DNA of 54,159 nucleotides from a virus. Shown in pieces: positions 1 to 54,159 of the stretch (positions are counted from its first letter, which is position 1; every line of letters starts with the position of its first letter). A program made the translations under genes and the position numbers. The notes under the pieces were generated by a model, which did not search any database, had not been told where the DNA came from, and was given only the letters and a program-made list of their open reading frames with translations. The stretch spans positions 1 to 54,159 of IMG/VR virus record IMGVR_UViG_3300046689_000478. The stretch is one strand, 5' to 3'.

Positions 1-171
1 GTCCGCGGCAGCGTCCAGGTCGGATCAGCGGGCGCCGGGACACCGATCACGGCGGCTGCATCGAGCAATGGCGCGCTGCGCCTGACGCTGGTACAAACAA
101 TCGCGGCGTACAACATCCTGAATTCGTCGCCGGCCAATATGGTGCCGCTGCTCGGCGTCACGCAGGTCTAA
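1..171 (+). CDS. C-terminal end of a structural protein (partial)
   Basis: The reading frame is open from the first base and stops with TAA at 169-171, giving the last 56 residues of a protein whose start lies left of the window. The sequence is small-residue rich (repeated Ala, Ser, Gly) and ends with NMVPLLGVTQV. It sits directly before the small basic head-region genes, so it is probably a virion protein. I do not recognise a family. Confidence 0.6.
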   Translation, partial: VRGSVQVGSAGAGTPITAAASSNGALRLTLVQTIAAYNILNSSPANMVPLLGVTQV

Positions 172-185
172 CAGAGGAGCCCGCC

Positions 186-488
186 ATGAAGGGCAAGAAG
201 CATCGCGCAGGCGGCGGCGACGTATCGGAGCCGGGCGGTCCTGTGAAGGAAGCCGGCGGCAATCCCTACGTCGAGGCAGAGGCGAAAGAGAAGAAGCGCG
301 GCGGCAAGGTCAAGCGCAAGCACGGCGGCAAGATCGAAGGTCACGCTGCGAAGCATCACCTTGGCAAGCCCGGCCGCAAGCGCGGTGGGCGTGTGGGTGC
401 AGACCTCGCCCCGCTCAGTTCGGCCTCGAGGCCGGCCGGTATTGGGAAGCAAGCGCCGACTCAGGACGGCGGAGCAAGCCAGGACTAG
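186..488 (+). CDS. Small basic Lys/Gly-rich phage protein
   Basis: A 100-aa protein preceded by AGAGGAG six bases before its ATG. It is strongly basic, with repeated KKxxGG/KRGGK patterns (KRGGKVKRKHGGKIEG, GRKRGGRVG). Such GG-basic small proteins are common in the head region of phages of alphaproteobacteria, and a nucleic-acid or capsid-surface role is possible but unproven. The C-terminal 30 residues are neutral and Ser/Ala rich. The next gene lies in another frame and lacks a clear start, so a frameshift relation between the two is possible. Confidence 0.6.
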   Translation: MKGKKHRAGGGDVSEPGGPVKEAGGNPYVEAEAKEKKRGGKVKRKHGGKIEGHAAKHHLGKPGRKRGGRVGADLAPLSSASRPAGIGKQAPTQDGGASQD

Positions 489-529
489 TCCAGCCGGCGG
501 GCCCGGAAAAACGCGCAAGCGGCGGGCGG

Positions 530-739
530 CTGACGGCAAGCACGAGGCAGCATCTGCCCAAGTCCGACTTCGCCCTGCCAGGTCGCGGTGAGGGCCCCAA
601 GGGCGCAGGCTCTGGCTCCTTCCCAATTCCTGACCGGTCTCATGCAGTCAATGCGCTCGCTCGGGCGTCCGGCAAGTCAGTCGAGGCCAAGGTGAGGGCG
701 GCGGTGCACCGCAAGTACCCGGATATTGGGAAGGACTGA
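530..739 (+). CDS. Small conserved phage protein, start unclear
   Basis: This frame encodes about 69 residues with the motif LPKSDFALPGRGEGPKGAGS, then SFPIPDRSHAVNALARASG, and ends VRAAVHRKYPDIGKD. I recognise the pattern from small phage proteins of unknown role that pair an N-terminal LTA...LP.S.FA.PG segment with an H..NALAR helix. No ATG, GTG or TTG precedes the conserved part; CTG at 530 is the only plausible codon there, and the frame stays open upstream through the end of the preceding gene. It is either a CTG start or the frameshifted second half of the 186-488 gene. Confidence 0.5.
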   Translation: MTASTRQHLPKSDFALPGRGEGPKGAGSGSFPIPDRSHAVNALARASGKSVEAKVRAAVHRKYPDIGKD

Positions 740-740
740 G

Positions 741-1370
741 ATGTTCCCCACGAGCATCACCAAGACCCTTACGGGCGCGAACGCGGCCAACATTGCGGCC
801 AGCCAGTCCCTGGGTGCGGCGGGCGACCTGACGCTCACGAGCGCTACTGTGACGCTCGACACGCAGCGGCGGGTGATCATCACCTCGGCCGCCAACGATT
901 CGGGCATGACCTGGACGGTGACCGGGACCGACGAGACCAACAACATCGTGGTGGACACTTTTGCCGGCGGGAACATCGCGGCGGTGCAGTCCAGCCGAGA
1001 TTTCAAGACTGTAACACAGATCACGGGGAGTGCCGCGACCGCAGGGGCGGTGACGGCGGGGACGAACGGGGTGGGCTCAAGCTCGTGGCACTCGCTCTCG
1101 ACCATGCAGACGCCGGTCAACGCCTCGGTCGCCGTCCATGTGACCGGAACCATCAACTACACGGTCGAGTACACCTACGACGCCTACTGGAACCTGCCCT
1201 CCGGGGTGACGCTCCCGATCATCTATCCGGTCCAGACGCTGAGCGGTCTCACGGTGGATGGAGAGGGCACGCTGGCGTGGCCGGTCACCGGTGTGAGGCT
1301 CACCATCAATTCGAGTTCAGAGGGCACGGCTCGCTTGGTCATCCTAGAGGCAGGGGTAGCAGGCCCATGA
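741..1370 (+). CDS. Structural protein with a domain shared with the 47289 gene
   Basis: A 209-aa Ser/Thr/Gly-rich beta-type protein without a signal peptide; the ATG at 741 follows the preceding stop by one base. Residues about 40-105 (RRVIITSAANDSGMTWTVTG ... DTFAGGNIAAVQSSRDFKTV) match a segment of the protein at 47289-48014 almost position for position. The C-terminal half (YTVEYTYDAYWNLPSGVTLP) looks like a separate beta domain. Placed between the small head proteins and the exported cassette, it is likely a head or tail decoration protein. Function inferred from position only. Confidence 0.55.
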   Translation: MFPTSITKTLTGANAANIAASQSLGAAGDLTLTSATVTLDTQRRVIITSAANDSGMTWTVTGTDETNNIVVDTFAGGNIAAVQSSRDFKTVTQITGSAATAGAVTAGTNGVGSSSWHSLSTMQTPVNASVAVHVTGTINYTVEYTYDAYWNLPSGVTLPIIYPVQTLSGLTVDGEGTLAWPVTGVRLTINSSSEGTARLVILEAGVAGP

Positions 1371-1765
1371 GGAAAGTCTTACTGGCGGCCTTCGCTGTCG
1401 CGCTGGGGTGCCTTCCGGCGATCGCCCAGCAATCGGTCCTCGTCCGTCCGACGCCCTATGCGGCACCGGGCAAGCCGGCCTATTGCCAGATCACGGTTCT
1501 GTCCTCTGCGACCAAGCTCATCACCGCGAACTGCTCGACCGGCAGCATCCTGCCCAATGCGAAGATCGCCCAGATATGCGTCTCGACGGCTGCAGTTCGA
1601 TACACGAGCGACCCGGCAGTGACGCCGACCGCTAGCGTAGGCATTCCGGTCGCTCCGCAGAGCGCCACCTTGCCGACATGCTTCCCATACTCGGGCCCGA
1701 TCACGACCATCCAATTCATCCAACAAGCCGGGGGAGCTGTTCTCGATGTGGAGACGTTCCCGTGA
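1367..1765 (+). CDS. Exported small protein of unknown function
   Basis: The ATG overlaps the previous stop (ATGA). The 132-aa product starts with MRKVLLAAFAVALGCLPAIA followed by QQS: a basic n-region, a hydrophobic stretch and an AxA cleavage site, a typical Sec signal peptide. The mature part has four cysteines (YCQIT, NCST, ICVST, TCFPY) that could form disulfides in the periplasm. First of a train of signal-bearing genes. No family recognised. Confidence 0.6.
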   Translation: MRKVLLAAFAVALGCLPAIAQQSVLVRPTPYAAPGKPAYCQITVLSSATKLITANCSTGSILPNAKIAQICVSTAAVRYTSDPAVTPTASVGIPVAPQSATLPTCFPYSGPITTIQFIQQAGGAVLDVETFP

Positions 1766-2025
1766 AATGGGTGAAGCTCGCTCTGATCGCACTGATCGCC
1801 TTGTCCGGGCCAGCCGCCGGGCAGGTCGGGCTTGATACCTACGGGAGCGCAACCCCTCCTAAAGGGAACGGTGTAGCACCGACGATCGGCCCTGGAGGTA
1901 TCGCGGCGATTGGCCCGGGTACGACCGGCGGAGGAACCGGTTTGCCACCTCCCACGCCGTGCGGTGCCTGGCAGCTCGACTTCTCTTTGAATACAGGCTG
2001 CAACCTCGTACTGGCAGGACACTGA
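1762..2025 (+). CDS. Small exported Gly/Pro-rich protein
   Basis: A GTG start overlaps the upstream TGA (GTGA). The 87-aa product begins with KWVKLALIALIALSGPAAG, a clear signal peptide. The mature region is Gly/Pro rich (TIGPGGIAAIGPGTTGGGTG) with two cysteines near the end (PCGAW, GCNLV). Translation is probably coupled to the gene before. Unknown function. Confidence 0.5.
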   Translation: MKWVKLALIALIALSGPAAGQVGLDTYGSATPPKGNGVAPTIGPGGIAAIGPGTTGGGTGLPPPTPCGAWQLDFSLNTGCNLVLAGH

Positions 2026-2027
2026 GC

Positions 2028-2261
2028 ATGAAATATTTGATCGCGTTTCTCCTCCTGGCATCGCCCGCGCTCGCGGACAAGGCCCTGATCCTTTCGGACC
2101 AGGACCAGGCCGCGCTAATGGCGATCTTCGATGCCGCGATCAAGGCTCAGGGTCTCAACCAGATCAGCATCAATGCTTTCGTCCTGAGCGAAAAGCTCAG
2201 GAACGCGGGAACCATAGCCGACCAGAAGCCGCCCGAGCCCACGAAGGAGGGCGCCAAATGA
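2028..2261 (+). CDS. Small exported alpha-helical protein
   Basis: The ATG lies two bases after the previous stop. The 77-aa product carries the signal peptide MKYLIAFLLLASPALA, then a helical region (LSDQDQAALMAIFDAAIKAQG) and a charged Pro/Glu/Lys tail. Its stop overlaps the next start. It looks like a short periplasmic helical protein; no family recognised. Confidence 0.5.
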   Translation: MKYLIAFLLLASPALADKALILSDQDQAALMAIFDAAIKAQGLNQISINAFVLSEKLRNAGTIADQKPPEPTKEGAK

Positions 2262-3880
2262 CGCGCTTACTTGCTGCGTTGCTGTCTCTGCTGCTGACCG
2301 CGTACCCGGCGGCCGCGGCGGTTGTCACCATCACGGTGGTGGATGGGGGTGGGGTGTCGAGGACCTTCAACGTCACGACCCCCACTTCCATTACCGGCGC
2401 CCTGAGCTGGAACAACGTCATCTGCGACCAGGCGGCTGGAGCGATCTGCGCCACCGTCACCGCTGGGAACGCGCTCAAGGTGGATGGTTCCGCCGTCACC
2501 CAGCCGGTCAGCCAGGGGACAGCATCAAACCTCAATGCCCAGGTGGTCGGCAACGTTGCCGCTGGCGGGGCACTGGCCGGCAACCCCGTCCGCATCGGCC
2601 TCACCGACAATACCCTCGTGCAGAACTGGTTCACCGCCATCACGCTCGGCGACGGCGTTAACGGCAACAACACCGCTGCGGTGGCGGGCTGGGTATGGAA
2701 CGGCACCACCTGGGATCGGATGCCGGGGTCGACGGCTGGGGTCAAGGCGGTTGTCACCCAGCCGACCGGGACGAACCTGCATGCTGTGATTGATACAGGC
2801 TCGACAACTGCCGTCACACAGGCCACTGGGACGAATCTGCACGCCGTAATCGACACAGGATCGACCACTGCGGTCACGCAAGTCACATCATCAAATCTAA
2901 AGGCCCAGGTCGACCCCCTGACGGCGGCGTCGTGGGGCATTGCGACCAGCACGCAGAACAGCACGGTGGCGACCAATGGACAGCTCGCCCTCGCACAGTT
3001 CAACACTTCGCCCACGACCATCACCACCGGGAACATGAGCCCGCTGCAGCTCGACGCAAGCGGCAACCTGAAGGTCAACATCATAACCGGTGCTGCCACG
3101 GGCTCTACGTTTGGGGCGGCGTTCCCGGCCACGGGCACGGCGATCGGCATGACCCAGGGCGGCAACATGGTTGCCCTTTCCGGCACAGCCGGCAACCTCA
3201 ATGTCCAGTGTGCCAACTGCTCTGGCTCGGGCGTGAGCACGGCTGACCAAGCCGCGTTTGTGCAGGGAACTTCATTGTTTGCTGGCGCTGGCGGCGTGTT
3301 TCTCGACACCGCTACGGTGTCCTCGGGCTTCCAGGGCATGTTCCGCATGACCACCAAGCGGGCCCAGATCATCGACACCGACATCACCGGGAACGCCCTC
3401 TACACCGCACTGACTGCCCCCGCTAAGATCGACCAGACCACCCCCGGTACCACCAATGGCGTGTTCGTCACCAACGCCACTTCGCTCGGCCGTGCTGCTG
3501 CTGCAGCCAGCAACCCCGTGGTCCCCGTTGCAGCCGCATCCACTGCAGGTGCTATCGTTCCGAACAACACGAATTCTGTTGTGGTAAAAGGCTCGGCTGG
3601 AACTCTTTTCGGCGTGCAAATCTATGGTCTTGGATCGGCACCTGCCTATCTGAAAATCTACAACGCCGCGACCGCCACCTGTGGCTCAGGCACACCAGTC
3701 AAGCGTCTGATGATTCCTGCGGCGGCCACAGCAGCGAATGGCGCCGGCAGCAATGTCACGTTCGGTCCTGGTCTAGCTTTCGGTACAGGCATCACGTACT
3801 GCGTGACAACTGGCCTGCCAGACAACGACACAGGAACACCCGCAGCAACCACGTTTCTCGTGAACATGGACTTCGAGTAA
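2258..3880 (+). CDS. Exported fibre-like protein with tandem repeats
   Basis: A 540-aa protein starting in an ATGA overlap. It begins with MTRLLAALLSLLLTAYPAAA, a signal peptide, followed by beta-rich, Thr/Gly/Ala/Asn-rich sequence with many VDxxG and NLxAQV turns, typical of phage fibre or baseplate appendages. Residues about 165-210 hold two copies of a 20-residue repeat (TGTNLHAVIDTGSTTAVTQ) plus a degenerate third. The C-terminal third (about 425-540) looks like a compact beta domain with a Cys pair (TCGSGTP, TYCVTTG). Likely a receptor-binding or cell-surface-contact protein; the signal peptide is unusual for a virion fibre. Confidence 0.6.
   Translation: MTRLLAALLSLLLTAYPAAAAVVTITVVDGGGVSRTFNVTTPTSITGALSWNNVICDQAAGAICATVTAGNALKVDGSAVTQPVSQGTASNLNAQVVGNVAAGGALAGNPVRIGLTDNTLVQNWFTAITLGDGVNGNNTAAVAGWVWNGTTWDRMPGSTAGVKAVVTQPTGTNLHAVIDTGSTTAVTQATGTNLHAVIDTGSTTAVTQVTSSNLKAQVDPLTAASWGIATSTQNSTVATNGQLALAQFNTSPTTITTGNMSPLQLDASGNLKVNIITGAATGSTFGAAFPATGTAIGMTQGGNMVALSGTAGNLNVQCANCSGSGVSTADQAAFVQGTSLFAGAGGVFLDTATVSSGFQGMFRMTTKRAQIIDTDITGNALYTALTAPAKIDQTTPGTTNGVFVTNATSLGRAAAAASNPVVPVAAASTAGAIVPNNTNSVVVKGSAGTLFGVQIYGLGSAPAYLKIYNAATATCGSGTPVKRLMIPAAATAANGAGSNVTFGPGLAFGTGITYCVTTGLPDNDTGTPAATTFLVNMDFE
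2753..2899 (+). repeat. Tandem repeat, two 60-bp units plus partial third
   Basis: Units start at GTCACCCAG (2753), GTCACACAG (2813) and GTCACGCAA (2873), exactly 60 bases apart. The first two encode nearly identical 20-residue blocks, and the third decays after about nine codons. Most differences between units are synonymous, so the repeat is kept at protein level. Confidence 0.8.
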
Positions 3881-4086
3881 TGAGAAAGATTGCGATCATA
3901 GTCGGCCTGGCTCTATCGGTGATCGCCGCGCAGGCGCAGCTGACGATGACGAACGTGGGAGGGGGAGGGTTCGGGGGCGCAGCGGCTCCGTCTGTCTCTA
4001 ATAGCGCCTGCCTTCTCGTCCCGGGCGTCATCCTGCCGTGCCAGGACCAGCTCGTTAATACCCCTACTCTCATCGGAGGTTTCTGA
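3880..4086 (+). CDS. Small exported Gly-rich protein
   Basis: The ATG shares its A with the preceding TAA (TAATG). The 68-aa product has the signal peptide MRKIAIIVGLALSVIAAQAQ, a glycine run (NVGGGGFGGAAAP), and a short C-terminal part with two cysteines (ACLLVPG, LPCQDQL). It resembles the other small exported products of this cassette. Unknown function. Confidence 0.5.
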   Translation: MRKIAIIVGLALSVIAAQAQLTMTNVGGGGFGGAAAPSVSNSACLLVPGVILPCQDQLVNTPTLIGGF

Positions 4087-4087
4087 C

Positions 4088-4717
4088 ATGCTAACTTGGC
4101 TCAAGGACGACGGCTGGTTCAAGCTGAGCTTGATCGGCGTCGCATTGCTGGCGGTTACCGCTGCCAGGTCCAACTATACTGCCCCGCAGCCTGGAACCGC
4201 GCAGACCGTGGTAGCCTTTGACACGGGACACGGCGGAACAAGCGCCTGCGCTGCCGCTAACACGCAATGCCCAGCGACGGCTCTGATAGATTCCGCGGGG
4301 ACAGAGAAGCTGACGGGGACCAATCCTGGTTACGTCGGCGTCGCAAGTGATTCATCGACCACCTCCGCAGGAACGACGGCAGTCGCGGGGACGACGGCAA
4401 CGAGCGTCGTCGGGAAAGCCTCGGCCGGGAACCTGCAGAGCGCCTACGTGACCAGCTCCGCCGCAGGGTGGGTCTTCCTCATCAACGCCACGTCTCTTCC
4501 GGGCAACGCGACCCTCACGATCGGGACCGCTTCAGGCAATCTGCAAGGGTGCTTCGAGCTGCAGAAGGGCGTCACGGATTGGGGTGCTAGCATCACCTAC
4601 AATCCGGGCCCCTGGGAGCATTTCTCCACCGGCATAGTCGTGGCGGTCTCCTCGACCGACTGCCCGGTTCTGACGGCGGCCTCGACCGGCAAATTCATTC
4701 ACGCCCAGGTGAACTAA
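4088..4717 (+). CDS. Membrane-anchored or exported beta-rich protein
   Basis: A 209-aa protein with an N-terminal hydrophobic segment (WFKLSLIGVALLAVTAA) behind a charged start (MLTWLKDDG), which fits a signal anchor or an uncleaved signal. The rest is Thr/Ser/Gly/Ala-rich beta sequence with paired cysteines (SACAAANTQCPA, GCFELQ, DCPVLT). Located in the exported cassette one base after the previous stop. No family recognised. Confidence 0.5.
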   Translation: MLTWLKDDGWFKLSLIGVALLAVTAARSNYTAPQPGTAQTVVAFDTGHGGTSACAAANTQCPATALIDSAGTEKLTGTNPGYVGVASDSSTTSAGTTAVAGTTATSVVGKASAGNLQSAYVTSSAAGWVFLINATSLPGNATLTIGTASGNLQGCFELQKGVTDWGASITYNPGPWEHFSTGIVVAVSSTDCPVLTAASTGKFIHAQVN

Positions 4718-4718
4718 T

Positions 4719-5654
4719 ATGAAGGCGCGTCTTCTCGCTGCTCTGCTTCTACTGCTCGGCATAGTCGTGCTGGCGCAACAGCCCCAGGCGCAACTTCGTG
4801 TTCTGGGTTGCAGCGGCAGCGGCGCTGGCAAAATGATATTGTTCAAGCCATGTACCGTGGCCTCACCCTCTTACGTAGGACCTGGAGATGTTGGGATAAC
4901 GACCCCCTTGGCGTGGGCGGGCTTACGCGCCTTCAGTGCAGCCACGAGGGGGAACAACGCCATCCATGTATGCAATCCAGGCGACATTACGTGTGCGGAC
5001 ATGGTTACGGACGCGACCACAGGGGCTTTGGTTGTCACGACAGTCGGCGGTTCCGACTGCTCCATAGTCGTTTGCACGGTCCAGACAATCTATGACCAGA
5101 CAGCGGGCGGTAATTGCACCGGGTCTTGCAATCTCGTCCAGACCACGATCGCTAACAGGGCAGCTTTGACAGTCAGCTGCTCGGGGCTGACATCGCGTCC
5201 ATGCCTCACCTTAAATGGCACCAGCTCCGTCTATCAGGCGGGCAACTTTTCGGGGCAATCTCAGCCATTTGTATATAACTTTATTTTCAATCACCCATTT
5301 ACATCAGCACGACAAGACATAGCCGCCACTATTGGCCTAAATTTGGGTGGCACAGCCGGCAATGTGTTTTGCGCCCTCGGCGGCTTCGACCAAATCTCTG
5401 GGAGTGGCCTGGATGGGAATTGGGGTTCTCTATCAGTCCTTGGGAACGGTGCCTCATCTGACATCCACGTCAACAGCGCCGCTCCCAATATCGTAGACTG
5501 CGGCACTGGCGCCCTCACTACGCCATTCCAACTTGGGGGCACGAGCAACTTTTTAAGTGGGTCTGCGGTTGAATTTGGCGTTTGGAACAGCGGGCCAAGC
5601 TCAACTACCATGAACACGCTCAGTGCTAACGCGCATACATTCTGGGGCTTCTGA
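4719..5654 (+). CDS. Exported GH54/LamG-like carbohydrate-binding or hydrolase protein
   Basis: A 311-aa protein with signal peptide MKARLLAALLLLLGIVVLAQ. Residues about 60-165 follow the layout of the catalytic domain of GH54 alpha-L-arabinofuranosidase-like proteins and related phage appendages: PLAWAGLRAFSAATRGN, then TCADMVTDATTGALV, then TIYDQTAGGNCTGSCNLVQ (the YDQ..G.GN motif), then LTLNGTSSVY. The C-terminal part reads like a concanavalin-type beta sandwich. Many cysteine pairs suit oxidative folding outside the cytoplasm. I infer glycan binding or cleavage; activity cannot be judged from this. Confidence 0.5.
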   Translation: MKARLLAALLLLLGIVVLAQQPQAQLRVLGCSGSGAGKMILFKPCTVASPSYVGPGDVGITTPLAWAGLRAFSAATRGNNAIHVCNPGDITCADMVTDATTGALVVTTVGGSDCSIVVCTVQTIYDQTAGGNCTGSCNLVQTTIANRAALTVSCSGLTSRPCLTLNGTSSVYQAGNFSGQSQPFVYNFIFNHPFTSARQDIAATIGLNLGGTAGNVFCALGGFDQISGSGLDGNWGSLSVLGNGASSDIHVNSAAPNIVDCGTGALTTPFQLGGTSNFLSGSAVEFGVWNSGPSSTTMNTLSANAHTFWGF

Positions 5655-6889
5655 TGCGATTTCGCATATCTGGTATAGCCGCTATTCTGCTTGTTGGTCT
5701 CGTCAGCGCGGGCTTCCTGACCGGTCGCACACCGGTCACGACCTATACTGGTTTAGTCGGGACGCGGGCCAAAATCCCCGCGAACTATGACACCTCCAAC
5801 AACCAGATGATGGCGAAGTCGTTTCACTATGCGCGCGCGAACATAACCAGCGTACAGCCGACATTCGCCTGCTGGTACGAGAATATTTCAAGCAGCAATG
5901 CCGAGGCCGCTCCTGGCTCAAACTGCGTTGTCAAGGGGAGCGTCGAGTACCCTCCGGGGACCTGCATCCCCGCTACATTCTCGGGGATGTCTAGCGCTAC
6001 GGTTACGGCAGGGTTGAGCGTGAAGGCTGATCCCGTTGCGATCACCATCCCAAATGGAGCCAAATACTTCATAAACGAATATATGACCAACGCCTCGGGT
6101 CTGATCTACTCTGATCAGGTTGGAGATTGGACGAACGGAGACCGGATCGACGTTGGCGTAAGTGGAATAGCTGATCACACAGTGGATTGCGCTGCGGTTA
6201 CGCTCACCGTTGGGTTCATGTCATATCCAACATCAATAACCGGGTCCGTTCCGTCCAACCAGGCATCGGTGTGCCTTCTTGGCGACAGCATGACGGACGG
6301 ACAAGACGATGCCTTCACCGGAACGTCGGGCGACGAAGGATTGCTTGCGCGCTCGGTGGGGCCGTCTTTCGGCTACATCAACATGGGAGTCAACGCCGAC
6401 TCATCTGGGCGCTTCAATGCGAGCCACACTCAAAGAGCACTGCTCTTGCAGGATTGCACCACCGCAGTCAGTGCCTATGGCCACAACAACTTCTTTGCCG
6501 ATGGCGAGACGCTGGTGGTAATGGAAGCTAATCAGCAGACTATGTATGGGACAGTCGCCGCCAATCTGATCGGCAGCAAGACGATCATTCAGACAACTCT
6601 TCCTCCGACTACAACTTCCTCAGACAACTGGGCCACGCTGGGCAACCAAACCGTCTCCGGATTCAACGCCTCCCTTGCTGGCTACAACAGCGCCCTTCGT
6701 GCTGCGACCACGGGTCCAACCGGGGGCTATTTTGACGTGAACAGTGTTGTCGGCACCAGCACCAATACCATGTTCTGGATCACGAACGGCACTGCCTTCT
6801 TTATGACCGTAGATGGCGTCCATCCATCGCCTGCTGGATATGCTCTGATCCAATCCAGCGGCATCATCGACACGACGAGGATGCACTAA
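5654..6889 (+). CDS. Exported SGNH/GDSL esterase-like protein
   Basis: The start shares a base with the previous TGA (TGATG). The 411-aa protein has an N-terminal hydrophobic signal (GIAAILLVGLVSAGFLTG). Residues about 207-395 carry the SGNH blocks: LLGDSMTDG (nucleophile Ser near 212), NMGVNADSS, YGHNNFF in place of GxND, and VDGVHPSPAGY with the Asp-x-x-His pair near 386-389. SGNH enzymes include polysaccharide and peptidoglycan deacetylases or esterases; capsule or LPS deacetylation is a reasonable guess. The N-terminal 200 residues look like a separate beta domain. Confidence 0.7.
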   Translation: MRFRISGIAAILLVGLVSAGFLTGRTPVTTYTGLVGTRAKIPANYDTSNNQMMAKSFHYARANITSVQPTFACWYENISSSNAEAAPGSNCVVKGSVEYPPGTCIPATFSGMSSATVTAGLSVKADPVAITIPNGAKYFINEYMTNASGLIYSDQVGDWTNGDRIDVGVSGIADHTVDCAAVTLTVGFMSYPTSITGSVPSNQASVCLLGDSMTDGQDDAFTGTSGDEGLLARSVGPSFGYINMGVNADSSGRFNASHTQRALLLQDCTTAVSAYGHNNFFADGETLVVMEANQQTMYGTVAANLIGSKTIIQTTLPPTTTSSDNWATLGNQTVSGFNASLAGYNSALRAATTGPTGGYFDVNSVVGTSTNTMFWITNGTAFFMTVDGVHPSPAGYALIQSSGIIDTTRMH

Positions 6890-9800
6890 TGAAATGGCGC
6901 GTTATCCTGGCATCGGTTTTCGCGATCCTTGCGGCTTTCGCCCCACCAGCGACAGCGCAATTCGCGATCTTTGAGGTCAAGAGCAGTGGAGGAGGAGGGC
7001 CTAATACTGTCGCGCTGTCCAACACCTCGATTGTTGAGATGTCGGCCAATGGTACGTTCCTGGGTTCGGCCTCGATCGTGGGATCGTTTACCGGAACCCC
7101 GGCATGGTCGTTGACCGACGCCCTCGGGGTGTTCCAGATAAATTCGTCGACCGGCGTGGTGACCGTTCTCAACAACACCAACCTCGTCAATGCGACACAC
7201 CCAACCATCCCGATCACTATCTCGGCGGCTGGCACCACACCTTCGACCACGCCGGGAAACTTCAACGTCAGTGTAACTGTTGCCGGCGGTCCAGGGCTGG
7301 TCGTCGGCACTTACGGCTCTACGGCCTCGAACGGATGGACGACCATTGGACCCAGTAACGGTACGCTGGCCTGCGCGTGCTTCACCAACATCATATACGT
7401 GTCCGACAGTCTGGGTGACGATAATCGGGACGGCTCGGTGCCGACATTCGTCGACGACAACAACACTGTTCAGTTCGTTCTCAGCTCAGCGATCACACCT
7501 GCGGTAAACGATGTCTATCAAGCCACTGGCGGAACCCAGTTTACAGTCTCAACAGTTTCTGGTGTTGGATCTTATACGTTCTTGCAAACGATGAACCGAA
7601 CCGGAACCCCTCCCTCGACCGGGACGCTAACTCGTATCTCTGGGTCAGGCCCCATCGGGCCACTTACCTATACGGCAAGGACCCTAGGCATTCACGGCCC
7701 AGTCAAGACGTTGATCAAGGGAGCTGGTGGATCGGGGCCAGGGCCTTATGATCCTAATGCCAGCGGCAGCAACAACGGCGACGGAACCGGTCTTGGCAGC
7801 ATTGGTAACTGGCATACGGCGGGGGCCGGAAATGGCTTTGCTCTGCGCAATGGGAAACCAGATTGGCTTCTGCTTCGCATGGGAGATACGTTCACGAACC
7901 AGGCTATCGAAGCGGCGTACAACGGAGGAACGGACAATTTTATAAAAGGCGGATTCTCGGAACAAGAGCCGTTGGTAGTCTCATCCTACGATGAAGCTGT
8001 CCCGGCGACATCGCCCGACCTTCCCTCCGGGGCGCGGGCTCGGCCGATCGTGCTTGTTCCTGGGGCGACTGATGCCTATGCGATCATGCAGGGTGACCTA
8101 CACGGATTTCAAGGACGCGCCGGCATAAGTTTGGCGGGCACCGGCAATCTTGGTTACACTGCCATTATGGGCATAGACTTTTATTCCTCACAACGCGACC
8201 CTACTGCTGGGGCATATGTAGGTTCAACCAATGTATCAAGTGCAACTAGCGGGATATTTTTTACATCGGGAATGATTGGAATTTTGATAGAGGATGTTCG
8301 AGTTAGATGGGCCAAAAGTGGCATCGCCAATAGCGGGGCTCCTCCGTATATGTCTGATGTCAATATCAGACGAAATCAAGTAGACCATTGTTATACTATG
8401 CCAGGGCAAGGATTCTCTCTTGGAATTGTTATGGACAACATAAGCGCCATTGGAGGTCCCATATCCCCTGGTTTCACTATGGACGAAAACGTCATCGATT
8501 TGTGCGGTTTTGTCGGCGCCGCACTGACAGCGGGCGACGATCACAGCCGCAATGTCTATATTCAAGGGACCTCCGTATTTGGCAGTCGTCGAGGAAACAC
8601 GAGCACGCGGAGTGCGTCGGAGGATTTTCAATTTCGATCAGGCGGGGTCATCGACAATAATTTTATGTACGCTGGGAGTTCAAGTGTGGAGGTTGGGCAC
8701 CCCGAGGGCAATCCCACTTTGGGCAGCAACACGGTTGTCACCAACAATGTGCTATTAACTACTGATTCCCCATTCGGTGTTGGGCGAGGAAGTGGGTTTA
8801 ATTTTGATAACTCCAACAATGTGACTGCTTCCAACAACGTCATTGCCCATTACGATCCAACGGTTGGGTCTTTCGGTTGGTTTGCTACGACAGATGCTTA
8901 CAACGGCACTACGCAAGACTTAACGATAACCAACGCCGGCAGCGGCGGAACGGCAGGAGTTTACGGGTGCATAGGTGGCACAGGAAACTTTACTACTGGT
9001 GGGCTTGGAACAACAGTTAGCACCTACACCATGACTATTGGGGGAGGATCAATAACCGCTTTAGATTTCATTGAACCCAGGTCCGGCACGTACGAGGTTG
9101 GAGATGTGTTGACGCCTGTTTCCGGCTACCCCAGCATCAATACGGCAGGGACCACGCTCAGCAATGTTGGCACTGGGGGAACGCCAGGAAGTTATGGGTT
9201 CACTGTTGCAGCACCGTTCTGTGCGTATCATCCAGTTACTCAGGGATTTGGTGCTGGCTCTGGGGTTGCGTTGAGTAATTTCAGCGGCAGCATGGCTGGG
9301 TCCGGCGCAATTGCTACGTTTGCCTATTCGCCTTTTAGCAGCATCACGAGAACATTAAATGGGGTCACTGGTTTTTACGAAGCTACCGGTACGCTCAGCA
9401 CCGGACTTCTAGTCATTGATACAGACAAATTCACGGTCACTGGCAATACTCCATCTGCCTATAATGGTGAATGGACTATCAAATCAGGTGGCACGCCAGA
9501 CGGTAGCACCCCTACCACCTCAATAGTATGGTCGTTGAACACCGCAATGGACCCTGGACCTGTGACCGTGCCTGGGACTCTTACGGATTACGTCATCACT
9601 GGCACAGGCAAGAATTACGTAGCCGGGGATGTTCTGACGGCTTCACCGGGTGGTCTAACCGGATTGAGAATCACAGTCGGTTCAGTGGCGGATCTGAGCG
9701 GATGGCAATTAACCGTCGCTACTGTGACCAGCGCAGGCGTTCACAACCTGTCATTCACCGGGAACACTATTTTTAACTGGCCGCCTGACACGATCCCCCC

Positions 9801-10290
9801 CAGTCCATTGGTCGATCAGGGCGGCATCAACGACTCCCCTGGTGGGATTCCTGGCAGCGGTGCAGCTAATATCTGGACTGGCAACACGAGTTGTCCAACA
9901 GCGCAGTTCCCTGGGTCTATTGTCGGGACCGTTCTATCGTCTGGCACGGTGGTTCAGGGAACTATTGCGATTGGGCAAAACCTTGCTGGTCCTGGTGTGA
10001 CGGCCAATACCACGATCACAGGAGGCTCCGGTTCAAGTTGGGCCGTATTTCCGTCACAAACCGTTCCCGTACCAGTGACAATGTATTCGTACACTTGCAC
10101 GCCGACGACTGTGTTCCCGCACCCGGAAAACACCGTCGAGACTTATGCCGCCTCGCTTGGGTTGACAGCTACATTTGATGGCTACATGAATGCCGCATCA
10201 GCCAATGCGAAGTGGAACTGGAACCCTGTATACACGGCGAACAACGGCATCAATCCCTACATTAGACACGGCTTTGGGATGACGCCATGA
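6889..10290 (+). CDS. Exported right-handed beta-helix protein (depolymerase-like)
   Basis: A 1133-aa protein starting in a TAATG overlap, with signal peptide MKWRVILASVFAILAAFAPP ending near ATAQ. Residues about 40-135 resemble a cadherin-like beta domain (FQINSSTGVVTVLNNTNLVN). Residues about 390-690 are parallel beta-helix-like, with short Asn-rich rungs (SGIFFTSGMIGILIEDVRV, NIRRNQVDH, DNNFMYAG, TNNVLLTT, SNNVTASNNVIAHYDP). Beta-helix proteins of this kind are commonly polysaccharide lyases or tailspike depolymerases. The middle of the gene (about 8160-8900) is visibly richer in A+T than its flanks, suggesting acquisition by exchange. Catalytic residues cannot be assigned. Confidence 0.6.
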   Translation: MKWRVILASVFAILAAFAPPATAQFAIFEVKSSGGGGPNTVALSNTSIVEMSANGTFLGSASIVGSFTGTPAWSLTDALGVFQINSSTGVVTVLNNTNLVNATHPTIPITISAAGTTPSTTPGNFNVSVTVAGGPGLVVGTYGSTASNGWTTIGPSNGTLACACFTNIIYVSDSLGDDNRDGSVPTFVDDNNTVQFVLSSAITPAVNDVYQATGGTQFTVSTVSGVGSYTFLQTMNRTGTPPSTGTLTRISGSGPIGPLTYTARTLGIHGPVKTLIKGAGGSGPGPYDPNASGSNNGDGTGLGSIGNWHTAGAGNGFALRNGKPDWLLLRMGDTFTNQAIEAAYNGGTDNFIKGGFSEQEPLVVSSYDEAVPATSPDLPSGARARPIVLVPGATDAYAIMQGDLHGFQGRAGISLAGTGNLGYTAIMGIDFYSSQRDPTAGAYVGSTNVSSATSGIFFTSGMIGILIEDVRVRWAKSGIANSGAPPYMSDVNIRRNQVDHCYTMPGQGFSLGIVMDNISAIGGPISPGFTMDENVIDLCGFVGAALTAGDDHSRNVYIQGTSVFGSRRGNTSTRSASEDFQFRSGGVIDNNFMYAGSSSVEVGHPEGNPTLGSNTVVTNNVLLTTDSPFGVGRGSGFNFDNSNNVTASNNVIAHYDPTVGSFGWFATTDAYNGTTQDLTITNAGSGGTAGVYGCIGGTGNFTTGGLGTTVSTYTMTIGGGSITALDFIEPRSGTYEVGDVLTPVSGYPSINTAGTTLSNVGTGGTPGSYGFTVAAPFCAYHPVTQGFGAGSGVALSNFSGSMAGSGAIATFAYSPFSSITRTLNGVTGFYEATGTLSTGLLVIDTDKFTVTGNTPSAYNGEWTIKSGGTPDGSTPTTSIVWSLNTAMDPGPVTVPGTLTDYVITGTGKNYVAGDVLTASPGGLTGLRITVGSVADLSGWQLTVATVTSAGVHNLSFTGNTIFNWPPDTIPPSPLVDQGGINDSPGGIPGSGAANIWTGNTSCPTAQFPGSIVGTVLSSGTVVQGTIAIGQNLAGPGVTANTTITGGSGSSWAVFPSQTVPVPVTMYSYTCTPTTVFPHPENTVETYAASLGLTATFDGYMNAASANAKWNWNPVYTANNGINPYIRHGFGMTP

Positions 10291-10835
10291 CCCATCGAAA
10301 TCTTGTAATAGCTTGTTTTCTGTTGCTGTCCATTGAACAGGCAAATTCCGCGACCTGGAACATCGACGGTGTGTTCGCTACCCAGACTTTCGATTCGGTA
10401 GACTGCCCCAGTGGTCCTTACGATTCTAGCTGCTTTTACCATAGCGTGTTCAACATTAATAACCCACTAACTGGTAGCTTCGATATATCCAACGGCGTGG
10501 TCACTAACTTCGATCTAAATTTCGGTGGCCTGCATTTTACCAAGGGCTCTGCTAGTGGAATTGAGAACGGAGAATTTTTCTACTATTCGATCTCACCCAC
10601 TTACACAGTATTGCAATTCGCGTTTGCGGATGGCGTTCTCTCAGATGGGCTACTTCATCTTTGGACAGATTATGATCCCTGGTTCAACTGGGACTACAAG
10701 TTCACCAACCTGACCGGCACAGCAGTCGATCCCCCAACAGTAACCCCGCTACCCCCGGCGCTCCCGCTATTTGCCTTTGGGCTTGGCGTGCTATTGTGGC
10801 GAGGCACGAGGGCTAAGGACGAGGATGCGCGATGA
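10287..10835 (+). CDS. Exported protein with VPLPA-CTERM-like sorting signal
   Basis: A 182-aa protein starting in an ATGA overlap. It has an N-terminal signal (LVIACFLLLSIEQANS), a beta-rich middle with few charged residues (ATWNIDGVFATQTFDS, GSFDISNGVVTNFDLNFGG), and a C-terminal tripartite tail from about residue 152: TPLPPALPLFAFGLGVLLW, then RGTRAKDEDAR. The motif PLPxALPLF, one transmembrane helix and a short basic tail match the VPLPA/PEP-CTERM signals that exosortases process in exopolysaccharide-producing Gram-negatives. The last two residues of the tail are not purely basic. The protein body resembles PEP-CTERM proteins of the host chromosome, so it was probably captured from a host. 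Confidence 0.7.
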   Translation: MTHRNLVIACFLLLSIEQANSATWNIDGVFATQTFDSVDCPSGPYDSSCFYHSVFNINNPLTGSFDISNGVVTNFDLNFGGLHFTKGSASGIENGEFFYYSISPTYTVLQFAFADGVLSDGLLHLWTDYDPWFNWDYKFTNLTGTAVDPPTVTPLPPALPLFAFGLGVLLWRGTRAKDEDAR

Positions 10836-10858
10836 GCTTCAGCGGCACCTACCTATTC
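10832..10858 (+). repeat. Duplicated gene-start segment, copy 1
   Basis: Nineteen of 27 bases match the start of the adaptor gene at 11518-11544; both encode MS(F/Y)SGTY. Five of the eight differences are in third codon positions. The two copies flank the homing endonuclease gene. Confidence 0.7.
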
Positions 10859-11521
10859 GCGGGGATCGTTCCTGACGGCGATTGTCTCGTCTATGCCGCC
10901 ATCAACCGGGTGACCGGTGACTTCTACCTCGGGGCCACTGAAAAAGGGCTTGCCGCTCGTCGACAGAAGCACCTAGCTAACGCCGCTCGCGGACAGGCCG
11001 GCAAGTTCTATACGGCAATCCGCAAGTATGGTGCCGATAACTTCGACTTCATCCCGCTGAGCGAGTGCCGAGACTTCTGGGACGCGCTTGACTTCGAGCG
11101 GGTCTGCATCGCCCTCATGCTGCCTCGATACAATCTCACTGCAGGAGGTGGGGGCATCAAAGGTTATCGACATACCGAGGAAGCGCGTGCGCTGATGTCG
11201 GCGACGAGGAAAGGTCGACCGGGCCCGTGGTCAAACGGCATGTCCGAAAAAATGAAAAACAGGCTGCGGGCCGCCAATGCTGCCACCATCGGGAAACCGC
11301 GAACGGAGAGGGAGGTGCAGGCGAGGCAAAAGAATGCTCGACTTGCCAACGAAGGCCGGCGCAAGCCCGTTATTTGCGTCACGGATGGGGAAATGTACGG
11401 GAGCGTCACAGAGGCTGCGGCGGCGTACGGGCTCACCAATGGTCGTGTAAGCTACCATTGCGGCGGTGATCATAAATCTCGGCGCGGGCTTCAGTTCCGT
11501 TATGCGGAGCGGCCGGAATGA
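10832..11521 (+). CDS. GIY-YIG homing endonuclease with NUMOD motifs
   Basis: The 229-aa protein has the GIY-YIG core at residues about 18-100 (LVYAAINRVTGDFYLGATEK, Arg in AARRQKH, Glu in DFERVCIALMLPRYN). A NUMOD3-type DNA-binding motif follows at about 110-130 (GYRHTEEARALMSATRKGRP), and an IENR1/NUMOD1-type module at about 175-226 (VTEAAAAYGLTNGRVSYHCG). These belong to free-standing phage homing endonucleases that nick DNA and spread into related phages. Its first eight codons (MSFSGTYL) mimic the start of the next gene (MSYSGTYN), so it appears to have inserted at that gene's start. Confidence 0.85.
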   Translation: MSFSGTYLFAGIVPDGDCLVYAAINRVTGDFYLGATEKGLAARRQKHLANAARGQAGKFYTAIRKYGADNFDFIPLSECRDFWDALDFERVCIALMLPRYNLTAGGGGIKGYRHTEEARALMSATRKGRPGPWSNGMSEKMKNRLRAANAATIGKPRTEREVQARQKNARLANEGRRKPVICVTDGEMYGSVTEAAAAYGLTNGRVSYHCGGDHKSRRGLQFRYAERPE

Positions 11522-12210
11522 GCTACAGTGGGACGTACAATTTTTCACCTTCGGTGGCGGAGTTGGTCCTGAATGCCTATGGCAGGATTGGACTTCGAGG
11601 TCCCGCCTTAGTCGCCCAACATTGGGTGGACGCAAGAACCGAGGGGAATCTGCTTCAACTTGAATGGCAAAATCGCGGCGTTCAATTATTCACAGTCGAC
11701 CTGCAGACCGTCCCCCTCGTCGCCGGTGTTGCCACCTACAGCGTCCCCGACAACACCATGATGATCCTCGACACCTACATTGAGGTCAATTCCGGGGGGC
11801 AGCCGATCGACCGCATCATCCTCGGCGTCAGCCGATCCGACTATGCGGCGTATCCCAACAAGACCATCCAGGCTCCTCCGACAACGTGGTGGTTTGACCG
11901 TCTCATCTCCCCCACCATCACGCTCTGGCCGGTCCCGGACAGCAGTCAGCCCTATGTACTGAAGTACTACCGCTATCGCCTGATTCAGGACGCCGTCCTC
12001 GCTGGGGGCATCCAGCCCGAGATGCCCGTCCGCTGGCTGGACGCATGGGCCGCGGGTCTTGCGCACCGCCTGGCCAGGCTCCATGCTCCGCCGCTCGAGC
12101 AGCTGCGCAAGGCCGACGCTGAAGAGGCTTGGCAGAACGCGGCGACACAGGATTTTGAAAACACGCCCATCCGCATCCAGCCAATGATCTCGACTTATTG
12201 GAGAAGGTAG
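11518..12210 (+). CDS. Head-tail adaptor (tail tubular A-like) protein
   Basis: A 229-aa protein starting in an ATGA overlap. It has the pattern of the adaptor family found under the portal of short-tailed phages: VAELVLNAYGRIGLRG near the start, LEWQNRGVQLFTVDLQTVPL, TYSVPDNTMMILDTYIEV, SRSDYAAYPNK, PTTWWFDRLISPTITLWPVP and VLKYYRYRLIQDAV, followed by a helical C-terminus. It would join portal to tail nozzle. A second adaptor-like protein is encoded at 15808. The family call is from pattern memory. Confidence 0.7.
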   Translation: MSYSGTYNFSPSVAELVLNAYGRIGLRGPALVAQHWVDARTEGNLLQLEWQNRGVQLFTVDLQTVPLVAGVATYSVPDNTMMILDTYIEVNSGGQPIDRIILGVSRSDYAAYPNKTIQAPPTTWWFDRLISPTITLWPVPDSSQPYVLKYYRYRLIQDAVLAGGIQPEMPVRWLDAWAAGLAHRLARLHAPPLEQLRKADAEEAWQNAATQDFENTPIRIQPMISTYWRR

Positions 12211-12214
12211 CGTC

Positions 12215-12601
12215 GTGAGCTTTCGACCCCATCCAAAGCGGGCGCGCGTCGATCCTGGGTCTCCGCGGGCCTGGGCCACATGCGACGGTTGTGGCACGAT
12301 AACAAACATTAATAAGTTGCGCTGGCGGTACGAGTGGACGGGCCCGCAACTGCAAAATCTTCGCTTTCTGCGGTGCGAATTGTGTTTCACCCAACCCAAC
12401 CCCACGCTTCGCACCATCATTCTGCCACCCGATCCTGTTCCCGTGCTCAACGCGCGGGTCGAAAACTACGGGGTGGACGAGGCGCCTGGTCTGAGGGTCA
12501 CGGCCGATCGGCACGGGCTGCGGGTCATCATGCGGGCCCCGGGGGTGCGTGGCGGGTGGCGTATCGTGAGCGGCAACGACTCACTGCAGACCAGCTTCTG
12601 A
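12215..12601 (+). CDS. Conserved phage zinc-ribbon protein
   Basis: GTG start four bases after the preceding stop. The 128-aa protein carries two CxxC pairs (TCDGCG and RCELC, about 40 residues apart) that would bind one zinc, and the segment TIILPPDPVPVLNARVENYG, which I recognise as conserved next to adaptor genes of podovirus-like phages. Its role in the virion is unknown. A GTG start with coupling to the adaptor gene is likely. Confidence 0.65.
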   Translation: MSFRPHPKRARVDPGSPRAWATCDGCGTITNINKLRWRYEWTGPQLQNLRFLRCELCFTQPNPTLRTIILPPDPVPVLNARVENYGVDEAPGLRVTADRHGLRVIMRAPGVRGGWRIVSGNDSLQTSF

Positions 12602-12610
12602 GGGCGCCAC

Positions 12611-13102
12611 ATGCCAGTCGTCCCATACCAAGCCCAATACGCGATCCCCGATCTCCCCGCGGGGACCACGGTGGTGGGCGTCGAGCAGGTTGAGGCCATC
12701 CAGAACGGCGTGTCTGTCAGGCTGACGACAGCCCAGATCGCGGCGCTGGGTGGGGGTGGGGGAGGTGGGGTGCCGACGATACGGCTTCCAGTGTTTGCCT
12801 CGACGATCAACATTCTGGCGTCGGACATTGAGGTCGGCGTGAACACCTCTGCGGGCCCCGTAACGGTCAACCTTCCAAGCGCTCTGACGTGGTCGAGCAC
12901 CAGGTCTCTCGGGTTGGACCTCACCATCCTCGATGCATCCGGACTCGCCGCGACCAACAACGTGACGTTCGTCCTCAACGGCGGGGACATTGTCCTGCAG
13001 ATGCCGACGCTGCCGCCATTGACGCAGAATTACGCCTCTCTCCGACTACGGCCGTTCGGCACCGTGTCGGTTGTCGGCTGGTACATCAGAGGGATTGGGT
13101 GA
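12611..13102 (+). CDS. Small structural protein with glycine linker
   Basis: A 163-aa protein with no signal peptide. An N-terminal 45-residue part (IPDLPAGTTVVGVEQVEAIQ) is followed by a seven-glycine linker and a beta-rich domain ending LRPFGTVSVVGWYIRGIG, typical of fibre tips or decoration proteins. Its TGA shares the A with the next ATG. No family recognised. Confidence 0.5.
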   Translation: MPVVPYQAQYAIPDLPAGTTVVGVEQVEAIQNGVSVRLTTAQIAALGGGGGGGVPTIRLPVFASTINILASDIEVGVNTSAGPVTVNLPSALTWSSTRSLGLDLTILDASGLAATNNVTFVLNGGDIVLQMPTLPPLTQNYASLRLRPFGTVSVVGWYIRGIG

Positions 13103-15507
13103 TGCTCAGGATCGGTCTTGCCATCGCGATCGCGTCCATCTCCGGGGCCGCGCATGCCCAGAGCGGCCTGGCTCCAGCCAACCGGTTTTGGGCCGGCCCA
13201 CCCTCCGGGCCGCAGGCCTTCCCCAGCTTCCGCGCTTTCGTGGGAGCTGACTTCCCGGCCACGACCATCCCGACCTCCGCGCTGGTCACCCCGTCGACCA
13301 CGGTCAATGGTGTGACCTGCACCCTCGGGCAGGCGTGCAGTATCACGGCGACCGTCGGCGGTGTCACGATTGGGACTACCACGATCTCTGCTGGGACGAA
13401 CCTGCGGGTGCTCTACGACAACGCAGGAGTTCTAGGAGAATATACGAGCGCCCAGCTCACGGCCTTTGTGAACCTTGCCACTGCTTCGCTCGCAGGTACG
13501 ATCCCAGCATGGCCCAACAACCCGACCACCTTTTTCCGTGGTGACGGGAGCTACGCGACGCTAAACTTCGCAGCTGTAGGTGGGACGATTGGGTGCGGAC
13601 AGCTTCCTGCTCTGACAGGAGACATCACGTCGTCCGCATGCGCCACGACGCTCCCGAATGTGAACACCAACATCGGAACGTGGGGCAGCTCGACCTTCAT
13701 CCCCATCATCACGGTGAACGCCAAGGGTCAGGTTACTGCAGCCTCGCAGGTTGCAGCGCCTACTTCTTCGGCTGGCTCCCTGACAGGGACCACGCTCGCG
13801 TCCAACGTCGTTACATCGTCATTGACCTCAGTTGGCACGCTTGTCGGTGGAGCGGCAAGCACTGGCTTCACCGTGCAGGCCGGCAACGTCACCTGGACAG
13901 GGACTATCCCGCACGCTCAGATTCCGATCGCCACGGCGAGCTTGCTTGGCGGTGTTATCCCGGACGGCAGCACGATCACCGTCGATGGGGCTGGGCACAT
14001 TGCGGCGCCTGGAAGTGGCGGCGGCACGGTCTCCAGCTGCGCTCAGTACAGCATCGGAGCATGGACCGGCGCTGGCACGACGACCACGATCAACTGCGTG
14101 GCGCCGGCAGCAAACGCCATCCTCGTTACCAACGGAACTAACGTCCCATCTTTGGGGACATCGCTCCCAACTGGAATGGGGATAAATGCTACCAACATGA
14201 CCTGGACCGGCACCGTCCCCGGAGCCAACATTCCGGCCGTAAACCTTGCGGCTGCAGGCAACGGTGGGGTAACCGGGGATCTTCCCATCACCCAGGTCGG
14301 CAATGGCGGAAACATCTCTGCTGCTAATTGGGCGACGAATGGTCTTCGCATCAAAATGCCAACCAGCACGCTGACCAACACTGCCGGCGGGGCGGTGGCG
14401 ACCGCATACACCGATCTGATTGCCGGCAACACCATTGCAGCCTCAAGCGCGTCCGCCTACACAAACTACATCACCACGTTCTTCAGTGCCCCGACGGCCG
14501 GAAGCAACGTGACAATTACCCACCCATGGGCTCTCGGGACCAGTGGGGATTCATGGCTCAATGGTCATGTCGTCATAGGAGGGCTTATTCCGAGCGATTG
14601 GCCAGCAGACGGCTTTTCAGTGGGAACTACACTCAATGCAGCTAGTGCAGTCGGGGTCAGCTCCAATAGTGTCCATACTGGAAGTTTTACTGACAACTTT
14701 GAAATACAGACTGCCCCCACCTCTAGCGGGACATTCACGAATTTCTGGAACATCAGAATTCAGGATATATTCCAATCCGGTGGTGCGATCACCAACCAAT
14801 ACCAATTGACAATCGACGCGCCAACCAAAGGAACGACGATCAATCAAGCGATCTATACCGCAGGTGCCGGGAGAGTCGGCATCGGAACCAGCAGCGCCTC
14901 TACACATCTCCACGTCAATGACAACACCACGCAGAACATCGCAGCTCCAGCACAGACAGAACTTTTTGTAACCCCAGCAGACGGAGCCGGGGGTGTCTTG
15001 TCCTTGATGGGGATCGGAGGCGGTTTTACCAATCCGCAATTTATCGGGGTGAAAGTTGGCGGCACGGCTGCCTCTCCCACTGCTGTCGCTGGCAGCAGCG
15101 TATTGTTCCAGATTTTTGCTGATGGCTACAACGGCTCGGGATATACTCCCGGCGGCCGAATTGATTTTGTGGCTACTGCTGCGAATTGGAGTGGGACAAA
15201 TAACGGGGGCACGGTTGACATCTATGCTGTACCTAACGGCTCCACAGGAGCAGTTCTGTCTGCTCGTTTCAATGGCTCTGGTGGCGTTGGGATCGGAGTT
15301 CTTACAGACCCTGGAAATGGAACCCTGCAACTAAAGACGCAGAACTTCTCTAGCCTAACAGGCTGTTCTGCCCTCACAGAGGGCACTCTGGCTTCTGTTA
15401 CAAACTCCAACATTAACACATGGGGGGGTATAATTGGGTCGACGACACCTGGGACTCATGTCTTAGCATACTGTGACGGGACAAATTGGACTGTTGCGGG
15501 GAAATAA
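13102..15507 (+). CDS. Exported tail-fibre-like protein
   Basis: The ATG at 13102 overlaps the previous TGA, giving 801 aa. It begins with the signal peptide MLRIGLAIAIASISGAAHAQ. The sequence is Thr/Ala/Gly/Asn-rich with fibre turns (PALTGDITSSACATTLPNVN, IITVNAKGQVTAASQ, VGIGTSSASTHLHVND); the last of these is typical of phage fibres near an intramolecular chaperone or tip. The C-terminus (ASVTNSNINTWGG ... GTNWTVAGK) is homologous to the whole C-terminal domain of the next gene. Probably a host-recognition fibre; the signal peptide is unexpected. Confidence 0.65.
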   Translation: MLRIGLAIAIASISGAAHAQSGLAPANRFWAGPPSGPQAFPSFRAFVGADFPATTIPTSALVTPSTTVNGVTCTLGQACSITATVGGVTIGTTTISAGTNLRVLYDNAGVLGEYTSAQLTAFVNLATASLAGTIPAWPNNPTTFFRGDGSYATLNFAAVGGTIGCGQLPALTGDITSSACATTLPNVNTNIGTWGSSTFIPIITVNAKGQVTAASQVAAPTSSAGSLTGTTLASNVVTSSLTSVGTLVGGAASTGFTVQAGNVTWTGTIPHAQIPIATASLLGGVIPDGSTITVDGAGHIAAPGSGGGTVSSCAQYSIGAWTGAGTTTTINCVAPAANAILVTNGTNVPSLGTSLPTGMGINATNMTWTGTVPGANIPAVNLAAAGNGGVTGDLPITQVGNGGNISAANWATNGLRIKMPTSTLTNTAGGAVATAYTDLIAGNTIAASSASAYTNYITTFFSAPTAGSNVTITHPWALGTSGDSWLNGHVVIGGLIPSDWPADGFSVGTTLNAASAVGVSSNSVHTGSFTDNFEIQTAPTSSGTFTNFWNIRIQDIFQSGGAITNQYQLTIDAPTKGTTINQAIYTAGAGRVGIGTSSASTHLHVNDNTTQNIAAPAQTELFVTPADGAGGVLSLMGIGGGFTNPQFIGVKVGGTAASPTAVAGSSVLFQIFADGYNGSGYTPGGRIDFVATAANWSGTNNGGTVDIYAVPNGSTGAVLSARFNGSGGVGIGVLTDPGNGTLQLKTQNFSSLTGCSALTEGTLASVTNSNINTWGGIIGSTTPGTHVLAYCDGTNWTVAGK

Positions 15508-15798
15508 ATGGCCGATGAAGCTGATCTCGCTGTTAAAAAGGGCCTCGTACAGACGCTGGGCCAACTCGTCGCGGCGATCCAGGCATCTTTCCCTATTTCC
15601 GGGACGATCGCCGGCACGGGGCGGCTCCTGCCAACCACGTTCGCCTCGCTCCCTGCCGCATCAGCCGCCAACCGAGGCTCGATCACGTGCGTGACCGACA
15701 GCAACACCGCGGTGTGGGGTGCAACGATCGCGGGCGGCGGGGCCAATGTTGTGCTAGGCTTTAGCAATGGCACCGTTTGGACGGTCGCCGGAAAATAG
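15508..15798 (+). CDS. Small tail protein, duplicate of a fibre C-terminal domain
   Basis: A 96-aa protein immediately after the previous TAA. The N-terminal 35 residues are helical (DEADLAVKKGLVQTLGQLVA); the rest (ITCVTDSNTAVWGATIAGGG ... NGTVWTVAGK) matches the C-terminus of the 13102 protein. It has no signal peptide. It may cap or replace the fibre tip. Its stop codon lies inside the ribosome binding site of the next gene. Confidence 0.55.
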   Translation: MADEADLAVKKGLVQTLGQLVAAIQASFPISGTIAGTGRLLPTTFASLPAASAANRGSITCVTDSNTAVWGATIAGGGANVVLGFSNGTVWTVAGK

Positions 15799-15810
15799 GA
15801 GGCGACCATC
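15797..15810 (+). promoter_or_regulatory. Strong ribosome binding site in front of an ATC start
   Basis: A perfect AGGAGG at 15797-15802 lies five bases before ATC at 15808. No ATG, GTG or TTG is at that spacing. The next in-frame ATG (15853) has no ribosome binding site. This decides the start of the following gene. Confidence 0.65.
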
Positions 15811-16557
15811 TCTCTCACGTATACCAGCTTCGTCTCCGCCCTCGCTAACCGGATGGCAATCCAGAACACGGCGAGCCCGGCGTTTCAGACCGAGCTGCCC
15901 AACATCATCGATGCGGCCGAGCAGAGGTGCTACCGCGAGCTGGACATGAAGGATGCCAGCATTGTCGACTCGTCTGCCATCCTCACCCCGAATTCGCGCA
16001 ACTTCACGCTTCCGACCACGAACGGGCGCTTTGTGACGGTCGAGCAGGTCAATATCCTCGTCCCCGTGGGGACCACTGCTGCGAACGGCAGCCGCGTTCC
16101 GCTTCTCCCGGTTTCGCTCGATAGCCTCGACCGGATGTGGCCATCGGAGGTGGCAGCAACGACACCGTCCGTTCCATCGGTCTTTGCCAATTCCGCTCCG
16201 ACTGCCGGTAACCTGACCACCAGCCAGACCATCCGGGTGGGAGCGCCTCCAGACGCGGCTTATGCGGTCGAGGTCATGGGGAGCGTGCGCCCGACCCCGC
16301 TCTCGAACGCGAACCAGACGACGCTGCTGAGCCTGTATTTGCCAGACTTATTTTTTGCTGCAGCGATGGTGGCGGCTTCAGCCTATCAGAAGAACTTCGG
16401 CGCCCAGGCCGACGATCCCAAAATGGCGGCAAGCTGGCAACAACAATACGACATCTGTAAGAACTCAGCGGTCGCTGAGGAATTCCGAAAGAAATACGCA
16501 GGCTCCGCTTGGAGCGCGGAGTCGACGTCGCCAGAAGCGCAACCGCCGAGGAACTAA
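15808..16557 (+). CDS. Second head-tail adaptor-like protein, probable AUC start
   Basis: With the ATC start the product is 249 aa beginning (I)SLTYTSFVSALANRMAIQ, which agrees with adaptor proteins that start with M-S/A-LTY.TFV..LAN. The family pattern continues with NIIDAAEQRCYRELDM, DSSAILTPNSRNFTLPTTNG and LSLYLPDLFFAAAMVAASAY, ending in helices. Using ATG 15853 would remove 15 conserved residues and lose the ribosome binding site. The ATC may be a true rare start or one base change from ATG. Lies directly before the hub gene. Confidence 0.65.
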   Translation: MSLTYTSFVSALANRMAIQNTASPAFQTELPNIIDAAEQRCYRELDMKDASIVDSSAILTPNSRNFTLPTTNGRFVTVEQVNILVPVGTTAANGSRVPLLPVSLDSLDRMWPSEVAATTPSVPSVFANSAPTAGNLTTSQTIRVGAPPDAAYAVEVMGSVRPTPLSNANQTTLLSLYLPDLFFAAAMVAASAYQKNFGAQADDPKMAASWQQQYDICKNSAVAEEFRKKYAGSAWSAESTSPEAQPPRN

Positions 16558-16558
16558 A

Positions 16559-18640
16559 ATGGCATGGGGGTCGATGCGCCTAAAGCCTGGGGTGAATGTA
16601 GAGCAGACGCCTACTCTGCTTGAGGCCAGCATTTCTGCATCCTCGCAGATCAGGTTCCGAGACGGCATGGCCGAGAAGCTCGGGGGGTGGAGCAAGTTCT
16701 TTCCGTCTCTTGTGCCGGGCGTGCCCAAGGCTTTACACGCCTGGTCTGACCTCAATGCTGCCAATCACCTTGCCGTAGGCACGACTTCACAGCTCGGGAT
16801 CATCACCGGGAGCGTACTGCAGGACATCACACCGCAGACTTTTCTGTCGAATGGTTCAGTCGGTGTCGGGGCAGGGCAGATCAATTTCTCGACCATCATC
16901 AATACGACTGTGATTACGGTCGTTGACGACAATGTCACGAACGTGTCGTTGTTCGACTTCGTGTTTTTCAACACGCCGGTCTACATCGCCGGCAGCGGCA
17001 TTGTGCTCACTGGGCTCTATCCGATCGTGACCACTGGGCCTGGGATTCACACCTATCAGATCAACGCAGCCATGAATGCGACCGCAACGGTGAACAATTC
17101 CGGGCACGTCCCGATCTTCACCACAACCAGCGGCTCATCGACGGTTTCGGTGCAAATAAATGCCCATGGACTGTCGGTGGGTAGCCAAGTCGTTTTTCCG
17201 ATACCCACGACCGGAAATGGCGTGACGGTCGACGGTGCCTATACGGTGCTCAATATCGGGGACCCCGATAACTTCAGGATAACGGGTTCCACGTTGGCGA
17301 CTGGCACTGGATCGTTCGATATGAACGGTTCGAACGTCCAGCTGCTCTACGACATCAACCTCGGCCCGGCTGCGCTCGGCATCGGCTACGGGTCTGGGAA
17401 TTATGGGGCCGGCAATTTCGGCACGGGGAACATCCCCGCGAGCCAAACTGGGATACCGATCTCTGCTACGGACTGGACGCTGGGCAACTGGGGAGAAATC
17501 CTCATCGCGTGCCCGAAGGGCGGAGGCATCTATCAGTTCGACCCGACCGGGGGCTTCCAGAACGCAGGCATCATCAGCGGCGCTCCGCCCTTCAACACTG
17601 GCATGTTCATCGCCATGCCGCAGCAGATGATCGTGGCCTTCGGGAGCACGGTGAATACAGGGCTTGGACCGTTGCAAGACCCGATGGAGGTCGCGTGGTG
17701 CGACATCTCCAACTTCAACCAATGGGTTGCGGCGTCGAACAACCAAGCCGGAAAATTTCGCCTCTCGCCAGGCTCGTCGATCATCGGAGGACGCCAGGGC
17801 CCCAACAATGCGATGCTATGGACCGACCTAGACCTCTGGACGATGAGTTATCTCGGGTCCCCCTTGGTCTGGGGCTTCAATAAGGTTTCAGGTGGATCAG
17901 GGCTGATTGGGTTGCGCGCGCACTGCGAGCTGTCCGGGACGGTCTATTGGATGGGGCAGAGCAACTTTTACCAAGCGGGTCCAGAGGGGGTTGGGGTTCT
18001 GCCGTGCTCGGTGTGGGACGTGGTCTTTCAGAACTTGACGAAGACCAGCGACGCGACGGGTCCCAATATCCGCAAGTGTTGGGCCTGGGCGAATACCCCC
18101 TTCAATGAAGTGTGGTTCTTCTATCCGTCGGCTTCAAGCGCCGGTGAGTGCGACAGCTACGTCAAGTACAACCATCTATCCAAGGCCTGGGACTACGGTT
18201 TGATGCCGAGGTCGTGCGGCATCAACCAATCGGTCCTCGGCAACCCGATCGCAGCGACCCCCACGGGACTGATCTACCAGCACGAGACCTCTCCGGATGC
18301 TGACGGCGCCCCGCTCGCGTGGAGCTTCACGACCGGCTACTTTATGATCGGAGAGGGCGAGGATTCGGCCTTCGTCGACCTCATCATCCCTGACTTCAAG
18401 TTTGGGATGGGGACGAGCCAGAACGCCAATATCAACATCAGCATCAACGTCACCGACGACCCCTCCGGGACGATCAGCACGCTTGGGCCATTCTTGGTCA
18501 CCTCGACCACGCCCGAGATTCAGGACCTGCGTCTGAGGGGACGCATGATGTCCTTCACGGTCGGGGGCAACGATGTGGGGTCGTTCGCGCGGCTGGGTCG
18601 GTGCAGGTACAGATATGCTCCAGACGGGAAGCACCCCTAG
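16559..18640 (+). CDS. Tail hub/stabilisation protein (gp10-like)
   Basis: A 693-aa protein; ATG 16559 follows GAGGAA by six bases. N-terminal RLKPGVNVEQTPTLLEASIS ... IRFRDGMAEKLGGWSKF, central GEILIACPKGGGIYQFDPTGG, and AWSDL/WCDISNF blocks correspond to the large beta-propeller-like nozzle or packaged-DNA stabilisation proteins that follow adaptors in podovirus-type tails. It would form the tail nozzle. Its stop TAG overlaps the stop of a gene on the other strand (CTAG). The family call is inferred from position and pattern. Confidence 0.65.
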   Translation: MAWGSMRLKPGVNVEQTPTLLEASISASSQIRFRDGMAEKLGGWSKFFPSLVPGVPKALHAWSDLNAANHLAVGTTSQLGIITGSVLQDITPQTFLSNGSVGVGAGQINFSTIINTTVITVVDDNVTNVSLFDFVFFNTPVYIAGSGIVLTGLYPIVTTGPGIHTYQINAAMNATATVNNSGHVPIFTTTSGSSTVSVQINAHGLSVGSQVVFPIPTTGNGVTVDGAYTVLNIGDPDNFRITGSTLATGTGSFDMNGSNVQLLYDINLGPAALGIGYGSGNYGAGNFGTGNIPASQTGIPISATDWTLGNWGEILIACPKGGGIYQFDPTGGFQNAGIISGAPPFNTGMFIAMPQQMIVAFGSTVNTGLGPLQDPMEVAWCDISNFNQWVAASNNQAGKFRLSPGSSIIGGRQGPNNAMLWTDLDLWTMSYLGSPLVWGFNKVSGGSGLIGLRAHCELSGTVYWMGQSNFYQAGPEGVGVLPCSVWDVVFQNLTKTSDATGPNIRKCWAWANTPFNEVWFFYPSASSAGECDSYVKYNHLSKAWDYGLMPRSCGINQSVLGNPIAATPTGLIYQHETSPDADGAPLAWSFTTGYFMIGEGEDSAFVDLIIPDFKFGMGTSQNANINISINVTDDPSGTISTLGPFLVTSTTPEIQDLRLRGRMMSFTVGGNDVGSFARLGRCRYRYAPDGKHP

Positions 18641-18858
18641 CGGAAACTGACGTGCTTGCAGAAGTCCTCGAAGTCTTCGCTGTACGCATAGGCCCCAGCC
18701 AGTCCGAGAAGCCAGTAATTGAACCGACCGTAGACGCCCGGAAAGCCGGTTTCGTAGAGCGAGCCTAAAGGCAACCACTTCCATACATGGAGGGCCAGCC
18801 AGCATCCGAACCATTGCGCGCGCTTTATTGGTCTCATCGGCCGATACTGAGGCCGCAT
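18637..18858 (-). CDS. Small minus-strand Trp/aromatic-rich protein in the late region
   Basis: The only minus-strand reading frame that fills the 301-base gap between hub and next structural gene. From ATG 18858 it encodes 73 aa (a TTG at 18873 would add five). It is aromatic (RAQWFGCWLALHVWKWLPLG, FPGVYGRFNYWLLGLAGAYA), ends in a charged tail, and probably has two membrane-associated helices. Its stop overlaps the hub gene's stop within CTAG. It could be a moron expressed apart from the late genes. No family recognised. Confidence 0.5.
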   Translation of the reverse strand: MRPQYRPMRPIKRAQWFGCWLALHVWKWLPLGSLYETGFPGVYGRFNYWLLGLAGAYAYSEDFEDFCKHVSFR

Positions 18859-18941
18859 CCTTGCCCCCGTCAACCATGGGGCGTAAGGTGCCCCGGAGAA
18901 CCCAGCGGCTCTGGGCCACCGTCTGACCGTCCGAGGGCCCC

Positions 18942-19787
18942 ATGCCGCTGCACCCGGGGACGAGCCCCGCTACCTTCTCACAAAATGTCTCTGAGATGAT
19001 TCGGGCAAATCATCCCAGGGCCCAGGCGTTGGCAGCGGCCTATCGCGAGCAGAGGCAGTCCCGCGCTCCTGGCGGCCCCGTCTTCCCGCCTGTGGCGGGC
19101 CAGGGCTCGTTTTCTGGCCCGCAGGCTGGCTTGGGTGCCCTCGCCCAGCAAACCTCTCCACAGGGCGCCCCCGGCCTGTCTATGGGCATGCCACGGCTGC
19201 CAGGCCCTCCGCCGCCCTCGATGGGGGGTCTCGGTGCGCTCGGCGGGACCCCCGCGGCCATGGGGGGCCTCGGGAGGCTCCCCGGCATGGCGGCCGGCGG
19301 CCCCCCGCAGATGCCTTGGTTCGCAAAAAACGAGGCGAGGTCCCTTATGCACACGGGGCCCGTGATCGGGGCTGGGCTCGGAAGGGGTGATGCTAAGAGC
19401 GTTTCAGTGCCCGGAGGGTCGCACGTGATCCCCGCCGACGTCGTTTCTGGTATTGGACAGGGGAATTCCGGTGCGGGTCATTCCATCCTGAGCAGAATGT
19501 TCAGCGGGGGGCCTTACGGAGTATCCGCCCCCCGTGGGGGACGTGGGATGGGACTGCCGAAGCCGCCGAAGGCAGGCGGGTTCGCACAAGGGGGAGCACC
19601 CCACAAGAATGTTGCGATTCCTATCCGCATCAGCGACGGCGAATTTACGGTTCCGCCGGACGTGGTGAACGCGATCGGGGGTGGCGATCAGGAACGCGGC
19701 CACGCCATCTTGGACGCCTTCATAAAACACCAGCGGAAGCTGCACATTAAGACCTTGCGTCAGTTGCCGCCGCCAGCAAAGGACTGA
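18942..19787 (+). CDS. Virion-associated Gly/Pro-rich protein with duplicated motif
   Basis: A 281-aa protein. The N-terminus (HPGTSPATFSQNVSEMIRAN then HPRAQALAAAYREQR) follows a phage motif seen at the start of many small proteins. Residues 50-125 are Gly/Pro/Met rich and probably disordered. Two related motifs follow: GSHVIPADVVSGIGQGNSG-AGHSIL and GEFTVPPDVVNAIGGGDQE-RGHAILD, an internal duplication. Located between hub and acetyltransferase, so likely a structural or assembly protein of unknown role. Confidence 0.55.
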   Translation: MPLHPGTSPATFSQNVSEMIRANHPRAQALAAAYREQRQSRAPGGPVFPPVAGQGSFSGPQAGLGALAQQTSPQGAPGLSMGMPRLPGPPPPSMGGLGALGGTPAAMGGLGRLPGMAAGGPPQMPWFAKNEARSLMHTGPVIGAGLGRGDAKSVSVPGGSHVIPADVVSGIGQGNSGAGHSILSRMFSGGPYGVSAPRGGRGMGLPKPPKAGGFAQGGAPHKNVAIPIRISDGEFTVPPDVVNAIGGGDQERGHAILDAFIKHQRKLHIKTLRQLPPPAKD

Positions 19788-19789
19788 AC

Positions 19790-20320
19790 ATGGACACAGC
19801 CACGCACACCGCAGAGCAGACAGGCCCGCGATCGCCGCAGATGACCCCCTCGATTGTTCGGCTGGGTCAACGTGACGAGATGGCGGATTTGGTCGCACTG
19901 ATGCGCGAGGGTTCTCAGGAGCAGGATTTGTTCCCGGTGGACGAGGCGCGCGCGCGCGACATGCTCAACCGAGCCTTCAACCGCGAGGGCGGCATCACCG
20001 CGGTGATAGGCCCCAAGGGCGCCATCGAGGCTGCGATGTATTTGTCGCTTGCGTTGCCACTCTATTCGGCGGTCTGGCACCTCGAGGAGACTTTCGTGGT
20101 CGTGCGGAAGGCGTTCCGCCGCTCCACGCACGCCAAGGCTCTACTGGGGTTTGCGAAGAAATGCTCGGACGAGCTGAGTGTGCCTCTGCTGATCGGCGTA
20201 TTGTCCAACGAGAGAACAGAGGCGAAGGTTCGGTTGTACCGGAGGCAGTTCGGTAGGCCGGTCGGCGGATTCTTTCTTTACAACGTGCCGCGCTGGGACC
20301 TCGAAGACGTCAAAGGGTAG
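19790..20320 (+). CDS. GNAT-like acetyltransferase-type protein
   Basis: A 176-aa protein starting two bases after the previous stop. It has the GNAT layout: a first strand (SIVRLGQRDEMADLVALMRE), a middle beta sheet (AVIGPKGAIEAAMYLSLALP), LEETFVVVRKAFRRSTHAKAL before a helix in place of the acetyl-CoA loop, and LIGVLSNERTEAKVRLYRRQ. Such proteins recur beside ejection-protein genes of podovirus-like phages; substrate unknown. Could modify a virion or host protein. Confidence 0.65.
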   Translation: MDTATHTAEQTGPRSPQMTPSIVRLGQRDEMADLVALMREGSQEQDLFPVDEARARDMLNRAFNREGGITAVIGPKGAIEAAMYLSLALPLYSAVWHLEETFVVVRKAFRRSTHAKALLGFAKKCSDELSVPLLIGVLSNERTEAKVRLYRRQFGRPVGGFFLYNVPRWDLEDVKG

Positions 20321-20323
20321 GCC

Positions 20324-22981
20324 ATGGGCTCCAAGGGCAGTAACACAACCACCTCATCCAGCGCGCCGCCTCCGTGGCTGAGCAGCGCCTATCAGGATGT
20401 CCTGGGCCGCGCGACGAGTGCGGCGAACCAGCCCTATCAGGCCTACACTGGGGAGCTGGTCGCACCGGTCAATGCGGAGGAGCAGGCTGGCATTGGTGGG
20501 ATCAACCAGTACGCCAACTGGGCGCAGCCCTACTACAACGCGGCGGCTGGCTATGCGACGAGCGCAGCGCAGCCGCTGACGCAGTCGCAGATTCAGCAGT
20601 ATCAGAACCCGTTCACCCAGCAGGTCGGTGGTGCGACGGAGCAGTGGCTGGCCAATTTGAATGCGCAGCAGGACCAGCAGGTCCTCGGCAACGCGGTCTC
20701 GCAGGGTGCGTGGGGCGGCGATCGGGCGGAGATCGCCCGAGCGAACTTGGCGGGCCAGCAGACCGCGGCCGCGGCTCCGACGCTCGCCGGCATCGCTTCG
20801 CAAGGGTACACGCAGGGCGTCCAGACGGCAGAGCAACAGCAGCAGAACCAGGCGCAGGCGGCCTATTCGCTCGGGAGCCTCGGGACGCAGGCGCAGCAGG
20901 CCGGTCTCACGGGTGCGGGAGCACAGATACAGGGCGGGCAGTTGCAGCAGGGCACCCAGCAGGCGCTCAATCAAGCGCAGATGCAGCAGTTCTACACGGC
21001 GCAGGGATACCCGTTTCAGGTCGCCAGCTACCTCGCGGGCATTGCGGGAGGCCTCGGCGGTGTGGCTGGGGGGACGTCGGAGACGACCAAGCCAGCGCCG
21101 AATCCGTTTGCGCCGTATCTCGGCATCGCGGCGACGGCAGCGGGTGCCTACATGGGCGTGGCGCGCGGCGGCGGCATTGGCCCTATGCAGCACTTCGATG
21201 CCGGCGGAGCGCCGTCGGTGCCCTACAGCGGCGGGATCAACTTCATCCCCTCCATCCAGATTCACCCTGGGGGTGGCCCACCGAAGCCGCCTGATACTGG
21301 GGAGGAAAAGCCGTCCAGCCTCACGGGTGGTGATAGCCTCGGGAAGGGCCTCGGCCAGTGGCTTTCTAAACGGAACGGCATCAGCACCAGCGGTTCTGGC
21401 TTCCCGATGGAGGGGTCGGCTGATGCTGAGAATCTGATCTACGAGGCCCACGGCGGCGGCGTTGGTCTCGGAGACATCGGTCAGGGGTTTGCCGGCGACG
21501 ACTATGGCGGCGATCTCACGGCCAACCCGTGGCCGCGCCCGAATGACTACGTCGGGAGCGACCAACCGATAGACGCCTCCGACATCGTGCTGAAGGGAGG
21601 GACCGGTGGGCTCGGGCTCGGTGAGAAATACGAGCCGACCAACGCGGCGATCCAGGCGGACGATGGGATTGGAGCCATCAACAAGGCTCTGCGTCAGACA
21701 CCGCCGTCCAGGGCGATGGGCTTTGCCGGCAGTCCCAACGTCGCGGAAGGAATCGATGCGCCAGCGTATGCGCCGACGAGCAGACATCCGCCCCCCACCG
21801 GGGTCAGCGCGGAGAACTTCACCCCGCAGCGTCCCGATGACACCCGCACCTGGCAGCAGCGGCTCTCGCTGCCGTTGATGCAGGCCGGTCTCGCCTTGAT
21901 GGCGAATCGCTCTCCGTACCTGGGTGAGGCGATCGGCACCGCCGGTCTCGCCGGGATCAGCGGCTACCTCGGGCAGGAGAGGGAGCGCCGCAGCTCCGAG
22001 GAGAAACAGCAGGACGTCGAGCAGAAGGGCGCACAACTCTCTGAGTTGGCGCAGTACCACAGGGACATTCAAGACAGAGCAGATAAGACGCTCGAACAGG
22101 CGCAATTGACGCACGGCTATGAGCGGATGCCGGACGGCTCGGTCAGGGCAATACCCGGCGGCCCTGCCGATCCCGCGACAGTCCGCGCACAAGCGGTCGC
22201 GAAACGTGTTCCGGGCATGGATGACGATGCGCTGCATACGATGGTGCAGGCCTATCGTGGAGGCAATACGGGGGTGTTGAGCGGGATTAGCCGTGGCGTT
22301 TCCGGCCCCGACAACCTCAACCGGTTTTGGAACATGCTATCCACTGATCTCAAGGCCGAAGGCGCGACCGGAACCGATCTCAATGCAGCCAAAGCCAACT
22401 TCATGGCACAGTCCGCGGCCGCGCGCACTGCTGCTCAACGCGAAGCCACAATTTCGACGGCTGTCAACGAAGCCAAAGGCACGTTCCCGCTGGTGCTTCA
22501 GCGCTCGCTTGAGCTACCGCGCACCAATTACGTTCCGGTTAACACGCTCCTGAAGATGTGGAGAGAAGGCACCAGTTCTCCCGAGCAGGGACGCCTTGCT
22601 GTCGCCCTCCAGGGCGCGATCACGGCGTACTCCCAGGCCATGTCGCGCACTGGAGCGAATACCGTCTTTGCCCAACAGCACGCCGAAAGCCTCCTGTCTG
22701 GCGTAACGAGCCACGAGGCGCTTGCAGCGCGCATCGAGCAGATGCAGCAGGAAATGGGAATTGCTGAGCAGGCTCCGGAGCAGACGAGGAAGGGAATTCT
22801 AGATCGCATCCTCGGGCGACCTCCCGGAGAAATCCAGGGTAAAGCCACCGCGCCTGCCGGCACCACACTAGCCCCTCCCCCGCCAGACATCGCAGGCCAG
22901 TACCGCGCCGCTATTGCGGCTGGAAAGCCCAAAGCGTTGCTCGATAAACGCCTTCAAGAGCAAGGCTACAGCCCGCCATGA
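20324..22981 (+). CDS. Large Gln/Ala-rich internal virion (ejection-type) protein
   Basis: 885 aa. It begins MGSKGSNTTTSSSAPPPWL, and residues 30-240 are Gln/Ala-rich helical repeats (ARANLAGQQTAAAAPTLAGI, QQNQAQAAYSLGSLGTQAQQ). A hydrophobic Gly-rich part lies around 235-290. The middle is disordered, and the C-terminal 350 residues are helical (QDRADKTLEQAQLTHGYERM). This composition, and position just before the 1724-aa protein, fit the internal core or ejection proteins of short-tailed phages. No enzymatic motif seen. Confidence 0.55.
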   Translation: MGSKGSNTTTSSSAPPPWLSSAYQDVLGRATSAANQPYQAYTGELVAPVNAEEQAGIGGINQYANWAQPYYNAAAGYATSAAQPLTQSQIQQYQNPFTQQVGGATEQWLANLNAQQDQQVLGNAVSQGAWGGDRAEIARANLAGQQTAAAAPTLAGIASQGYTQGVQTAEQQQQNQAQAAYSLGSLGTQAQQAGLTGAGAQIQGGQLQQGTQQALNQAQMQQFYTAQGYPFQVASYLAGIAGGLGGVAGGTSETTKPAPNPFAPYLGIAATAAGAYMGVARGGGIGPMQHFDAGGAPSVPYSGGINFIPSIQIHPGGGPPKPPDTGEEKPSSLTGGDSLGKGLGQWLSKRNGISTSGSGFPMEGSADAENLIYEAHGGGVGLGDIGQGFAGDDYGGDLTANPWPRPNDYVGSDQPIDASDIVLKGGTGGLGLGEKYEPTNAAIQADDGIGAINKALRQTPPSRAMGFAGSPNVAEGIDAPAYAPTSRHPPPTGVSAENFTPQRPDDTRTWQQRLSLPLMQAGLALMANRSPYLGEAIGTAGLAGISGYLGQERERRSSEEKQQDVEQKGAQLSELAQYHRDIQDRADKTLEQAQLTHGYERMPDGSVRAIPGGPADPATVRAQAVAKRVPGMDDDALHTMVQAYRGGNTGVLSGISRGVSGPDNLNRFWNMLSTDLKAEGATGTDLNAAKANFMAQSAAARTAAQREATISTAVNEAKGTFPLVLQRSLELPRTNYVPVNTLLKMWREGTSSPEQGRLAVALQGAITAYSQAMSRTGANTVFAQQHAESLLSGVTSHEALAARIEQMQQEMGIAEQAPEQTRKGILDRILGRPPGEIQGKATAPAGTTLAPPPPDIAGQYRAAIAAGKPKALLDKRLQEQGYSPP

Positions 22982-25900
22982 GCGACCTCGCCGTCCGCGC
23001 ATCCCATCAGGCTTGGTTGAGGCTCAAGCGAGCTTCTGGCGGGCGCGTGGGGTATGCGGAGGGGGGAGCGCCAGACGATACCGTGCAGGCTCTGTCCGAC
23101 TACGCGAGTACGCTGCATCCCCAGCCCGGCGCTACGCATGAGCCGTGGCAGAATCCCATCCCGAGAGGCGGGGCGATAGACACACTGACCGGTCTCGGCG
23201 GTGGTGAGCGCTATCAGCTTTTCCCCGAGCGCCTCGTGCGTGGGTTTGCTGGTGCTGCCAACGAGGCGCAGCAGGCCGCGCAGGAATACACCAACCCGGG
23301 AGCATACGCGCAGTCCTCCGATGTTCTGCCGGAAGACAAGCTCGCAGCAGCAACGACCGAAGCAGCGTTCACCCTCGGTGCCGGCGCGCCAGGGATGGCG
23401 GAGCGAGGGGCGATCGGAGCGTTCGGAGGAAGGCCCGGCACAATCAAGGTGCCGCTTGACCAGATCGAGCACGGCGAGGCGGCGATGCCGGGCGGAACGC
23501 TGACATGGCCTGGCGCACGCGAAAAAGTCGAGGAGTACGCGAGCCGTCCCACGCCGCTCCCTCCTATCGAAGCAATTCCACCTGAGACCCCCGGCGGTAA
23601 ATGGATGATCGAAGACGGGAGCCACCGGTATGAAGCGGCAAAGCTGCGTGGTGACAAGACCATCGATGTTGTAGCTCCGACGAGCGCGGTGCCCCCGGAG
23701 GGCCTCGACAAGCTGACGGTCAACAGCATCCTGCATCCGGACACGCCAGCGTATGCCGGCAGCCGTGGGGTCGAGGACGTCGCGGCCGACCTGCACGCGC
23801 GCAGCATGAATACCCTGCAGGAGATGGGTGTCCCCGAGGGGCGCATCACCGAGCCTCACCCGGAGCACGACGAGATCATCTCGCATGCAATGGCGAGCGA
23901 AGCACAGGCTGCGCTGAACCGCCCAGGTGCGAACGCCGCCGACTGGTACACCGGCAAGGTCCGCGAGGCGATGGGGCTCGCCGCGACCATGCACCCGGAG
24001 CTTGCAGAGGACCCGCTCGCCAGGACTGCGTACACGGCGGCGCTCTCGATCACCTCGCAGGGCGAGAAGGTGCCGTCGAACGTGCGTTTGGCCGAAGGTG
24101 CCTATCGCTACTTCAAGGAGACAGGTCGCTTCCCAGAGCGGCTCTCTAGGGACAATTCTGACATTGGGATCGGCGCGAAGGCTGGCGGCGACATGGGCGA
24201 GAACTTCGCCAAGCTCAACAGCCTAATCGACGAGCGCGGCATGCAGGGCATGCACGACTTCCTGCACAGCCAGATGTCGATGCGCGATCTCAAGGCCCTG
24301 GGTGGCTCCGCCAAGGAGAAGATGGACACGATGGTTCACGGGTCCGCCATTTTCGGGCCCAAGGTCGGCGGCGGTTTTTTCCAGAACCTCAACGGCAACT
24401 ACGATCCGGTCACCATGGACCTCTGGTTCATGCGCAACTGGGGGCGCCTCACCGGCACGCTGGTCGGCAAGGTCGACCCCTCGGCACAATCGGAGAGACT
24501 GATCGAGGCGATGAAAAAGGCCGGCATGCGCCCGCCCAATTCCGACGAAGCTCTTTTGCAGTCCGCCAATGATCTGATCGCGAAGCACGAGAAGGACTAC
24601 AAGGCGAACCGGAACAACCCGGATTACCAGAAGTCCGAGTTGACCTATGCGGCCGAGCGCTACCAGAAGGCCATCCAGGGCATCAACGAGAAACCAACCT
24701 CGGGTGGGCAGCGGGACTGGATGCGTGCCCGGGTCAACCGGGCCAGGGAGATTCTGGCCCAGAACGGCACGAACGTCACCAATGCCGACCTACAGGCTAT
24801 CCTATGGTACCCAGAAAAGGAGCTTTATGGTAAGCTCGGGGCACGTAGCAAAGACCTCAACGTCGACTACGCCAGCGTGCTGCGCGGCGTGGCCAAGGCC
24901 AATGGAGTCTCCGATGATGCGATCGAACGAGCCATATATGCCGCACATAACGGACCCGGACCCGCCGCGGCCTCACATGACGCGCGAGGAGATCAAGGCC
25001 GCGGTCAAGGCGCTCCCCCAAACAACCCCCGAGCAGTCCAAGGAGGTCCGCGAGCGGCTGGCGCGGCAGAACCCGTTCCACCCGAAGCAGCAGGACGAGG
25101 AGAGCCGGCTGGAGGAACAGGCCTGGCACAAGCACAGGGAGAGGCAGCGCGGCTCGCCGGAACCAGGAAGCCGTTAGAAGGACTTCCCCGGGGGCCGTTC
25201 ACGCTGGCAGGCAAGCCATACGTCCCAGGCCCGAACGCTGCCATCCATGACGCCGCCGAAGGCTACATGGCGAGCGCCGGCCTCAAGTACGATCCACCGC
25301 AGACCTACCAGAAGGTAGACAAAGACCGCGCTGCTCGCATCGCGCAAGCCTTCGATGAGATGAAGCACCAGCCTAACAATCCGGCTGTGCGCGCATCCTA
25401 CAATGCGATGATCGACGAGACGCTGGCGCAGTACCAGTCGCTCAAGAGGCTCGGTATCAAGTTCGAGGCGATCAAAGACGGGCAACCTGATCCCTATCGC
25501 GAAAGCCCGCGGCTCGCCGCCAAGGACGTCGCGGAGAATAGCCATCTGTGGTTTTTCCCCACCAGGCAGGGGTTTGGCACTGTTAGCAAGAAAGAGCTGG
25601 CCAACAACCCGATGCTGCGCCCCACCAACGAGGTGGTCGACGGCCATCGTCTTCTCGCTAACGACGTGTTCCGCATCGTCCACGATGTCTTCGGACACTT
25701 GAAGGACGGCAACGGATTCCGCGCTGACGGCGAGGAGCATGCCTGGCGATCGCACTCCGCTATGTATTCAAACCTTGCGCGGCCGGCGATGACCAGCGAG
25801 ACCCGCGGGCAGAATTCCTGGCTGAACTATGGTCCGCACGGTGAAACGAACAGGACCGCCAAGCCGGCCGACACAACCTACGCCGACCAGAAGGCTGGGT

Positions 25901-28152
25901 TACTCCCCCGGTGGGTGGTCGATGAAGGGCGCGGTGATCCAGTAAAGCCGAAGCGTGCCACCGGAGGTGCGGTTATGTCCCACGACCACGCCGCCCGCCG
26001 GGCGCACCCCGCCCCGACCGACGGGCAGAAGGAAGCCGGCAACTACCGCAAGGGCCACACGAGCATCCACGGCATCCCGATCGCGATCGAGAACGCCAAG
26101 GGCTCGACCCGCAGGGGCATCGGGCATGGCGGCAAGCCGTGGTCGGTCCAGATGCCGGCGCACTACGGCTACGCCAAGGGCACCAACGGAGCGGACGGGG
26201 ACGAGATCGACTGCTATATCGGTCCCCACCCGACCAGCCGGAAAGTCTTCGTCGTCAACCAGCACGACGCCGACAGTGGGAAGTTCGATGAGCACAAAGC
26301 GATGCTGTGCTATGCCAGCAAGGCGCAGGCACTGCGGGACTACGAGAAGGCGTTCTCCGACGGCAAGGGCAAAGACCGGGTCGGGCATGTGGTCGAGATG
26401 TCGGTCGAGGACTTCAAGGAGCGGCTGAAGAAGCCCGGCGCTTTCCGGAAGTCGATCGCGCGCGCGGCTGGGGGCCGCATCGGCTACGCTGATGGGGGTG
26501 GGCCTGGGATGTTCGACGACATCCCCGCAGGGCAGGGGGGGATGTTCGATGACATCCCCGCAGCCAAGCCGATGTCGTGGAGCGATGTCCCGGGGGAGGC
26601 CCTTAGAAACGCACCATCGAGCGCAGTTCGCTTGGCGAAGGATGTGGCGCAGCCGTTCCTGCATCCGCTTGATACGCTGGGCAACATCGGCGAGCTTGCG
26701 GCCGGCGCGGCACAAAAGATGGGCTTGGCCTCCGGTACTGAGGGCATACCCAAGGTCGATGCTGTCGGGCAGTTCTTCAAGGACCGCTACGGTGGGGTTG
26801 AGAACATTAAACACACGCTGGCCGAAGACCCTGTAGGTGCGCTTGCTGATGCGTCGGTGGCCTTGACTGGCGGTGAGACTGCGCTGGGGCGGCTCCCTGG
26901 TATTGCTGGGAAGGTGGGCGAAGCCTCTGGTACAGTTGGACGGGCCGTCAACCCGCTCTCTCTGGCGGGAAACGCTGTCAAAGGCGCTGGGTCACTCATC
27001 GGCAAAGAGACTCTCCCCGAACGGCAGATGCTTGCCAATGCCGACGTGATGATGACCCCGGGCCAGATGAAGGGCGGCGTTGGGAAGTCGTTGGAAGACG
27101 CCGCAACCAGTGTTCCCATATTGGGGGACTTCATCAACGCTGGTCGGCGTAATTCCGTCGAATCCTTCAATCAGGCGGTGATGAACCAAGCACTTGAGCC
27201 GATCGGAGAAAGCCTCTCACGAGGAAACAAATCAGGGCATGAGGCAGTCGCGGAGGTGGCGACCAAGCTCGGGGACGCCTATGACGTTCTGACCCCGAAA
27301 CTGACTTACGTGCCAGACGCACAATTCGCCAACGACATGAGGCGTGTCATCTCTCGCGATGTATCGATCCTTCCTGGACCTGTAGCTGAGCAGTATCGCG
27401 CCATCATCAACAACCGCATCGGCCCCATTGGGGCGCCGATGGGCGGCCCCCTGTTCAAGTCAGTCGAGAGCGAAATGACGTTCCTCGCAAACCAATACCG
27501 CTCCGCCGCAGACCCGGCCCAACGCGGCCTTGGGATGGCGCTCGACAACACCGTCAACGCCATGCGCCGCAACTTAGAGCGCAGCAACCCGGCGGACGCG
27601 GCAGAGCTGGCGAAGATCAATTCAGGGTGGGCGATGTATTCGCGTATCCGCGACGCCGCGTCCCGGAGGGCGACTAGCGGGGGCGTTTTCATGCCATCCG
27701 ATCTTCTGAATGCAATTAAGCGCGGGGACAAATCGGTCGGCAAAGGCTCATTTGCGCGCGGTGACGCCCTCATGCAGAAATTTGCCGAAGCGGGACAGAA
27801 AGTATTGCCCAGCACGCTCCCAGACAGCGGGACGCCCAAAAGATTGGCCGCGATGGGGGCGACCGCCGCAGGGTCATATCTTCTACACAGCCCCCACGTT
27901 CTAGCGGCGGGAGCTGCTGCGGCTCTCCCGTACACGGGGCCTGGGATGGCTTTGCTCAACAAGGTGGCTGCACCACGTACTGTCGGTCGAAGCGTGCTTC
28001 CTGGTCTCGCTGGATTGGCTGGAGTAGGAAGGGGTGTTGGCCTAGCCGCCATGGCCCCTCTTGATCGCTCCTTGCCGTATGTTCCGACAAATCCATGGCG
28101 TCAACTTCAGGGCCCCGTACCGGCGGGTGCTCAAGAAGACCAGCAGCAGTGA
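22978..28152 (+). CDS. 1724-aa polyvalent ejection-type protein with ParB-like and InPase-like domains
   Basis: Starts in an ATGA overlap. Domains by residue: ~1-40 basic GG motif (RASGGRVGYAEGG); ~155-235 ParB-like (IKVPLDQIEHG ... WMIEDGSHRYEAAKLRG); ~270-620 conserved helical domain (WFMRNWGRLTG, LWYPEKELYGKLG); ~760-980 His/Glu-rich domain (FRIVHDVFGHL, GEEHAWRSHSAMYS, TRGQNSWLNYG), possibly metal binding; ~1000-1155 inorganic-pyrophosphatase-like domain of phage polyvalent proteins (EAGNYRKGHTSIHGIPIAIE, YGYAKGTNGADGDEIDCYIG); ~1165-1190 repeated GGMFDDIP; then a 500-residue helical and hydrophobic C-terminus. The fusion of several DNA- and nucleotide-processing domains in a virion gene suggests a protein injected with the DNA to protect or prepare it. 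Confidence 0.7.
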   Translation: MSDLAVRASHQAWLRLKRASGGRVGYAEGGAPDDTVQALSDYASTLHPQPGATHEPWQNPIPRGGAIDTLTGLGGGERYQLFPERLVRGFAGAANEAQQAAQEYTNPGAYAQSSDVLPEDKLAAATTEAAFTLGAGAPGMAERGAIGAFGGRPGTIKVPLDQIEHGEAAMPGGTLTWPGAREKVEEYASRPTPLPPIEAIPPETPGGKWMIEDGSHRYEAAKLRGDKTIDVVAPTSAVPPEGLDKLTVNSILHPDTPAYAGSRGVEDVAADLHARSMNTLQEMGVPEGRITEPHPEHDEIISHAMASEAQAALNRPGANAADWYTGKVREAMGLAATMHPELAEDPLARTAYTAALSITSQGEKVPSNVRLAEGAYRYFKETGRFPERLSRDNSDIGIGAKAGGDMGENFAKLNSLIDERGMQGMHDFLHSQMSMRDLKALGGSAKEKMDTMVHGSAIFGPKVGGGFFQNLNGNYDPVTMDLWFMRNWGRLTGTLVGKVDPSAQSERLIEAMKKAGMRPPNSDEALLQSANDLIAKHEKDYKANRNNPDYQKSELTYAAERYQKAIQGINEKPTSGGQRDWMRARVNRAREILAQNGTNVTNADLQAILWYPEKELYGKLGARSKDLNVDYASVLRGVAKANGVSDDAIERAIYAAHNGPGPAAASHDARGDQGRGQGAPPNNPRAVQGGPRAAGAAEPVPPEAAGRGEPAGGTGLAQAQGEAARLAGTRKPLEGLPRGPFTLAGKPYVPGPNAAIHDAAEGYMASAGLKYDPPQTYQKVDKDRAARIAQAFDEMKHQPNNPAVRASYNAMIDETLAQYQSLKRLGIKFEAIKDGQPDPYRESPRLAAKDVAENSHLWFFPTRQGFGTVSKKELANNPMLRPTNEVVDGHRLLANDVFRIVHDVFGHLKDGNGFRADGEEHAWRSHSAMYSNLARPAMTSETRGQNSWLNYGPHGETNRTAKPADTTYADQKAGLLPRWVVDEGRGDPVKPKRATGGAVMSHDHAARRAHPAPTDGQKEAGNYRKGHTSIHGIPIAIENAKGSTRRGIGHGGKPWSVQMPAHYGYAKGTNGADGDEIDCYIGPHPTSRKVFVVNQHDADSGKFDEHKAMLCYASKAQALRDYEKAFSDGKGKDRVGHVVEMSVEDFKERLKKPGAFRKSIARAAGGRIGYADGGGPGMFDDIPAGQGGMFDDIPAAKPMSWSDVPGEALRNAPSSAVRLAKDVAQPFLHPLDTLGNIGELAAGAAQKMGLASGTEGIPKVDAVGQFFKDRYGGVENIKHTLAEDPVGALADASVALTGGETALGRLPGIAGKVGEASGTVGRAVNPLSLAGNAVKGAGSLIGKETLPERQMLANADVMMTPGQMKGGVGKSLEDAATSVPILGDFINAGRRNSVESFNQAVMNQALEPIGESLSRGNKSGHEAVAEVATKLGDAYDVLTPKLTYVPDAQFANDMRRVISRDVSILPGPVAEQYRAIINNRIGPIGAPMGGPLFKSVESEMTFLANQYRSAADPAQRGLGMALDNTVNAMRRNLERSNPADAAELAKINSGWAMYSRIRDAASRRATSGGVFMPSDLLNAIKRGDKSVGKGSFARGDALMQKFAEAGQKVLPSTLPDSGTPKRLAAMGATAAGSYLLHSPHVLAAGAAAALPYTGPGMALLNKVAAPRTVGRSVLPGLAGLAGVGRGVGLAAMAPLDRSLPYVPTNPWRQLQGPVPAGAQEDQQQ

Positions 28153-28235
28153 CGCCGGTGGCGGAACCACGAGCCAAATTGCTGCGAGTAATATCAGGCG
28201 CATCGTGGTAGGGTAGCACATTCTGAGGATTGCAA

Positions 28236-29198
28236 ATGCCTGGCGCACCCACACCTAACAGAAAACTAGCGCAGCCGACCGTCGGCGGTGACAATGCCAT
28301 TTGGGGCGGAGAGCTGAACACCGGCGTTGCTCTGGTGGTCGACAGCATTCTGGGTAGCGTCACAAGCATTGGCGTAGCCGCCGGCTCCAACATCGTTCTC
28401 ACCGACGCGCAGCAACAGGCCGCCGTCATACGGGTTACGGGGAACCTGAACGGCAACCACGCTCGGATCAATTTCTCTCAGGCTGGTTTTTGGATGCTCG
28501 ACAACAAGACCACATCCACTGGTGGGGATTTTGTGGTAGTTCTCAATGGACCGAGCGGAATTCAAATTTCTGTACCGCGCGGCGCATGTCAGCAGATTTA
28601 CTGTGACGGATCGAATCTCCTTTACGTTAATCTCCCGCCGACCGGAACCTTGACGAAGCTCTTCGGTTCAGCTTTGCCAAGTTGGATTGCCTTGAGCACG
28701 ACTCCTCCCTACGTGCCGTGTGATGGCGCGCAAAGACCAACTGCCTCCTTTCCGGCGCTCAGCGCCTATATGTCCGCCATCGATCCAAGCTGGATTGTTG
28801 GGCCGAATTTCTTTGTCCCTGATTTGCGTGGCCGCGCCCAATTCGATCTCGACCCGACCGCGACGCACATTACTGCGAACACTTTCGTGCCCAATGGGAA
28901 CACAGCCGGCGCTCTCGGTGGCATTGAGTTATCCCAGCTTGTTGCCGCCGAAGTCCCGCCGCTCACTTTCAGCGGGAGCCCGGTGACGTTGGTTAGCAAT
29001 GAATCATTCGTGCAGTTTTCAACCAACCAAGGCGCCACAGGAACTCAGTTTCTTGCTTCTGGCGCCCAGCTCGCAGGCGGCACGAAGGCCACCATCAACT
29101 ACACACCGGCCGGCAACGTCAATGTCGGCAGTCCAAGCGCTGCGTTCAGCAACATTCCGCCCGCTATTATTACAGGAACCACGTTGATCAAAACGTAA
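28236..29198 (+). CDS. Tail-collar-type fibre protein
   Basis: A 320-aa protein; ATG 28236 follows TGAGG. The N-terminal 150 residues are beta-rich with repeated single-strand repeats. From about 165 the motif PPYVPCDGAQRP ... FFVPDLRGRAQFDLD is the phage tail-collar signature (collar domains carry W..CDG and PDLRGR). C-terminal region resembles a fibre tip. It opens the segment that runs into lysis. No signal peptide. Confidence 0.65.
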   Translation: MPGAPTPNRKLAQPTVGGDNAIWGGELNTGVALVVDSILGSVTSIGVAAGSNIVLTDAQQQAAVIRVTGNLNGNHARINFSQAGFWMLDNKTTSTGGDFVVVLNGPSGIQISVPRGACQQIYCDGSNLLYVNLPPTGTLTKLFGSALPSWIALSTTPPYVPCDGAQRPTASFPALSAYMSAIDPSWIVGPNFFVPDLRGRAQFDLDPTATHITANTFVPNGNTAGALGGIELSQLVAAEVPPLTFSGSPVTLVSNESFVQFSTNQGATGTQFLASGAQLAGGTKATINYTPAGNVNVGSPSAAFSNIPPAIITGTTLIKT

Positions 29199-29208
29199 CG
29201 GAGATCGA

Positions 29209-30396
29209 ATGACATTGGATCAGCTCGTCCCGTGGTTAGCGGTGATCGTAATTTTCGTCGGCATGGTGGCGTTGGACCTCTATGTATTCAGCTGGCTGGG
29301 AAAGATCGCCATTCTGGTCCTGGGCGGGAAGCCTCCGGCACCGACCGTACTCCCCACCACGCTGGCCGACGAACTCGCCAAGCTCAAGCAGGCCATAGCC
29401 GCCGCTGCCAAGCCACCAGCTCCAGTCGCACCACCGCCCGTCCCGCTGCCGACCCCCGCCCATCCCGGCGAGCCGCCCTGGTACACGCTCGCGCTCAAAG
29501 ATGTCGGCTTCCACGAGGTCGGGGACAACCGGGGGATCGAAAAGTTTGCCATAGGCGCCAAGATTCCGGTCGAGCAGGCGCTGGGGCAGCCATGGTGCGC
29601 CACTGCACTAAATTGCTGGTTGGAGACGGCCGGTGTTCCCGGGACTAAAAGCATGTCCTCGCAGTCGTTCACGAATAGCCCATTGTTCGTGAAGCTCGAC
29701 AGCCCGGCGATCGGATGCATCGTGGTATTCTGGCGCGGCAATCGCGAGAGCGGCCTCGGACATGTCGGCCTCTATGTCTCCGAAACCGGAACCAGCATCA
29801 ACACGCTGGGTGGCAACGAATCGGATGGCGTGCGGATCGAGGCGCTGCCGAAGTCCTCTGCGAGCTTCGGGTTGGTCGGCTACTACTGGCCGAAGGGGTA
29901 TCCGTTGCCGACCGGCGGCAGCGTTCCCGCTCCGTCAACCTCACTGACCTATGTTGCTAATCCGCCGCCTCCGCCTTCGGGGCTGGTCAACAGCGCCATC
30001 GTCATCGGCAAGATGAGCGTCTTCGGCGGCCCCAACGATACCGGCGTATCACCGAGTGAAGGCTTGGCTTTGTGCGAACAGGCGGAGGTGGACAAATTCC
30101 CCGGCCTGTTCTTACCCACGCAGCCACCGGGAACCACCGGCGTGGCCCGCCGTCTTGACCCGACCAAGGCCTACATCGCCATGCGTTGGGACTACAAGCA
30201 GACCTCGCGCTCGTATCTCCAGGGCATCACGGTGAAGGTGGCGGCCAATGGCAAGACGCTGGACGCCCGCCCCATCGATTGGGGACCGGCCGCATCGACT
30301 GGCCGCATCTGCGACATGAGTCCCGGCCTCGCCACCGCGCTCGGGCTCAAGACCGACGACACCTGCACCGTGACCATCCCCCTCGCGGTAACCTAG
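29209..30396 (+). CDS. Membrane-anchored peptidase endolysin with DPBB domain
   Basis: A 395-aa protein; ATG follows GGAG. An N-terminal membrane segment (~10-40: LVPWLAVIVIFVGMVALDLY) acts as a signal anchor, then a Pro-rich linker. Residues ~85-225 match the TIGR02594/NlpC-like peptidase family: EPPWYTLALKDVGFHEV, active Cys in GQPWCATALN (~129), His in SGLGHVGLYVSE (~185). A second linker precedes ~275-393, a double-psi beta-barrel-like domain (GPNDTGVSPSEGLAL, PIDWGPAASTGRICDMSPG). It would cleave peptidoglycan peptides at lysis; SAR-type export by the anchor is possible. Confidence 0.75.
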   Translation: MTLDQLVPWLAVIVIFVGMVALDLYVFSWLGKIAILVLGGKPPAPTVLPTTLADELAKLKQAIAAAAKPPAPVAPPPVPLPTPAHPGEPPWYTLALKDVGFHEVGDNRGIEKFAIGAKIPVEQALGQPWCATALNCWLETAGVPGTKSMSSQSFTNSPLFVKLDSPAIGCIVVFWRGNRESGLGHVGLYVSETGTSINTLGGNESDGVRIEALPKSSASFGLVGYYWPKGYPLPTGGSVPAPSTSLTYVANPPPPPSGLVNSAIVIGKMSVFGGPNDTGVSPSEGLALCEQAEVDKFPGLFLPTQPPGTTGVARRLDPTKAYIAMRWDYKQTSRSYLQGITVKVAANGKTLDARPIDWGPAASTGRICDMSPGLATALGLKTDDTCTVTIPLAVT

Positions 30397-30404
30397 GAGC
30401 CACC

Positions 30405-30716
30405 ATGACCGACACCACCTCCAACACAGCCACCGGAGCCACCCCCAGTGTCTCTGACCTTTTGACTATTGCACAAACCATCATCAGGAACATCGAGGAC
30501 CACGAGGACTCGATCAACTTCATCGCCGGGATGGCGGGCATCCTGCCGGAAGTGGCTCTGGCAGAAAAGGCGCTGCCCATGATCGCCGCGGTTTTGCAGT
30601 TCATGCAAGAGCAGACTGGGAAAAGCTTGATCGAGGTGTTTCAGGACGTTCTGTCCCACCTCACCCCCGGCGGTCCCAACTCCGCGGTGCTCACCAGTCT
30701 CCCGGAAGGGTCGTAG
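30405..30716 (+). CDS. Small helical protein beside the endolysin
   Basis: A 103-aa protein after AGGAG. Acidic helical sequence (SDLLTIAQTIIRNIEDHED) with one amphipathic to hydrophobic stretch (ALPMIAAVLQFMQEQTG). It lies in the lysis cassette and may be a holin-like or a structural helper; no family recognised. Confidence 0.5.
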   Translation: MTDTTSNTATGATPSVSDLLTIAQTIIRNIEDHEDSINFIAGMAGILPEVALAEKALPMIAAVLQFMQEQTGKSLIEVFQDVLSHLTPGGPNSAVLTSLPEGS

Positions 30717-30739
30717 CTGGTCCAACCCCATGAAGTCAG

Positions 30740-31144
30740 ATGCCTCAACAACAGGTTTCGCAGCAGCTTTCATGGGGGAATATCATAGCCACTCTCGGGC
30801 TTATCGGGACCGTCATGGCCGGCGAGTATTTCATCTTGTCAAGCTACATCGAGGCAAGTACCAGAAATGCGGACACCCGGTTCAACCTAACATCGGATCA
30901 GATCAAAGAATTGCGTGACGAATCGCGGCGGGTAGACGAGCGCATACAGAAGCAGTTGGACTACATACAAACCACTCGTGTTGCCGTTGGCAAGTTTGAG
31001 GCGTTCGAGAAGCGGGTCGATCAGTACATGGCAACACCGTTCCTGCGGGCCGACGCCTTCAATGCCTGGGAGACCGAGCGCAACAAGCTGATCGACCAGT
31101 TGATCTCTCGTATCAAGACTGTCGAGGACGATAAAAGAAAATAG
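30740..31144 (+). CDS. Rz/spanin-like protein with N-terminal anchor
   Basis: 134 aa: one N-terminal membrane helix (IIATLGLIGTVMAGEYFILS) then a charged coiled coil up to the C-terminus (LRDESRRVDERIQKQLDYIQ). Topology of an inner-membrane spanin subunit (one anchor, periplasmic coiled coil), in the lysis region; a lipoprotein partner is not seen. A second ATG (30730) in another frame gives no such protein and is rejected. Confidence 0.5.
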   Translation: MPQQQVSQQLSWGNIIATLGLIGTVMAGEYFILSSYIEASTRNADTRFNLTSDQIKELRDESRRVDERIQKQLDYIQTTRVAVGKFEAFEKRVDQYMATPFLRADAFNAWETERNKLIDQLISRIKTVEDDKRK

Positions 31145-31155
31145 GAGCACGATTA

Positions 31156-31806
31156 ATGGCTACCAAGCCGGTCGATGTCCCTGAATTTCCGCGTGGCTAT
31201 GTCACGGGTGGCGGGCTTGTGCCCGTTCCCGACCCCACGGTTCTTACAACACAGCAACTGCGGCAGGAGATCAATTCGCTCAGGGAGATTATCGAAGCCC
31301 GGATATCGGGCCAGGAGCATCGGTTTGAAGCCATCGAAATTACGGTCAGCCAGCGCAAGTCCGATATCGAGACGGGGGTTGGTCACGTCCAATCTTTGTT
31401 GGACGAGAAGATCAAGACTTACGCGGAAAAGATGGGTGGCCAGCTCGATACTTTGATAGCCGAGACGGCCGAGAAGTTCGCCGGTGTGGCGGCACAGTTC
31501 TCGGAGCGCGACACCCGCACCGACCAGCGTGCCGGCGATACCAAGCTGGCGGTGGACGCCGCCTTCGCCGCCGCCAAGGAGGCAACCGCCAAGATCGAGG
31601 CCGGGTTCACCAAACAGATCGATTCGATAACCGGCATCATCGACACTAAGACCGCCAACCTGGATGGCCGTATCACCGATGTGAAGGATGCCGTAAATCG
31701 CATGACTGGACACACCAGGGGGATTGGCGACAGTTGGGGCATCTTGGTAGCGGTCATCATGGCGGGACTGGTTATTGTTGAAATCGTACTGAGGCAAACA
31801 CACTAG
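31156..31806 (+). CDS. Coiled-coil protein with C-terminal membrane anchor
   Basis: 216 aa; AGGAG lies eight bases upstream. Residues 30-185 are coiled coil with repeats of the type RxEAIExxVxxRKSDIETGV and VDAAFAAAKEATAKIEAGF; a C-terminal helix (WGILVAVIMAGLVIVEIVL) anchors it. This topology is common in phage lysis or baseplate-adjacent proteins of unknown role. Located between spanin-like and holin-like genes, it probably belongs to lysis timing or envelope contact. Confidence 0.55.
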   Translation: MATKPVDVPEFPRGYVTGGGLVPVPDPTVLTTQQLRQEINSLREIIEARISGQEHRFEAIEITVSQRKSDIETGVGHVQSLLDEKIKTYAEKMGGQLDTLIAETAEKFAGVAAQFSERDTRTDQRAGDTKLAVDAAFAAAKEATAKIEAGFTKQIDSITGIIDTKTANLDGRITDVKDAVNRMTGHTRGIGDSWGILVAVIMAGLVIVEIVLRQTH

Positions 31807-31815
31807 GAGACCAAC

Positions 31816-32043
31816 ATGGGTGGACTTTTCATAAGGGTTTTGTCGATCCTGCTCGGGATCGCGTTTGTTGTTCTGCTTTATTTCGTGACCATCTGGGTCC
31901 TGGGACTGCTGGGGGTAGCTATCCCCTCGCACATCCTGACCATCGTGTTCGTGATCATCGGACTGATGATGGCGATCGCGATATTCAGCGGGAGATTCGA
32001 CAACGTGAACTGGTGGAACGCCCCTCCGGGGCCTAGGGTTTGA
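31816..32043 (+). CDS. Two-helix holin-like membrane protein
   Basis: 75 aa after AGGAG. Two long hydrophobic helices (VLSILLGIAFVVLLYFVTIW and ILTIVFVIIGLMMAIAIFSG) and a polar C-terminus fit a class II holin. The partner small membrane gene overlaps its stop. Confidence 0.55.
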   Translation: MGGLFIRVLSILLGIAFVVLLYFVTIWVLGLLGVAIPSHILTIVFVIIGLMMAIAIFSGRFDNVNWWNAPPGPRV

Positions 32044-32261
32044 GGCCAGAAGACCTCGACCCGACGCGGGTCCTCCAGTTCCTGCTGTTCCTGGCGGCCT
32101 TTGGGGCCGGCATGGAGGTTGCGCAGATGACCAAGCCGCTTCCGAAATGGGCGCGCAAGAGCCCCTCTCAACGCAGAGGGGCCCTCTACAGCATGGCCAT
32201 CGTGGTCGTCATCTTGGGCGGGATATGGGTCGTTCACCTATTGGAGCAGGCGTTCCCCTGA
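32040..32261 (+). CDS. Second small membrane protein of the lysis cassette
   Basis: TTG start at 32040 overlapping the previous stop (TTGA). 73 aa with two hydrophobic helices (VLQFLLFLAAFGAGMEVAQ and YSMAIVVVILGGIWVVHLL) separated by a basic loop (KWARKSPSQRR). Could be an antiholin or holin partner. Its end overlaps by 53 bases the convergent minus-strand zinc-protein gene. Confidence 0.5.
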   Translation: MRPEDLDPTRVLQFLLFLAAFGAGMEVAQMTKPLPKWARKSPSQRRGALYSMAIVVVILGGIWVVHLLEQAFP

Positions 32262-32448
32262 CGTGCTCTCGATAGGCTTGGCATCCGGGGCATAAGCGAG
32301 AGGGCGGATCAGATCGATTCTTGCCGCACTCCTCGCATATTGGCGGCAAGCCGCGTATTTGTTCCGCCTTTGTCAATTCCGGGCAACATTTGGGACATCC
32401 ACAAGATAGTGGTGATCGAACATCGCCAGCCGCAAATTTGCAGATCAT
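32209..32448 (-). CDS. Small zinc-binding protein
   Basis: 79 aa from ATG 32448 (chosen because its A overlaps the TGA of the gene before and because the repeated start box lies just upstream; an upstream ATG at 32481 in frame is less likely). Three cysteine clusters, CGCPKCC, CEECG and CPGCQ, suggest one or two zinc sites. Last gene of the minus operon, convergent with the lysis cassette. Unknown role. Confidence 0.6.
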   Translation of the reverse strand: MICKFAAGDVRSPLSCGCPKCCPELTKAEQIRGLPPICEECGKNRSDPPSRLCPGCQAYREHVRGTPAPIGERPISRPR

Positions 32449-32642
32449 TTCTGGTTTCCACTTTCCGTATGTGGGCGCCATGAGTTATCATGGAAGCTCC
32501 TCTCTTCAATCGCACGGATAAACTGGCGCGCCACCACACAGGCATCGCAGTCTGGATCGCCGGGCACCATCTGGGTCATCGGGTTCATCTGACCTTCAAG
32601 CCACATGTTCGCGATCTTTAGCGCCTGCTCCCGCTCAGTCAT
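32445..32642 (-). CDS. Small conserved-type early protein
   Basis: 65 aa from ATG 32642, with the box GTGGAAACCAGAAA directly before the start. Sequence EREQALKIANMWLEGQMNPM then GDPDCDACVVARQFIRAIEE is typical of helical early phage proteins that carry a CDAC pair. Downstream gene is coupled by ATGA. No function known. Confidence 0.55.
   Translation of the reverse strand: MTEREQALKIANMWLEGQMNPMTQMVPGDPDCDACVVARQFIRAIEERSFHDNSWRPHTESGNQK
32449..32462 (-). repeat. Repeated start box, copy A
   Basis: On the minus strand it reads AGTGGAAACCAGAA directly before ATG 32448. The same box precedes ATG 32642 (32644-32657), a GTG at 32845 (32846-32859, GTGGGAACCAGAA) and ATG 36476 (36478-36491, GGGAAAACCAGAA). 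It contains GGAAA or GGGAA as a weak ribosome binding site. Confidence 0.7.
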
Positions 32643-32643
32643 T

Positions 32644-32657
32644 TTCTGGTTTCCACT
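32644..32657 (-). repeat. Repeated start box, copy B
   Basis: Minus-strand AGTGGAAACCAGAA, one base before ATG 32642. Identical to copy A over 14 bases, though it lies between genes, whereas copy A lies inside a coding region. Confidence 0.7.
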
Positions 32658-32677
32658 ATTCCCGAGTGCGCCTCAGT

Positions 32678-32845
32678 GTGAGTTTAGGTCGTGGGCATTC
32701 GATTGTTTCCGCCGCCCGGGCTTTGGTCCGCGCTGATCCCGGACCTTCCTGCCTCCCGCTAAGCCACGGGACATCCCTGGCGTCATCGAACCCACGTTCT
32801 CCGGGCAATCGCATTAGCGCGATTGCGCCCACGACCTAAACTCAC
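32678..32845 (-). ncRNA. Folded intergenic element closed by a perfect 19-bp stem
   Basis: The 255 bases between genes 32898 and 32642 hold no protein gene but a strong inverted repeat: GTGAGTTTAGGTCGTGGGC at 32678-32696 and its exact complement at 32827-32845. Inside are further stems: GCCCGG/CCGGGC (32714-32719 with 32801-32806), GGTCCG/CGGACC (32725-32730 with 32740-32745), TCCCG/CGGGA (32754-32758 with 32767-32771) and AATCGC/GCGATT (32807-32812 with 32819-32824). They nest into a multibranched fold. Operon direction suggests the minus-strand transcript. It may be a small RNA processed from the operon, or a control element. A 20-codon GTG frame starts at 32845 in the stem. Confidence 0.55.
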
Positions 32846-32859
32846 TTCTGGTTCCCACT
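32846..32859 (-). repeat. Repeated start box, copy C
   Basis: Minus-strand AGTGGGAACCAGAA before GTG 32845, which opens a 20-codon frame (start SLGRGRNRANAIARRTWVR) inside the folded element. One base differs from copies A and B. Confidence 0.6.
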
Positions 32860-32897
32860 CCTGCTGTCTGCGCCCTCGCTGTCCGGCGTCGAGGCGC

Positions 32898-33107
32898 TCA
32901 ACCCAAATGCACTCTGGCGCACGGCGCCCAGCACCGATCGACTATCTTTCCGGTCGGGTCGAGTAGCCTCACCTCTCCCTGTCGCAAGTCGCGCTTGATC
33001 TTATCGAAGACGGGCCGGACTGACGATTCGTCAGGCCCTGTGGCGCGGACCTTGCGTGTATCAGAATAGCGCCCGCCGTGACGATCAACAGTCCATGGAT
33101 CAGACAT
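32898..33107 (-). CDS. Small hypothetical protein
   Basis: 69 aa with GAGGGA eight bases before ATG 33107. Mixed charged sequence (PVFDKIKRDLRQGEVRLLDP, then DPTGKIVDRCWAP) that looks like a small alpha/beta fold. In the minus recombination operon. No family recognised. Confidence 0.5.
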   Translation of the reverse strand: MSDPWTVDRHGGRYSDTRKVRATGPDESSVRPVFDKIKRDLRQGEVRLLDPTGKIVDRCWAPCARVHLG

Positions 33108-33126
33108 TTTTTATCCCTCTGTCTCG

Positions 33127-33480
33127 TTAACCGGCGCCTGCCATGGTGGATGGGCTGGCAGGCGCCGGCACCTCTTTCCCGTTGCCTTTCTCGCTAATCC
33201 CGTCGAGGCGCTCCTGCCACGCGCGCACGCCCTCGACGAGAGCCGTGGCCTTGCCGCAGAATTCCTCGACGTGTCCGCCAGCAACCTTGCTGTGGTCGCG
33301 CATGGCGGCGGACAGCGCGCGTAGTTTGGCGCCGATCTCCTGAGCGGCGCGCTCCAATGATTCAGCGGCTTGTTCGATCTCCGCTGCCGCAGCCTCGCCG
33401 ATCTGGTCGACGGCCTGCACCGTGATTCCGGCTAGTGCAATCGGGTCTTTGGCGCGCGGTTTGGTTTCGACTCTGGTCAT
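33127..33480 (-). CDS. Helical coiled-coil early protein
   Basis: 117 aa with AGGAGAGG before ATG 33480. Almost wholly helical (AAAAEIEQAAESLERAAQEI, VEGVRAWQERLDGISEKG) with a Pro/Ser tail. Operon neighbour of recT; function unknown. Confidence 0.5.
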   Translation of the reverse strand: MTRVETKPRAKDPIALAGITVQAVDQIGEAAAAEIEQAAESLERAAQEIGAKLRALSAAMRDHSKVAGGHVEEFCGKATALVEGVRAWQERLDGISEKGNGKEVPAPASPSTMAGAG

Positions 33481-33513
33481 ATCAGCCTCTCCTTTGCTTC
33501 GAGCTTTCGGTAG

Positions 33514-33666
33514 TCACCCCACCCCCTCGTTGCGCAGGAGGATGGCGCGGATGCTCTTCAGCGTCTCCAGGATCGCCCGCAGAAGACGCTCGGTCTCGGT
33601 GTCATTGTCGGGTGGGGACGGCGGGAGGAACCGAATCGGCTTCCTCTTACCCGTCGGGCGCTTCAT
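33514..33666 (-). CDS. Short basic early protein
   Basis: 50 aa; ATG 33666 overlaps the recT stop (ATGA). Basic Pro-rich start (KRPTGKRKPIRFLPPSPP) and a C-terminal helix (ETERLLRAILETLKSIRAIL). Translation is presumably coupled to recT. No family recognised. Confidence 0.5.
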   Translation of the reverse strand: MKRPTGKRKPIRFLPPSPPDNDTETERLLRAILETLKSIRAILLRNEGVG

Positions 33667-34856
33667 TTCCGGTCGCTCCCCAGCTCCACCATCCTGGCCT
33701 TCTTCTGCACCTCCAGGGGCGCGCGCATCTCCTCGGTCAGGCCGACGGCGTTGCGCATGGTGCGTTCGGCGCGCCACCTGGCCTCGATGCCGTCGGCCGA
33801 GGTCGCGGTCTGGAGCCATGCCCGGGCGTAGACGATGTATTCCTCTGGCGTCTTCGGCAGGGTGGAGGTCACCCTACCCGAGGACGGGGCACCATCGTTG
33901 GTGGTGGGCGATTGCGATGTCTCTTCCGCAGAACTGACAGGGGAGGTAGGGCGCGGCTTCCCCTCCACTGGCCCGGGGGACGCCGCTGGTGCGTTTTCCT
34001 GGGCAGGGGCGGGACTGGCTACCCCCTCCGTTGTTGTGGGCTGGGCGGGCTCCTGGGGCTTCTTGTGCTTCTTCCGTCCCCCGGGGGTCGCAGGATCGTG
34101 GGATTGCCCTGCCACGGGGCCCCCGGGGGTTGCCGACGGGTCGGCATCGCCGTTCAGCCCAGCGTCCACGACACCGGGCTTGAATCCCTCCTGGCCGGCG
34201 GCCGCGGCGAGGCGCTCGTGCAGGCCGTTGGTCACGTCCTTGGCGTTGTCGGCCCCAATGTGAGGATTGTCCGCCAATTCATCGACGCCGAATATTCCCA
34301 GCAAAACATGCGAGCAGAACATTTTTACAAATGCTCGCCCGGAGTAAAAGAAAAGCTGCCGCTTCGGGTCCGTCCGCCAAAGAGGGCTATTCTTTGGGCT
34401 GATTTGGTTTATGGGAGGTGAGCGGTATTCGCACGGTTCCGTTTCGTCTTTGAAGTGTCCGCGCACGATGCAGACAAGATCATCGCCCTCGCCCTCATAG
34501 ATTGGGCGCAGCCGCTCCTTAAGTCCAGCGTGTTTATTGATAACGGCTATTTGCAGTTGCGCTTCAAACGCCAAACGATTGTTAACGACATAGCAAAGGT
34601 TGGCGACGCCGTATGGTCGGAGACCCCACTCCATCGCCATCTCGTGGATGGCAATACACATACCGACATTGCCACGCAGATGCGCTGGCACGGCCTCTTT
34701 GGCCAGGGCCATATATTTTGCGCGATCGGCAACTTGTGAAAAATCCTGCGGCTCAACGCCTCGACCAGTAACTGGGATCATCGCCGCCGCCTCACGAGCG
34801 ATGTTCTTCTCAAACCTGATCTGGTCTATGTCGTCAACCTTCGATTGCTCGTTCAT
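33663..34856 (-). CDS. recT: RecT-like single-strand annealing protein
   Basis: 397 aa from ATG 34856, with TAGGA nine bases upstream and the exonuclease stop eight bases before. Residues ~60-215 carry the RecT core: GNVGMCIAIHEMAMEWGLRP, YVVNNRLAFEAQLQIAVINK, IYEGEGDDLVCIVRGHF, WRTDPKRQLFFYSGRAFVKM, and HVLLGIFGVDEL. It anneals complementary strands after exonuclease resection. The C-terminal 160 residues form a Pro/Ala/Thr-rich linker, then a charged helical end (YIVYARAWLQTATSADG), longer than classical RecT and perhaps for partner binding. Confidence 0.85.
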   Translation of the reverse strand: MNEQSKVDDIDQIRFEKNIAREAAAMIPVTGRGVEPQDFSQVADRAKYMALAKEAVPAHLRGNVGMCIAIHEMAMEWGLRPYGVANLCYVVNNRLAFEAQLQIAVINKHAGLKERLRPIYEGEGDDLVCIVRGHFKDETEPCEYRSPPINQISPKNSPLWRTDPKRQLFFYSGRAFVKMFCSHVLLGIFGVDELADNPHIGADNAKDVTNGLHERLAAAAGQEGFKPGVVDAGLNGDADPSATPGGPVAGQSHDPATPGGRKKHKKPQEPAQPTTTEGVASPAPAQENAPAASPGPVEGKPRPTSPVSSAEETSQSPTTNDGAPSSGRVTSTLPKTPEEYIVYARAWLQTATSADGIEARWRAERTMRNAVGLTEEMRAPLEVQKKARMVELGSDRK

Positions 34857-34864
34857 GGTGCTTC

Positions 34865-35788
34865 CTACTTGCTGTCGACCCGCGTCCGGTACCAGTCGGA
34901 CAGGTCGATGTGTGAGATCACGTCGAGGCCTCCGGGCCCCGGCCACGATTTGGTTTTCAGGCACTCGGCCATGGTGTCCAGGGCCTTGCGGTTCTGTCGC
35001 TCTCCGCGGTCGAGGTCGTCCTCCTTGACCATCGCGAGGTAGACGCAGTGCGGAATTTTTTTCTCAATAAATACGAAAGTGAACGAGGTCATCTCAAGTT
35101 TGAGCACCTCGCGGAACGCCGTCCGAATAAGACTCGCCTGTTGGTGATAAGCGTAGTCAGTGATCGTGCGTGACAGGTGGTGATACTGCACGCTCAAAGT
35201 CGTTTTAAGGTCGGCCGCGTCCCCGGAGTCTGTTGGAATCGCGTCGGGCCTGACTTTGAGCCACAGACCGGTTTTCTGATCCTGCCAGATTATGCTGTGC
35301 TCAATCAGGCCCGTCAAACATCGCCACAGCTTGTGACGACCGAGGGCCTCGGCCATACCCTTGACCTGCTCGACCTCATCGCCCTTCAGGATGGTGCGAC
35401 CGGCCTTCTCGGCCTCTGCCACCCATTTTTTGCAGTCGTTTCGAGCGCCGTGCCACGCCTTCAGTTCCCCGGTCTTCCCGTCTGGAAGTTCGTCGGGCCG
35501 GATGATGAATTCCTTCGCGAACCCGGGCTGCCCGAGCATGAGGTGATGCACGGCGCGGCCGAGCACGAGAGCGGCGGTTTCCTCGCGCTCGATCTGATTG
35601 GGATTCCCGCTCCACTCGCTGTAGGCGTGCGCTGGTGAACCGTCGTTCTCCTCCAGCATTCTTCGCAGGATGCTCGATGAAACGGACGGCCCGGGGCAAA
35701 TGGCCTGCCCGTGATACGCGGACATTGGAATTCCGGCGTACAGACCGGGCTTGGTGATGGGTTGTCCGTTCCAGTTGATGGTGTCCAT
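34865..35788 (-). CDS. PD-(D/E)XK recombination exonuclease
   Basis: 307 aa from ATG 35788 (shares its A with the upstream TGA; an upstream ATG at 35806 is less likely). N-terminal NGQPITKPGLYAGIPMSAYH resembles the DUF3799/exodeoxyribonuclease VIII type. Catalytic-like pieces: HSIIWQDQKTGLWLKVRPDA (Asp and Arg), DAADLKTTLSV (D..K of PD-DxK), then YAYHQQASLIRTAF. It would resect DNA ends and hand single strands to RecT encoded next. Both genes overlap or lie within eight bases. Confidence 0.75.
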   Translation of the reverse strand: MDTINWNGQPITKPGLYAGIPMSAYHGQAICPGPSVSSSILRRMLEENDGSPAHAYSEWSGNPNQIEREETAALVLGRAVHHLMLGQPGFAKEFIIRPDELPDGKTGELKAWHGARNDCKKWVAEAEKAGRTILKGDEVEQVKGMAEALGRHKLWRCLTGLIEHSIIWQDQKTGLWLKVRPDAIPTDSGDAADLKTTLSVQYHHLSRTITDYAYHQQASLIRTAFREVLKLEMTSFTFVFIEKKIPHCVYLAMVKEDDLDRGERQNRKALDTMAECLKTKSWPGPGGLDVISHIDLSDWYRTRVDSK

Positions 35789-36315
35789 CACAAATAACCC
35801 CGGCACCGTTCGAACATTTTTTCTCGCTCCGTGTTAGCCCGGTTGACTTGTTCAACCAGCGACCTGACCTGGTCTTCAAGGTCAAGGATGCGCTCGTTTT
35901 TCAGCAATTCGGCATGAGCCTCCACAATTGCCTTGCGCACGGCCACGCCGCCCTGCTCGAATAGCTGGCCGTGAATGACGGAATGCCATTCATAAATCTC
36001 GCGCTTGCGGCCCCATCCGCTATCGCCGTCGCTGCGTCCGTTCCAGTGGCCGCGCTCGCAATGGAGGTAGCGGCGCATCTGGTCTTCGTTGCCGGCCAAC
36101 AGCATTTCGACCGTTCTCTTGGCCATTTCCGCGACGAAAGCGGATAGGTTAGGCGCCAGTTCATCCTTGAGCCGATAATCGAGGTCTCCTTCGATCTGGT
36201 ACAGAATGTCATTTGTCGCCTTTTTGACGTGCTTCATCGCATCGTCCGAGATACCCTTCGCCAAGGTGTCCCGCAACTTGGTTGCGATTGCTTCCATTTC
36301 GGCGTCTTCAATCAT
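35788..36315 (-). CDS. Hypothetical protein of the recombination operon
   Basis: 175 aa; ATG 36315 overlaps the stop of the preceding 54-aa gene (ATGA). N-terminal acidic helix (DAEMEAIATKLRDTLAKGIS), a middle with HCERGHWNGRSDGDSGWGRK and a C-terminal coiled coil (EDQVRSLVEQVNRANTEREK). No enzyme motif identified. Possibly a recombination accessory protein by position only. Confidence 0.5.
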   Translation of the reverse strand: MIEDAEMEAIATKLRDTLAKGISDDAMKHVKKATNDILYQIEGDLDYRLKDELAPNLSAFVAEMAKRTVEMLLAGNEDQMRRYLHCERGHWNGRSDGDSGWGRKREIYEWHSVIHGQLFEQGGVAVRKAIVEAHAELLKNERILDLEDQVRSLVEQVNRANTEREKMFERCRGYL

Positions 36316-36476
36316 TTAGTGCCTCCTTCGTACATCGCTGCGAGTATCTCGTAGGCGTCGGCCTCCATCTGGGCGGCCTGCGCCCGCATGGATTCGGCTT
36401 TGACGAGCATCGCGTAGGCGCGCAGGCGCTTTTCCGCCAGCAGGTCTACAAGTTTGTTGTGGTTTCGGTCAGTCAT
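36312..36476 (-). CDS. Small coiled-coil protein
   Basis: 54 aa, ATG 36476, start overlapping the upstream stop (ATGACTGA). Sequence MTDRNHNKLVDLLAEKRLRA then AESMRAQAAQMEADAYEILA is a single long helix. The copy of the start box ahead (GGGAAAACCAGAA) marks translation initiation. Too short for a family call. Confidence 0.6.
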   Translation of the reverse strand: MTDRNHNKLVDLLAEKRLRAYAMLVKAESMRAQAAQMEADAYEILAAMYEGGTK

Positions 36477-36741
36477 CTTCTGGTTTTCCCATCTGCGAGA
36501 GCAGGTCTTTCACGGCTCTAAGCCCGGCTTCTGCCGCGCCAATGGCCCCTTTAAGGTTGTGCAAAAAGTCATTGGTAAAGGCGGTGCTTTTGAGCACTTC
36601 GCTCGTCGTCCAGCGAGCCCCACATGCCAGACAGTGACGTCGGCGGCGGACCTCGCCCGTGCCCGTCGGCCGGCTGTCTTTGACCCCGCTCTTGCCGCCG
36701 CATACGGGGCACGGGAAACTGACGGTGGCGTTCTTGCTCAT
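36469..36741 (-). CDS. Zinc-ribbon protein, first gene of the minus operon
   Basis: 90 aa from ATG 36741. Residues 8-45 form a zinc ribbon (FPCPVCGGKSGVKDSRPTG, RRRRHCLACGARWTTSEVL), close to the NrdR-type ribbon, with four cysteines (CPVC, CLAC). The C-terminal half is helical. Four arginines lie between the pairs, so nucleic acid binding is likely. No ribosome binding site precedes the start, and the -10 element ends eight bases before it, so the message is likely leaderless. Confidence 0.65.
   Translation of the reverse strand: MSKNATVSFPCPVCGGKSGVKDSRPTGTGEVRRRRHCLACGARWTTSEVLKSTAFTNDFLHNLKGAIGAAEAGLRAVKDLLSQMGKPEDD
36478..36491 (-). repeat. Repeated start box, copy D
   Basis: Minus-strand GGGAAAACCAGAA before ATG 36476, embedded in the C-terminus (MGKPEDD) of the zinc-ribbon gene. 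It differs from the other copies by one extra A. Confidence 0.6.
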
Positions 36742-36778
36742 GACCGAGACGTTATGAGGAAAATCGGAAACCTGTCAA
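36742..36778 (-). promoter_or_regulatory. Promoter of the minus-strand operon
   Basis: On the minus strand: TTGACA (complement of 36773-36778), 17 bases, then ATAACG (complement of 36750-36755). The -35 is a perfect match; the -10 matches 4 of 6. Transcription would start within one or two bases of ATG 36741. It overlaps the palindrome at 36774-36796. Confidence 0.65.
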
Positions 36779-36796
36779 CCGTGCCTCATGGTTGAC
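36774..36796. promoter_or_regulatory. Operator-like palindrome between divergent promoters
   Basis: GTCAACC at 36774-36780 and its complement GGTTGAC at 36790-36796, nine bases apart. It covers both -35 elements, so a bound protein would block both operons. A second pair, CCGAGAC (36744-36750) and GTCTCGG (36806-36812), lies further out. The protein encoded at 36850 is a candidate binder. The palindrome could also just reflect back-to-back TTGAC boxes. Confidence 0.55.
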
Positions 36797-36821
36797 GCAC
36801 AGCGGGTCTCGGCCCTACGGT
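36792..36821 (+). promoter_or_regulatory. Candidate plus-strand early promoter
   Basis: TTGACG at 36792-36797, 18 bases, then TACGGT at 36816-36821 (weak -10). It would give a leader of about 20 bases containing AGGA (36837-36840) before ATG 36850. Weaker than the divergent minus promoter. Confidence 0.45.
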
Positions 36822-36849
36822 TCCCGGTGGGGAAAAAGGAACAATTGCA

Positions 36850-37131
36850 ATGCTCATGGGCCCGCGCCTGACGAAGAATCTTCTCATGCTCGCCGACGCC
36901 TACATCAAGGCCACGGGCTACACCATCGGCACCTTGAGCAAAAAAGCGCATAGCGATACAGCGTTTTTCGAGAGGCTGAAGGCGTCCGAGATCAGCTTCT
37001 CTGTCCGGAAATACGATCAGATCGTCGTCTGGTTTTTCACCCACTGGCCCGACAAGGTGCCGTGGCCACAGGCTGTGGACATCCCCACCAAGCGGGATGT
37101 CTCCGCGGTCCTATCGGAGGATTTGGCATGA
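36850..37131 (+). CDS. Putative small phage regulator
   Basis: 93 aa from ATG 36850 with AGGA nine bases upstream. Helical start RLTKNLLMLADAYIKATGYT, then TLSKKAHSDTAFFERLKASE and a conserved end YDQIVVWFFTHWPDKVPWP. This pattern is familiar from small proteins next to the early promoters of Rhizobiales phages; the first half could form a helix-turn-helix. Autoregulation through the adjacent palindrome is a guess. The next gene overlaps by ATGA. Confidence 0.5.
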   Translation: MLMGPRLTKNLLMLADAYIKATGYTIGTLSKKAHSDTAFFERLKASEISFSVRKYDQIVVWFFTHWPDKVPWPQAVDIPTKRDVSAVLSEDLA

Positions 37132-37634
37132 ACAGTCACGCTGGCGTCAAGTGGACTGACGAAATGGACGCCAAGATGAAGCTCCTGGCGGAGAACGGGG
37201 CCACCGCGCAAGGCATCTCCGATGCGTTTGCCCGGGACGACGCCATCCTGGTGTCCCGCAACGCTATTATAGGCCGCACCCACAGGCTCATCGATTCGGG
37301 AAGGCTCAAGCGGGAGGTCAGCGTGTCGGCCCACCAGAGACGGGAGCGCAAGCCGAAGCCCGCCCGCACCCACCCTTGGAGGAAAAAGGCACCGTTCGTG
37401 GAGGAAAACATGCAAAAGCAATGCGATCCCATTGTTTTCCCGGAGGGGGGCGTCCTTCTGGTCGACCTCGGGCCCCTACCCCCCGCAGCCGAGCATTGCC
37501 GCTGGCCCCTCGGGGCGGAGAGAGACAAGGCTCAACTGTTCTGCGGGCAACCTCCAGCCGAGGGCCTGCCATACTGCCCAAGGCATGCGCGCGCCTGCTA
37601 CACCCCCAACTACCCCAGGAGAACGGCACGATGA
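37128..37634 (+). CDS. gcrA: GcrA-type cell-cycle regulator homologue
   Basis: 168 aa, start overlapping the previous stop. N-terminal residues ~8-50 (VKWTDEMDAKMKLLAENGAT then SRNAIIGRTHRLIDSGRL) form the GcrA HTH with W at the start and the SRNAxxGxxHRL recognition helix. The C-terminus (CRWPLGAERDKAQLFCGQPP then LPYCPRHARACYT) matches GcrA's conserved Cys/His end. GcrA binds sigma70 and N6-methylated promoters in alphaproteobacteria. The central 60 residues are basic and variable. A phage copy could redirect host transcription or use the phage MT-A70 methylation nearby. Confidence 0.75.
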   Translation: MNSHAGVKWTDEMDAKMKLLAENGATAQGISDAFARDDAILVSRNAIIGRTHRLIDSGRLKREVSVSAHQRRERKPKPARTHPWRKKAPFVEENMQKQCDPIVFPEGGVLLVDLGPLPPAAEHCRWPLGAERDKAQLFCGQPPAEGLPYCPRHARACYTPNYPRRTAR

Positions 37635-38188
37635 CGAAGACCCCGAAAGCTCCCAAGGCTCCCAAGACACCGAAGGCCCCACCGGCCGCCAAAGGGAGCG
37701 TCCCCGGCGACAACGGCGCTCCCAACGGCCTCAACGACGATGAGCGCGGCAACCTGTTCGTGCGCGAGCTGGCCAAGCTCGAGGCCGTTATCGCCAAGAT
37801 GGAAACGCTGAAGGCGGACGTCAGAAACCAGCGTAAGCGCATGAAGTCTGACGGGTTCGAGGGCCATGAGATCGACTACGCCCTGAAGCTCCGAAAGTCC
37901 GAGGATGACGCGATGCTCGAGCGCCGCCGCCGCGAGGACCAGGTCGCGCGCTGGCTCGCCCACCCGATCGGCACCCAGAGCGACTTCCTGGCCCAACTGT
38001 CCACCAACGGAGGACGGGACCCCACGGCCCTGGGGCGCCTGGCGGGGGCGGAGGGGGCGACCTGCAAGCCTCCTGCAAACCTCACCCAGGACGACGCGCA
38101 GCGCTGGATCACCGGCTGGCACGCCGGCCAGGCATCCATCACCGGGGGCATCAAGGCGCCCGAAGCCGCGCCAGACTTCGAGGCGTAA
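37631..38188 (+). CDS. GapR-like coiled coil with basic N-terminus
   Basis: 185 aa, ATGA overlap. Residues 1-35 repeat KTPKAP. Residues ~45-115 (VRELAKLEAVIAKMETLKAD then MKSDGFEGHEIDYALKLRKS) resemble GapR/DUF2312, where a paired coiled coil holds an NG(Y/F)D.KA...I.LRK segment. C-terminal ~140-175 (LGRLAGAEGATCKPPANLTQ then RWITGWHAGQ) resembles the ribosome modulation factor fold. GapR binds overtwisted DNA in alphaproteobacteria. The GapR resemblance is from the central coiled coil only; no family search was made. Confidence 0.45.
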   Translation: MTKTPKAPKAPKTPKAPPAAKGSVPGDNGAPNGLNDDERGNLFVRELAKLEAVIAKMETLKADVRNQRKRMKSDGFEGHEIDYALKLRKSEDDAMLERRRREDQVARWLAHPIGTQSDFLAQLSTNGGRDPTALGRLAGAEGATCKPPANLTQDDAQRWITGWHAGQASITGGIKAPEAAPDFEA

Positions 38189-38189
38189 G

Positions 38190-38672
38190 GTGCACCAGAC
38201 CTTCGACGCTCCAACCCCTCCCCTCGTGCGGTTCGAGCTGCCGGGGGCCCCACGGGGGAAGGGAACCATCCGAGCGCGCGTCGTCACAACCAAAGACGGG
38301 GCGTCGTTCGCCTCGACCTACACCGACGCCGAGACCCGCAGCTATGAGGGGATGCTGCGGTTCGCCGGGGATCGGGCCATGAAGGATGCGGGGTTCTTCG
38401 CTCCCTTCGACTGCCCCCTCCAGGTTCTCGTCACCGCCGTGTTCCCGATCCCAGCATCAGCGCGTAAGAAATGGCAGATCGAGGCCGACGCAGACTGGCA
38501 CAGGCCGACGAAAAAACCTGATTGGGAGAATATCGCCAAGACGCTCGACGGTGTGAATGGCGTAGTCTGGCGCGACGATGCGCTCATCGTGGATGGGCGC
38601 GTGCTGAAGCTCTACGGCGACAAGCCGTTCCTGCGTGTGGAGGTCTGGCGATGGTCGCCCCTACTCGTATGA
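38190..38672 (+). CDS. rusA: RusA-like Holliday junction resolvase
   Basis: 160 aa from GTG 38190 (VHQTFDAP), two bases after the previous stop. RusA pattern: VRFELPGAPRGKGTIRARVV near the start, VLVTAVFPIPASARKKW, then the metal-binding end TKKPDWENIAKTLDGVNGVV and RDDALIVD with conserved Asp residues. It resolves branched recombination or replication intermediates, fitting the RecT and exonuclease operon opposite. Its last 17 bases are repeated 232 bases downstream. Confidence 0.8.
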   Translation: MHQTFDAPTPPLVRFELPGAPRGKGTIRARVVTTKDGASFASTYTDAETRSYEGMLRFAGDRAMKDAGFFAPFDCPLQVLVTAVFPIPASARKKWQIEADADWHRPTKKPDWENIAKTLDGVNGVVWRDDALIVDGRVLKLYGDKPFLRVEVWRWSPLLV

Positions 38673-38863
38673 GAAAAAGACCCGACGACGACCTGGAGAC
38701 GTTGTTGGAGGTAGCAACCGAACTGGAGTTTGGTTTTTTGGTAGCTACCGAGGCGACTACGGTCACCTGGCCAATGACCAAGAAAGAGGTCAGCATCATA
38801 ATCGAGGCATTGCAGGCTGTGATCGCGATCCGTCGCGTGATGGGCCCGCTGCGTGATCTATGA
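38669..38863 (+). CDS. Small hypothetical protein between repeats
   Basis: 64 aa, ATG overlapping the rusA stop. Acidic helix (DDDLETLLEVATELEFGFLV), then MTKKEVSIIIEALQAVIAIR. Framed by the repeated rusA end, so it appears to have been inserted between duplicated tails. No family recognised. Confidence 0.5.
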   Translation: MRKRPDDDLETLLEVATELEFGFLVATEATTVTWPMTKKEVSIIIEALQAVIAIRRVMGPLRDL

Positions 38864-38904
38864 AGCGCATCGAAGTCTGGCGATGGTCGCCGACGCTGGT
38901 GTAA
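38860..38904 (+). pseudogene. Remnant repeat of the rusA C-terminus
   Basis: A 14-codon frame (MKRIEVWRWSPTLV) starting in an ATGA overlap. It repeats the rusA end VEVWRWSPLLV; GTCTGGCGATGGTCGCC at 38643-38659 returns at 38875-38891. It is probably the leftover rusA end after insertion of the 38669 gene. Confidence 0.6.
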
Positions 38905-38914
38905 GGAACTCCCC

Positions 38915-39667
38915 ATGGGTGATGACTACGACGCCCAAGACGATTTGGCCAAGAGCCTCGACGTTGGCTATGCGGCCATCCGTGAGCGCGTTGCGGCGGG
39001 GGGCGAGCCTTGGACGCCCAAGGCGCCCGACCCCTTCCACGGCCTTCCGCGCGGGCATTACGGGGCCATTTTGGCAGACCCGCCGTGGCTGTTTGTAGTA
39101 CGCAGCGACCGTGTGACTGGGGACAAACGACAAGGTTGGTCGTCAAGGCGGGCTGAACATCATTATAAAACGATGGGGAACGACGACATTGGAGCGCTGC
39201 CAGTGTCGTATCTTGCGGCAGAATCCTGCGTGTTGTTTATGTGGGTGACATGGCCGCTTCTTGAAGATGGGTTGAGCGTTTTGCGGTCATGGGGATTTGA
39301 ATATAAGACTTGCGCTTTTTCTTGGATGAAGGCCCACGCTGGCCAAGTCGAGATGTTCCGTGATAATATCGAAGTGCAGGTTGGCCTTGGTTACTGGACA
39401 AGATCAAATTCAGAGGTCTGCCTATTGGCCACGCGCGGCAAGCCAAAGCGGATCAATGCCGATGTCCGCCAGGGCATCATAGCGCCGCGTCGCGAGCACT
39501 CCCGCAAGCCCGATTGCGTACATGAGCGGATCGAGCGGCTGGTGGCCGGGCCATACCTCGAGCTTTTTGCCCGGCAGCGGCGGCCCGGCTGGGATTGCTG
39601 GGGCAACGAGGTCGACAAGTTCCGTCCGCTACCCGTCACAGGAACGACAACGGTTGACGGTAGTTAG
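38915..39667 (+). CDS. MT-A70-type N6-adenine DNA methyltransferase
   Basis: 250 aa. Motif IV DPPW is in GAILADPPWLFVVRS (residue ~52); motif ESCVLFMWVTWPLLEDGLSV follows and a C-terminal part with GGNEV-like WDCWGNEVDKFRP completes the fold. MT-A70 family enzymes in phages methylate adenine, often against host restriction. Target sequence unknown. Near gcrA, whose product in hosts reads adenine methylation. The gene has visibly lower G+C than its neighbours (39100-39400), suggesting transfer. Confidence 0.8.
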   Translation: MGDDYDAQDDLAKSLDVGYAAIRERVAAGGEPWTPKAPDPFHGLPRGHYGAILADPPWLFVVRSDRVTGDKRQGWSSRRAEHHYKTMGNDDIGALPVSYLAAESCVLFMWVTWPLLEDGLSVLRSWGFEYKTCAFSWMKAHAGQVEMFRDNIEVQVGLGYWTRSNSEVCLLATRGKPKRINADVRQGIIAPRREHSRKPDCVHERIERLVAGPYLELFARQRRPGWDCWGNEVDKFRPLPVTGTTTVDGS

Positions 39668-39685
39668 GGGCTGGGGTACAGAAAA

Positions 39686-39778
39686 AGTCGTCGCCGGCCA
39701 GCGACGATTTGGGCGGGATTGGCGGTGAGCTAGCACTCACCGCCGCCCGCCCGCCCCTCTCACCTCGTGCTAGCGAGG
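39686..39778 (+). promoter_or_regulatory. Three-hairpin leader with loop-loop complementarity
   Basis: Between MT-A70 and the GIY-YIG gene are three hairpins. H1: TCGTCGC-CGGCCA-GCGACGA (39688-39707). H2: GGCGGTGAG, loop CTAGCA, CTCACCGCC (39721-39744, 9 bp perfect). H3: CCTCG, loop TGCTAG, CGAGG (39763-39778). The loop of H2 is the exact complement of the loop of H3, and the GAGG of H3 is the ribosome binding site of the gene at 39784. H1 read on the minus strand is followed by CTTTTT, like a terminator, but no minus gene is there. Confidence 0.6.
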
Positions 39779-39783
39779 CTAAA

Positions 39784-40140
39784 ATGACACCACTCCACCG
39801 GCTTACGACCAGTCTCGCCCGCGAGGGTTGGAGAACGCCCGACAGCTACACCGGCTGTTTTGGTAGCATCCCCGATTCGTCTGGGGTCTACCTCCTCGAT
39901 TGTGTCGACCTGGAACTTTACAAGTCCAAAATTTACTATGTGGGGCAAGCCAGAAGTCTTGTCCGGCGACTGAATGGTCACGAGATTCTAGCGCTATTAC
40001 GCCGTCACCCGGCGGGGTTTTTCGTTCGGCGATGGTTCAGACTCTTTGACGTTGCAGAACTACGGAAAGTAGAACGCTCCTACATCGAATTTTTTGATCC
40101 GCCATACAACATCATCGGCCGACTGCGGGGGCACGTATAA
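39784..40140 (+). CDS. GIY-YIG-like nuclease-type protein
   Basis: 118 aa from ATG 39784; GAGG six bases upstream is held in a hairpin. Core GIY-YIG features: SSGVYLLDCVDLELYKSKIY then YVGQARSLVRRLNGHE with the Arg, and ELRKVERSYIEFFDPPYNII with the Glu and the Y.N ending, all as in UvrC-like GIY-YIG. No extra DNA-binding domain; a small nuclease or a bare module. Role: repair, homing or host DNA attack, not decidable here. Confidence 0.65.
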   Translation: MTPLHRLTTSLAREGWRTPDSYTGCFGSIPDSSGVYLLDCVDLELYKSKIYYVGQARSLVRRLNGHEILALLRRHPAGFFVRRWFRLFDVAELRKVERSYIEFFDPPYNIIGRLRGHV

Positions 40141-40141
40141 T

Positions 40142-40954
40142 ATGGCCCAAAAAAACGGAAGATGGTTTCGGGTCTATGATGACCTGGTGAACGACCCAAA
40201 AGTGCAGCGGCTTGAGCCCGCGCTTTTTAAATTTCTCATCAATATTTGGTGCCTTGCCTCCCAGAACGGAGGGGTCATTCCACCTGTCGACCAGCTCCAG
40301 TTTGCCTTGCGCGAGCCTGACGCTAGCCTCGTCGTAGCCTCGCTGGAGGCTCTCGTTCACCACGGGTTAGCCGACCGCTCAAGCAACCAGCATGGCTCAT
40401 GGTTAGCTCCCCATGCTTGGACAAAAAGACAATACAAATCAGATACATCAACAGAGCGCGTGAAACGTTTCAGGGCCGTTCCAAAGACTGTTACAGGAAA
40501 CGGCTCTGAAACGCCCCCAGATACAGAGTCAGATACAGATACAGAGTCAGAGGTAGAAAACAGTAAGAAAGAACCCACCGAAGGTGGTTTTTCTACTGAG
40601 AGTCTTGAGCGGGCTGAACCGGCCGGAAAAAACGGCGCTGAAGCGCCGGGTAGTTTTTCAGAGAGGGACGCAGTCTCAGAGGATGGGCAGGTAATCATCA
40701 AGGCGGCCGAGATAGCCGATTTGGAAAAAACGTGGACGAACGTAAAAAATCTCAAAGGGCAGATTCGAAACTCGCTTCGGCTGACGGCGGGTAAACCGCC
40801 AGACTACCGCAAGCGGGCGGTTTACGTTTGGCTCGGCGACCAAGACCAAAAGGCGGCTGAGCGCCTGATAATAGCTCGCGAGAAAATGGAAAAGCAGAAA
40901 ACCTCTCCCGCGAAGGAGCGGCAGGCCTACAAGGGGCAGGCGGTGCGGCCGTGA
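40142..40954 (+). CDS. Replication initiation-type (O-like) protein
   Basis: 270 aa from ATG 40142, one base after the previous stop. N-terminal ~1-95 is winged-helix-like (RWFRVYDDLVNDPKVQRLEP, FLINIWCLASQNGGVIPPVD, VVASLEALVHHGLADRS). The middle is a long acidic low-complexity linker (DTESDTDTESEVENSKKEP). The C-terminus (KTWTNVKNLKGQIRNSLRLT) is helical. Layout matches phage DNA replication initiators that load the helicase encoded downstream. An origin inside this gene is possible but not demonstrated. Confidence 0.55.
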   Translation: MAQKNGRWFRVYDDLVNDPKVQRLEPALFKFLINIWCLASQNGGVIPPVDQLQFALREPDASLVVASLEALVHHGLADRSSNQHGSWLAPHAWTKRQYKSDTSTERVKRFRAVPKTVTGNGSETPPDTESDTDTESEVENSKKEPTEGGFSTESLERAEPAGKNGAEAPGSFSERDAVSEDGQVIIKAAEIADLEKTWTNVKNLKGQIRNSLRLTAGKPPDYRKRAVYVWLGDQDQKAAERLIIAREKMEKQKTSPAKERQAYKGQAVRP

Positions 40955-41451
40955 ATTGCAGCCACGCGAATCAGCATTTGGTTTGGACAACAATCGACCG
41001 GCAGGGGGACCCGTTGGTTGGGATCAAGCAACTTCGGCACCAGTGCCGTGATTGCGGTGAGCTTAGTTCAAAAATGGCTCCGCATAGCCAAGCTCGCCCC
41101 AACACGCCGATGGTCGACGCGGCTCTCGTGGCACTGTGGAACGCCAAGAAAGCCGCCTCTTGGAAAACCAAGAGGACAACGCTCCTGGCGGAGAAGGAAG
41201 CTCTGCGCCGGGGCTGGCTCGTGAAATACAACGCCTATCTGCAAGGCGACGAATGGCGAGCAAAGCGTGTTTTAGTTTTGCGGCGCGCGGATTGGACCTG
41301 CGAGGGCTGCGGGAACGCGCGCGCGACCCAGGTTCACCACACGACCTACGACCACGCAGGAAACGAATTCCTTTGGGAGTTAGTTGCGGTCTGCGATGAG
41401 TGTCACGAGAGGTTCCATGGGCGAGAAATCGGCGAACCAGATTTTGAGTGA
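40951..41451 (+). CDS. HNH-type endonuclease
   Basis: 166 aa from GTG 40951 (GTGA overlap). N-terminal zinc-like half (CSHANQHLVW ... HQCRDCGELSS). C-terminal HNH: CEGCGNARATQVHHTTYDHA, then FLWELVAVCDECHERFHGRE with the His-His pair and zinc CxxC pairs. Could be a homing or packaging-related HNH nuclease. Adjacent to the replication genes, so perhaps a replication-associated nuclease. Confidence 0.7.
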   Translation: MNCSHANQHLVWTTIDRQGDPLVGIKQLRHQCRDCGELSSKMAPHSQARPNTPMVDAALVALWNAKKAASWKTKRTTLLAEKEALRRGWLVKYNAYLQGDEWRAKRVLVLRRADWTCEGCGNARATQVHHTTYDHAGNEFLWELVAVCDECHERFHGREIGEPDFE

Positions 41452-41728
41452 GCAGCGGATATTCCTGCGACGACTTGGGTCGGACAAACTCCGCACGCTC
41501 TGCCCAAAGTGTTCCGCGTTGCGAGTGCATGGCAGGAAGATCGCCTGCCTCTCGGTAAAGATCGATAACAAGGGCGTGCAGTGGCATTGCTTTCATTGCC
41601 AATGGAAGGGAGGCGAGTTTTTTGATGGGCCAAGAACAACCAACACTCGGACCGAAAGGGGTCGAAGCGTTTACGCGCCGCCAGATACGGCCAGAGACCG
41701 CCGCAAGATTCGAAATCTATACGGGTAA
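41417..41728 (+). CDS. Primase zinc-binding domain (split from primase-helicase)
   Basis: 103 aa from ATG 41417, GAGAGG five bases upstream. Residues ~25-72 match the T7-type primase zinc domain: LCPKCSALRVHGRKIACLSV then WHCFHCQWKGGEFF with two CxxC pairs. After the T6 run at 41618-41623 the frame continues 35 residues that look non-coding, while the primase-helicase frame begins there. Removing one T would fuse the two. The product alone may serve as a separate zinc subunit. Confidence 0.65.
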   Translation: MGEKSANQILSEQRIFLRRLGSDKLRTLCPKCSALRVHGRKIACLSVKIDNKGVQWHCFHCQWKGGEFFDGPRTTNTRTERGRSVYAPPDTARDRRKIRNLYG

Positions 41729-43106
41729 ATCCGTTGGCGGGAAGGTCGAGCCTTCGAAGGATGGGAACATCATCGTTTTCCCGTTCATCGAGGACGACCG
41801 GGTTGTTGGAGAAAAATATCGCGGGCCCAACAAAAAATTCTGGCAGCGCACCGGCGGCAAGCGGACGTTCTGGAACGCGGAGGCTCTCGACCTCGCGGCT
41901 GGTGGAGAATTGATCATCACCGAGGGTGAGCTTGATGCTCTCACGGCGATCGACTGTGGGTTCGACCGCACGGTCTCTGTCCCTGACGGTGCGCCGTCGG
42001 CAGAGGTGACCCAGGACGACCCCGAGCACGGGAAGTTTTCCTATCTCTGGAGCAATCGTCAGAAGCTCGCCGAGATCAAAACCTTCGTGCTCGCGGTCGA
42101 CAACGATGAGCCCGGCCAGATACTCGCGGCTGAGTTAGTCAGGAGATTATCCACGGCGCGGTGTAAGCATGTCGAATACCCAGAGGGCTGCAAGGACCTC
42201 AACGACGTCCGCATGCAGCACGGTCCGGAGGCTGTCGCTGCGGTTCTTAACAACGCGAAGGCCTATCCTCTGAGGGGAATTTATCACCTCTCCGACTATC
42301 CCGATCGGCCCGCCTTGCGGGTGTGTGAAACTGGGTGGGTGACGTTGGACTACCTCCTCAAGCCGTTCCTTGGAGGGTTGATGGTGGTCACAGGAATTCC
42401 TGGTCACGGCAAGTCCTCTTGGACGACGCATCTGGTCGCGAACCTCTGCGAGGCGAACGGGTGGCGCGCGGCGATCTTTTCCCCGGAGATGCCGCTCATC
42501 CCCCATCTGCGCGACAAGCTCCGAGGCATCCGGATGGACAAGGCCATAGACGGGATGACCAAGTCAGAGTTGGCGCAGGCCGACGCTTGGATCGAGGACA
42601 AGTTCATTTTTCTCGACGCCGATCCTGCGGGTATGTGGGATGCGGAAGACCGAACGCTTGATTGGATCATCGACAAGGCGACCGATGCCGTGATGCGGGA
42701 CGGTATCCGCGTGCTGCTGATCGACCCGTGGAACGAGATCGAGCATTCGGTGCGGAAGGGCGAGTTGACCACCGAATACATCGGCCGCGGAATCCGGGAG
42801 CTGCGGCGGTTCGCTCAGCATCGCGATGTGGTCGTAATCATCGTGGCCCACCCCACGAAGCAGATCGGCGACGAGAAGCGGGCCCCTGGGCTTTACGACA
42901 TCGACGGCTCCGCCCACTGGGCGAACAAGCCGGACCATGGGGTGAGCATCTATCGTGCCTCGGATGACGGAAACCAGACTGAGGTCCATGTGACCAAGGT
43001 GCGGTTTGGAACCACCGGCAAGCGCGGGAAGGTCACGCTGAAGTACGATTCCGCGACCGAGCGGTATGCGCTGCTCGAGCCGCTCCTGCCGGTGGACGGC
43101 CTATGA
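41625..43106 (+). CDS. T7-type primase-helicase (TOPRIM and RecA-like)
   Basis: 493 aa from ATG 41625 (TTG 41622 also possible). TOPRIM at ~85-165: GELIITEGELDALTAID and FVLAVDNDEPGQ. Helicase with Walker A TGIPGHGKSSW (~255-264), Walker B VLLIDPWNEIEH (~363), and VVVIIVAHPTKQIGDEKRA. A hexameric helicase with primase core. The zinc domain lies in the overlapping upstream frame. No DNA polymerase is seen in the window, so a host polymerase probably follows. Confidence 0.8.
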   Translation: MGQEQPTLGPKGVEAFTRRQIRPETAARFEIYTGKSVGGKVEPSKDGNIIVFPFIEDDRVVGEKYRGPNKKFWQRTGGKRTFWNAEALDLAAGGELIITEGELDALTAIDCGFDRTVSVPDGAPSAEVTQDDPEHGKFSYLWSNRQKLAEIKTFVLAVDNDEPGQILAAELVRRLSTARCKHVEYPEGCKDLNDVRMQHGPEAVAAVLNNAKAYPLRGIYHLSDYPDRPALRVCETGWVTLDYLLKPFLGGLMVVTGIPGHGKSSWTTHLVANLCEANGWRAAIFSPEMPLIPHLRDKLRGIRMDKAIDGMTKSELAQADAWIEDKFIFLDADPAGMWDAEDRTLDWIIDKATDAVMRDGIRVLLIDPWNEIEHSVRKGELTTEYIGRGIRELRRFAQHRDVVVIIVAHPTKQIGDEKRAPGLYDIDGSAHWANKPDHGVSIYRASDDGNQTEVHVTKVRFGTTGKRGKVTLKYDSATERYALLEPLLPVDGL

Positions 43107-43402
43107 GGCAACGCCAACCCCGCGAGAAGAACGCCAAGCACCTCGCCCTGGTTCGGCTTCTGCCCTGCTTGGTTTGCGGCCGTGGGCCCAGCGAGGCGGC
43201 GCATGTGCGGTACGGGGACCACCTCCGGGGCAAGCCCCCCACGGGGATAGGCCAGAAGCCGGATGACCGGTGGTGCGTTCCGTTGTGTTTTCGGTGCCAC
43301 CGCTATCAACACACCAGAGGCGAGAGAATTTTCTGGGAGGCGCAGGGCATCGACCCGATAGCCGTCGCCATCGAACTGCACGGGAGGCTGGCATGGACGT
43401 GA
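43103..43402 (+). CDS. Small HNH-like zinc protein (DUF968-like)
   Basis: 99 aa, ATGA overlap with the helicase gene. PCLVCGRGPSEAAHVRYGDH, then KPDDRWCVPLCFRCHRYQHT and GERIFWEAQGIDP form a zinc-stabilised HNH-like nuclease core. Phage members sit by replication genes and likely act in recombination or junction processing. Strong conserved Trp/His pattern. Confidence 0.65.
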   Translation: MRQRQPREKNAKHLALVRLLPCLVCGRGPSEAAHVRYGDHLRGKPPTGIGQKPDDRWCVPLCFRCHRYQHTRGERIFWEAQGIDPIAVAIELHGRLAWT

Positions 43403-43608
43403 AATATCTTTTGCGAAAGCTGGACGCCCAGGAACTCAAACCCGAGGAGCAGTACCGCGCGGCCGAGGTGGTGCGGACCTTGCTGGTGGACATAAAAGTC
43501 GCGTGCGAAGACCTGCAGCAGGCCAGCGATCACCGGAACGAAGTTCTCAAGCGAACGGTGAGGTTGCTTGGCGAGCATCTACCGAAGAAGCAGGGGAGGT
43601 TGGGATGA
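43393..43608 (+). CDS. Small helical early protein
   Basis: 71 aa from ATG 43393, overlapping the previous gene by 10 bases and coupled to the next by ATGA. One long charged helix (LDAQELKPEEQYRAAEVVRT, EDLQQASDHRNEVLKRTVRL). No family recognised. Confidence 0.5.
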   Translation: MDVKYLLRKLDAQELKPEEQYRAAEVVRTLLVDIKVACEDLQQASDHRNEVLKRTVRLLGEHLPKKQGRLG

Positions 43609-43889
43609 TCGTGATCGAGGTTCAGGCGCTTGCGAGCCCGGGGCGGTTCTCCGCCTCGGTGGACGGCCGGGAGGTGGTCCAGTCGAGCAAGACTCCGTTT
43701 CTGGACGCGGCGAGGGTGCTTCGGGCAGAAGGGGTCGACCCGGGCACCCTGCTCGTGATGCGGCATAAGGGGAGCAACGTGGACGCCCTCAAGGCCGCGT
43801 TGGGGGTGGCGGCCGGGATGGCGGTGAGGGAAGATGACCGGGGCAGGCTCCGCTTTACGCCATATGCCCCGTATTCGCGCAGCGGGTAA
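43605..43889 (+). CDS. Small hypothetical early protein
   Basis: 94 aa, ATGA overlap. VIEVQALASPGRFSASVDGR, then PGTLLVMRHKGSNVDALKAA and RLRFTPYAPYSRSG, an alpha/beta composition. The motif VDPGTLLVMRHKGSN recurs in small proteins of Bradyrhizobium-type phages as I remember. Unknown role. Confidence 0.45.
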   Translation: MIVIEVQALASPGRFSASVDGREVVQSSKTPFLDAARVLRAEGVDPGTLLVMRHKGSNVDALKAALGVAAGMAVREDDRGRLRFTPYAPYSRSG

Positions 43890-43951
43890 CCGCTGGTGAG
43901 TTTTTCTGAGAGGGGTGCCTGGTGGGCGTGGCTAGCCGTTCGTTTCCGTTG

Positions 43952-43964
43952 TATAACCACGTTT
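43952..43964 (+). promoter_or_regulatory. Possible leaderless promoter
   Basis: A TATAAC (43952-43957) lies seven bases before ATG 43965, with no ribosome binding site in between. The -35, 17 bases upstream, is a poor match (TGGCTA). Transcription would start about at the ATG. Confidence 0.35.
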
Positions 43965-44408
43965 ATGAAAATTGCGCTGTGTCAGAACTGCGGAAAACAT
44001 TTCAAGCCTAGGAGGGGGAAGCGCTTTTGTTCCGACAAGTGCCGTTCAGAGTCATTCAGGGATACCGCCAGCCCCTGTTTTTATTGCGGGTGTCCCGCCG
44101 ATACCGTGGATCATGTTCCGCCCCAATGCAGTCGTCCGATACTTATCGAGTATGGGGTTTCAAAATGGCCGTTTGTCGAGGTTCCTGCTTGCAGAGAGTG
44201 TAACTCCCTCTTGGGAAAATTGACCATTTGGAGCCTTCCTGAAAGGAAAGTGTATATTAAACAACAGCTTCGCAAGCGCTACCGCGACCTTCTCGAAAAC
44301 CCAGAATGGTCGCTGGAGGAACTTGACGATCTGGGCAGGGGCCTGCACGACTTCATCAAGGAAAGCCGGATTTTCACCCAAATACTAAAGGCTCGCCTCA
44401 AGTGGTGA
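43965..44408 (+). CDS. HNH-type endonuclease with extra zinc ribbon
   Basis: 147 aa from ATG 43965. N-terminal ribbon ALCQNCGKHFKPRRGKRFCS then DKCR. Second part CFYCGCPADTVDHVPPQCSR and FVEVPACRECNSLLGKLTIW, an HNH with DHVPP and EC-N. The C-terminus is helical. Lower G+C than its neighbours. Free-standing HNH gene that starts a new transcription unit, perhaps a homing or accessory nuclease. Confidence 0.65.
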   Translation: MKIALCQNCGKHFKPRRGKRFCSDKCRSESFRDTASPCFYCGCPADTVDHVPPQCSRPILIEYGVSKWPFVEVPACRECNSLLGKLTIWSLPERKVYIKQQLRKRYRDLLENPEWSLEELDDLGRGLHDFIKESRIFTQILKARLKW

Positions 44409-44510
44409 TGGTCTGCCGGGCAGCCCAAAAAGGGGCTTGCATCTTCCGAAAAATAGGATAGTGTCTGCCTTGTCCCGAGGGGCATCGAGCCCCGCCAAAT
44501 GGAGATGGAC

Positions 44511-44684
44511 ATGACCACCGAACGCACATGGGAAATCAGCGACATCGACGGGAGCAACAAACGCACCGTCACTCTAGCCCAATATCGCGCTGAACTGGAT
44601 GCCGCCAAAGCCAAGGCGCTAGTCGGTTCCCGCAAGATGTACGGCGACAAGTTTGTGGACCGCCTTATTGGAGGTCGGACATGA
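44511..44684 (+). CDS. Small early protein
   Basis: 57 aa; ATG 44511 is preferred over 44499 because GGAG lies seven bases ahead. Sequence TTERTWEISDIDGSNKRTVT then a helix (QYRAELDAAKAKALVGSRKM). The 102 bases upstream hold two weak hairpins and no clear promoter. Unknown role. Confidence 0.5.
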   Translation: MTTERTWEISDIDGSNKRTVTLAQYRAELDAAKAKALVGSRKMYGDKFVDRLIGGRT

Positions 44685-45049
44685 CCAAGACCCCCCAAAT
44701 CGACGGTCTCCCCACCAACGCCTACGCCACCGACGGCAAGTGCCACAATGCCAACAAGGGCACGTTCAACCACGAGTGTGGTCGCACCGCTGTGTGGCTC
44801 GGGGCCACGAAGGCCGGTTTCTGGTCGGGCTTCTGCGAGCGCTGCAAGATCGGCGGCGACGAGGCCCGCGACGTCGCGGTGTGGCGCAAGATCGACCAAT
44901 TCACCAAAGAGCGCCTCGACGCCGCCCACCGGGCGGTGATGGAGGTGGCCAAGGCGATCATCGCCGACCCCTCCCCGAATCCACAGGCCCGGCGCAAGAG
45001 CGACGCGCAGTGGGACCACGATGCAGAGGAAGAGGGGTCCGCACAATGA
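44681..45049 (+). CDS. Small zinc-type early protein
   Basis: 122 aa, ATGA overlap with the gene before and after. Cys residues in GKCHNANKGTFNHECGR and SGFCERCKIGGDEARD suggest a zinc knuckle. The C-terminal half is helical and charged. Function not recognised. Confidence 0.5.
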   Translation: MTKTPQIDGLPTNAYATDGKCHNANKGTFNHECGRTAVWLGATKAGFWSGFCERCKIGGDEARDVAVWRKIDQFTKERLDAAHRAVMEVAKAIIADPSPNPQARRKSDAQWDHDAEEEGSAQ

Positions 45050-45249
45050 GCCACCGGTCATACGACAGCTGGAAGACCACCGAGCCAGACACCGGCGGCG
45101 ATGGTGCTGACGTCTATGCGGACTGCGACTGTTGCGGCAAGCGCCGCCCGGTCTCGCGTTGCTGGGCGCCCGGGGGACTTGAGACCTGGGCCTGCGACGA
45201 GTGCCAGGGGATCGACCCCGCCGACTACGACACGGAGAAGGACCGATGA
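45046..45249 (+). CDS. Small cysteine-rich early protein
   Basis: 67 aa, ATGA overlap. CDCCGKRRPVSRCWAPGGLE and WACDECQG form a zinc ribbon-like pair (CDCC...C and CDEC). Acidic start and end. Possibly a protein- or DNA-binding adaptor. Confidence 0.5.
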   Translation: MSHRSYDSWKTTEPDTGGDGADVYADCDCCGKRRPVSRCWAPGGLETWACDECQGIDPADYDTEKDR

Positions 45250-45488
45250 CCAAGATCATCAACGTCGGCGACCGGGTGGCGTTCTCTGCCGCCTTCCTGC
45301 GTTCGACCGGCCAGTACACCGGCGACGTGCCATTCCTGCGGGGCGAGGTGACCGGGGTCAGTCTCGACATCCCCGGCTGCCGCCTGCTCATCGTCGAGTG
45401 GGACCGGGAGTGGGACCGCGACGCCTCGACGGTCAACGCCGCTAACCTCGTCCTTAAAACCAACATCGCATCGGAGTCCGTGCTGTGA
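45246..45488 (+). CDS. Small early protein with SH3-like pattern
   Basis: 80 aa, ATGA overlap. KIINVGDRVAFSAAFLRSTG, RGEVTGVSLDIPGCRLLIVE, and NAANLVLK are a run of beta strands typical of an SH3-like barrel as in nucleic-acid-associated proteins. No specific family is claimed. Confidence 0.5.
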   Translation: MTKIINVGDRVAFSAAFLRSTGQYTGDVPFLRGEVTGVSLDIPGCRLLIVEWDREWDRDASTVNAANLVLKTNIASESVL

Positions 45489-45583
45489 AAGCCGACATCA
45501 TCGGAGGGCTCACCCTCCTCGCCGGGGTCTCTACCCTGATCTGGGTCTGGGCCTCGATCATCCTCACCCTCATGCCGACCTGA
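45485..45583 (+). CDS. Single-helix membrane microprotein
   Basis: 32 aa from GTG 45485 (GTGA overlap). DIIGGLTLLAGVSTLIWVWA then IILTLM is one hydrophobic helix. Coupled to the gene before; presumably an inner-membrane microprotein. Confidence 0.5.
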   Translation: MKADIIGGLTLLAGVSTLIWVWASIILTLMPT

Positions 45584-45595
45584 AAAGGACAGCAA

Positions 45596-45811
45596 ATGAT
45601 ATTTCGCATTTACCACGAGACCGCTGGCGGCCACGTCCATTGCCGATTGTTCTCGGGAAGTCACGATGGCGCGCTCGGCAAGTGCGGTGACTTCTGCATG
45701 CGCGTCGACGAGTTCGATGCGTTTCGCTCAGCGGCGACGTTTGCGCAGTTCCGCGAGGAATGCGTCAAAGGTGTCAAAGACCGCATGCTGCACGCGCGGT
45801 ATCGCACTTAA
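45596..45811 (+). CDS. Small early protein
   Basis: 71 aa from ATG 45596 with AAAAGGA nine bases upstream. IFRIYHETAGGHVHCRLFSG then KCGDFCMRVDEFDAFRSAAT, with a Cys pair; C-terminal helix. Looks like a small alpha/beta protein. No family recognised. Confidence 0.5.
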   Translation: MIFRIYHETAGGHVHCRLFSGSHDGALGKCGDFCMRVDEFDAFRSAATFAQFREECVKGVKDRMLHARYRT

Positions 45812-45824
45812 CGGAGGACGAACT

Positions 45825-46046
45825 GTGACCCAACCCACCCAGATATTCGCCGACGAGATTGCCACCCTGATGCCTGACCGCAGAATTGCCAGGCTGCGGG
45901 ACGAGCAGGACGTCATAGACCTTGCGGCGCTACTCGCCGCCGCCTTCGGGATGGGGCAATTGCAGGGCCAGATCGCCGCCGCGCTAAGTCTGCGACGGCT
46001 GCAGTTGGGCATGATGCGTCTGGAAAACATGGAGGACATGGCATGA
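45825..46046 (+). CDS. Small helical early protein
   Basis: 73 aa from GTG 45825 with GGAGGA eight bases upstream. Mostly helix (LRDEQDVIDLAALLAAAFGM, LQGQIAAALSLRRLQLGMMR). Coupled by ATGA to the next gene. Confidence 0.5.
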   Translation: MTQPTQIFADEIATLMPDRRIARLRDEQDVIDLAALLAAAFGMGQLQGQIAAALSLRRLQLGMMRLENMEDMA

Positions 46047-46276
46047 GGGGCTCCGATCTTCAAGCCATGCGCGAGCGCCTCGGGCTGAACGTCATCCAGA
46101 TGGGGCGAGCGCTCGGCTACGAGGGAAAAGGCGCCAATGTTTCACGTGACATGCGCCGCTACGAGAGCTACCGCGAGTCCCTCCCCCCTGGGGTTCGCCT
46201 GCGGGTGGAGGTTCTGCGCATTCAGCAAGCCGACCTGATCGAGGCGCTTGCCAAGCCGCGACCGAGGATGCGGTGA
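46043..46276 (+). CDS. XRE-type small DNA-binding protein
   Basis: 77 aa, ATGA overlap. LQAMRERLGLNVIQMGRALG then VSRDMRRYESYRESLPPGVR gives the XRE helix-turn-helix pattern (LR..R..L.......A..LG...... R.YE.G). Likely a DNA-binding regulator acting on the nearby promoters. Short for a dimeric repressor. Confidence 0.55.
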   Translation: MRGSDLQAMRERLGLNVIQMGRALGYEGKGANVSRDMRRYESYRESLPPGVRLRVEVLRIQQADLIEALAKPRPRMR

Positions 46277-46545
46277 CCGACGACGCCAAAATGTGCGTGA
46301 AGTGCCTGGTCGACCGGCCGGCAGACCAGTTCAAGCCATACTGGAAGAACGTCTGCCGAGACTGCCGGCGTCTCGCGCGCAAGGCCTATGCCGAGGCCCA
46401 GCGAGTCCGGATGGCGCGCCAGCGGGCCCCTGCAGCCGCCTGGGATGGCCGCCCCAGGAGTTGGCTCGCTCCGGTGCCCCGGGGGGTGGCCGAGGGCGTG
46501 CTGGACGTCATCGAGCAGATAGGACGGATGAAGCGCGACGGTTGA
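46273..46545 (+). CDS. Small zinc-ribbon protein
   Basis: 90 aa from GTG 46273 (GTGA overlap). CVKCLVDRPADQFKPYWKNV then CRDCRRLARKAYAEAQ is an HNH-like zinc ribbon (two CxxC pairs 18 residues apart) followed by a basic helix. A tail of 45 residues follows. May bind DNA. Confidence 0.55.
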   Translation: MTDDAKMCVKCLVDRPADQFKPYWKNVCRDCRRLARKAYAEAQRVRMARQRAPAAAWDGRPRSWLAPVPRGVAEGVLDVIEQIGRMKRDG

Positions 46546-46600
46546 CGCCTCTGCGCGTGCGCGTATGGTCGGGTCAACCCAGCGCACGAGGATGCTCATC

Positions 46601-47311
46601 ATGTCGAGCGGACACCGCCACAACGGGGTGAAGCTCGGCGATCGCGAGGTCGACGAGGCGCTGGCTAATCCTGTCGTCCGTAAGGCATTGGCCGGCACGC
46701 GCCGGGTCGACCGGACCTGGGACATCCCGTATCTCGGTGGTTACAGCGTAGATGGGCGCACCATCTACCTGGACCGCCATTTGCCTGGGCTTTTTAAAAT
46801 CAGGCCAGGCAAGGCGACCAGCTTGACCCCCTATCTCATGCTCCACGAGGAGGTCGAGAAGGCGCTCATCGACGAGCTGAAAATGACCTACGCCCACGCC
46901 CACGAGGTCGCGACGCGGGCCGAGGAACGCGCCGTGCGCTCCGCCGGCATCGATGTAGACTGGTACCGCAAGACGCTCAAGCCGATGATAAAGGGCGACG
47001 CCAAGGAGCGCCTCCTGCGCGTCCCCAAAGACCTCGACATGACGCCCTACCGGGCCCCGCCGGTCGACGAAGGGCTCATCCGCGAGATACTACGGGCCCG
47101 GCACGAGCCAAGCGCTGCCGGCAAGATCAGCCCCGCGGCTGCCCACTACGGAACCGGACACCCCGGCTCGCGTTGTGGGCTGTGCGTTTATTTTTCACCG
47201 CCGCATGGCTGTACTGTGATAGGACGTGCGCAGGCCGATCACTGGTGTTCCTATTTTGCCAAAGCCTATCAACCCCAGGAGAACCACGATGTCCAAAACC
47301 CAGCAGCTTGA
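46601..47311 (+). CDS. Conserved phage protein with HEEVE motif and HiPIP-like cysteine tail
   Basis: 236 aa from ATG 46601 (GAGG nine bases upstream; alternatives at 46565 and 46592). N-terminal ~25-140: RVDRTWDIPYLGGYSVDGRT, TPYLMLHEEVEKALIDELKM, a family I remember from Rhizobiales phages, where a zincin-like HExx motif stands; here HEEVE, so the second His is Glu. C-terminal ~190-230: CGLCVYFSPPHGCTVIGRAQ then DHWCSYFAKAY, four cysteines spaced as in high-potential iron-sulfur proteins. An iron-sulfur or zinc end is inferred. Confidence 0.55.
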   Translation: MSSGHRHNGVKLGDREVDEALANPVVRKALAGTRRVDRTWDIPYLGGYSVDGRTIYLDRHLPGLFKIRPGKATSLTPYLMLHEEVEKALIDELKMTYAHAHEVATRAEERAVRSAGIDVDWYRKTLKPMIKGDAKERLLRVPKDLDMTPYRAPPVDEGLIREILRARHEPSAAGKISPAAAHYGTGHPGSRCGLCVYFSPPHGCTVIGRAQADHWCSYFAKAYQPQENHDVQNPAA

Positions 47312-48014
47312 GACCAAGCCCCCCCCGCCGAAAAAGCCGGCGCCCCAGAAGGTGGACGGCCCCGACCCCAACGCGCAGCCTGACAACATCGCCCTGCCGC
47401 AGCCGCTCGCCGCCAAGGGGGACTTGGTTCTCAATGGCGCCTCAGTTGTCGACGGAGCCGTGAAGATGCTCAAGTGCCGCCGGGTGGTCATCACCTCAGC
47501 AGGCGACGACCGCGGGGTCAATTGGACCGTCACCGGCACCGGCAAGGCCGACGGCCCGGTGATCACCGACACGTTTGCCGGCGCCAATGCGGCTGACGCG
47601 CGCTCCTCGCAGGACTTCCTGACCGTGACCCAGGTGAGCGGATCGGGTCCCGCGGCTGACACGGTCTCGGTCGGAGTTGGTGCCCTCCCGCCGCAGTTTG
47701 TGCCGCTCAATGAGGATGCCGTGTCCGCTGTCGCCATGGCCATGGCCCAGGCCCACCACGGTCCGGACGCGGCCGAAGCCGGCGCGCACTACACCCAGCT
47801 CGCCCGCTCGATCGTCGCGGCCCTCTCCGGCCTCCACGACTTCGAGGGTAACCTGACCAAGCCGGTCGAGCCCGAGCCCAAGGATGAGCCCGCGGTGCTC
47901 GACGACGAGGACCCGGTCCAGGTTCCGGTCAAAGCTCAAGCCGTCCCAGAGCAAGGTCCAGCCCCCGGCCAAGCCCAAATCACCCCCAAGCCCATCCCGG
48001 CTCCGGTCGGGTGA
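47289..48014 (+). CDS. Paralogue of the 741 structural protein
   Basis: 241 aa; ATG 47289 overlaps the previous gene by 23 bases. Pro/Lys-rich start, then RRVVITSAGDDRGVNWTVTG ... TDTFAGANAADARSSQDFLT, the same domain as residues 40-105 of the protein at 741-1370. Residues ~145-190 are helical (VSAVAMAMAQAHHGPDAAEA), and a long Pro/Glu-rich tail follows. Its occurrence in the early region away from the structural genes is unexplained. Confidence 0.6.
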   Translation: MSKTQQLETKPPPPKKPAPQKVDGPDPNAQPDNIALPQPLAAKGDLVLNGASVVDGAVKMLKCRRVVITSAGDDRGVNWTVTGTGKADGPVITDTFAGANAADARSSQDFLTVTQVSGSGPAADTVSVGVGALPPQFVPLNEDAVSAVAMAMAQAHHGPDAAEAGAHYTQLARSIVAALSGLHDFEGNLTKPVEPEPKDEPAVLDDEDPVQVPVKAQAVPEQGPAPGQAQITPKPIPAPVG

Positions 48015-48238
48015 TGGGACAGGACATCCTCGACCGACTGGAGGCGCGGGTAAGCGAACTGACCCGCGCCCCCAATCGCCCGGATGGCCTGCTGCTTGAG
48101 TTGACCCAAGCCATCACCGAGATCAGGCGCCTGCGGTCTCTCGCGGGCGCCGCCACCAAGCCTGTCTGCCGAGGACCAAGCCAAGATCGATCGGGTCTAC
48201 GGGGACCGCCAGGGCGGCTGAGAGCCGCTTGCAACTGA
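48014..48238 (+). CDS. Small coiled-coil protein, likely frameshifted
   Basis: Start shares its A with the previous TGA. Residues 1-47 are a good helix (ILDRLEARVSELTRAPNRPD, AITEIRRLRSLAGAA). After about 48150 the frame turns into low-quality sequence, whereas another frame reads PSLSAEDQAKIDRVYGDRQG and ends with TGA at 48219-48221. One base lost or gained near 48148-48160 would restore a 70-aa protein ending GDRQGG. Confidence 0.5.
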   Translation: MGQDILDRLEARVSELTRAPNRPDGLLLELTQAITEIRRLRSLAGAATKPVCRGPSQDRSGLRGPPGRLRAACN

Positions 48239-48505
48239 CCGAGAGGCAACGCGAAAAATTGGCTCATATATCCAGAACGTTTGCGGGTGTCCCTTTGTTG
48301 ATGGGTTAACTTTCAACAAGTAGAGCCTGCCGTCGTTTATGAATCGATACCACCCGGAGGGTATCCACGGGACCGTGTCTGTGCTCCCGTCTGAATGAAG
48401 CATATTCGTTAACCCACATGGTTTTATCTCTTGCGGGACGACTCGCGATGGCAGCAAAGGAAGGTCAGCCACGCCTTCCGGAGAAAACGTTCTAAGGGCT
48501 CTCAT
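48197..48505 (-). CDS. Hypothetical minus-strand protein
   Basis: 102 aa, ATG 48505 overlapping the stop of the gene before it (ATGA). TFSPEGVADLPLLPSRVVPQ, PCGLTNMLHSDGSTDTVPWI, then GWYRFINDGRLYLLKVNPST and FWIYEPIFRVASRS, a beta-rich sequence. Its end overlaps convergently with the end of the plus gene at 48014. No family recognised; coding quality is clear from residue usage. Confidence 0.55.
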   Translation of the reverse strand: MRALRTFSPEGVADLPLLPSRVVPQEIKPCGLTNMLHSDGSTDTVPWIPSGWYRFINDGRLYLLKVNPSTKGHPQTFWIYEPIFRVASRSVASGSQPPWRSP

Positions 48506-48879
48506 CGCCCACCCACCTGGTAGAGCCCACGGTACCGCACCGGCTCCGCCCCATGTCTGGTCAGCACCACCCCCGCCTTGTCGCACGCCACCACCAATGA
48601 CGGGTACGGGTCGGACTTCCATCCCAAAGCCTCCCGCAGTTCCGGGCGACTCGCCCCCTGGGGGCGCAGAACCAGATCGACCATGACGGCCTCCTTGGAC
48701 CTCAGCTTGAGGCCGTCGGGGCGGCGGTCCGAATCCGGCAAAACCCACCGGGCTGGCTGTTCCCGGACCTTGCCCAACTTGCCCAACGTCTTGCCCAACT
48801 TGGGCGAAGTCTTGCCCAACATGGGCAACGGTTGACCGGTGGGCGTTGCGCAGAGCAGAGTATCAATCGATAGCAGCAT
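48502..48879 (-). CDS. Winged-helix-like (DUF3489-type) regulator with LGK repeats
   Basis: 125 aa from ATG 48879, GGAGA eight bases upstream. Residues ~18-38 repeat LGKTSPKLGKTLGKLGKV. Residues ~65-120 (LRSKEAVMVDLVLRPQGASR then ELREALGWKSDPYPSLVVAC, LTRHGAEPVRYRGLY) look like the DUF3489 winged-helix pattern (SK...v..lL.rp.Ga...el...tgW). Upstream divergent partner is a small HTH gene; together they could form a switch. Confidence 0.55.
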   Translation of the reverse strand: MLLSIDTLLCATPTGQPLPMLGKTSPKLGKTLGKLGKVREQPARWVLPDSDRRPDGLKLRSKEAVMVDLVLRPQGASRPELREALGWKSDPYPSLVVACDKAGVVLTRHGAEPVRYRGLYQVGGR

Positions 48880-48905
48880 GTTCGTCTCCGTTGGTTGAGG
48901 AAAGC

Positions 48906-48923
48906 CGGAACGAATAGTTTCCG
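48906..48923. promoter_or_regulatory. Operator-like palindrome, second divergent region
   Basis: CGGAA (48906-48910) and TTCCG (48919-48923), eight bases apart, in the 56 bases between the two divergent regulator genes. No consensus promoter is clear. Short arms, so modest support. Confidence 0.35.
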
Positions 48924-48935
48924 AGAAATAGGAAC

Positions 48936-49097
48936 ATGTCAATGGCAGAGGACTGGACAAAAGCAACCAGGGACTGGACCCGCTACAGGATCGTCCTACA
49001 GGCCCGCCGAGACGGGAAAACCCTGCAGGAGACCGGCTACATGGTCGGGGTCACGCGGGGTAGAGTCCTTAAGATGTTGAAACAACACGGACTTTGA
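48936..49097 (+). CDS. Small helix-turn-helix protein
   Basis: 53 aa from ATG 48936 (48942 also possible), with AGGA three to five bases ahead. DWTRYRIVLQARRDGKTLQE then GYMVGVTRGRVLKMLKQHGL has the form of an HTH (sigma-region-4-like, recognition helix VTRGRVLKMLK). Divergent from the DUF3489-like gene. Likely DNA-binding; too short for more. Confidence 0.5.
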   Translation: MSMAEDWTKATRDWTRYRIVLQARRDGKTLQETGYMVGVTRGRVLKMLKQHGL

Positions 49098-49169
49098 CGA
49101 AGATGATCCAGTCGTCTACCCTAAACTAGCAAAACCACCCCCGGGAATAGCTCAAAATAGGTCGCTTCT

Positions 49170-49559
49170 ATGCCAACACCCAAAGGTGTGAGATACGGAG
49201 GGCGCCAAAAAGGCACTGGAAACAGGGTCTTAAATACCAGGAAGAAAATAGCTCAAACCATCGCCCAAACCCTCGCCCAACTCGACATCAGCGGTAAGAG
49301 CATGGCCGCGATCCAAGTCGATGGCGCCAGGTTGCTTTGGGGCCTCCTCGAACAGGAGCAGGCTAAAGAGAAACCCCAGCAGGAAGCCATTATCGAGCTG
49401 ACAAAAGCCGCAGGAAAGCTCGCCCACGATGTCTCCCCCTACCTTTACCCGACCCACCAGCAGATTAAACATGCCGGCGACGAAAATGGAGCGCCGATTC
49501 GGTTCGAAAACATGAGCGAGCACCAGCTCGAAATGTTCATCAAGAGGTTGGAAAGATGA
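49170..49559 (+). CDS. Probable terminase small subunit
   Basis: 129 aa. PTPKGVRYGGRQKGTGNRVL is the GR.KGT.N start seen in many TerS proteins; residues 20-95 form long helices (RKKIAQTIAQTLAQLDISGK), and the end HAGDENGAPIRFENMSEHQL resembles the TerS tail. It precedes TerL with about 3.2 kb of small genes between, farther than usual. Would recognise the packaging site. Confidence 0.5.
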   Translation: MPTPKGVRYGGRQKGTGNRVLNTRKKIAQTIAQTLAQLDISGKSMAAIQVDGARLLWGLLEQEQAKEKPQQEAIIELTKAAGKLAHDVSPYLYPTHQQIKHAGDENGAPIRFENMSEHQLEMFIKRLER

Positions 49560-49816
49560 CGCTTCTTGAGCGCCTGGCCGAGATCGAAAGGCTGCGAGCC
49601 GAACGCGATGACCTGATGAAGGCCAACGCGCTGTTGCACGCGCTCATCAGCAACCGTGAGGCCGAGCTTGAGCGGCTGCGGGCGGCGCTCAAACCATTCG
49701 CTGACATGGCCACTTTCGCACTGCGCACTCCGGGAGATTGCGCCCATGGCACCATGACAGTCGAGATCAACCGTCTGCTTTTTGCCAAGGGCGCTCTGGA
49801 GCAGAAATCCCCATGA
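49556..49816 (+). CDS. Small coiled-coil protein
   Basis: 86 aa, ATGA overlap. A leucine/arginine coiled coil (ERLAEIERLRAERDDLMKAN, EAELERLRAALKPFADMATF) with an ALKPFADM motif common in phage proteins of the Ea22/Lar neighbourhood. No function assigned. Confidence 0.5.
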   Translation: MTLLERLAEIERLRAERDDLMKANALLHALISNREAELERLRAALKPFADMATFALRTPGDCAHGTMTVEINRLLFAKGALEQKSP

Positions 49817-49938
49817 CCCACGTCACCGACGGCATCAAATGGATTTCCGGCTATTGGCGCGTCGTGCGGCGCCGGAAAATCGTCGCGACTTTCACCAAGT
49901 ACCTTGAGGCCGAGCAATACTGGAACGCAACTAAATGA
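49813..49938 (+). CDS. Small hypothetical protein
   Basis: 41 aa, ATGA overlap: MTHVTDGIKWISGYWRVVRR, then KIVATFTKYLEAEQYWNAT. The start region, ATGACCCACGTCACCG, is identical to that of the gene at 51047. Basic, with aromatic residues; possibly a DNA mimic or inhibitor-type small protein, but not recognised. Confidence 0.5.
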   Translation: MTHVTDGIKWISGYWRVVRRRKIVATFTKYLEAEQYWNATK

Positions 49939-49972
49939 GCCGGCTCGATCTCGGCGTTTTGGAGGTGTAAGC

Positions 49973-50227
49973 GTGCAAAATAGCTACGAAATCCAAGTCA
50001 GAGGGCAATGTCCGGTCAATCCAACGGATACCGATGTTTATGCCTTTCACATCGAATCTGAGGTCCTGATCGAGGTGGAAAAAATTGTCGCGTTCTTCGC
50101 GGCCAATGCCGGGAAGTCGCAGGTGTTTCAGGAGGTTCTGACGCAGACTTGCGCGGTCGCCTTGGGCGCGCGGGTCACCAGCATCGGCTGGCATTCGGGG
50201 GTGAAGGTCACATGCCGGGCACCATAG
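49973..50227 (+). CDS. Small protein, possibly related to T-fold enzymes
   Basis: 84 aa from GTG 49973 with GGAGG nine bases upstream. YEIQVRGQCPVNPTDTDVYA, IESEVLIEVEKIVAFFAANA, then VFQEVLTQTCAVALGARVTS and GWHSGVKVTCRAP. The pattern of VFQE.LT plus a HSGV.V end is loosely like FolE-type or queuosine-pathway T-fold proteins, and the next-but-one gene is TGT-like, but the match is not enough for a family call. Confidence 0.4.
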   Translation: MQNSYEIQVRGQCPVNPTDTDVYAFHIESEVLIEVEKIVAFFAANAGKSQVFQEVLTQTCAVALGARVTSIGWHSGVKVTCRAP

Positions 50228-50460
50228 AGGATGAGGTGCTGGACCGGTGGGCGCGCGGTGAAGGGCGTGCGTTGATCGCCAGCGACTATCCGTTCCGCAC
50301 ACGCGGTTGGATTAGTGCCATTCTGCGCCGCGCCCGCAAGCGTGGTGACCCGCGCGCCGTCCCGCACCTTCATTTGGCGGCCGGGCAAGATGGCTGGCGG
50401 CGGCACTATCGGTCGGTTCGCAAAAATGGCAAGTACGGCCCGTGGGTGTTCACGCCATGA
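50212..50460 (+). CDS. Small hypothetical protein
   Basis: 82 aa from ATG 50212, overlapping the gene before by 16 bases and the next by ATGA. EDEVLDRWARGEGRALIASD, then WISAILRRARKRGDPRAVPH and YRSVRKNGKYGPWVFTP. Basic helix followed by a beta end, possibly DNA-binding. No family recognised. Confidence 0.45.
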   Translation: MPGTIEDEVLDRWARGEGRALIASDYPFRTRGWISAILRRARKRGDPRAVPHLHLAAGQDGWRRHYRSVRKNGKYGPWVFTP

Positions 50461-51050
50461 TCTATCTCAGCGGTCATGTGCGACCCGCCATGCGGCATCC
50501 GAGGCTCGGGTTCATGTTCACGCCGCAGACGGGAAACCGCTTGCCTGCTGACGTGGTCTGGGCGGCCGACAATGGGCGGTTCAGCGCGCCGGAGAAATAC
50601 ACCGATGCCGGCTATCTTGCATGGCTGGCGGCCCGTGATCCGACCTGTTGCCTGTTCGCGGTGGCCCCAGACGTGCTGGCCGACCATGCCGCAACGGTCG
50701 AGTTATCGCTGCCGCTGCTGCCACGAATCAGGGCGCTCGGCTACCGAGCGGCGTTCGTTGCGCAGGACGGTTGGGACGAGGCGACCGCGCCATGGGACGC
50801 GCTCGATGTTCTGTTCATTGGCGGCACCACGGCGTTCAAGCTCGGCCGGGGTGGGGATGCCATTCTGGCGGCCCGCAAGCGCGGCAAGCCGGTCCATATG
50901 GGGCGGGTCAACAGTTACCTGCGCTTGCGGTTGGCGGCCGCGGTCGGCTGCGCCAGTGCGGATGGGACATTTCTCAAGTTTGGACCCGACGTGAACGAGC
51001 CGAAAATGCTCAGATGGCTGAACCGGTTGGATGAATTGATATTCCTATGA
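50457..51050 (+). CDS. TGT/DpdA-like base-exchange protein
   Basis: 197 aa, ATGA overlap. Features: VWAADNGRFSAPEKYTDAGY, LFAVAPDVLADHAATVELSL, RAAFVAQDGWDEATAPWDAL, DVLFIGGTTAFKLGRGGDAI, PVHMGRVNSYLRLRLAAAVG and GTFLKFGPDVN. These recall the tRNA-guanine transglycosylase fold of phage DpdA-like proteins, in which an AxPD and a FIGG loop bind the base. DpdA puts 7-deazaguanines into DNA. No preQ0 synthesis genes are seen here, so the base would come from the host. Phage proteins of this kind are often left unnamed. Confidence 0.5.
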   Translation: MIYLSGHVRPAMRHPRLGFMFTPQTGNRLPADVVWAADNGRFSAPEKYTDAGYLAWLAARDPTCCLFAVAPDVLADHAATVELSLPLLPRIRALGYRAAFVAQDGWDEATAPWDALDVLFIGGTTAFKLGRGGDAILAARKRGKPVHMGRVNSYLRLRLAAAVGCASADGTFLKFGPDVNEPKMLRWLNRLDELIFL

Positions 51051-51427
51051 CCCACGTCACCGGCGCCATGTTCGCCCTAGCCGCGGCCGGCGCCATGCTG
51101 GCCGTGTGGGTGGTGCGGGGGTCGGAGGCGCCCAAGGCCAAGGCCGATATGCTACGGATCGAACCTGCCGCCCGTGTGGGGTCATTGGCGGTAGTCGCCG
51201 GAAGGCCCACCGTGGCCGAGCCCGTTGGGGCACCGGCGCCAATTGCCCCAGCGGAGCCCGTGGAGTGGCGTTTCGTCTGGCCGCCCCTGGACAGCCCGCC
51301 GCCGTCCCAGGCCACCCACGGCCACGCCGTGGCGGCTGCGGGGGCATCCGACCGGGTCTGCGGGGCTCGAGGCCGCGTGTGGCGCACCAAGCCCAACGGT
51401 TGGAGGTATTGGCGATGTCAAAGATGA
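51047..51427 (+). CDS. Small exported or membrane protein
   Basis: 126 aa, ATGA overlap. A hydrophobic N-terminus (MFALAAAGAMLAVWVVRG) reads as a signal or anchor, followed by a Pro/Ala-rich middle and a C-terminal CGARGRVWRTKPNGWRYWRC with two cysteines. The start sequence repeats that at 49813. Unknown function. Confidence 0.45.
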   Translation: MTHVTGAMFALAAAGAMLAVWVVRGSEAPKAKADMLRIEPAARVGSLAVVAGRPTVAEPVGAPAPIAPAEPVEWRFVWPPLDSPPPSQATHGHAVAAAGASDRVCGARGRVWRTKPNGWRYWRCQR

Positions 51428-51648
51428 GCAGTTACGACGAAGGGTATAAAATGGGGCGCAAAGTGTCCCTAGCTGAAATCAGGCGCATGAAGGAGGCGCT
51501 AAAAATAGCACGAGAATACGTTGCCAAAATTGATGGCATGATGAGTTTTACGCCGCCTGAAAATAGAGTTACCCGCCCCGATCTCGATTTCATAGATGCC
51601 GCCCTGATGGTGGATGTGCAGGATTCACATGGCGAATGCGACCATTGA
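51415..51648 (+). CDS. Small acidic/basic early protein
   Basis: 77 aa from ATG 51415 with GGAGG eight bases upstream, overlapping the previous gene by 13 bases. YDEGYKMGRKVSLAEIRRMK, then LKIAREYVAKIDGMMSFTPP and PDLDFIDAALMVDVQ. Helical. No family recognised. Confidence 0.45.
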   Translation: MSKMSSYDEGYKMGRKVSLAEIRRMKEALKIAREYVAKIDGMMSFTPPENRVTRPDLDFIDAALMVDVQDSHGECDH

Positions 51649-51685
51649 GAGCTTCAGGATTCGATGCGGGCTTGAGGTGGACAGT

Positions 51686-51736
51686 TGCTAACGCGGTGTG
51701 CTAACGCTGCTAACGTGCTAACGCGGGGTGCTAACG
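51686..51736 (+). repeat. Five TGCTAACG iteron-like repeats
   Basis: Exact copies of TGCTAACG start at 51686, 51699, 51708, 51716 and 51729, with spacings 13, 9, 8 and 13. They lie just before the GTG at 51736. Such arrays serve replication origins, operators or packaging recognition. The copies also fall in the frame of a possible longer protein (TTG 51685), so coding is an alternative. Confidence 0.65.
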
Positions 51737-52017
51737 TGGCCACGGACACCGAGATCATCAAAGCGATCGAGCGCCTCCAGCGGGCGCAGCCTCGCAACGA
51801 GGACCTGCTGCTGGTCTGCGAAGAACTGCAGGCGCGGTTGACGGCATCTCGATCGGTGGGCCAGGTTGGCCAGTCGAGGCCTCGCGCCAGCGCGGCGACA
51901 GCGGTCGACCGCGACCCTGGCCACAGCACCAACATGACGGTGGCGAAGCAGAAGGTCGACCGCAAGACATACCAGCGGGAGCTGATGCGCAAGCGCAGAG
52001 CGGAGGGCAAGGCATGA
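51736..52017 (+). CDS. Small early protein with conserved basic tail
   Basis: 93 aa from GTG 51736, chosen because the repeats lie before it (TTG 51685 would run through them). TDTEIIKAIERLQRAQPRNE, then DRKTYQRELMRKRRAEGKA, a basic tail seen in other small phage proteins. Coupled to the next gene by ATGA. Confidence 0.45.
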   Translation: MATDTEIIKAIERLQRAQPRNEDLLLVCEELQARLTASRSVGQVGQSRPRASAATAVDRDPGHSTNMTVAKQKVDRKTYQRELMRKRRAEGKA

Positions 52018-52187
52018 CCGACACCGATTCTCGCGGCGGCGTGGGAAAGCTAGACACGCTTTCGAGAACAGGAAACCGAGGACGGATAGGCACGCTCGCC
52101 TCTGACCCGTCACCAAGGGGTGCGACGGAGCCTTTGGCGGTGGGGCCTGATGTCCGGAATGAAGCGCCGGACCCGCGAGAAGCATGA
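52014..52187 (+). CDS. Small hydrophilic protein
   Basis: 57 aa, ATGA overlaps on both sides. TDTDSRGGVGKLDTLSRTGN, then RGATEPLAVGPDVRNEAPDP. Probably disordered. Supported by coupling at both ends only. Confidence 0.4.
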   Translation: MTDTDSRGGVGKLDTLSRTGNRGRIGTLASDPSPRGATEPLAVGPDVRNEAPDPREA

Positions 52188-52447
52188 GGGACCTTCCGTA
52201 TATCCCGGCTGACCGGATGGAGCGGATGAAGAAAGTCTGGCCCTCGTCCTACTCAGGCGCTTTCCTGGAGGGCGTGGAGGATTATTTCGTGAAGATGCGC
52301 GCACGGGATAACCCATACACAATGCGCCTATATCGAGACTGTGCGGGTGGCCCTCCGCGCGCTCGGATGATGTGTCGTGCCTGGCGGGAAGGGTGGCGAA
52401 CGGCCAAGCAAGCGGACGCCGCGCTGCGAAAGATGGGGGTGCCGTGA
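52184..52447 (+). CDS. Small RMF-like protein
   Basis: 87 aa, ATGA overlap. YSGAFLEGVEDYFVKMRARD then NPYTMRLYRD and CRAWREGWRTAKQ follow the ribosome modulation factor pattern (G..AG..... NPY.......W..GW). RMF promotes ribosome hibernation; phage relatives may alter host translation. Weak but visible match. Confidence 0.4.
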   Translation: MRDLPYIPADRMERMKKVWPSSYSGAFLEGVEDYFVKMRARDNPYTMRLYRDCAGGPPRARMMCRAWREGWRTAKQADAALRKMGVP

Positions 52448-52631
52448 GCAATCTTCTCGCCGACGAATTGACGAAGCTGGTCGTCACCTGGCGGGCCTCG
52501 CGCTGGCTGGCAAAGGTTTCGGTCGCGCATGTTACGCGGTGAAGGTCGCCTACCGCCTTCCGGAGATCGTCAAAGCCCTGAATGATGCGGAGGGGAGACA
52601 TAAAGTTTTTAACCACCACAACGGAGAATGA
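52444..52631 (+). pseudogene. Frameshifted small gene
   Basis: GTG 52444 (GTGA overlap) starts SNLLADELTKLVVTWRASRW, but a TGA follows at 52540-52542. Another frame carries GKGFGRACYAVKVAYRLPEI then VKALNDAEGRHKVFNHHNGE to a TGA at 52629-52631, which reads as real protein. A one-base shift near 52505-52515 (GGCAAAGG) would give one 62-aa product. Either a broken gene, a sequencing error or a recoding site. Confidence 0.5.
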
Positions 52632-52634
52632 GAA

Positions 52635-52796
52635 ATGCTCCACGACCCCACGATAATTATCGTCCTTTTGTTCGTTTTTCTGGCAGCCGCCACCACGGCG
52701 GTCAATATTTCCGAGCATCGCCGCCGCGCCCTCCTAACGCCGGCCGAGCGGTCTGCGGAGGATGAGGAATCCAGGCGCGAATCGACAATATGGTGA
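52635..52796 (+). CDS. Single-pass membrane microprotein
   Basis: 53 aa from ATG 52635 with GGAGA nine bases upstream. One helix (IIIVLLFVFLAAATTAVNIS) then a basic and acidic tail (RRRALLTPAERSAEDEES). Its TGA overlaps the terL start region. Unknown role. Confidence 0.55.
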   Translation: MLHDPTIIIVLLFVFLAAATTAVNISEHRRRALLTPAERSAEDEESRRESTIW

Positions 52797-54159
52797 CTTC
52801 CCTCGCCGACCTCGACCAGCCTGACGAGATGAAGGCGCAGGCCCTCCAGGCGGCGCGGGACGCCTTGGCCAGGCTGCGCGCCAACACCCCCCAGGCCATC
52901 GCCCAGCGCAAGGAGCGCGAGCTACAGGCCCGGCGAGGCTGGCTCGACGACGAAGTGGTCCTGCAGGGCGGCCTGATGGCGTTCATCCGGTACTGCTGGG
53001 TGGTGCTCGAGCCGCGGACGGAGCTGGTCGAGGGGTGGCCGCTATATGCGATCGTGCAACACCTCGAGGCGGTGACGTTCGGGGAGATCACGCGGTTGCT
53101 CATAAATGTGCCACCCGGCTTTATGAAGTCGCTGCTCACCGATGTCTTCTGGCCGGCGTGGGAGTGGGGCCCGATGGGGATGAGCCACCTCCGATACGTG
53201 GCGTTCAGTTACGGCGCCTCGATCACCGAGCGCGACAACGACCGGTTCCGGGACCTGCTGCTCAGCCAGCAGTATCGCGACCTCTGGGGCTCGTCCTTCA
53301 TGGTCCGCAAGGTGGGGGTGCAGAAGATCACCAATGACCGGACGGGCTGGAAGTTCGCCAGCTCGGTGGGAGGCGTCGGCACCGGCGAGCGCGGCGATCG
53401 CGTCATCCTCGATGACCCTCACAACGTGAAGGACGCGGAGAGCGACACGGTTCGCGGCGAGACCGTGCGCTGGGTCAAGGAGGGCATGAGTAACCGGTTG
53501 AACGACCAGGAATTCAGCGCAATCGTGATCATCATGCAGCGGGTACACGAGGATGACACCGCCGGCTGGCTCCTGGAGCACAACAGCAACTACACGAACC
53601 TGATGATTCCGATGGAGTATGACGTCACCCGAAGCTGCGTGACGCCGATCGGTTGGGAGGACCCTCGGGCTGAAGACGGCGAGCTGGCCTGGGAGGATCG
53701 GTTCTCGGCCGACACCGTGGCGCAGATGAAGGTTGACGTCGGCCCCTACGCCTATGCAGCTCAGTACCAGCAGGAGCCGGCCCCCCGTGGGGGCGGCATC
53801 TTCCAACGGGCTTGGTGGCAGATGTGGGAGCCGGATTCCGTGGAGGCGAAGGCGATCGCACCGCACGCGCCGGGGAAGTGGCCGGACATGGAGTACATCG
53901 TCGGTTCGCTCGATGGTGCCTACACCGAGCGCGAGGAGAACGACCCGACGGCGATGACGGTCTGGGGGGTGTTTCGGAACAAGCTCGGGCACCCGAAGAT
54001 CGGCCTGCTGCATGCCTGGAGGAAGCGCCTGGGGCTGCATGGGCCGGTCCTAGCTCCGTTGCCGGGCGAGAGCCGGCTGACCTACCTCAAGCGGGTGCAG
54101 CCCCATTGGGGGGTGGTGGAATGGGCGGCGCATACCTGCCGGGTGTTCAAGATCGACCT
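52790..54159 (+). CDS. terL: Terminase large subunit (3' end missing)
   Basis: ATG 52790 (GTG 52793 also possible); 456 codons to the end of the window. ATPase: a Walker A-like loop VPPGFMKSLLTDVFWPAWEW (~105-124), Walker B RVILDDPHNVKD (~204), VIIMQRVHEDD (~247), the LYGASIT-like AFSYGASITERDNDRFR coupling region. Nuclease part begins at VGSLDGAYTEREENDPTAM (~372) and is cut off by the window end. Drives DNA packaging through the portal. Protein runs off the right end. Confidence 0.85.
   Translation, partial: MVTSLADLDQPDEMKAQALQAARDALARLRANTPQAIAQRKERELQARRGWLDDEVVLQGGLMAFIRYCWVVLEPRTELVEGWPLYAIVQHLEAVTFGEITRLLINVPPGFMKSLLTDVFWPAWEWGPMGMSHLRYVAFSYGASITERDNDRFRDLLLSQQYRDLWGSSFMVRKVGVQKITNDRTGWKFASSVGGVGTGERGDRVILDDPHNVKDAESDTVRGETVRWVKEGMSNRLNDQEFSAIVIIMQRVHEDDTAGWLLEHNSNYTNLMIPMEYDVTRSCVTPIGWEDPRAEDGELAWEDRFSADTVAQMKVDVGPYAYAAQYQQEPAPRGGGIFQRAWWQMWEPDSVEAKAIAPHAPGKWPDMEYIVGSLDGAYTEREENDPTAMTVWGVFRNKLGHPKIGLLHAWRKRLGLHGPVLAPLPGESRLTYLKRVQPHWGVVEWAAHTCRVFKID

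Follow-up and report, generated by a model that had tools for sequence, protein, structure and literature searches.

Few functions are known for the substrates of exosortases, enzymes found in environmental bacteria that produce exopolysaccharide. Where phages display proteins on the surface of their host, the use best known is superinfection exclusion. Exosortase substrates of Gram-negative bacteria carry VPLPA-CTERM or PEP-CTERM tails (TIGR03370, TIGR02595, and NF035944; Haft et al. 2006, PMC1569441). The phage protein considered here, P0001, resembles them in its signal peptide, variable body, proline motif, single hydrophobic segment, and short arginine-containing end, and its PLPxALPLFA motif is near-identical to that of bacterial substrates; it differs in being phage-encoded without an exosortase of its own, in reading TPLPP and not VPLPA, in failing the curated cut-offs, and in its weakly basic end. 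The MYXO-CTERM tag of the myxosortase system (PMC11980579) is likewise tripartite and C-terminal, and its HMM gives a weak match to P0001, below the cut-off; its invariant cysteine, however, is missing from the P0001 tag. Among viruses, TIGR03118 proteins with a putative exosortase-interaction tail receive a passing mention among the acquired cellular genes of Yellowstone hot-spring viruses (PMC11003980). Like P0001, these are virus-encoded and have an exosortase-type tail, but their body family is different, they are given as acquired cellular genes, and the passage that mentions them makes no sorting argument. The Ltp-type lipoproteins of Streptococcus thermophilus phages, a case of phage-encoded superinfection exclusion at the surface (PMC3952083), offer a works-like analogy, in which a maturation pathway of the host brings a small phage protein to the cell surface; unlike P0001, they use a lipobox anchor in Gram-positive hosts, and the likeness is one of analogy only. 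An earlier note on this DNA knew of no established phage example of an exosortase target. No study of phage-encoded exosortase substrates was found in the open-licence PMC literature, which agrees with that statement; in IMG/VR, however, examples borne by phages are common, and the passing mention above is a published one.

The window, that is, the whole 54,159-base stretch analysed, is a virus record and, by gene content, a genuine tailed-phage genome, with genes for RecT, exonuclease VIII, a primase/helicase, a DNA-ejection protein, and an SU10-type adaptor, and, at the right-hand end, the terminase large subunit. Since hallmark phage genes occur all along the window, contamination with host DNA was rejected. 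Seven consecutive genes (2028-10835), of which P0001 is the last, all encode products with signal-peptide-like N-termini by a crude hydropathy check; such N-termini are absent from the next ten genes checked after 10835. This run, together with the GIY-YIG/NUMOD3 match of the following gene, bears out the earlier placement of P0001 at the end of an exported cassette, just before a homing endonuclease (Table 1). The GC content is 0.543 across 4719-10835 versus 0.614 downstream.

Table 1. Features of the P0001 locus and their positions in the window
Feature	Position	Strand	Basis
Upstream exported-protein cassette (2028-2261, 2258-3880, 4088-4717, 4719-5654, 5654-6889, 6889-10290)	2028-10290	+	Signal-peptide-like N-termini
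Exported GDSL/SGNH esterase	5654-6889	+	PF13472, 40.7 bits over 32.9; phrog_8480
Exported 1133-aa protein, 61-65% identity in three related phage types found	6889-10290	+	Sequence comparison
Tagged-protein gene P0001, ATG to TGA, 182 aa	10287-10835	+	Complete ORF
Predicted Sec signal peptide, residues 1-21, predicted cleavage ANS^A (sister ANA^A)	10287-10349	+	Direct reading, crude hydropathy/AxA check
Beta-rich body, fast-diverging, 51% nucleotide identity to sister	10350-10697	+	Sister comparison; AlphaFold, mean pLDDT 41.6
Conserved block KFTNLTGTAVDPPTVTPLPPALPLFA, residues 138-163, dN 0.018, dS 0.88	10698-10775	+	Codon comparison with sister
Putative VPLPA-like sorting motif TPLPPALPLFA	10743-10775	+	Sequence reading; bacterial counterparts
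Predicted hydrophobic transmembrane segment LPLFAFGLGVLLW	10761-10799	+	Sequence; helix 158-181 in low-confidence model
Short charged C-terminus RGTRAKDEDAR (sister RRTQWLVGN)	10800-10832	+	Sequence reading
GIY-YIG/NUMOD3 homing endonuclease, accessory neighbour	10832-11521	+	Above Pfam cut-offs

The open reading frame, with the tail and charged end described in the earlier note, was confirmed exactly. It overlaps the preceding stop through ATGA, as the endonuclease start in turn overlaps that of P0001. The sequence reads as an N-terminal Sec signal peptide (MTHRNLVIACFLLLSIEQANS^A), a beta-rich body, and a tail (TVTPLPPALPLFAFGLGVLLW-R..R), and the protein terminates in TVTPLPPALPLFAFGLGVLLWRGTRAKDEDAR. 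TPLPPALPLFA begins 30 amino acids before the end and is followed by a hydrophobic helix, which is a VPLPA-CTERM-like arrangement; the post-helix end is of mixed charge and weakly basic, with acidic residues present. Searches of P0001 against Pfam, NCBIfam, and PHROGs returned no match. The AlphaFold model was unusable for a fold search because of its low mean pLDDT and gave no structural clue to function, and the PDB sequence matches (all E > 0.4) were dismissed as noise.

The strongest evidence that the tail matters comes from a sister gene that three IMG/VR contigs carry and that was found by a search with whole P0001, not through the motif. Across the 26 codons for residues 138-163, including TPLPPALPLFA, 15 are identical, 10 differ only synonymously, and 1 changes the amino acid in the one sequence pair compared; dN is 0.018 and dS 0.88 in this block, against 0.63 and about 2.2 in the body, where synonymous sites are saturated. 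Ten synonymous changes to one amino-acid change argue that the proline motif has been conserved as protein and is not recently shared DNA, and in this pair purifying selection acts on the tail separately from the body. At the other end of the gene, residues 1-30 are 92% identical between the sisters at the DNA level, pointing to a putative recombination at the left edge.

The curated models, on the other hand, did not recognise the tail. The search of the C-terminus against TIGR03370 and the PEP-CTERM models, proposed in the earlier note, gave no curated match: neither whole P0001 nor its isolated tail matched TIGR03370 (VPLPA-CTERM; cut-off 25.35 bits), for which a synthetic canonical VPLPA tail, the positive control in the NCBIfam search, scored 38.5 bits, and the curated PEP-CTERM models did not recognise P0001. 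The sole NCBIfam match of the isolated tail was MYXO-CTERM, at a sub-threshold 13.3-14.4 bits against a cut-off of 15.85 bits; with this score and no cysteine in its tail, P0001 is not a MYXO-CTERM member. An independent tail HMM was trained on 146 phage-contig tails picked by three motifs other than that of P0001. It gave the P0001 tail 10.4 bits and the best plain C-terminus among 2,847 background C-termini 9.2 bits; the 17 background C-termini that outscore P0001 were all sorting-signal variants on inspection. The margin over plain C-termini is thin, and the sister tail, at only 4.1 bits, lies within the background and is not separated from it. The P0001 tail thus exceeds a random transmembrane helix, the comparison on which the earlier note would have let its claim fall, but narrowly, and its sister does not. 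The selective conservation of the tail is stronger evidence than its HMM score. A chance motif was considered for the P0001 tail and rejected.

This small margin, the failure of every curated sorting model to match P0001, and its atypical charged end would also suit a plain transmembrane anchor, in which case P0001 would be an inner-membrane protein acting in the periplasm (for example, in lysis or DNA-entry exclusion) and its proline motif incidental. We consider this unlikely, because the motif has been selectively conserved despite the 10 synonymous changes, the exact motif terminates many bacterial proteins, and analogous phage proteins pass the curated cut-offs.

The bacterial counterparts were found with the pattern PLP[AP]ALPLFA. 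In the species-representative genome collection 79 stretches carry it, mostly as a C-terminal tail, in Hyphomicrobiales, Rhodospirillales, Sneathiella, Methylophaga, Rhodobacter-like, and other bacteria; the exact TPLPPALPLFA had 0 matches in genome_contigs. A PF09721 exosortase is encoded in 10 of the 18 pattern-bearing bacterial genomes checked, which were picked by motif and may not be those of the phage's host, and in five of the six with the exact PLPPALPLFA form. In a sample taken around one Hyphomicrobiales MAG, PF09721 was present in only 51/385 alphaproteobacterial genomes and 13/199 genomes of the order Hyphomicrobiales, and the search for relatives of the P0001 body in the 385 genomes gave only tail-driven matches, in one genome. 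Assignment of a host through the terminase was rejected, as the best identities (51% and 47%) are too distant; the loci of these closest relatives have only the terminase in common with the window, and exosortase is absent from the closest (G189) and present in the second-closest (G343), both too distant for host assignment.

Several Hyphomicrobiales MAGs with multiple VPLPA-type tails had no PF09721 or TIGR04178 match, which is only suggestive, since they are drafts. They raise the alternative of a genuine sorting signal in the tail, read by a non-classical enzyme, in a host lineage that has VPLPA-type tails without PF09721; that the only curated near-match of the P0001 tail, although sub-threshold, is to MYXO-CTERM, a tag processed by myxosortase (PMC11980579), agrees with it. 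We judge this improbable: draft genomes make the absence of exosortase weak, the invariant cysteine of MYXO-CTERM is missing, and exosortase accompanies the PLPPALPLFA form in all but one of the six genomes above. Several VPLPA-type tails without a PF09721 match were seen on L137-L148 of three draft Hyphomicrobiales-order genomes (G416, G003, and G005), for which either an unknown sorting enzyme or incomplete genomes are possible. Two of the tagged genes in G005 may be prophage genes, since L106 has a possible prohead-protease-like gene nearby and L110 a tyrosine-recombinase-like one.

P0001 is not an isolated case. Four IMG/VR motif scans gave 26, 18, at least 120, and 59 stretches, and the matches listed include about 200 viral contigs with C-terminal sorting-type tails. 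Among the 226 ORF matches listed, in which three contigs are counted twice, the motif starts 20-48 amino acids from the C-terminus in 213, and a signal peptide is present in 171 by a crude rule; the 183 complete ORFs among the matches listed form 40 sequence groups. Some of the tail-bearing matches could be due to host DNA carried on viral contigs, but several sit among phage genes, as detailed below. Of nine tested phage proteins from other families, five score above NCBI cut-offs, namely that of TIGR03370 (VPLPA-CTERM) in L033 and L032, those of PEPxxWA-CTERM and TIGR02595 in L184 and L258, and that of TIGR02595 (PEP-CTERM) in L311. That PEP residues are invariant within families chosen by pattern was put down to selection bias; a body-only search of the L311 family took the place of this argument, and in it the tail was kept in 36/36 complete homologues (34 VPEP and 2 APEP), many of them on contigs of 41-44 kb. 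The AlphaFold model of this family, which is unrelated to P0001, is an antiparallel beta protein (pLDDT 77) with no significant structural match in PDB or BFVD. No exosortase was found in any of 29 tagged-protein phage records, implying the use of the host enzyme. Searches of INPHARED phages with whole P0001 (tblastn, noise only) and with three full-length tagged representatives of other families (no match) were empty, and thus yielded no isolate whose host is known. Four tail peptides drew no match there either, to which little weight attaches because of low-complexity filtering.

Several further observations concern the make-up of these phages. Two tagged proteins per phage occur in L033 (12449-13795) and L040 (3406-4762), in tandem in both, and also in L034 and L035. 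Tagged proteins of different body families (L032, L035, L038, L040, L044, and L046) have in common an unusual extension, RGAWDDLPRVDFLPKV or close variants, after the Arg cluster, running past the usual end of such tags. The window encodes an endolysin-like protein with an N-terminal membrane segment (29209-30396), whose domain recurs in the tagged-protein phage contigs L007, L012, L031, and L040.

The tagged gene lies 11 bp from the terminase in L007, beside DNA polymerase in L046, between exonuclease and helicase in L029, and with a RecE-like exonuclease and an integrase in L033; others are in regions with portal (L271), tail fibre (L204), or terminase (L317). That many tagged phage genes sit in structural regions, that the P0001 cassette abuts the virion adaptor gene, and that its GDSL esterase has a phage-family match would be expected of a virion or tail-fibre accessory, with the cassette supplying adhesion or depolymerase parts and the signal peptides and tail serving virion assembly or release. 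Such a role for P0001 is very improbable, however, since tailed-phage virions form in the cytoplasm, so that Sec export would take the proteins away from assembly, and the tagged genes of L046, L029, and L033 are in replication or early regions.

As to the surroundings of P0001, the cassette (2028-10835) is mostly common to another phage, in which the flanking genes are not recognisably related. A third phage (L328) has the 1133-aa protein (65% identity) without the tagged gene, which indicates that the tagged gene is dispensable and its function accessory. The place of the tagged gene in L328 (3864-5264) is occupied by an unrelated gene without a signal peptide. No homologue of the homing endonuclease was found among the genes at the corresponding point of the sister phage. 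At 10832-11600 of the window, the endonuclease starts MSFSGTYLF and the SU10-type adaptor gene that follows starts MSYSGTYNF, as if the endonuclease gene had been inserted with a duplicated adaptor-gene start.

Taken as a sequence-based reading, P0001 is a real phage protein with a probable exosortase-class sorting tail, and we think it reasonably likely that it is a phage-made surface protein borrowing the host's exosortase-type sorting pathway. The works-like interpretation as an exosortase-type substrate is well supported, whereas TIGR03370 membership is not claimed: of the earlier proposal of an exosortase-type tail on a phage protein, the general class stood, given the conservation of the tail, near-identical tails in exosortase-bearing bacteria, and many phage examples, and the specific VPLPA-CTERM family did not. 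Under this sorting pathway, P0001 would be translated within the exported-protein cassette, where the gene order and start/stop overlaps suggest coupling, and exported by Sec, as its signal peptide predicts; the C-terminal helix would hold it in the inner membrane. To judge from the motif, from how it is conserved, and from the examples in bacteria, a host exosortase would then cut at TPLPP and P0001 would be handed to the surface or exopolysaccharide matrix, the phage supplying only the substrate and the host the enzyme. The most likely purpose would be an altered surface of the infected or lysogenised cell. If P0001 is sorted in this way, its action can be envisaged along several lines: (i) with nearly an even chance, it masks or modifies a receptor or exopolysaccharide and so excludes competing phages; (ii) somewhat less likely, it remodels exopolysaccharide together with the cassette esterase and 1133-aa protein; (iii) the remaining probability falls to a host-benefit or virion role. 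The export of a GDSL esterase and a conserved 1133-aa protein by the same cassette makes action on surface polysaccharide plausible. We infer the function, whether superinfection exclusion or exopolysaccharide remodelling, from this context, and that P0001 might "hitchhike or hijack" the host's surface-display machinery, in the words of the earlier note, is likewise a reading of it.

To conclude, the tagged proteins suggest that phages commonly use the host exosortase surface-display system; with the class so widely spread among uncultured phages, P0001 would be one member of a general strategy. In its broadest form we put forward the idea tentatively: many unrelated tailed phages of soil bacteria may independently carry host-exosortase-tagged surface proteins, amounting to a general, unstudied re-coating of the infected or lysogenic cell for superinfection exclusion or matrix remodelling, and some hosts may use a still unknown sorting enzyme. 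The tail also serves as a sequence tag by which phage proteins on the surface of Gram-negative cells can be sought. If phages repeatedly keep exosortase-tagged genes, these would provide a route to the function of exosortase substrates, phage infection would be linked to biofilm and floc surfaces, and the loss of exosortase would be predicted to change phage susceptibility or superinfection immunity.
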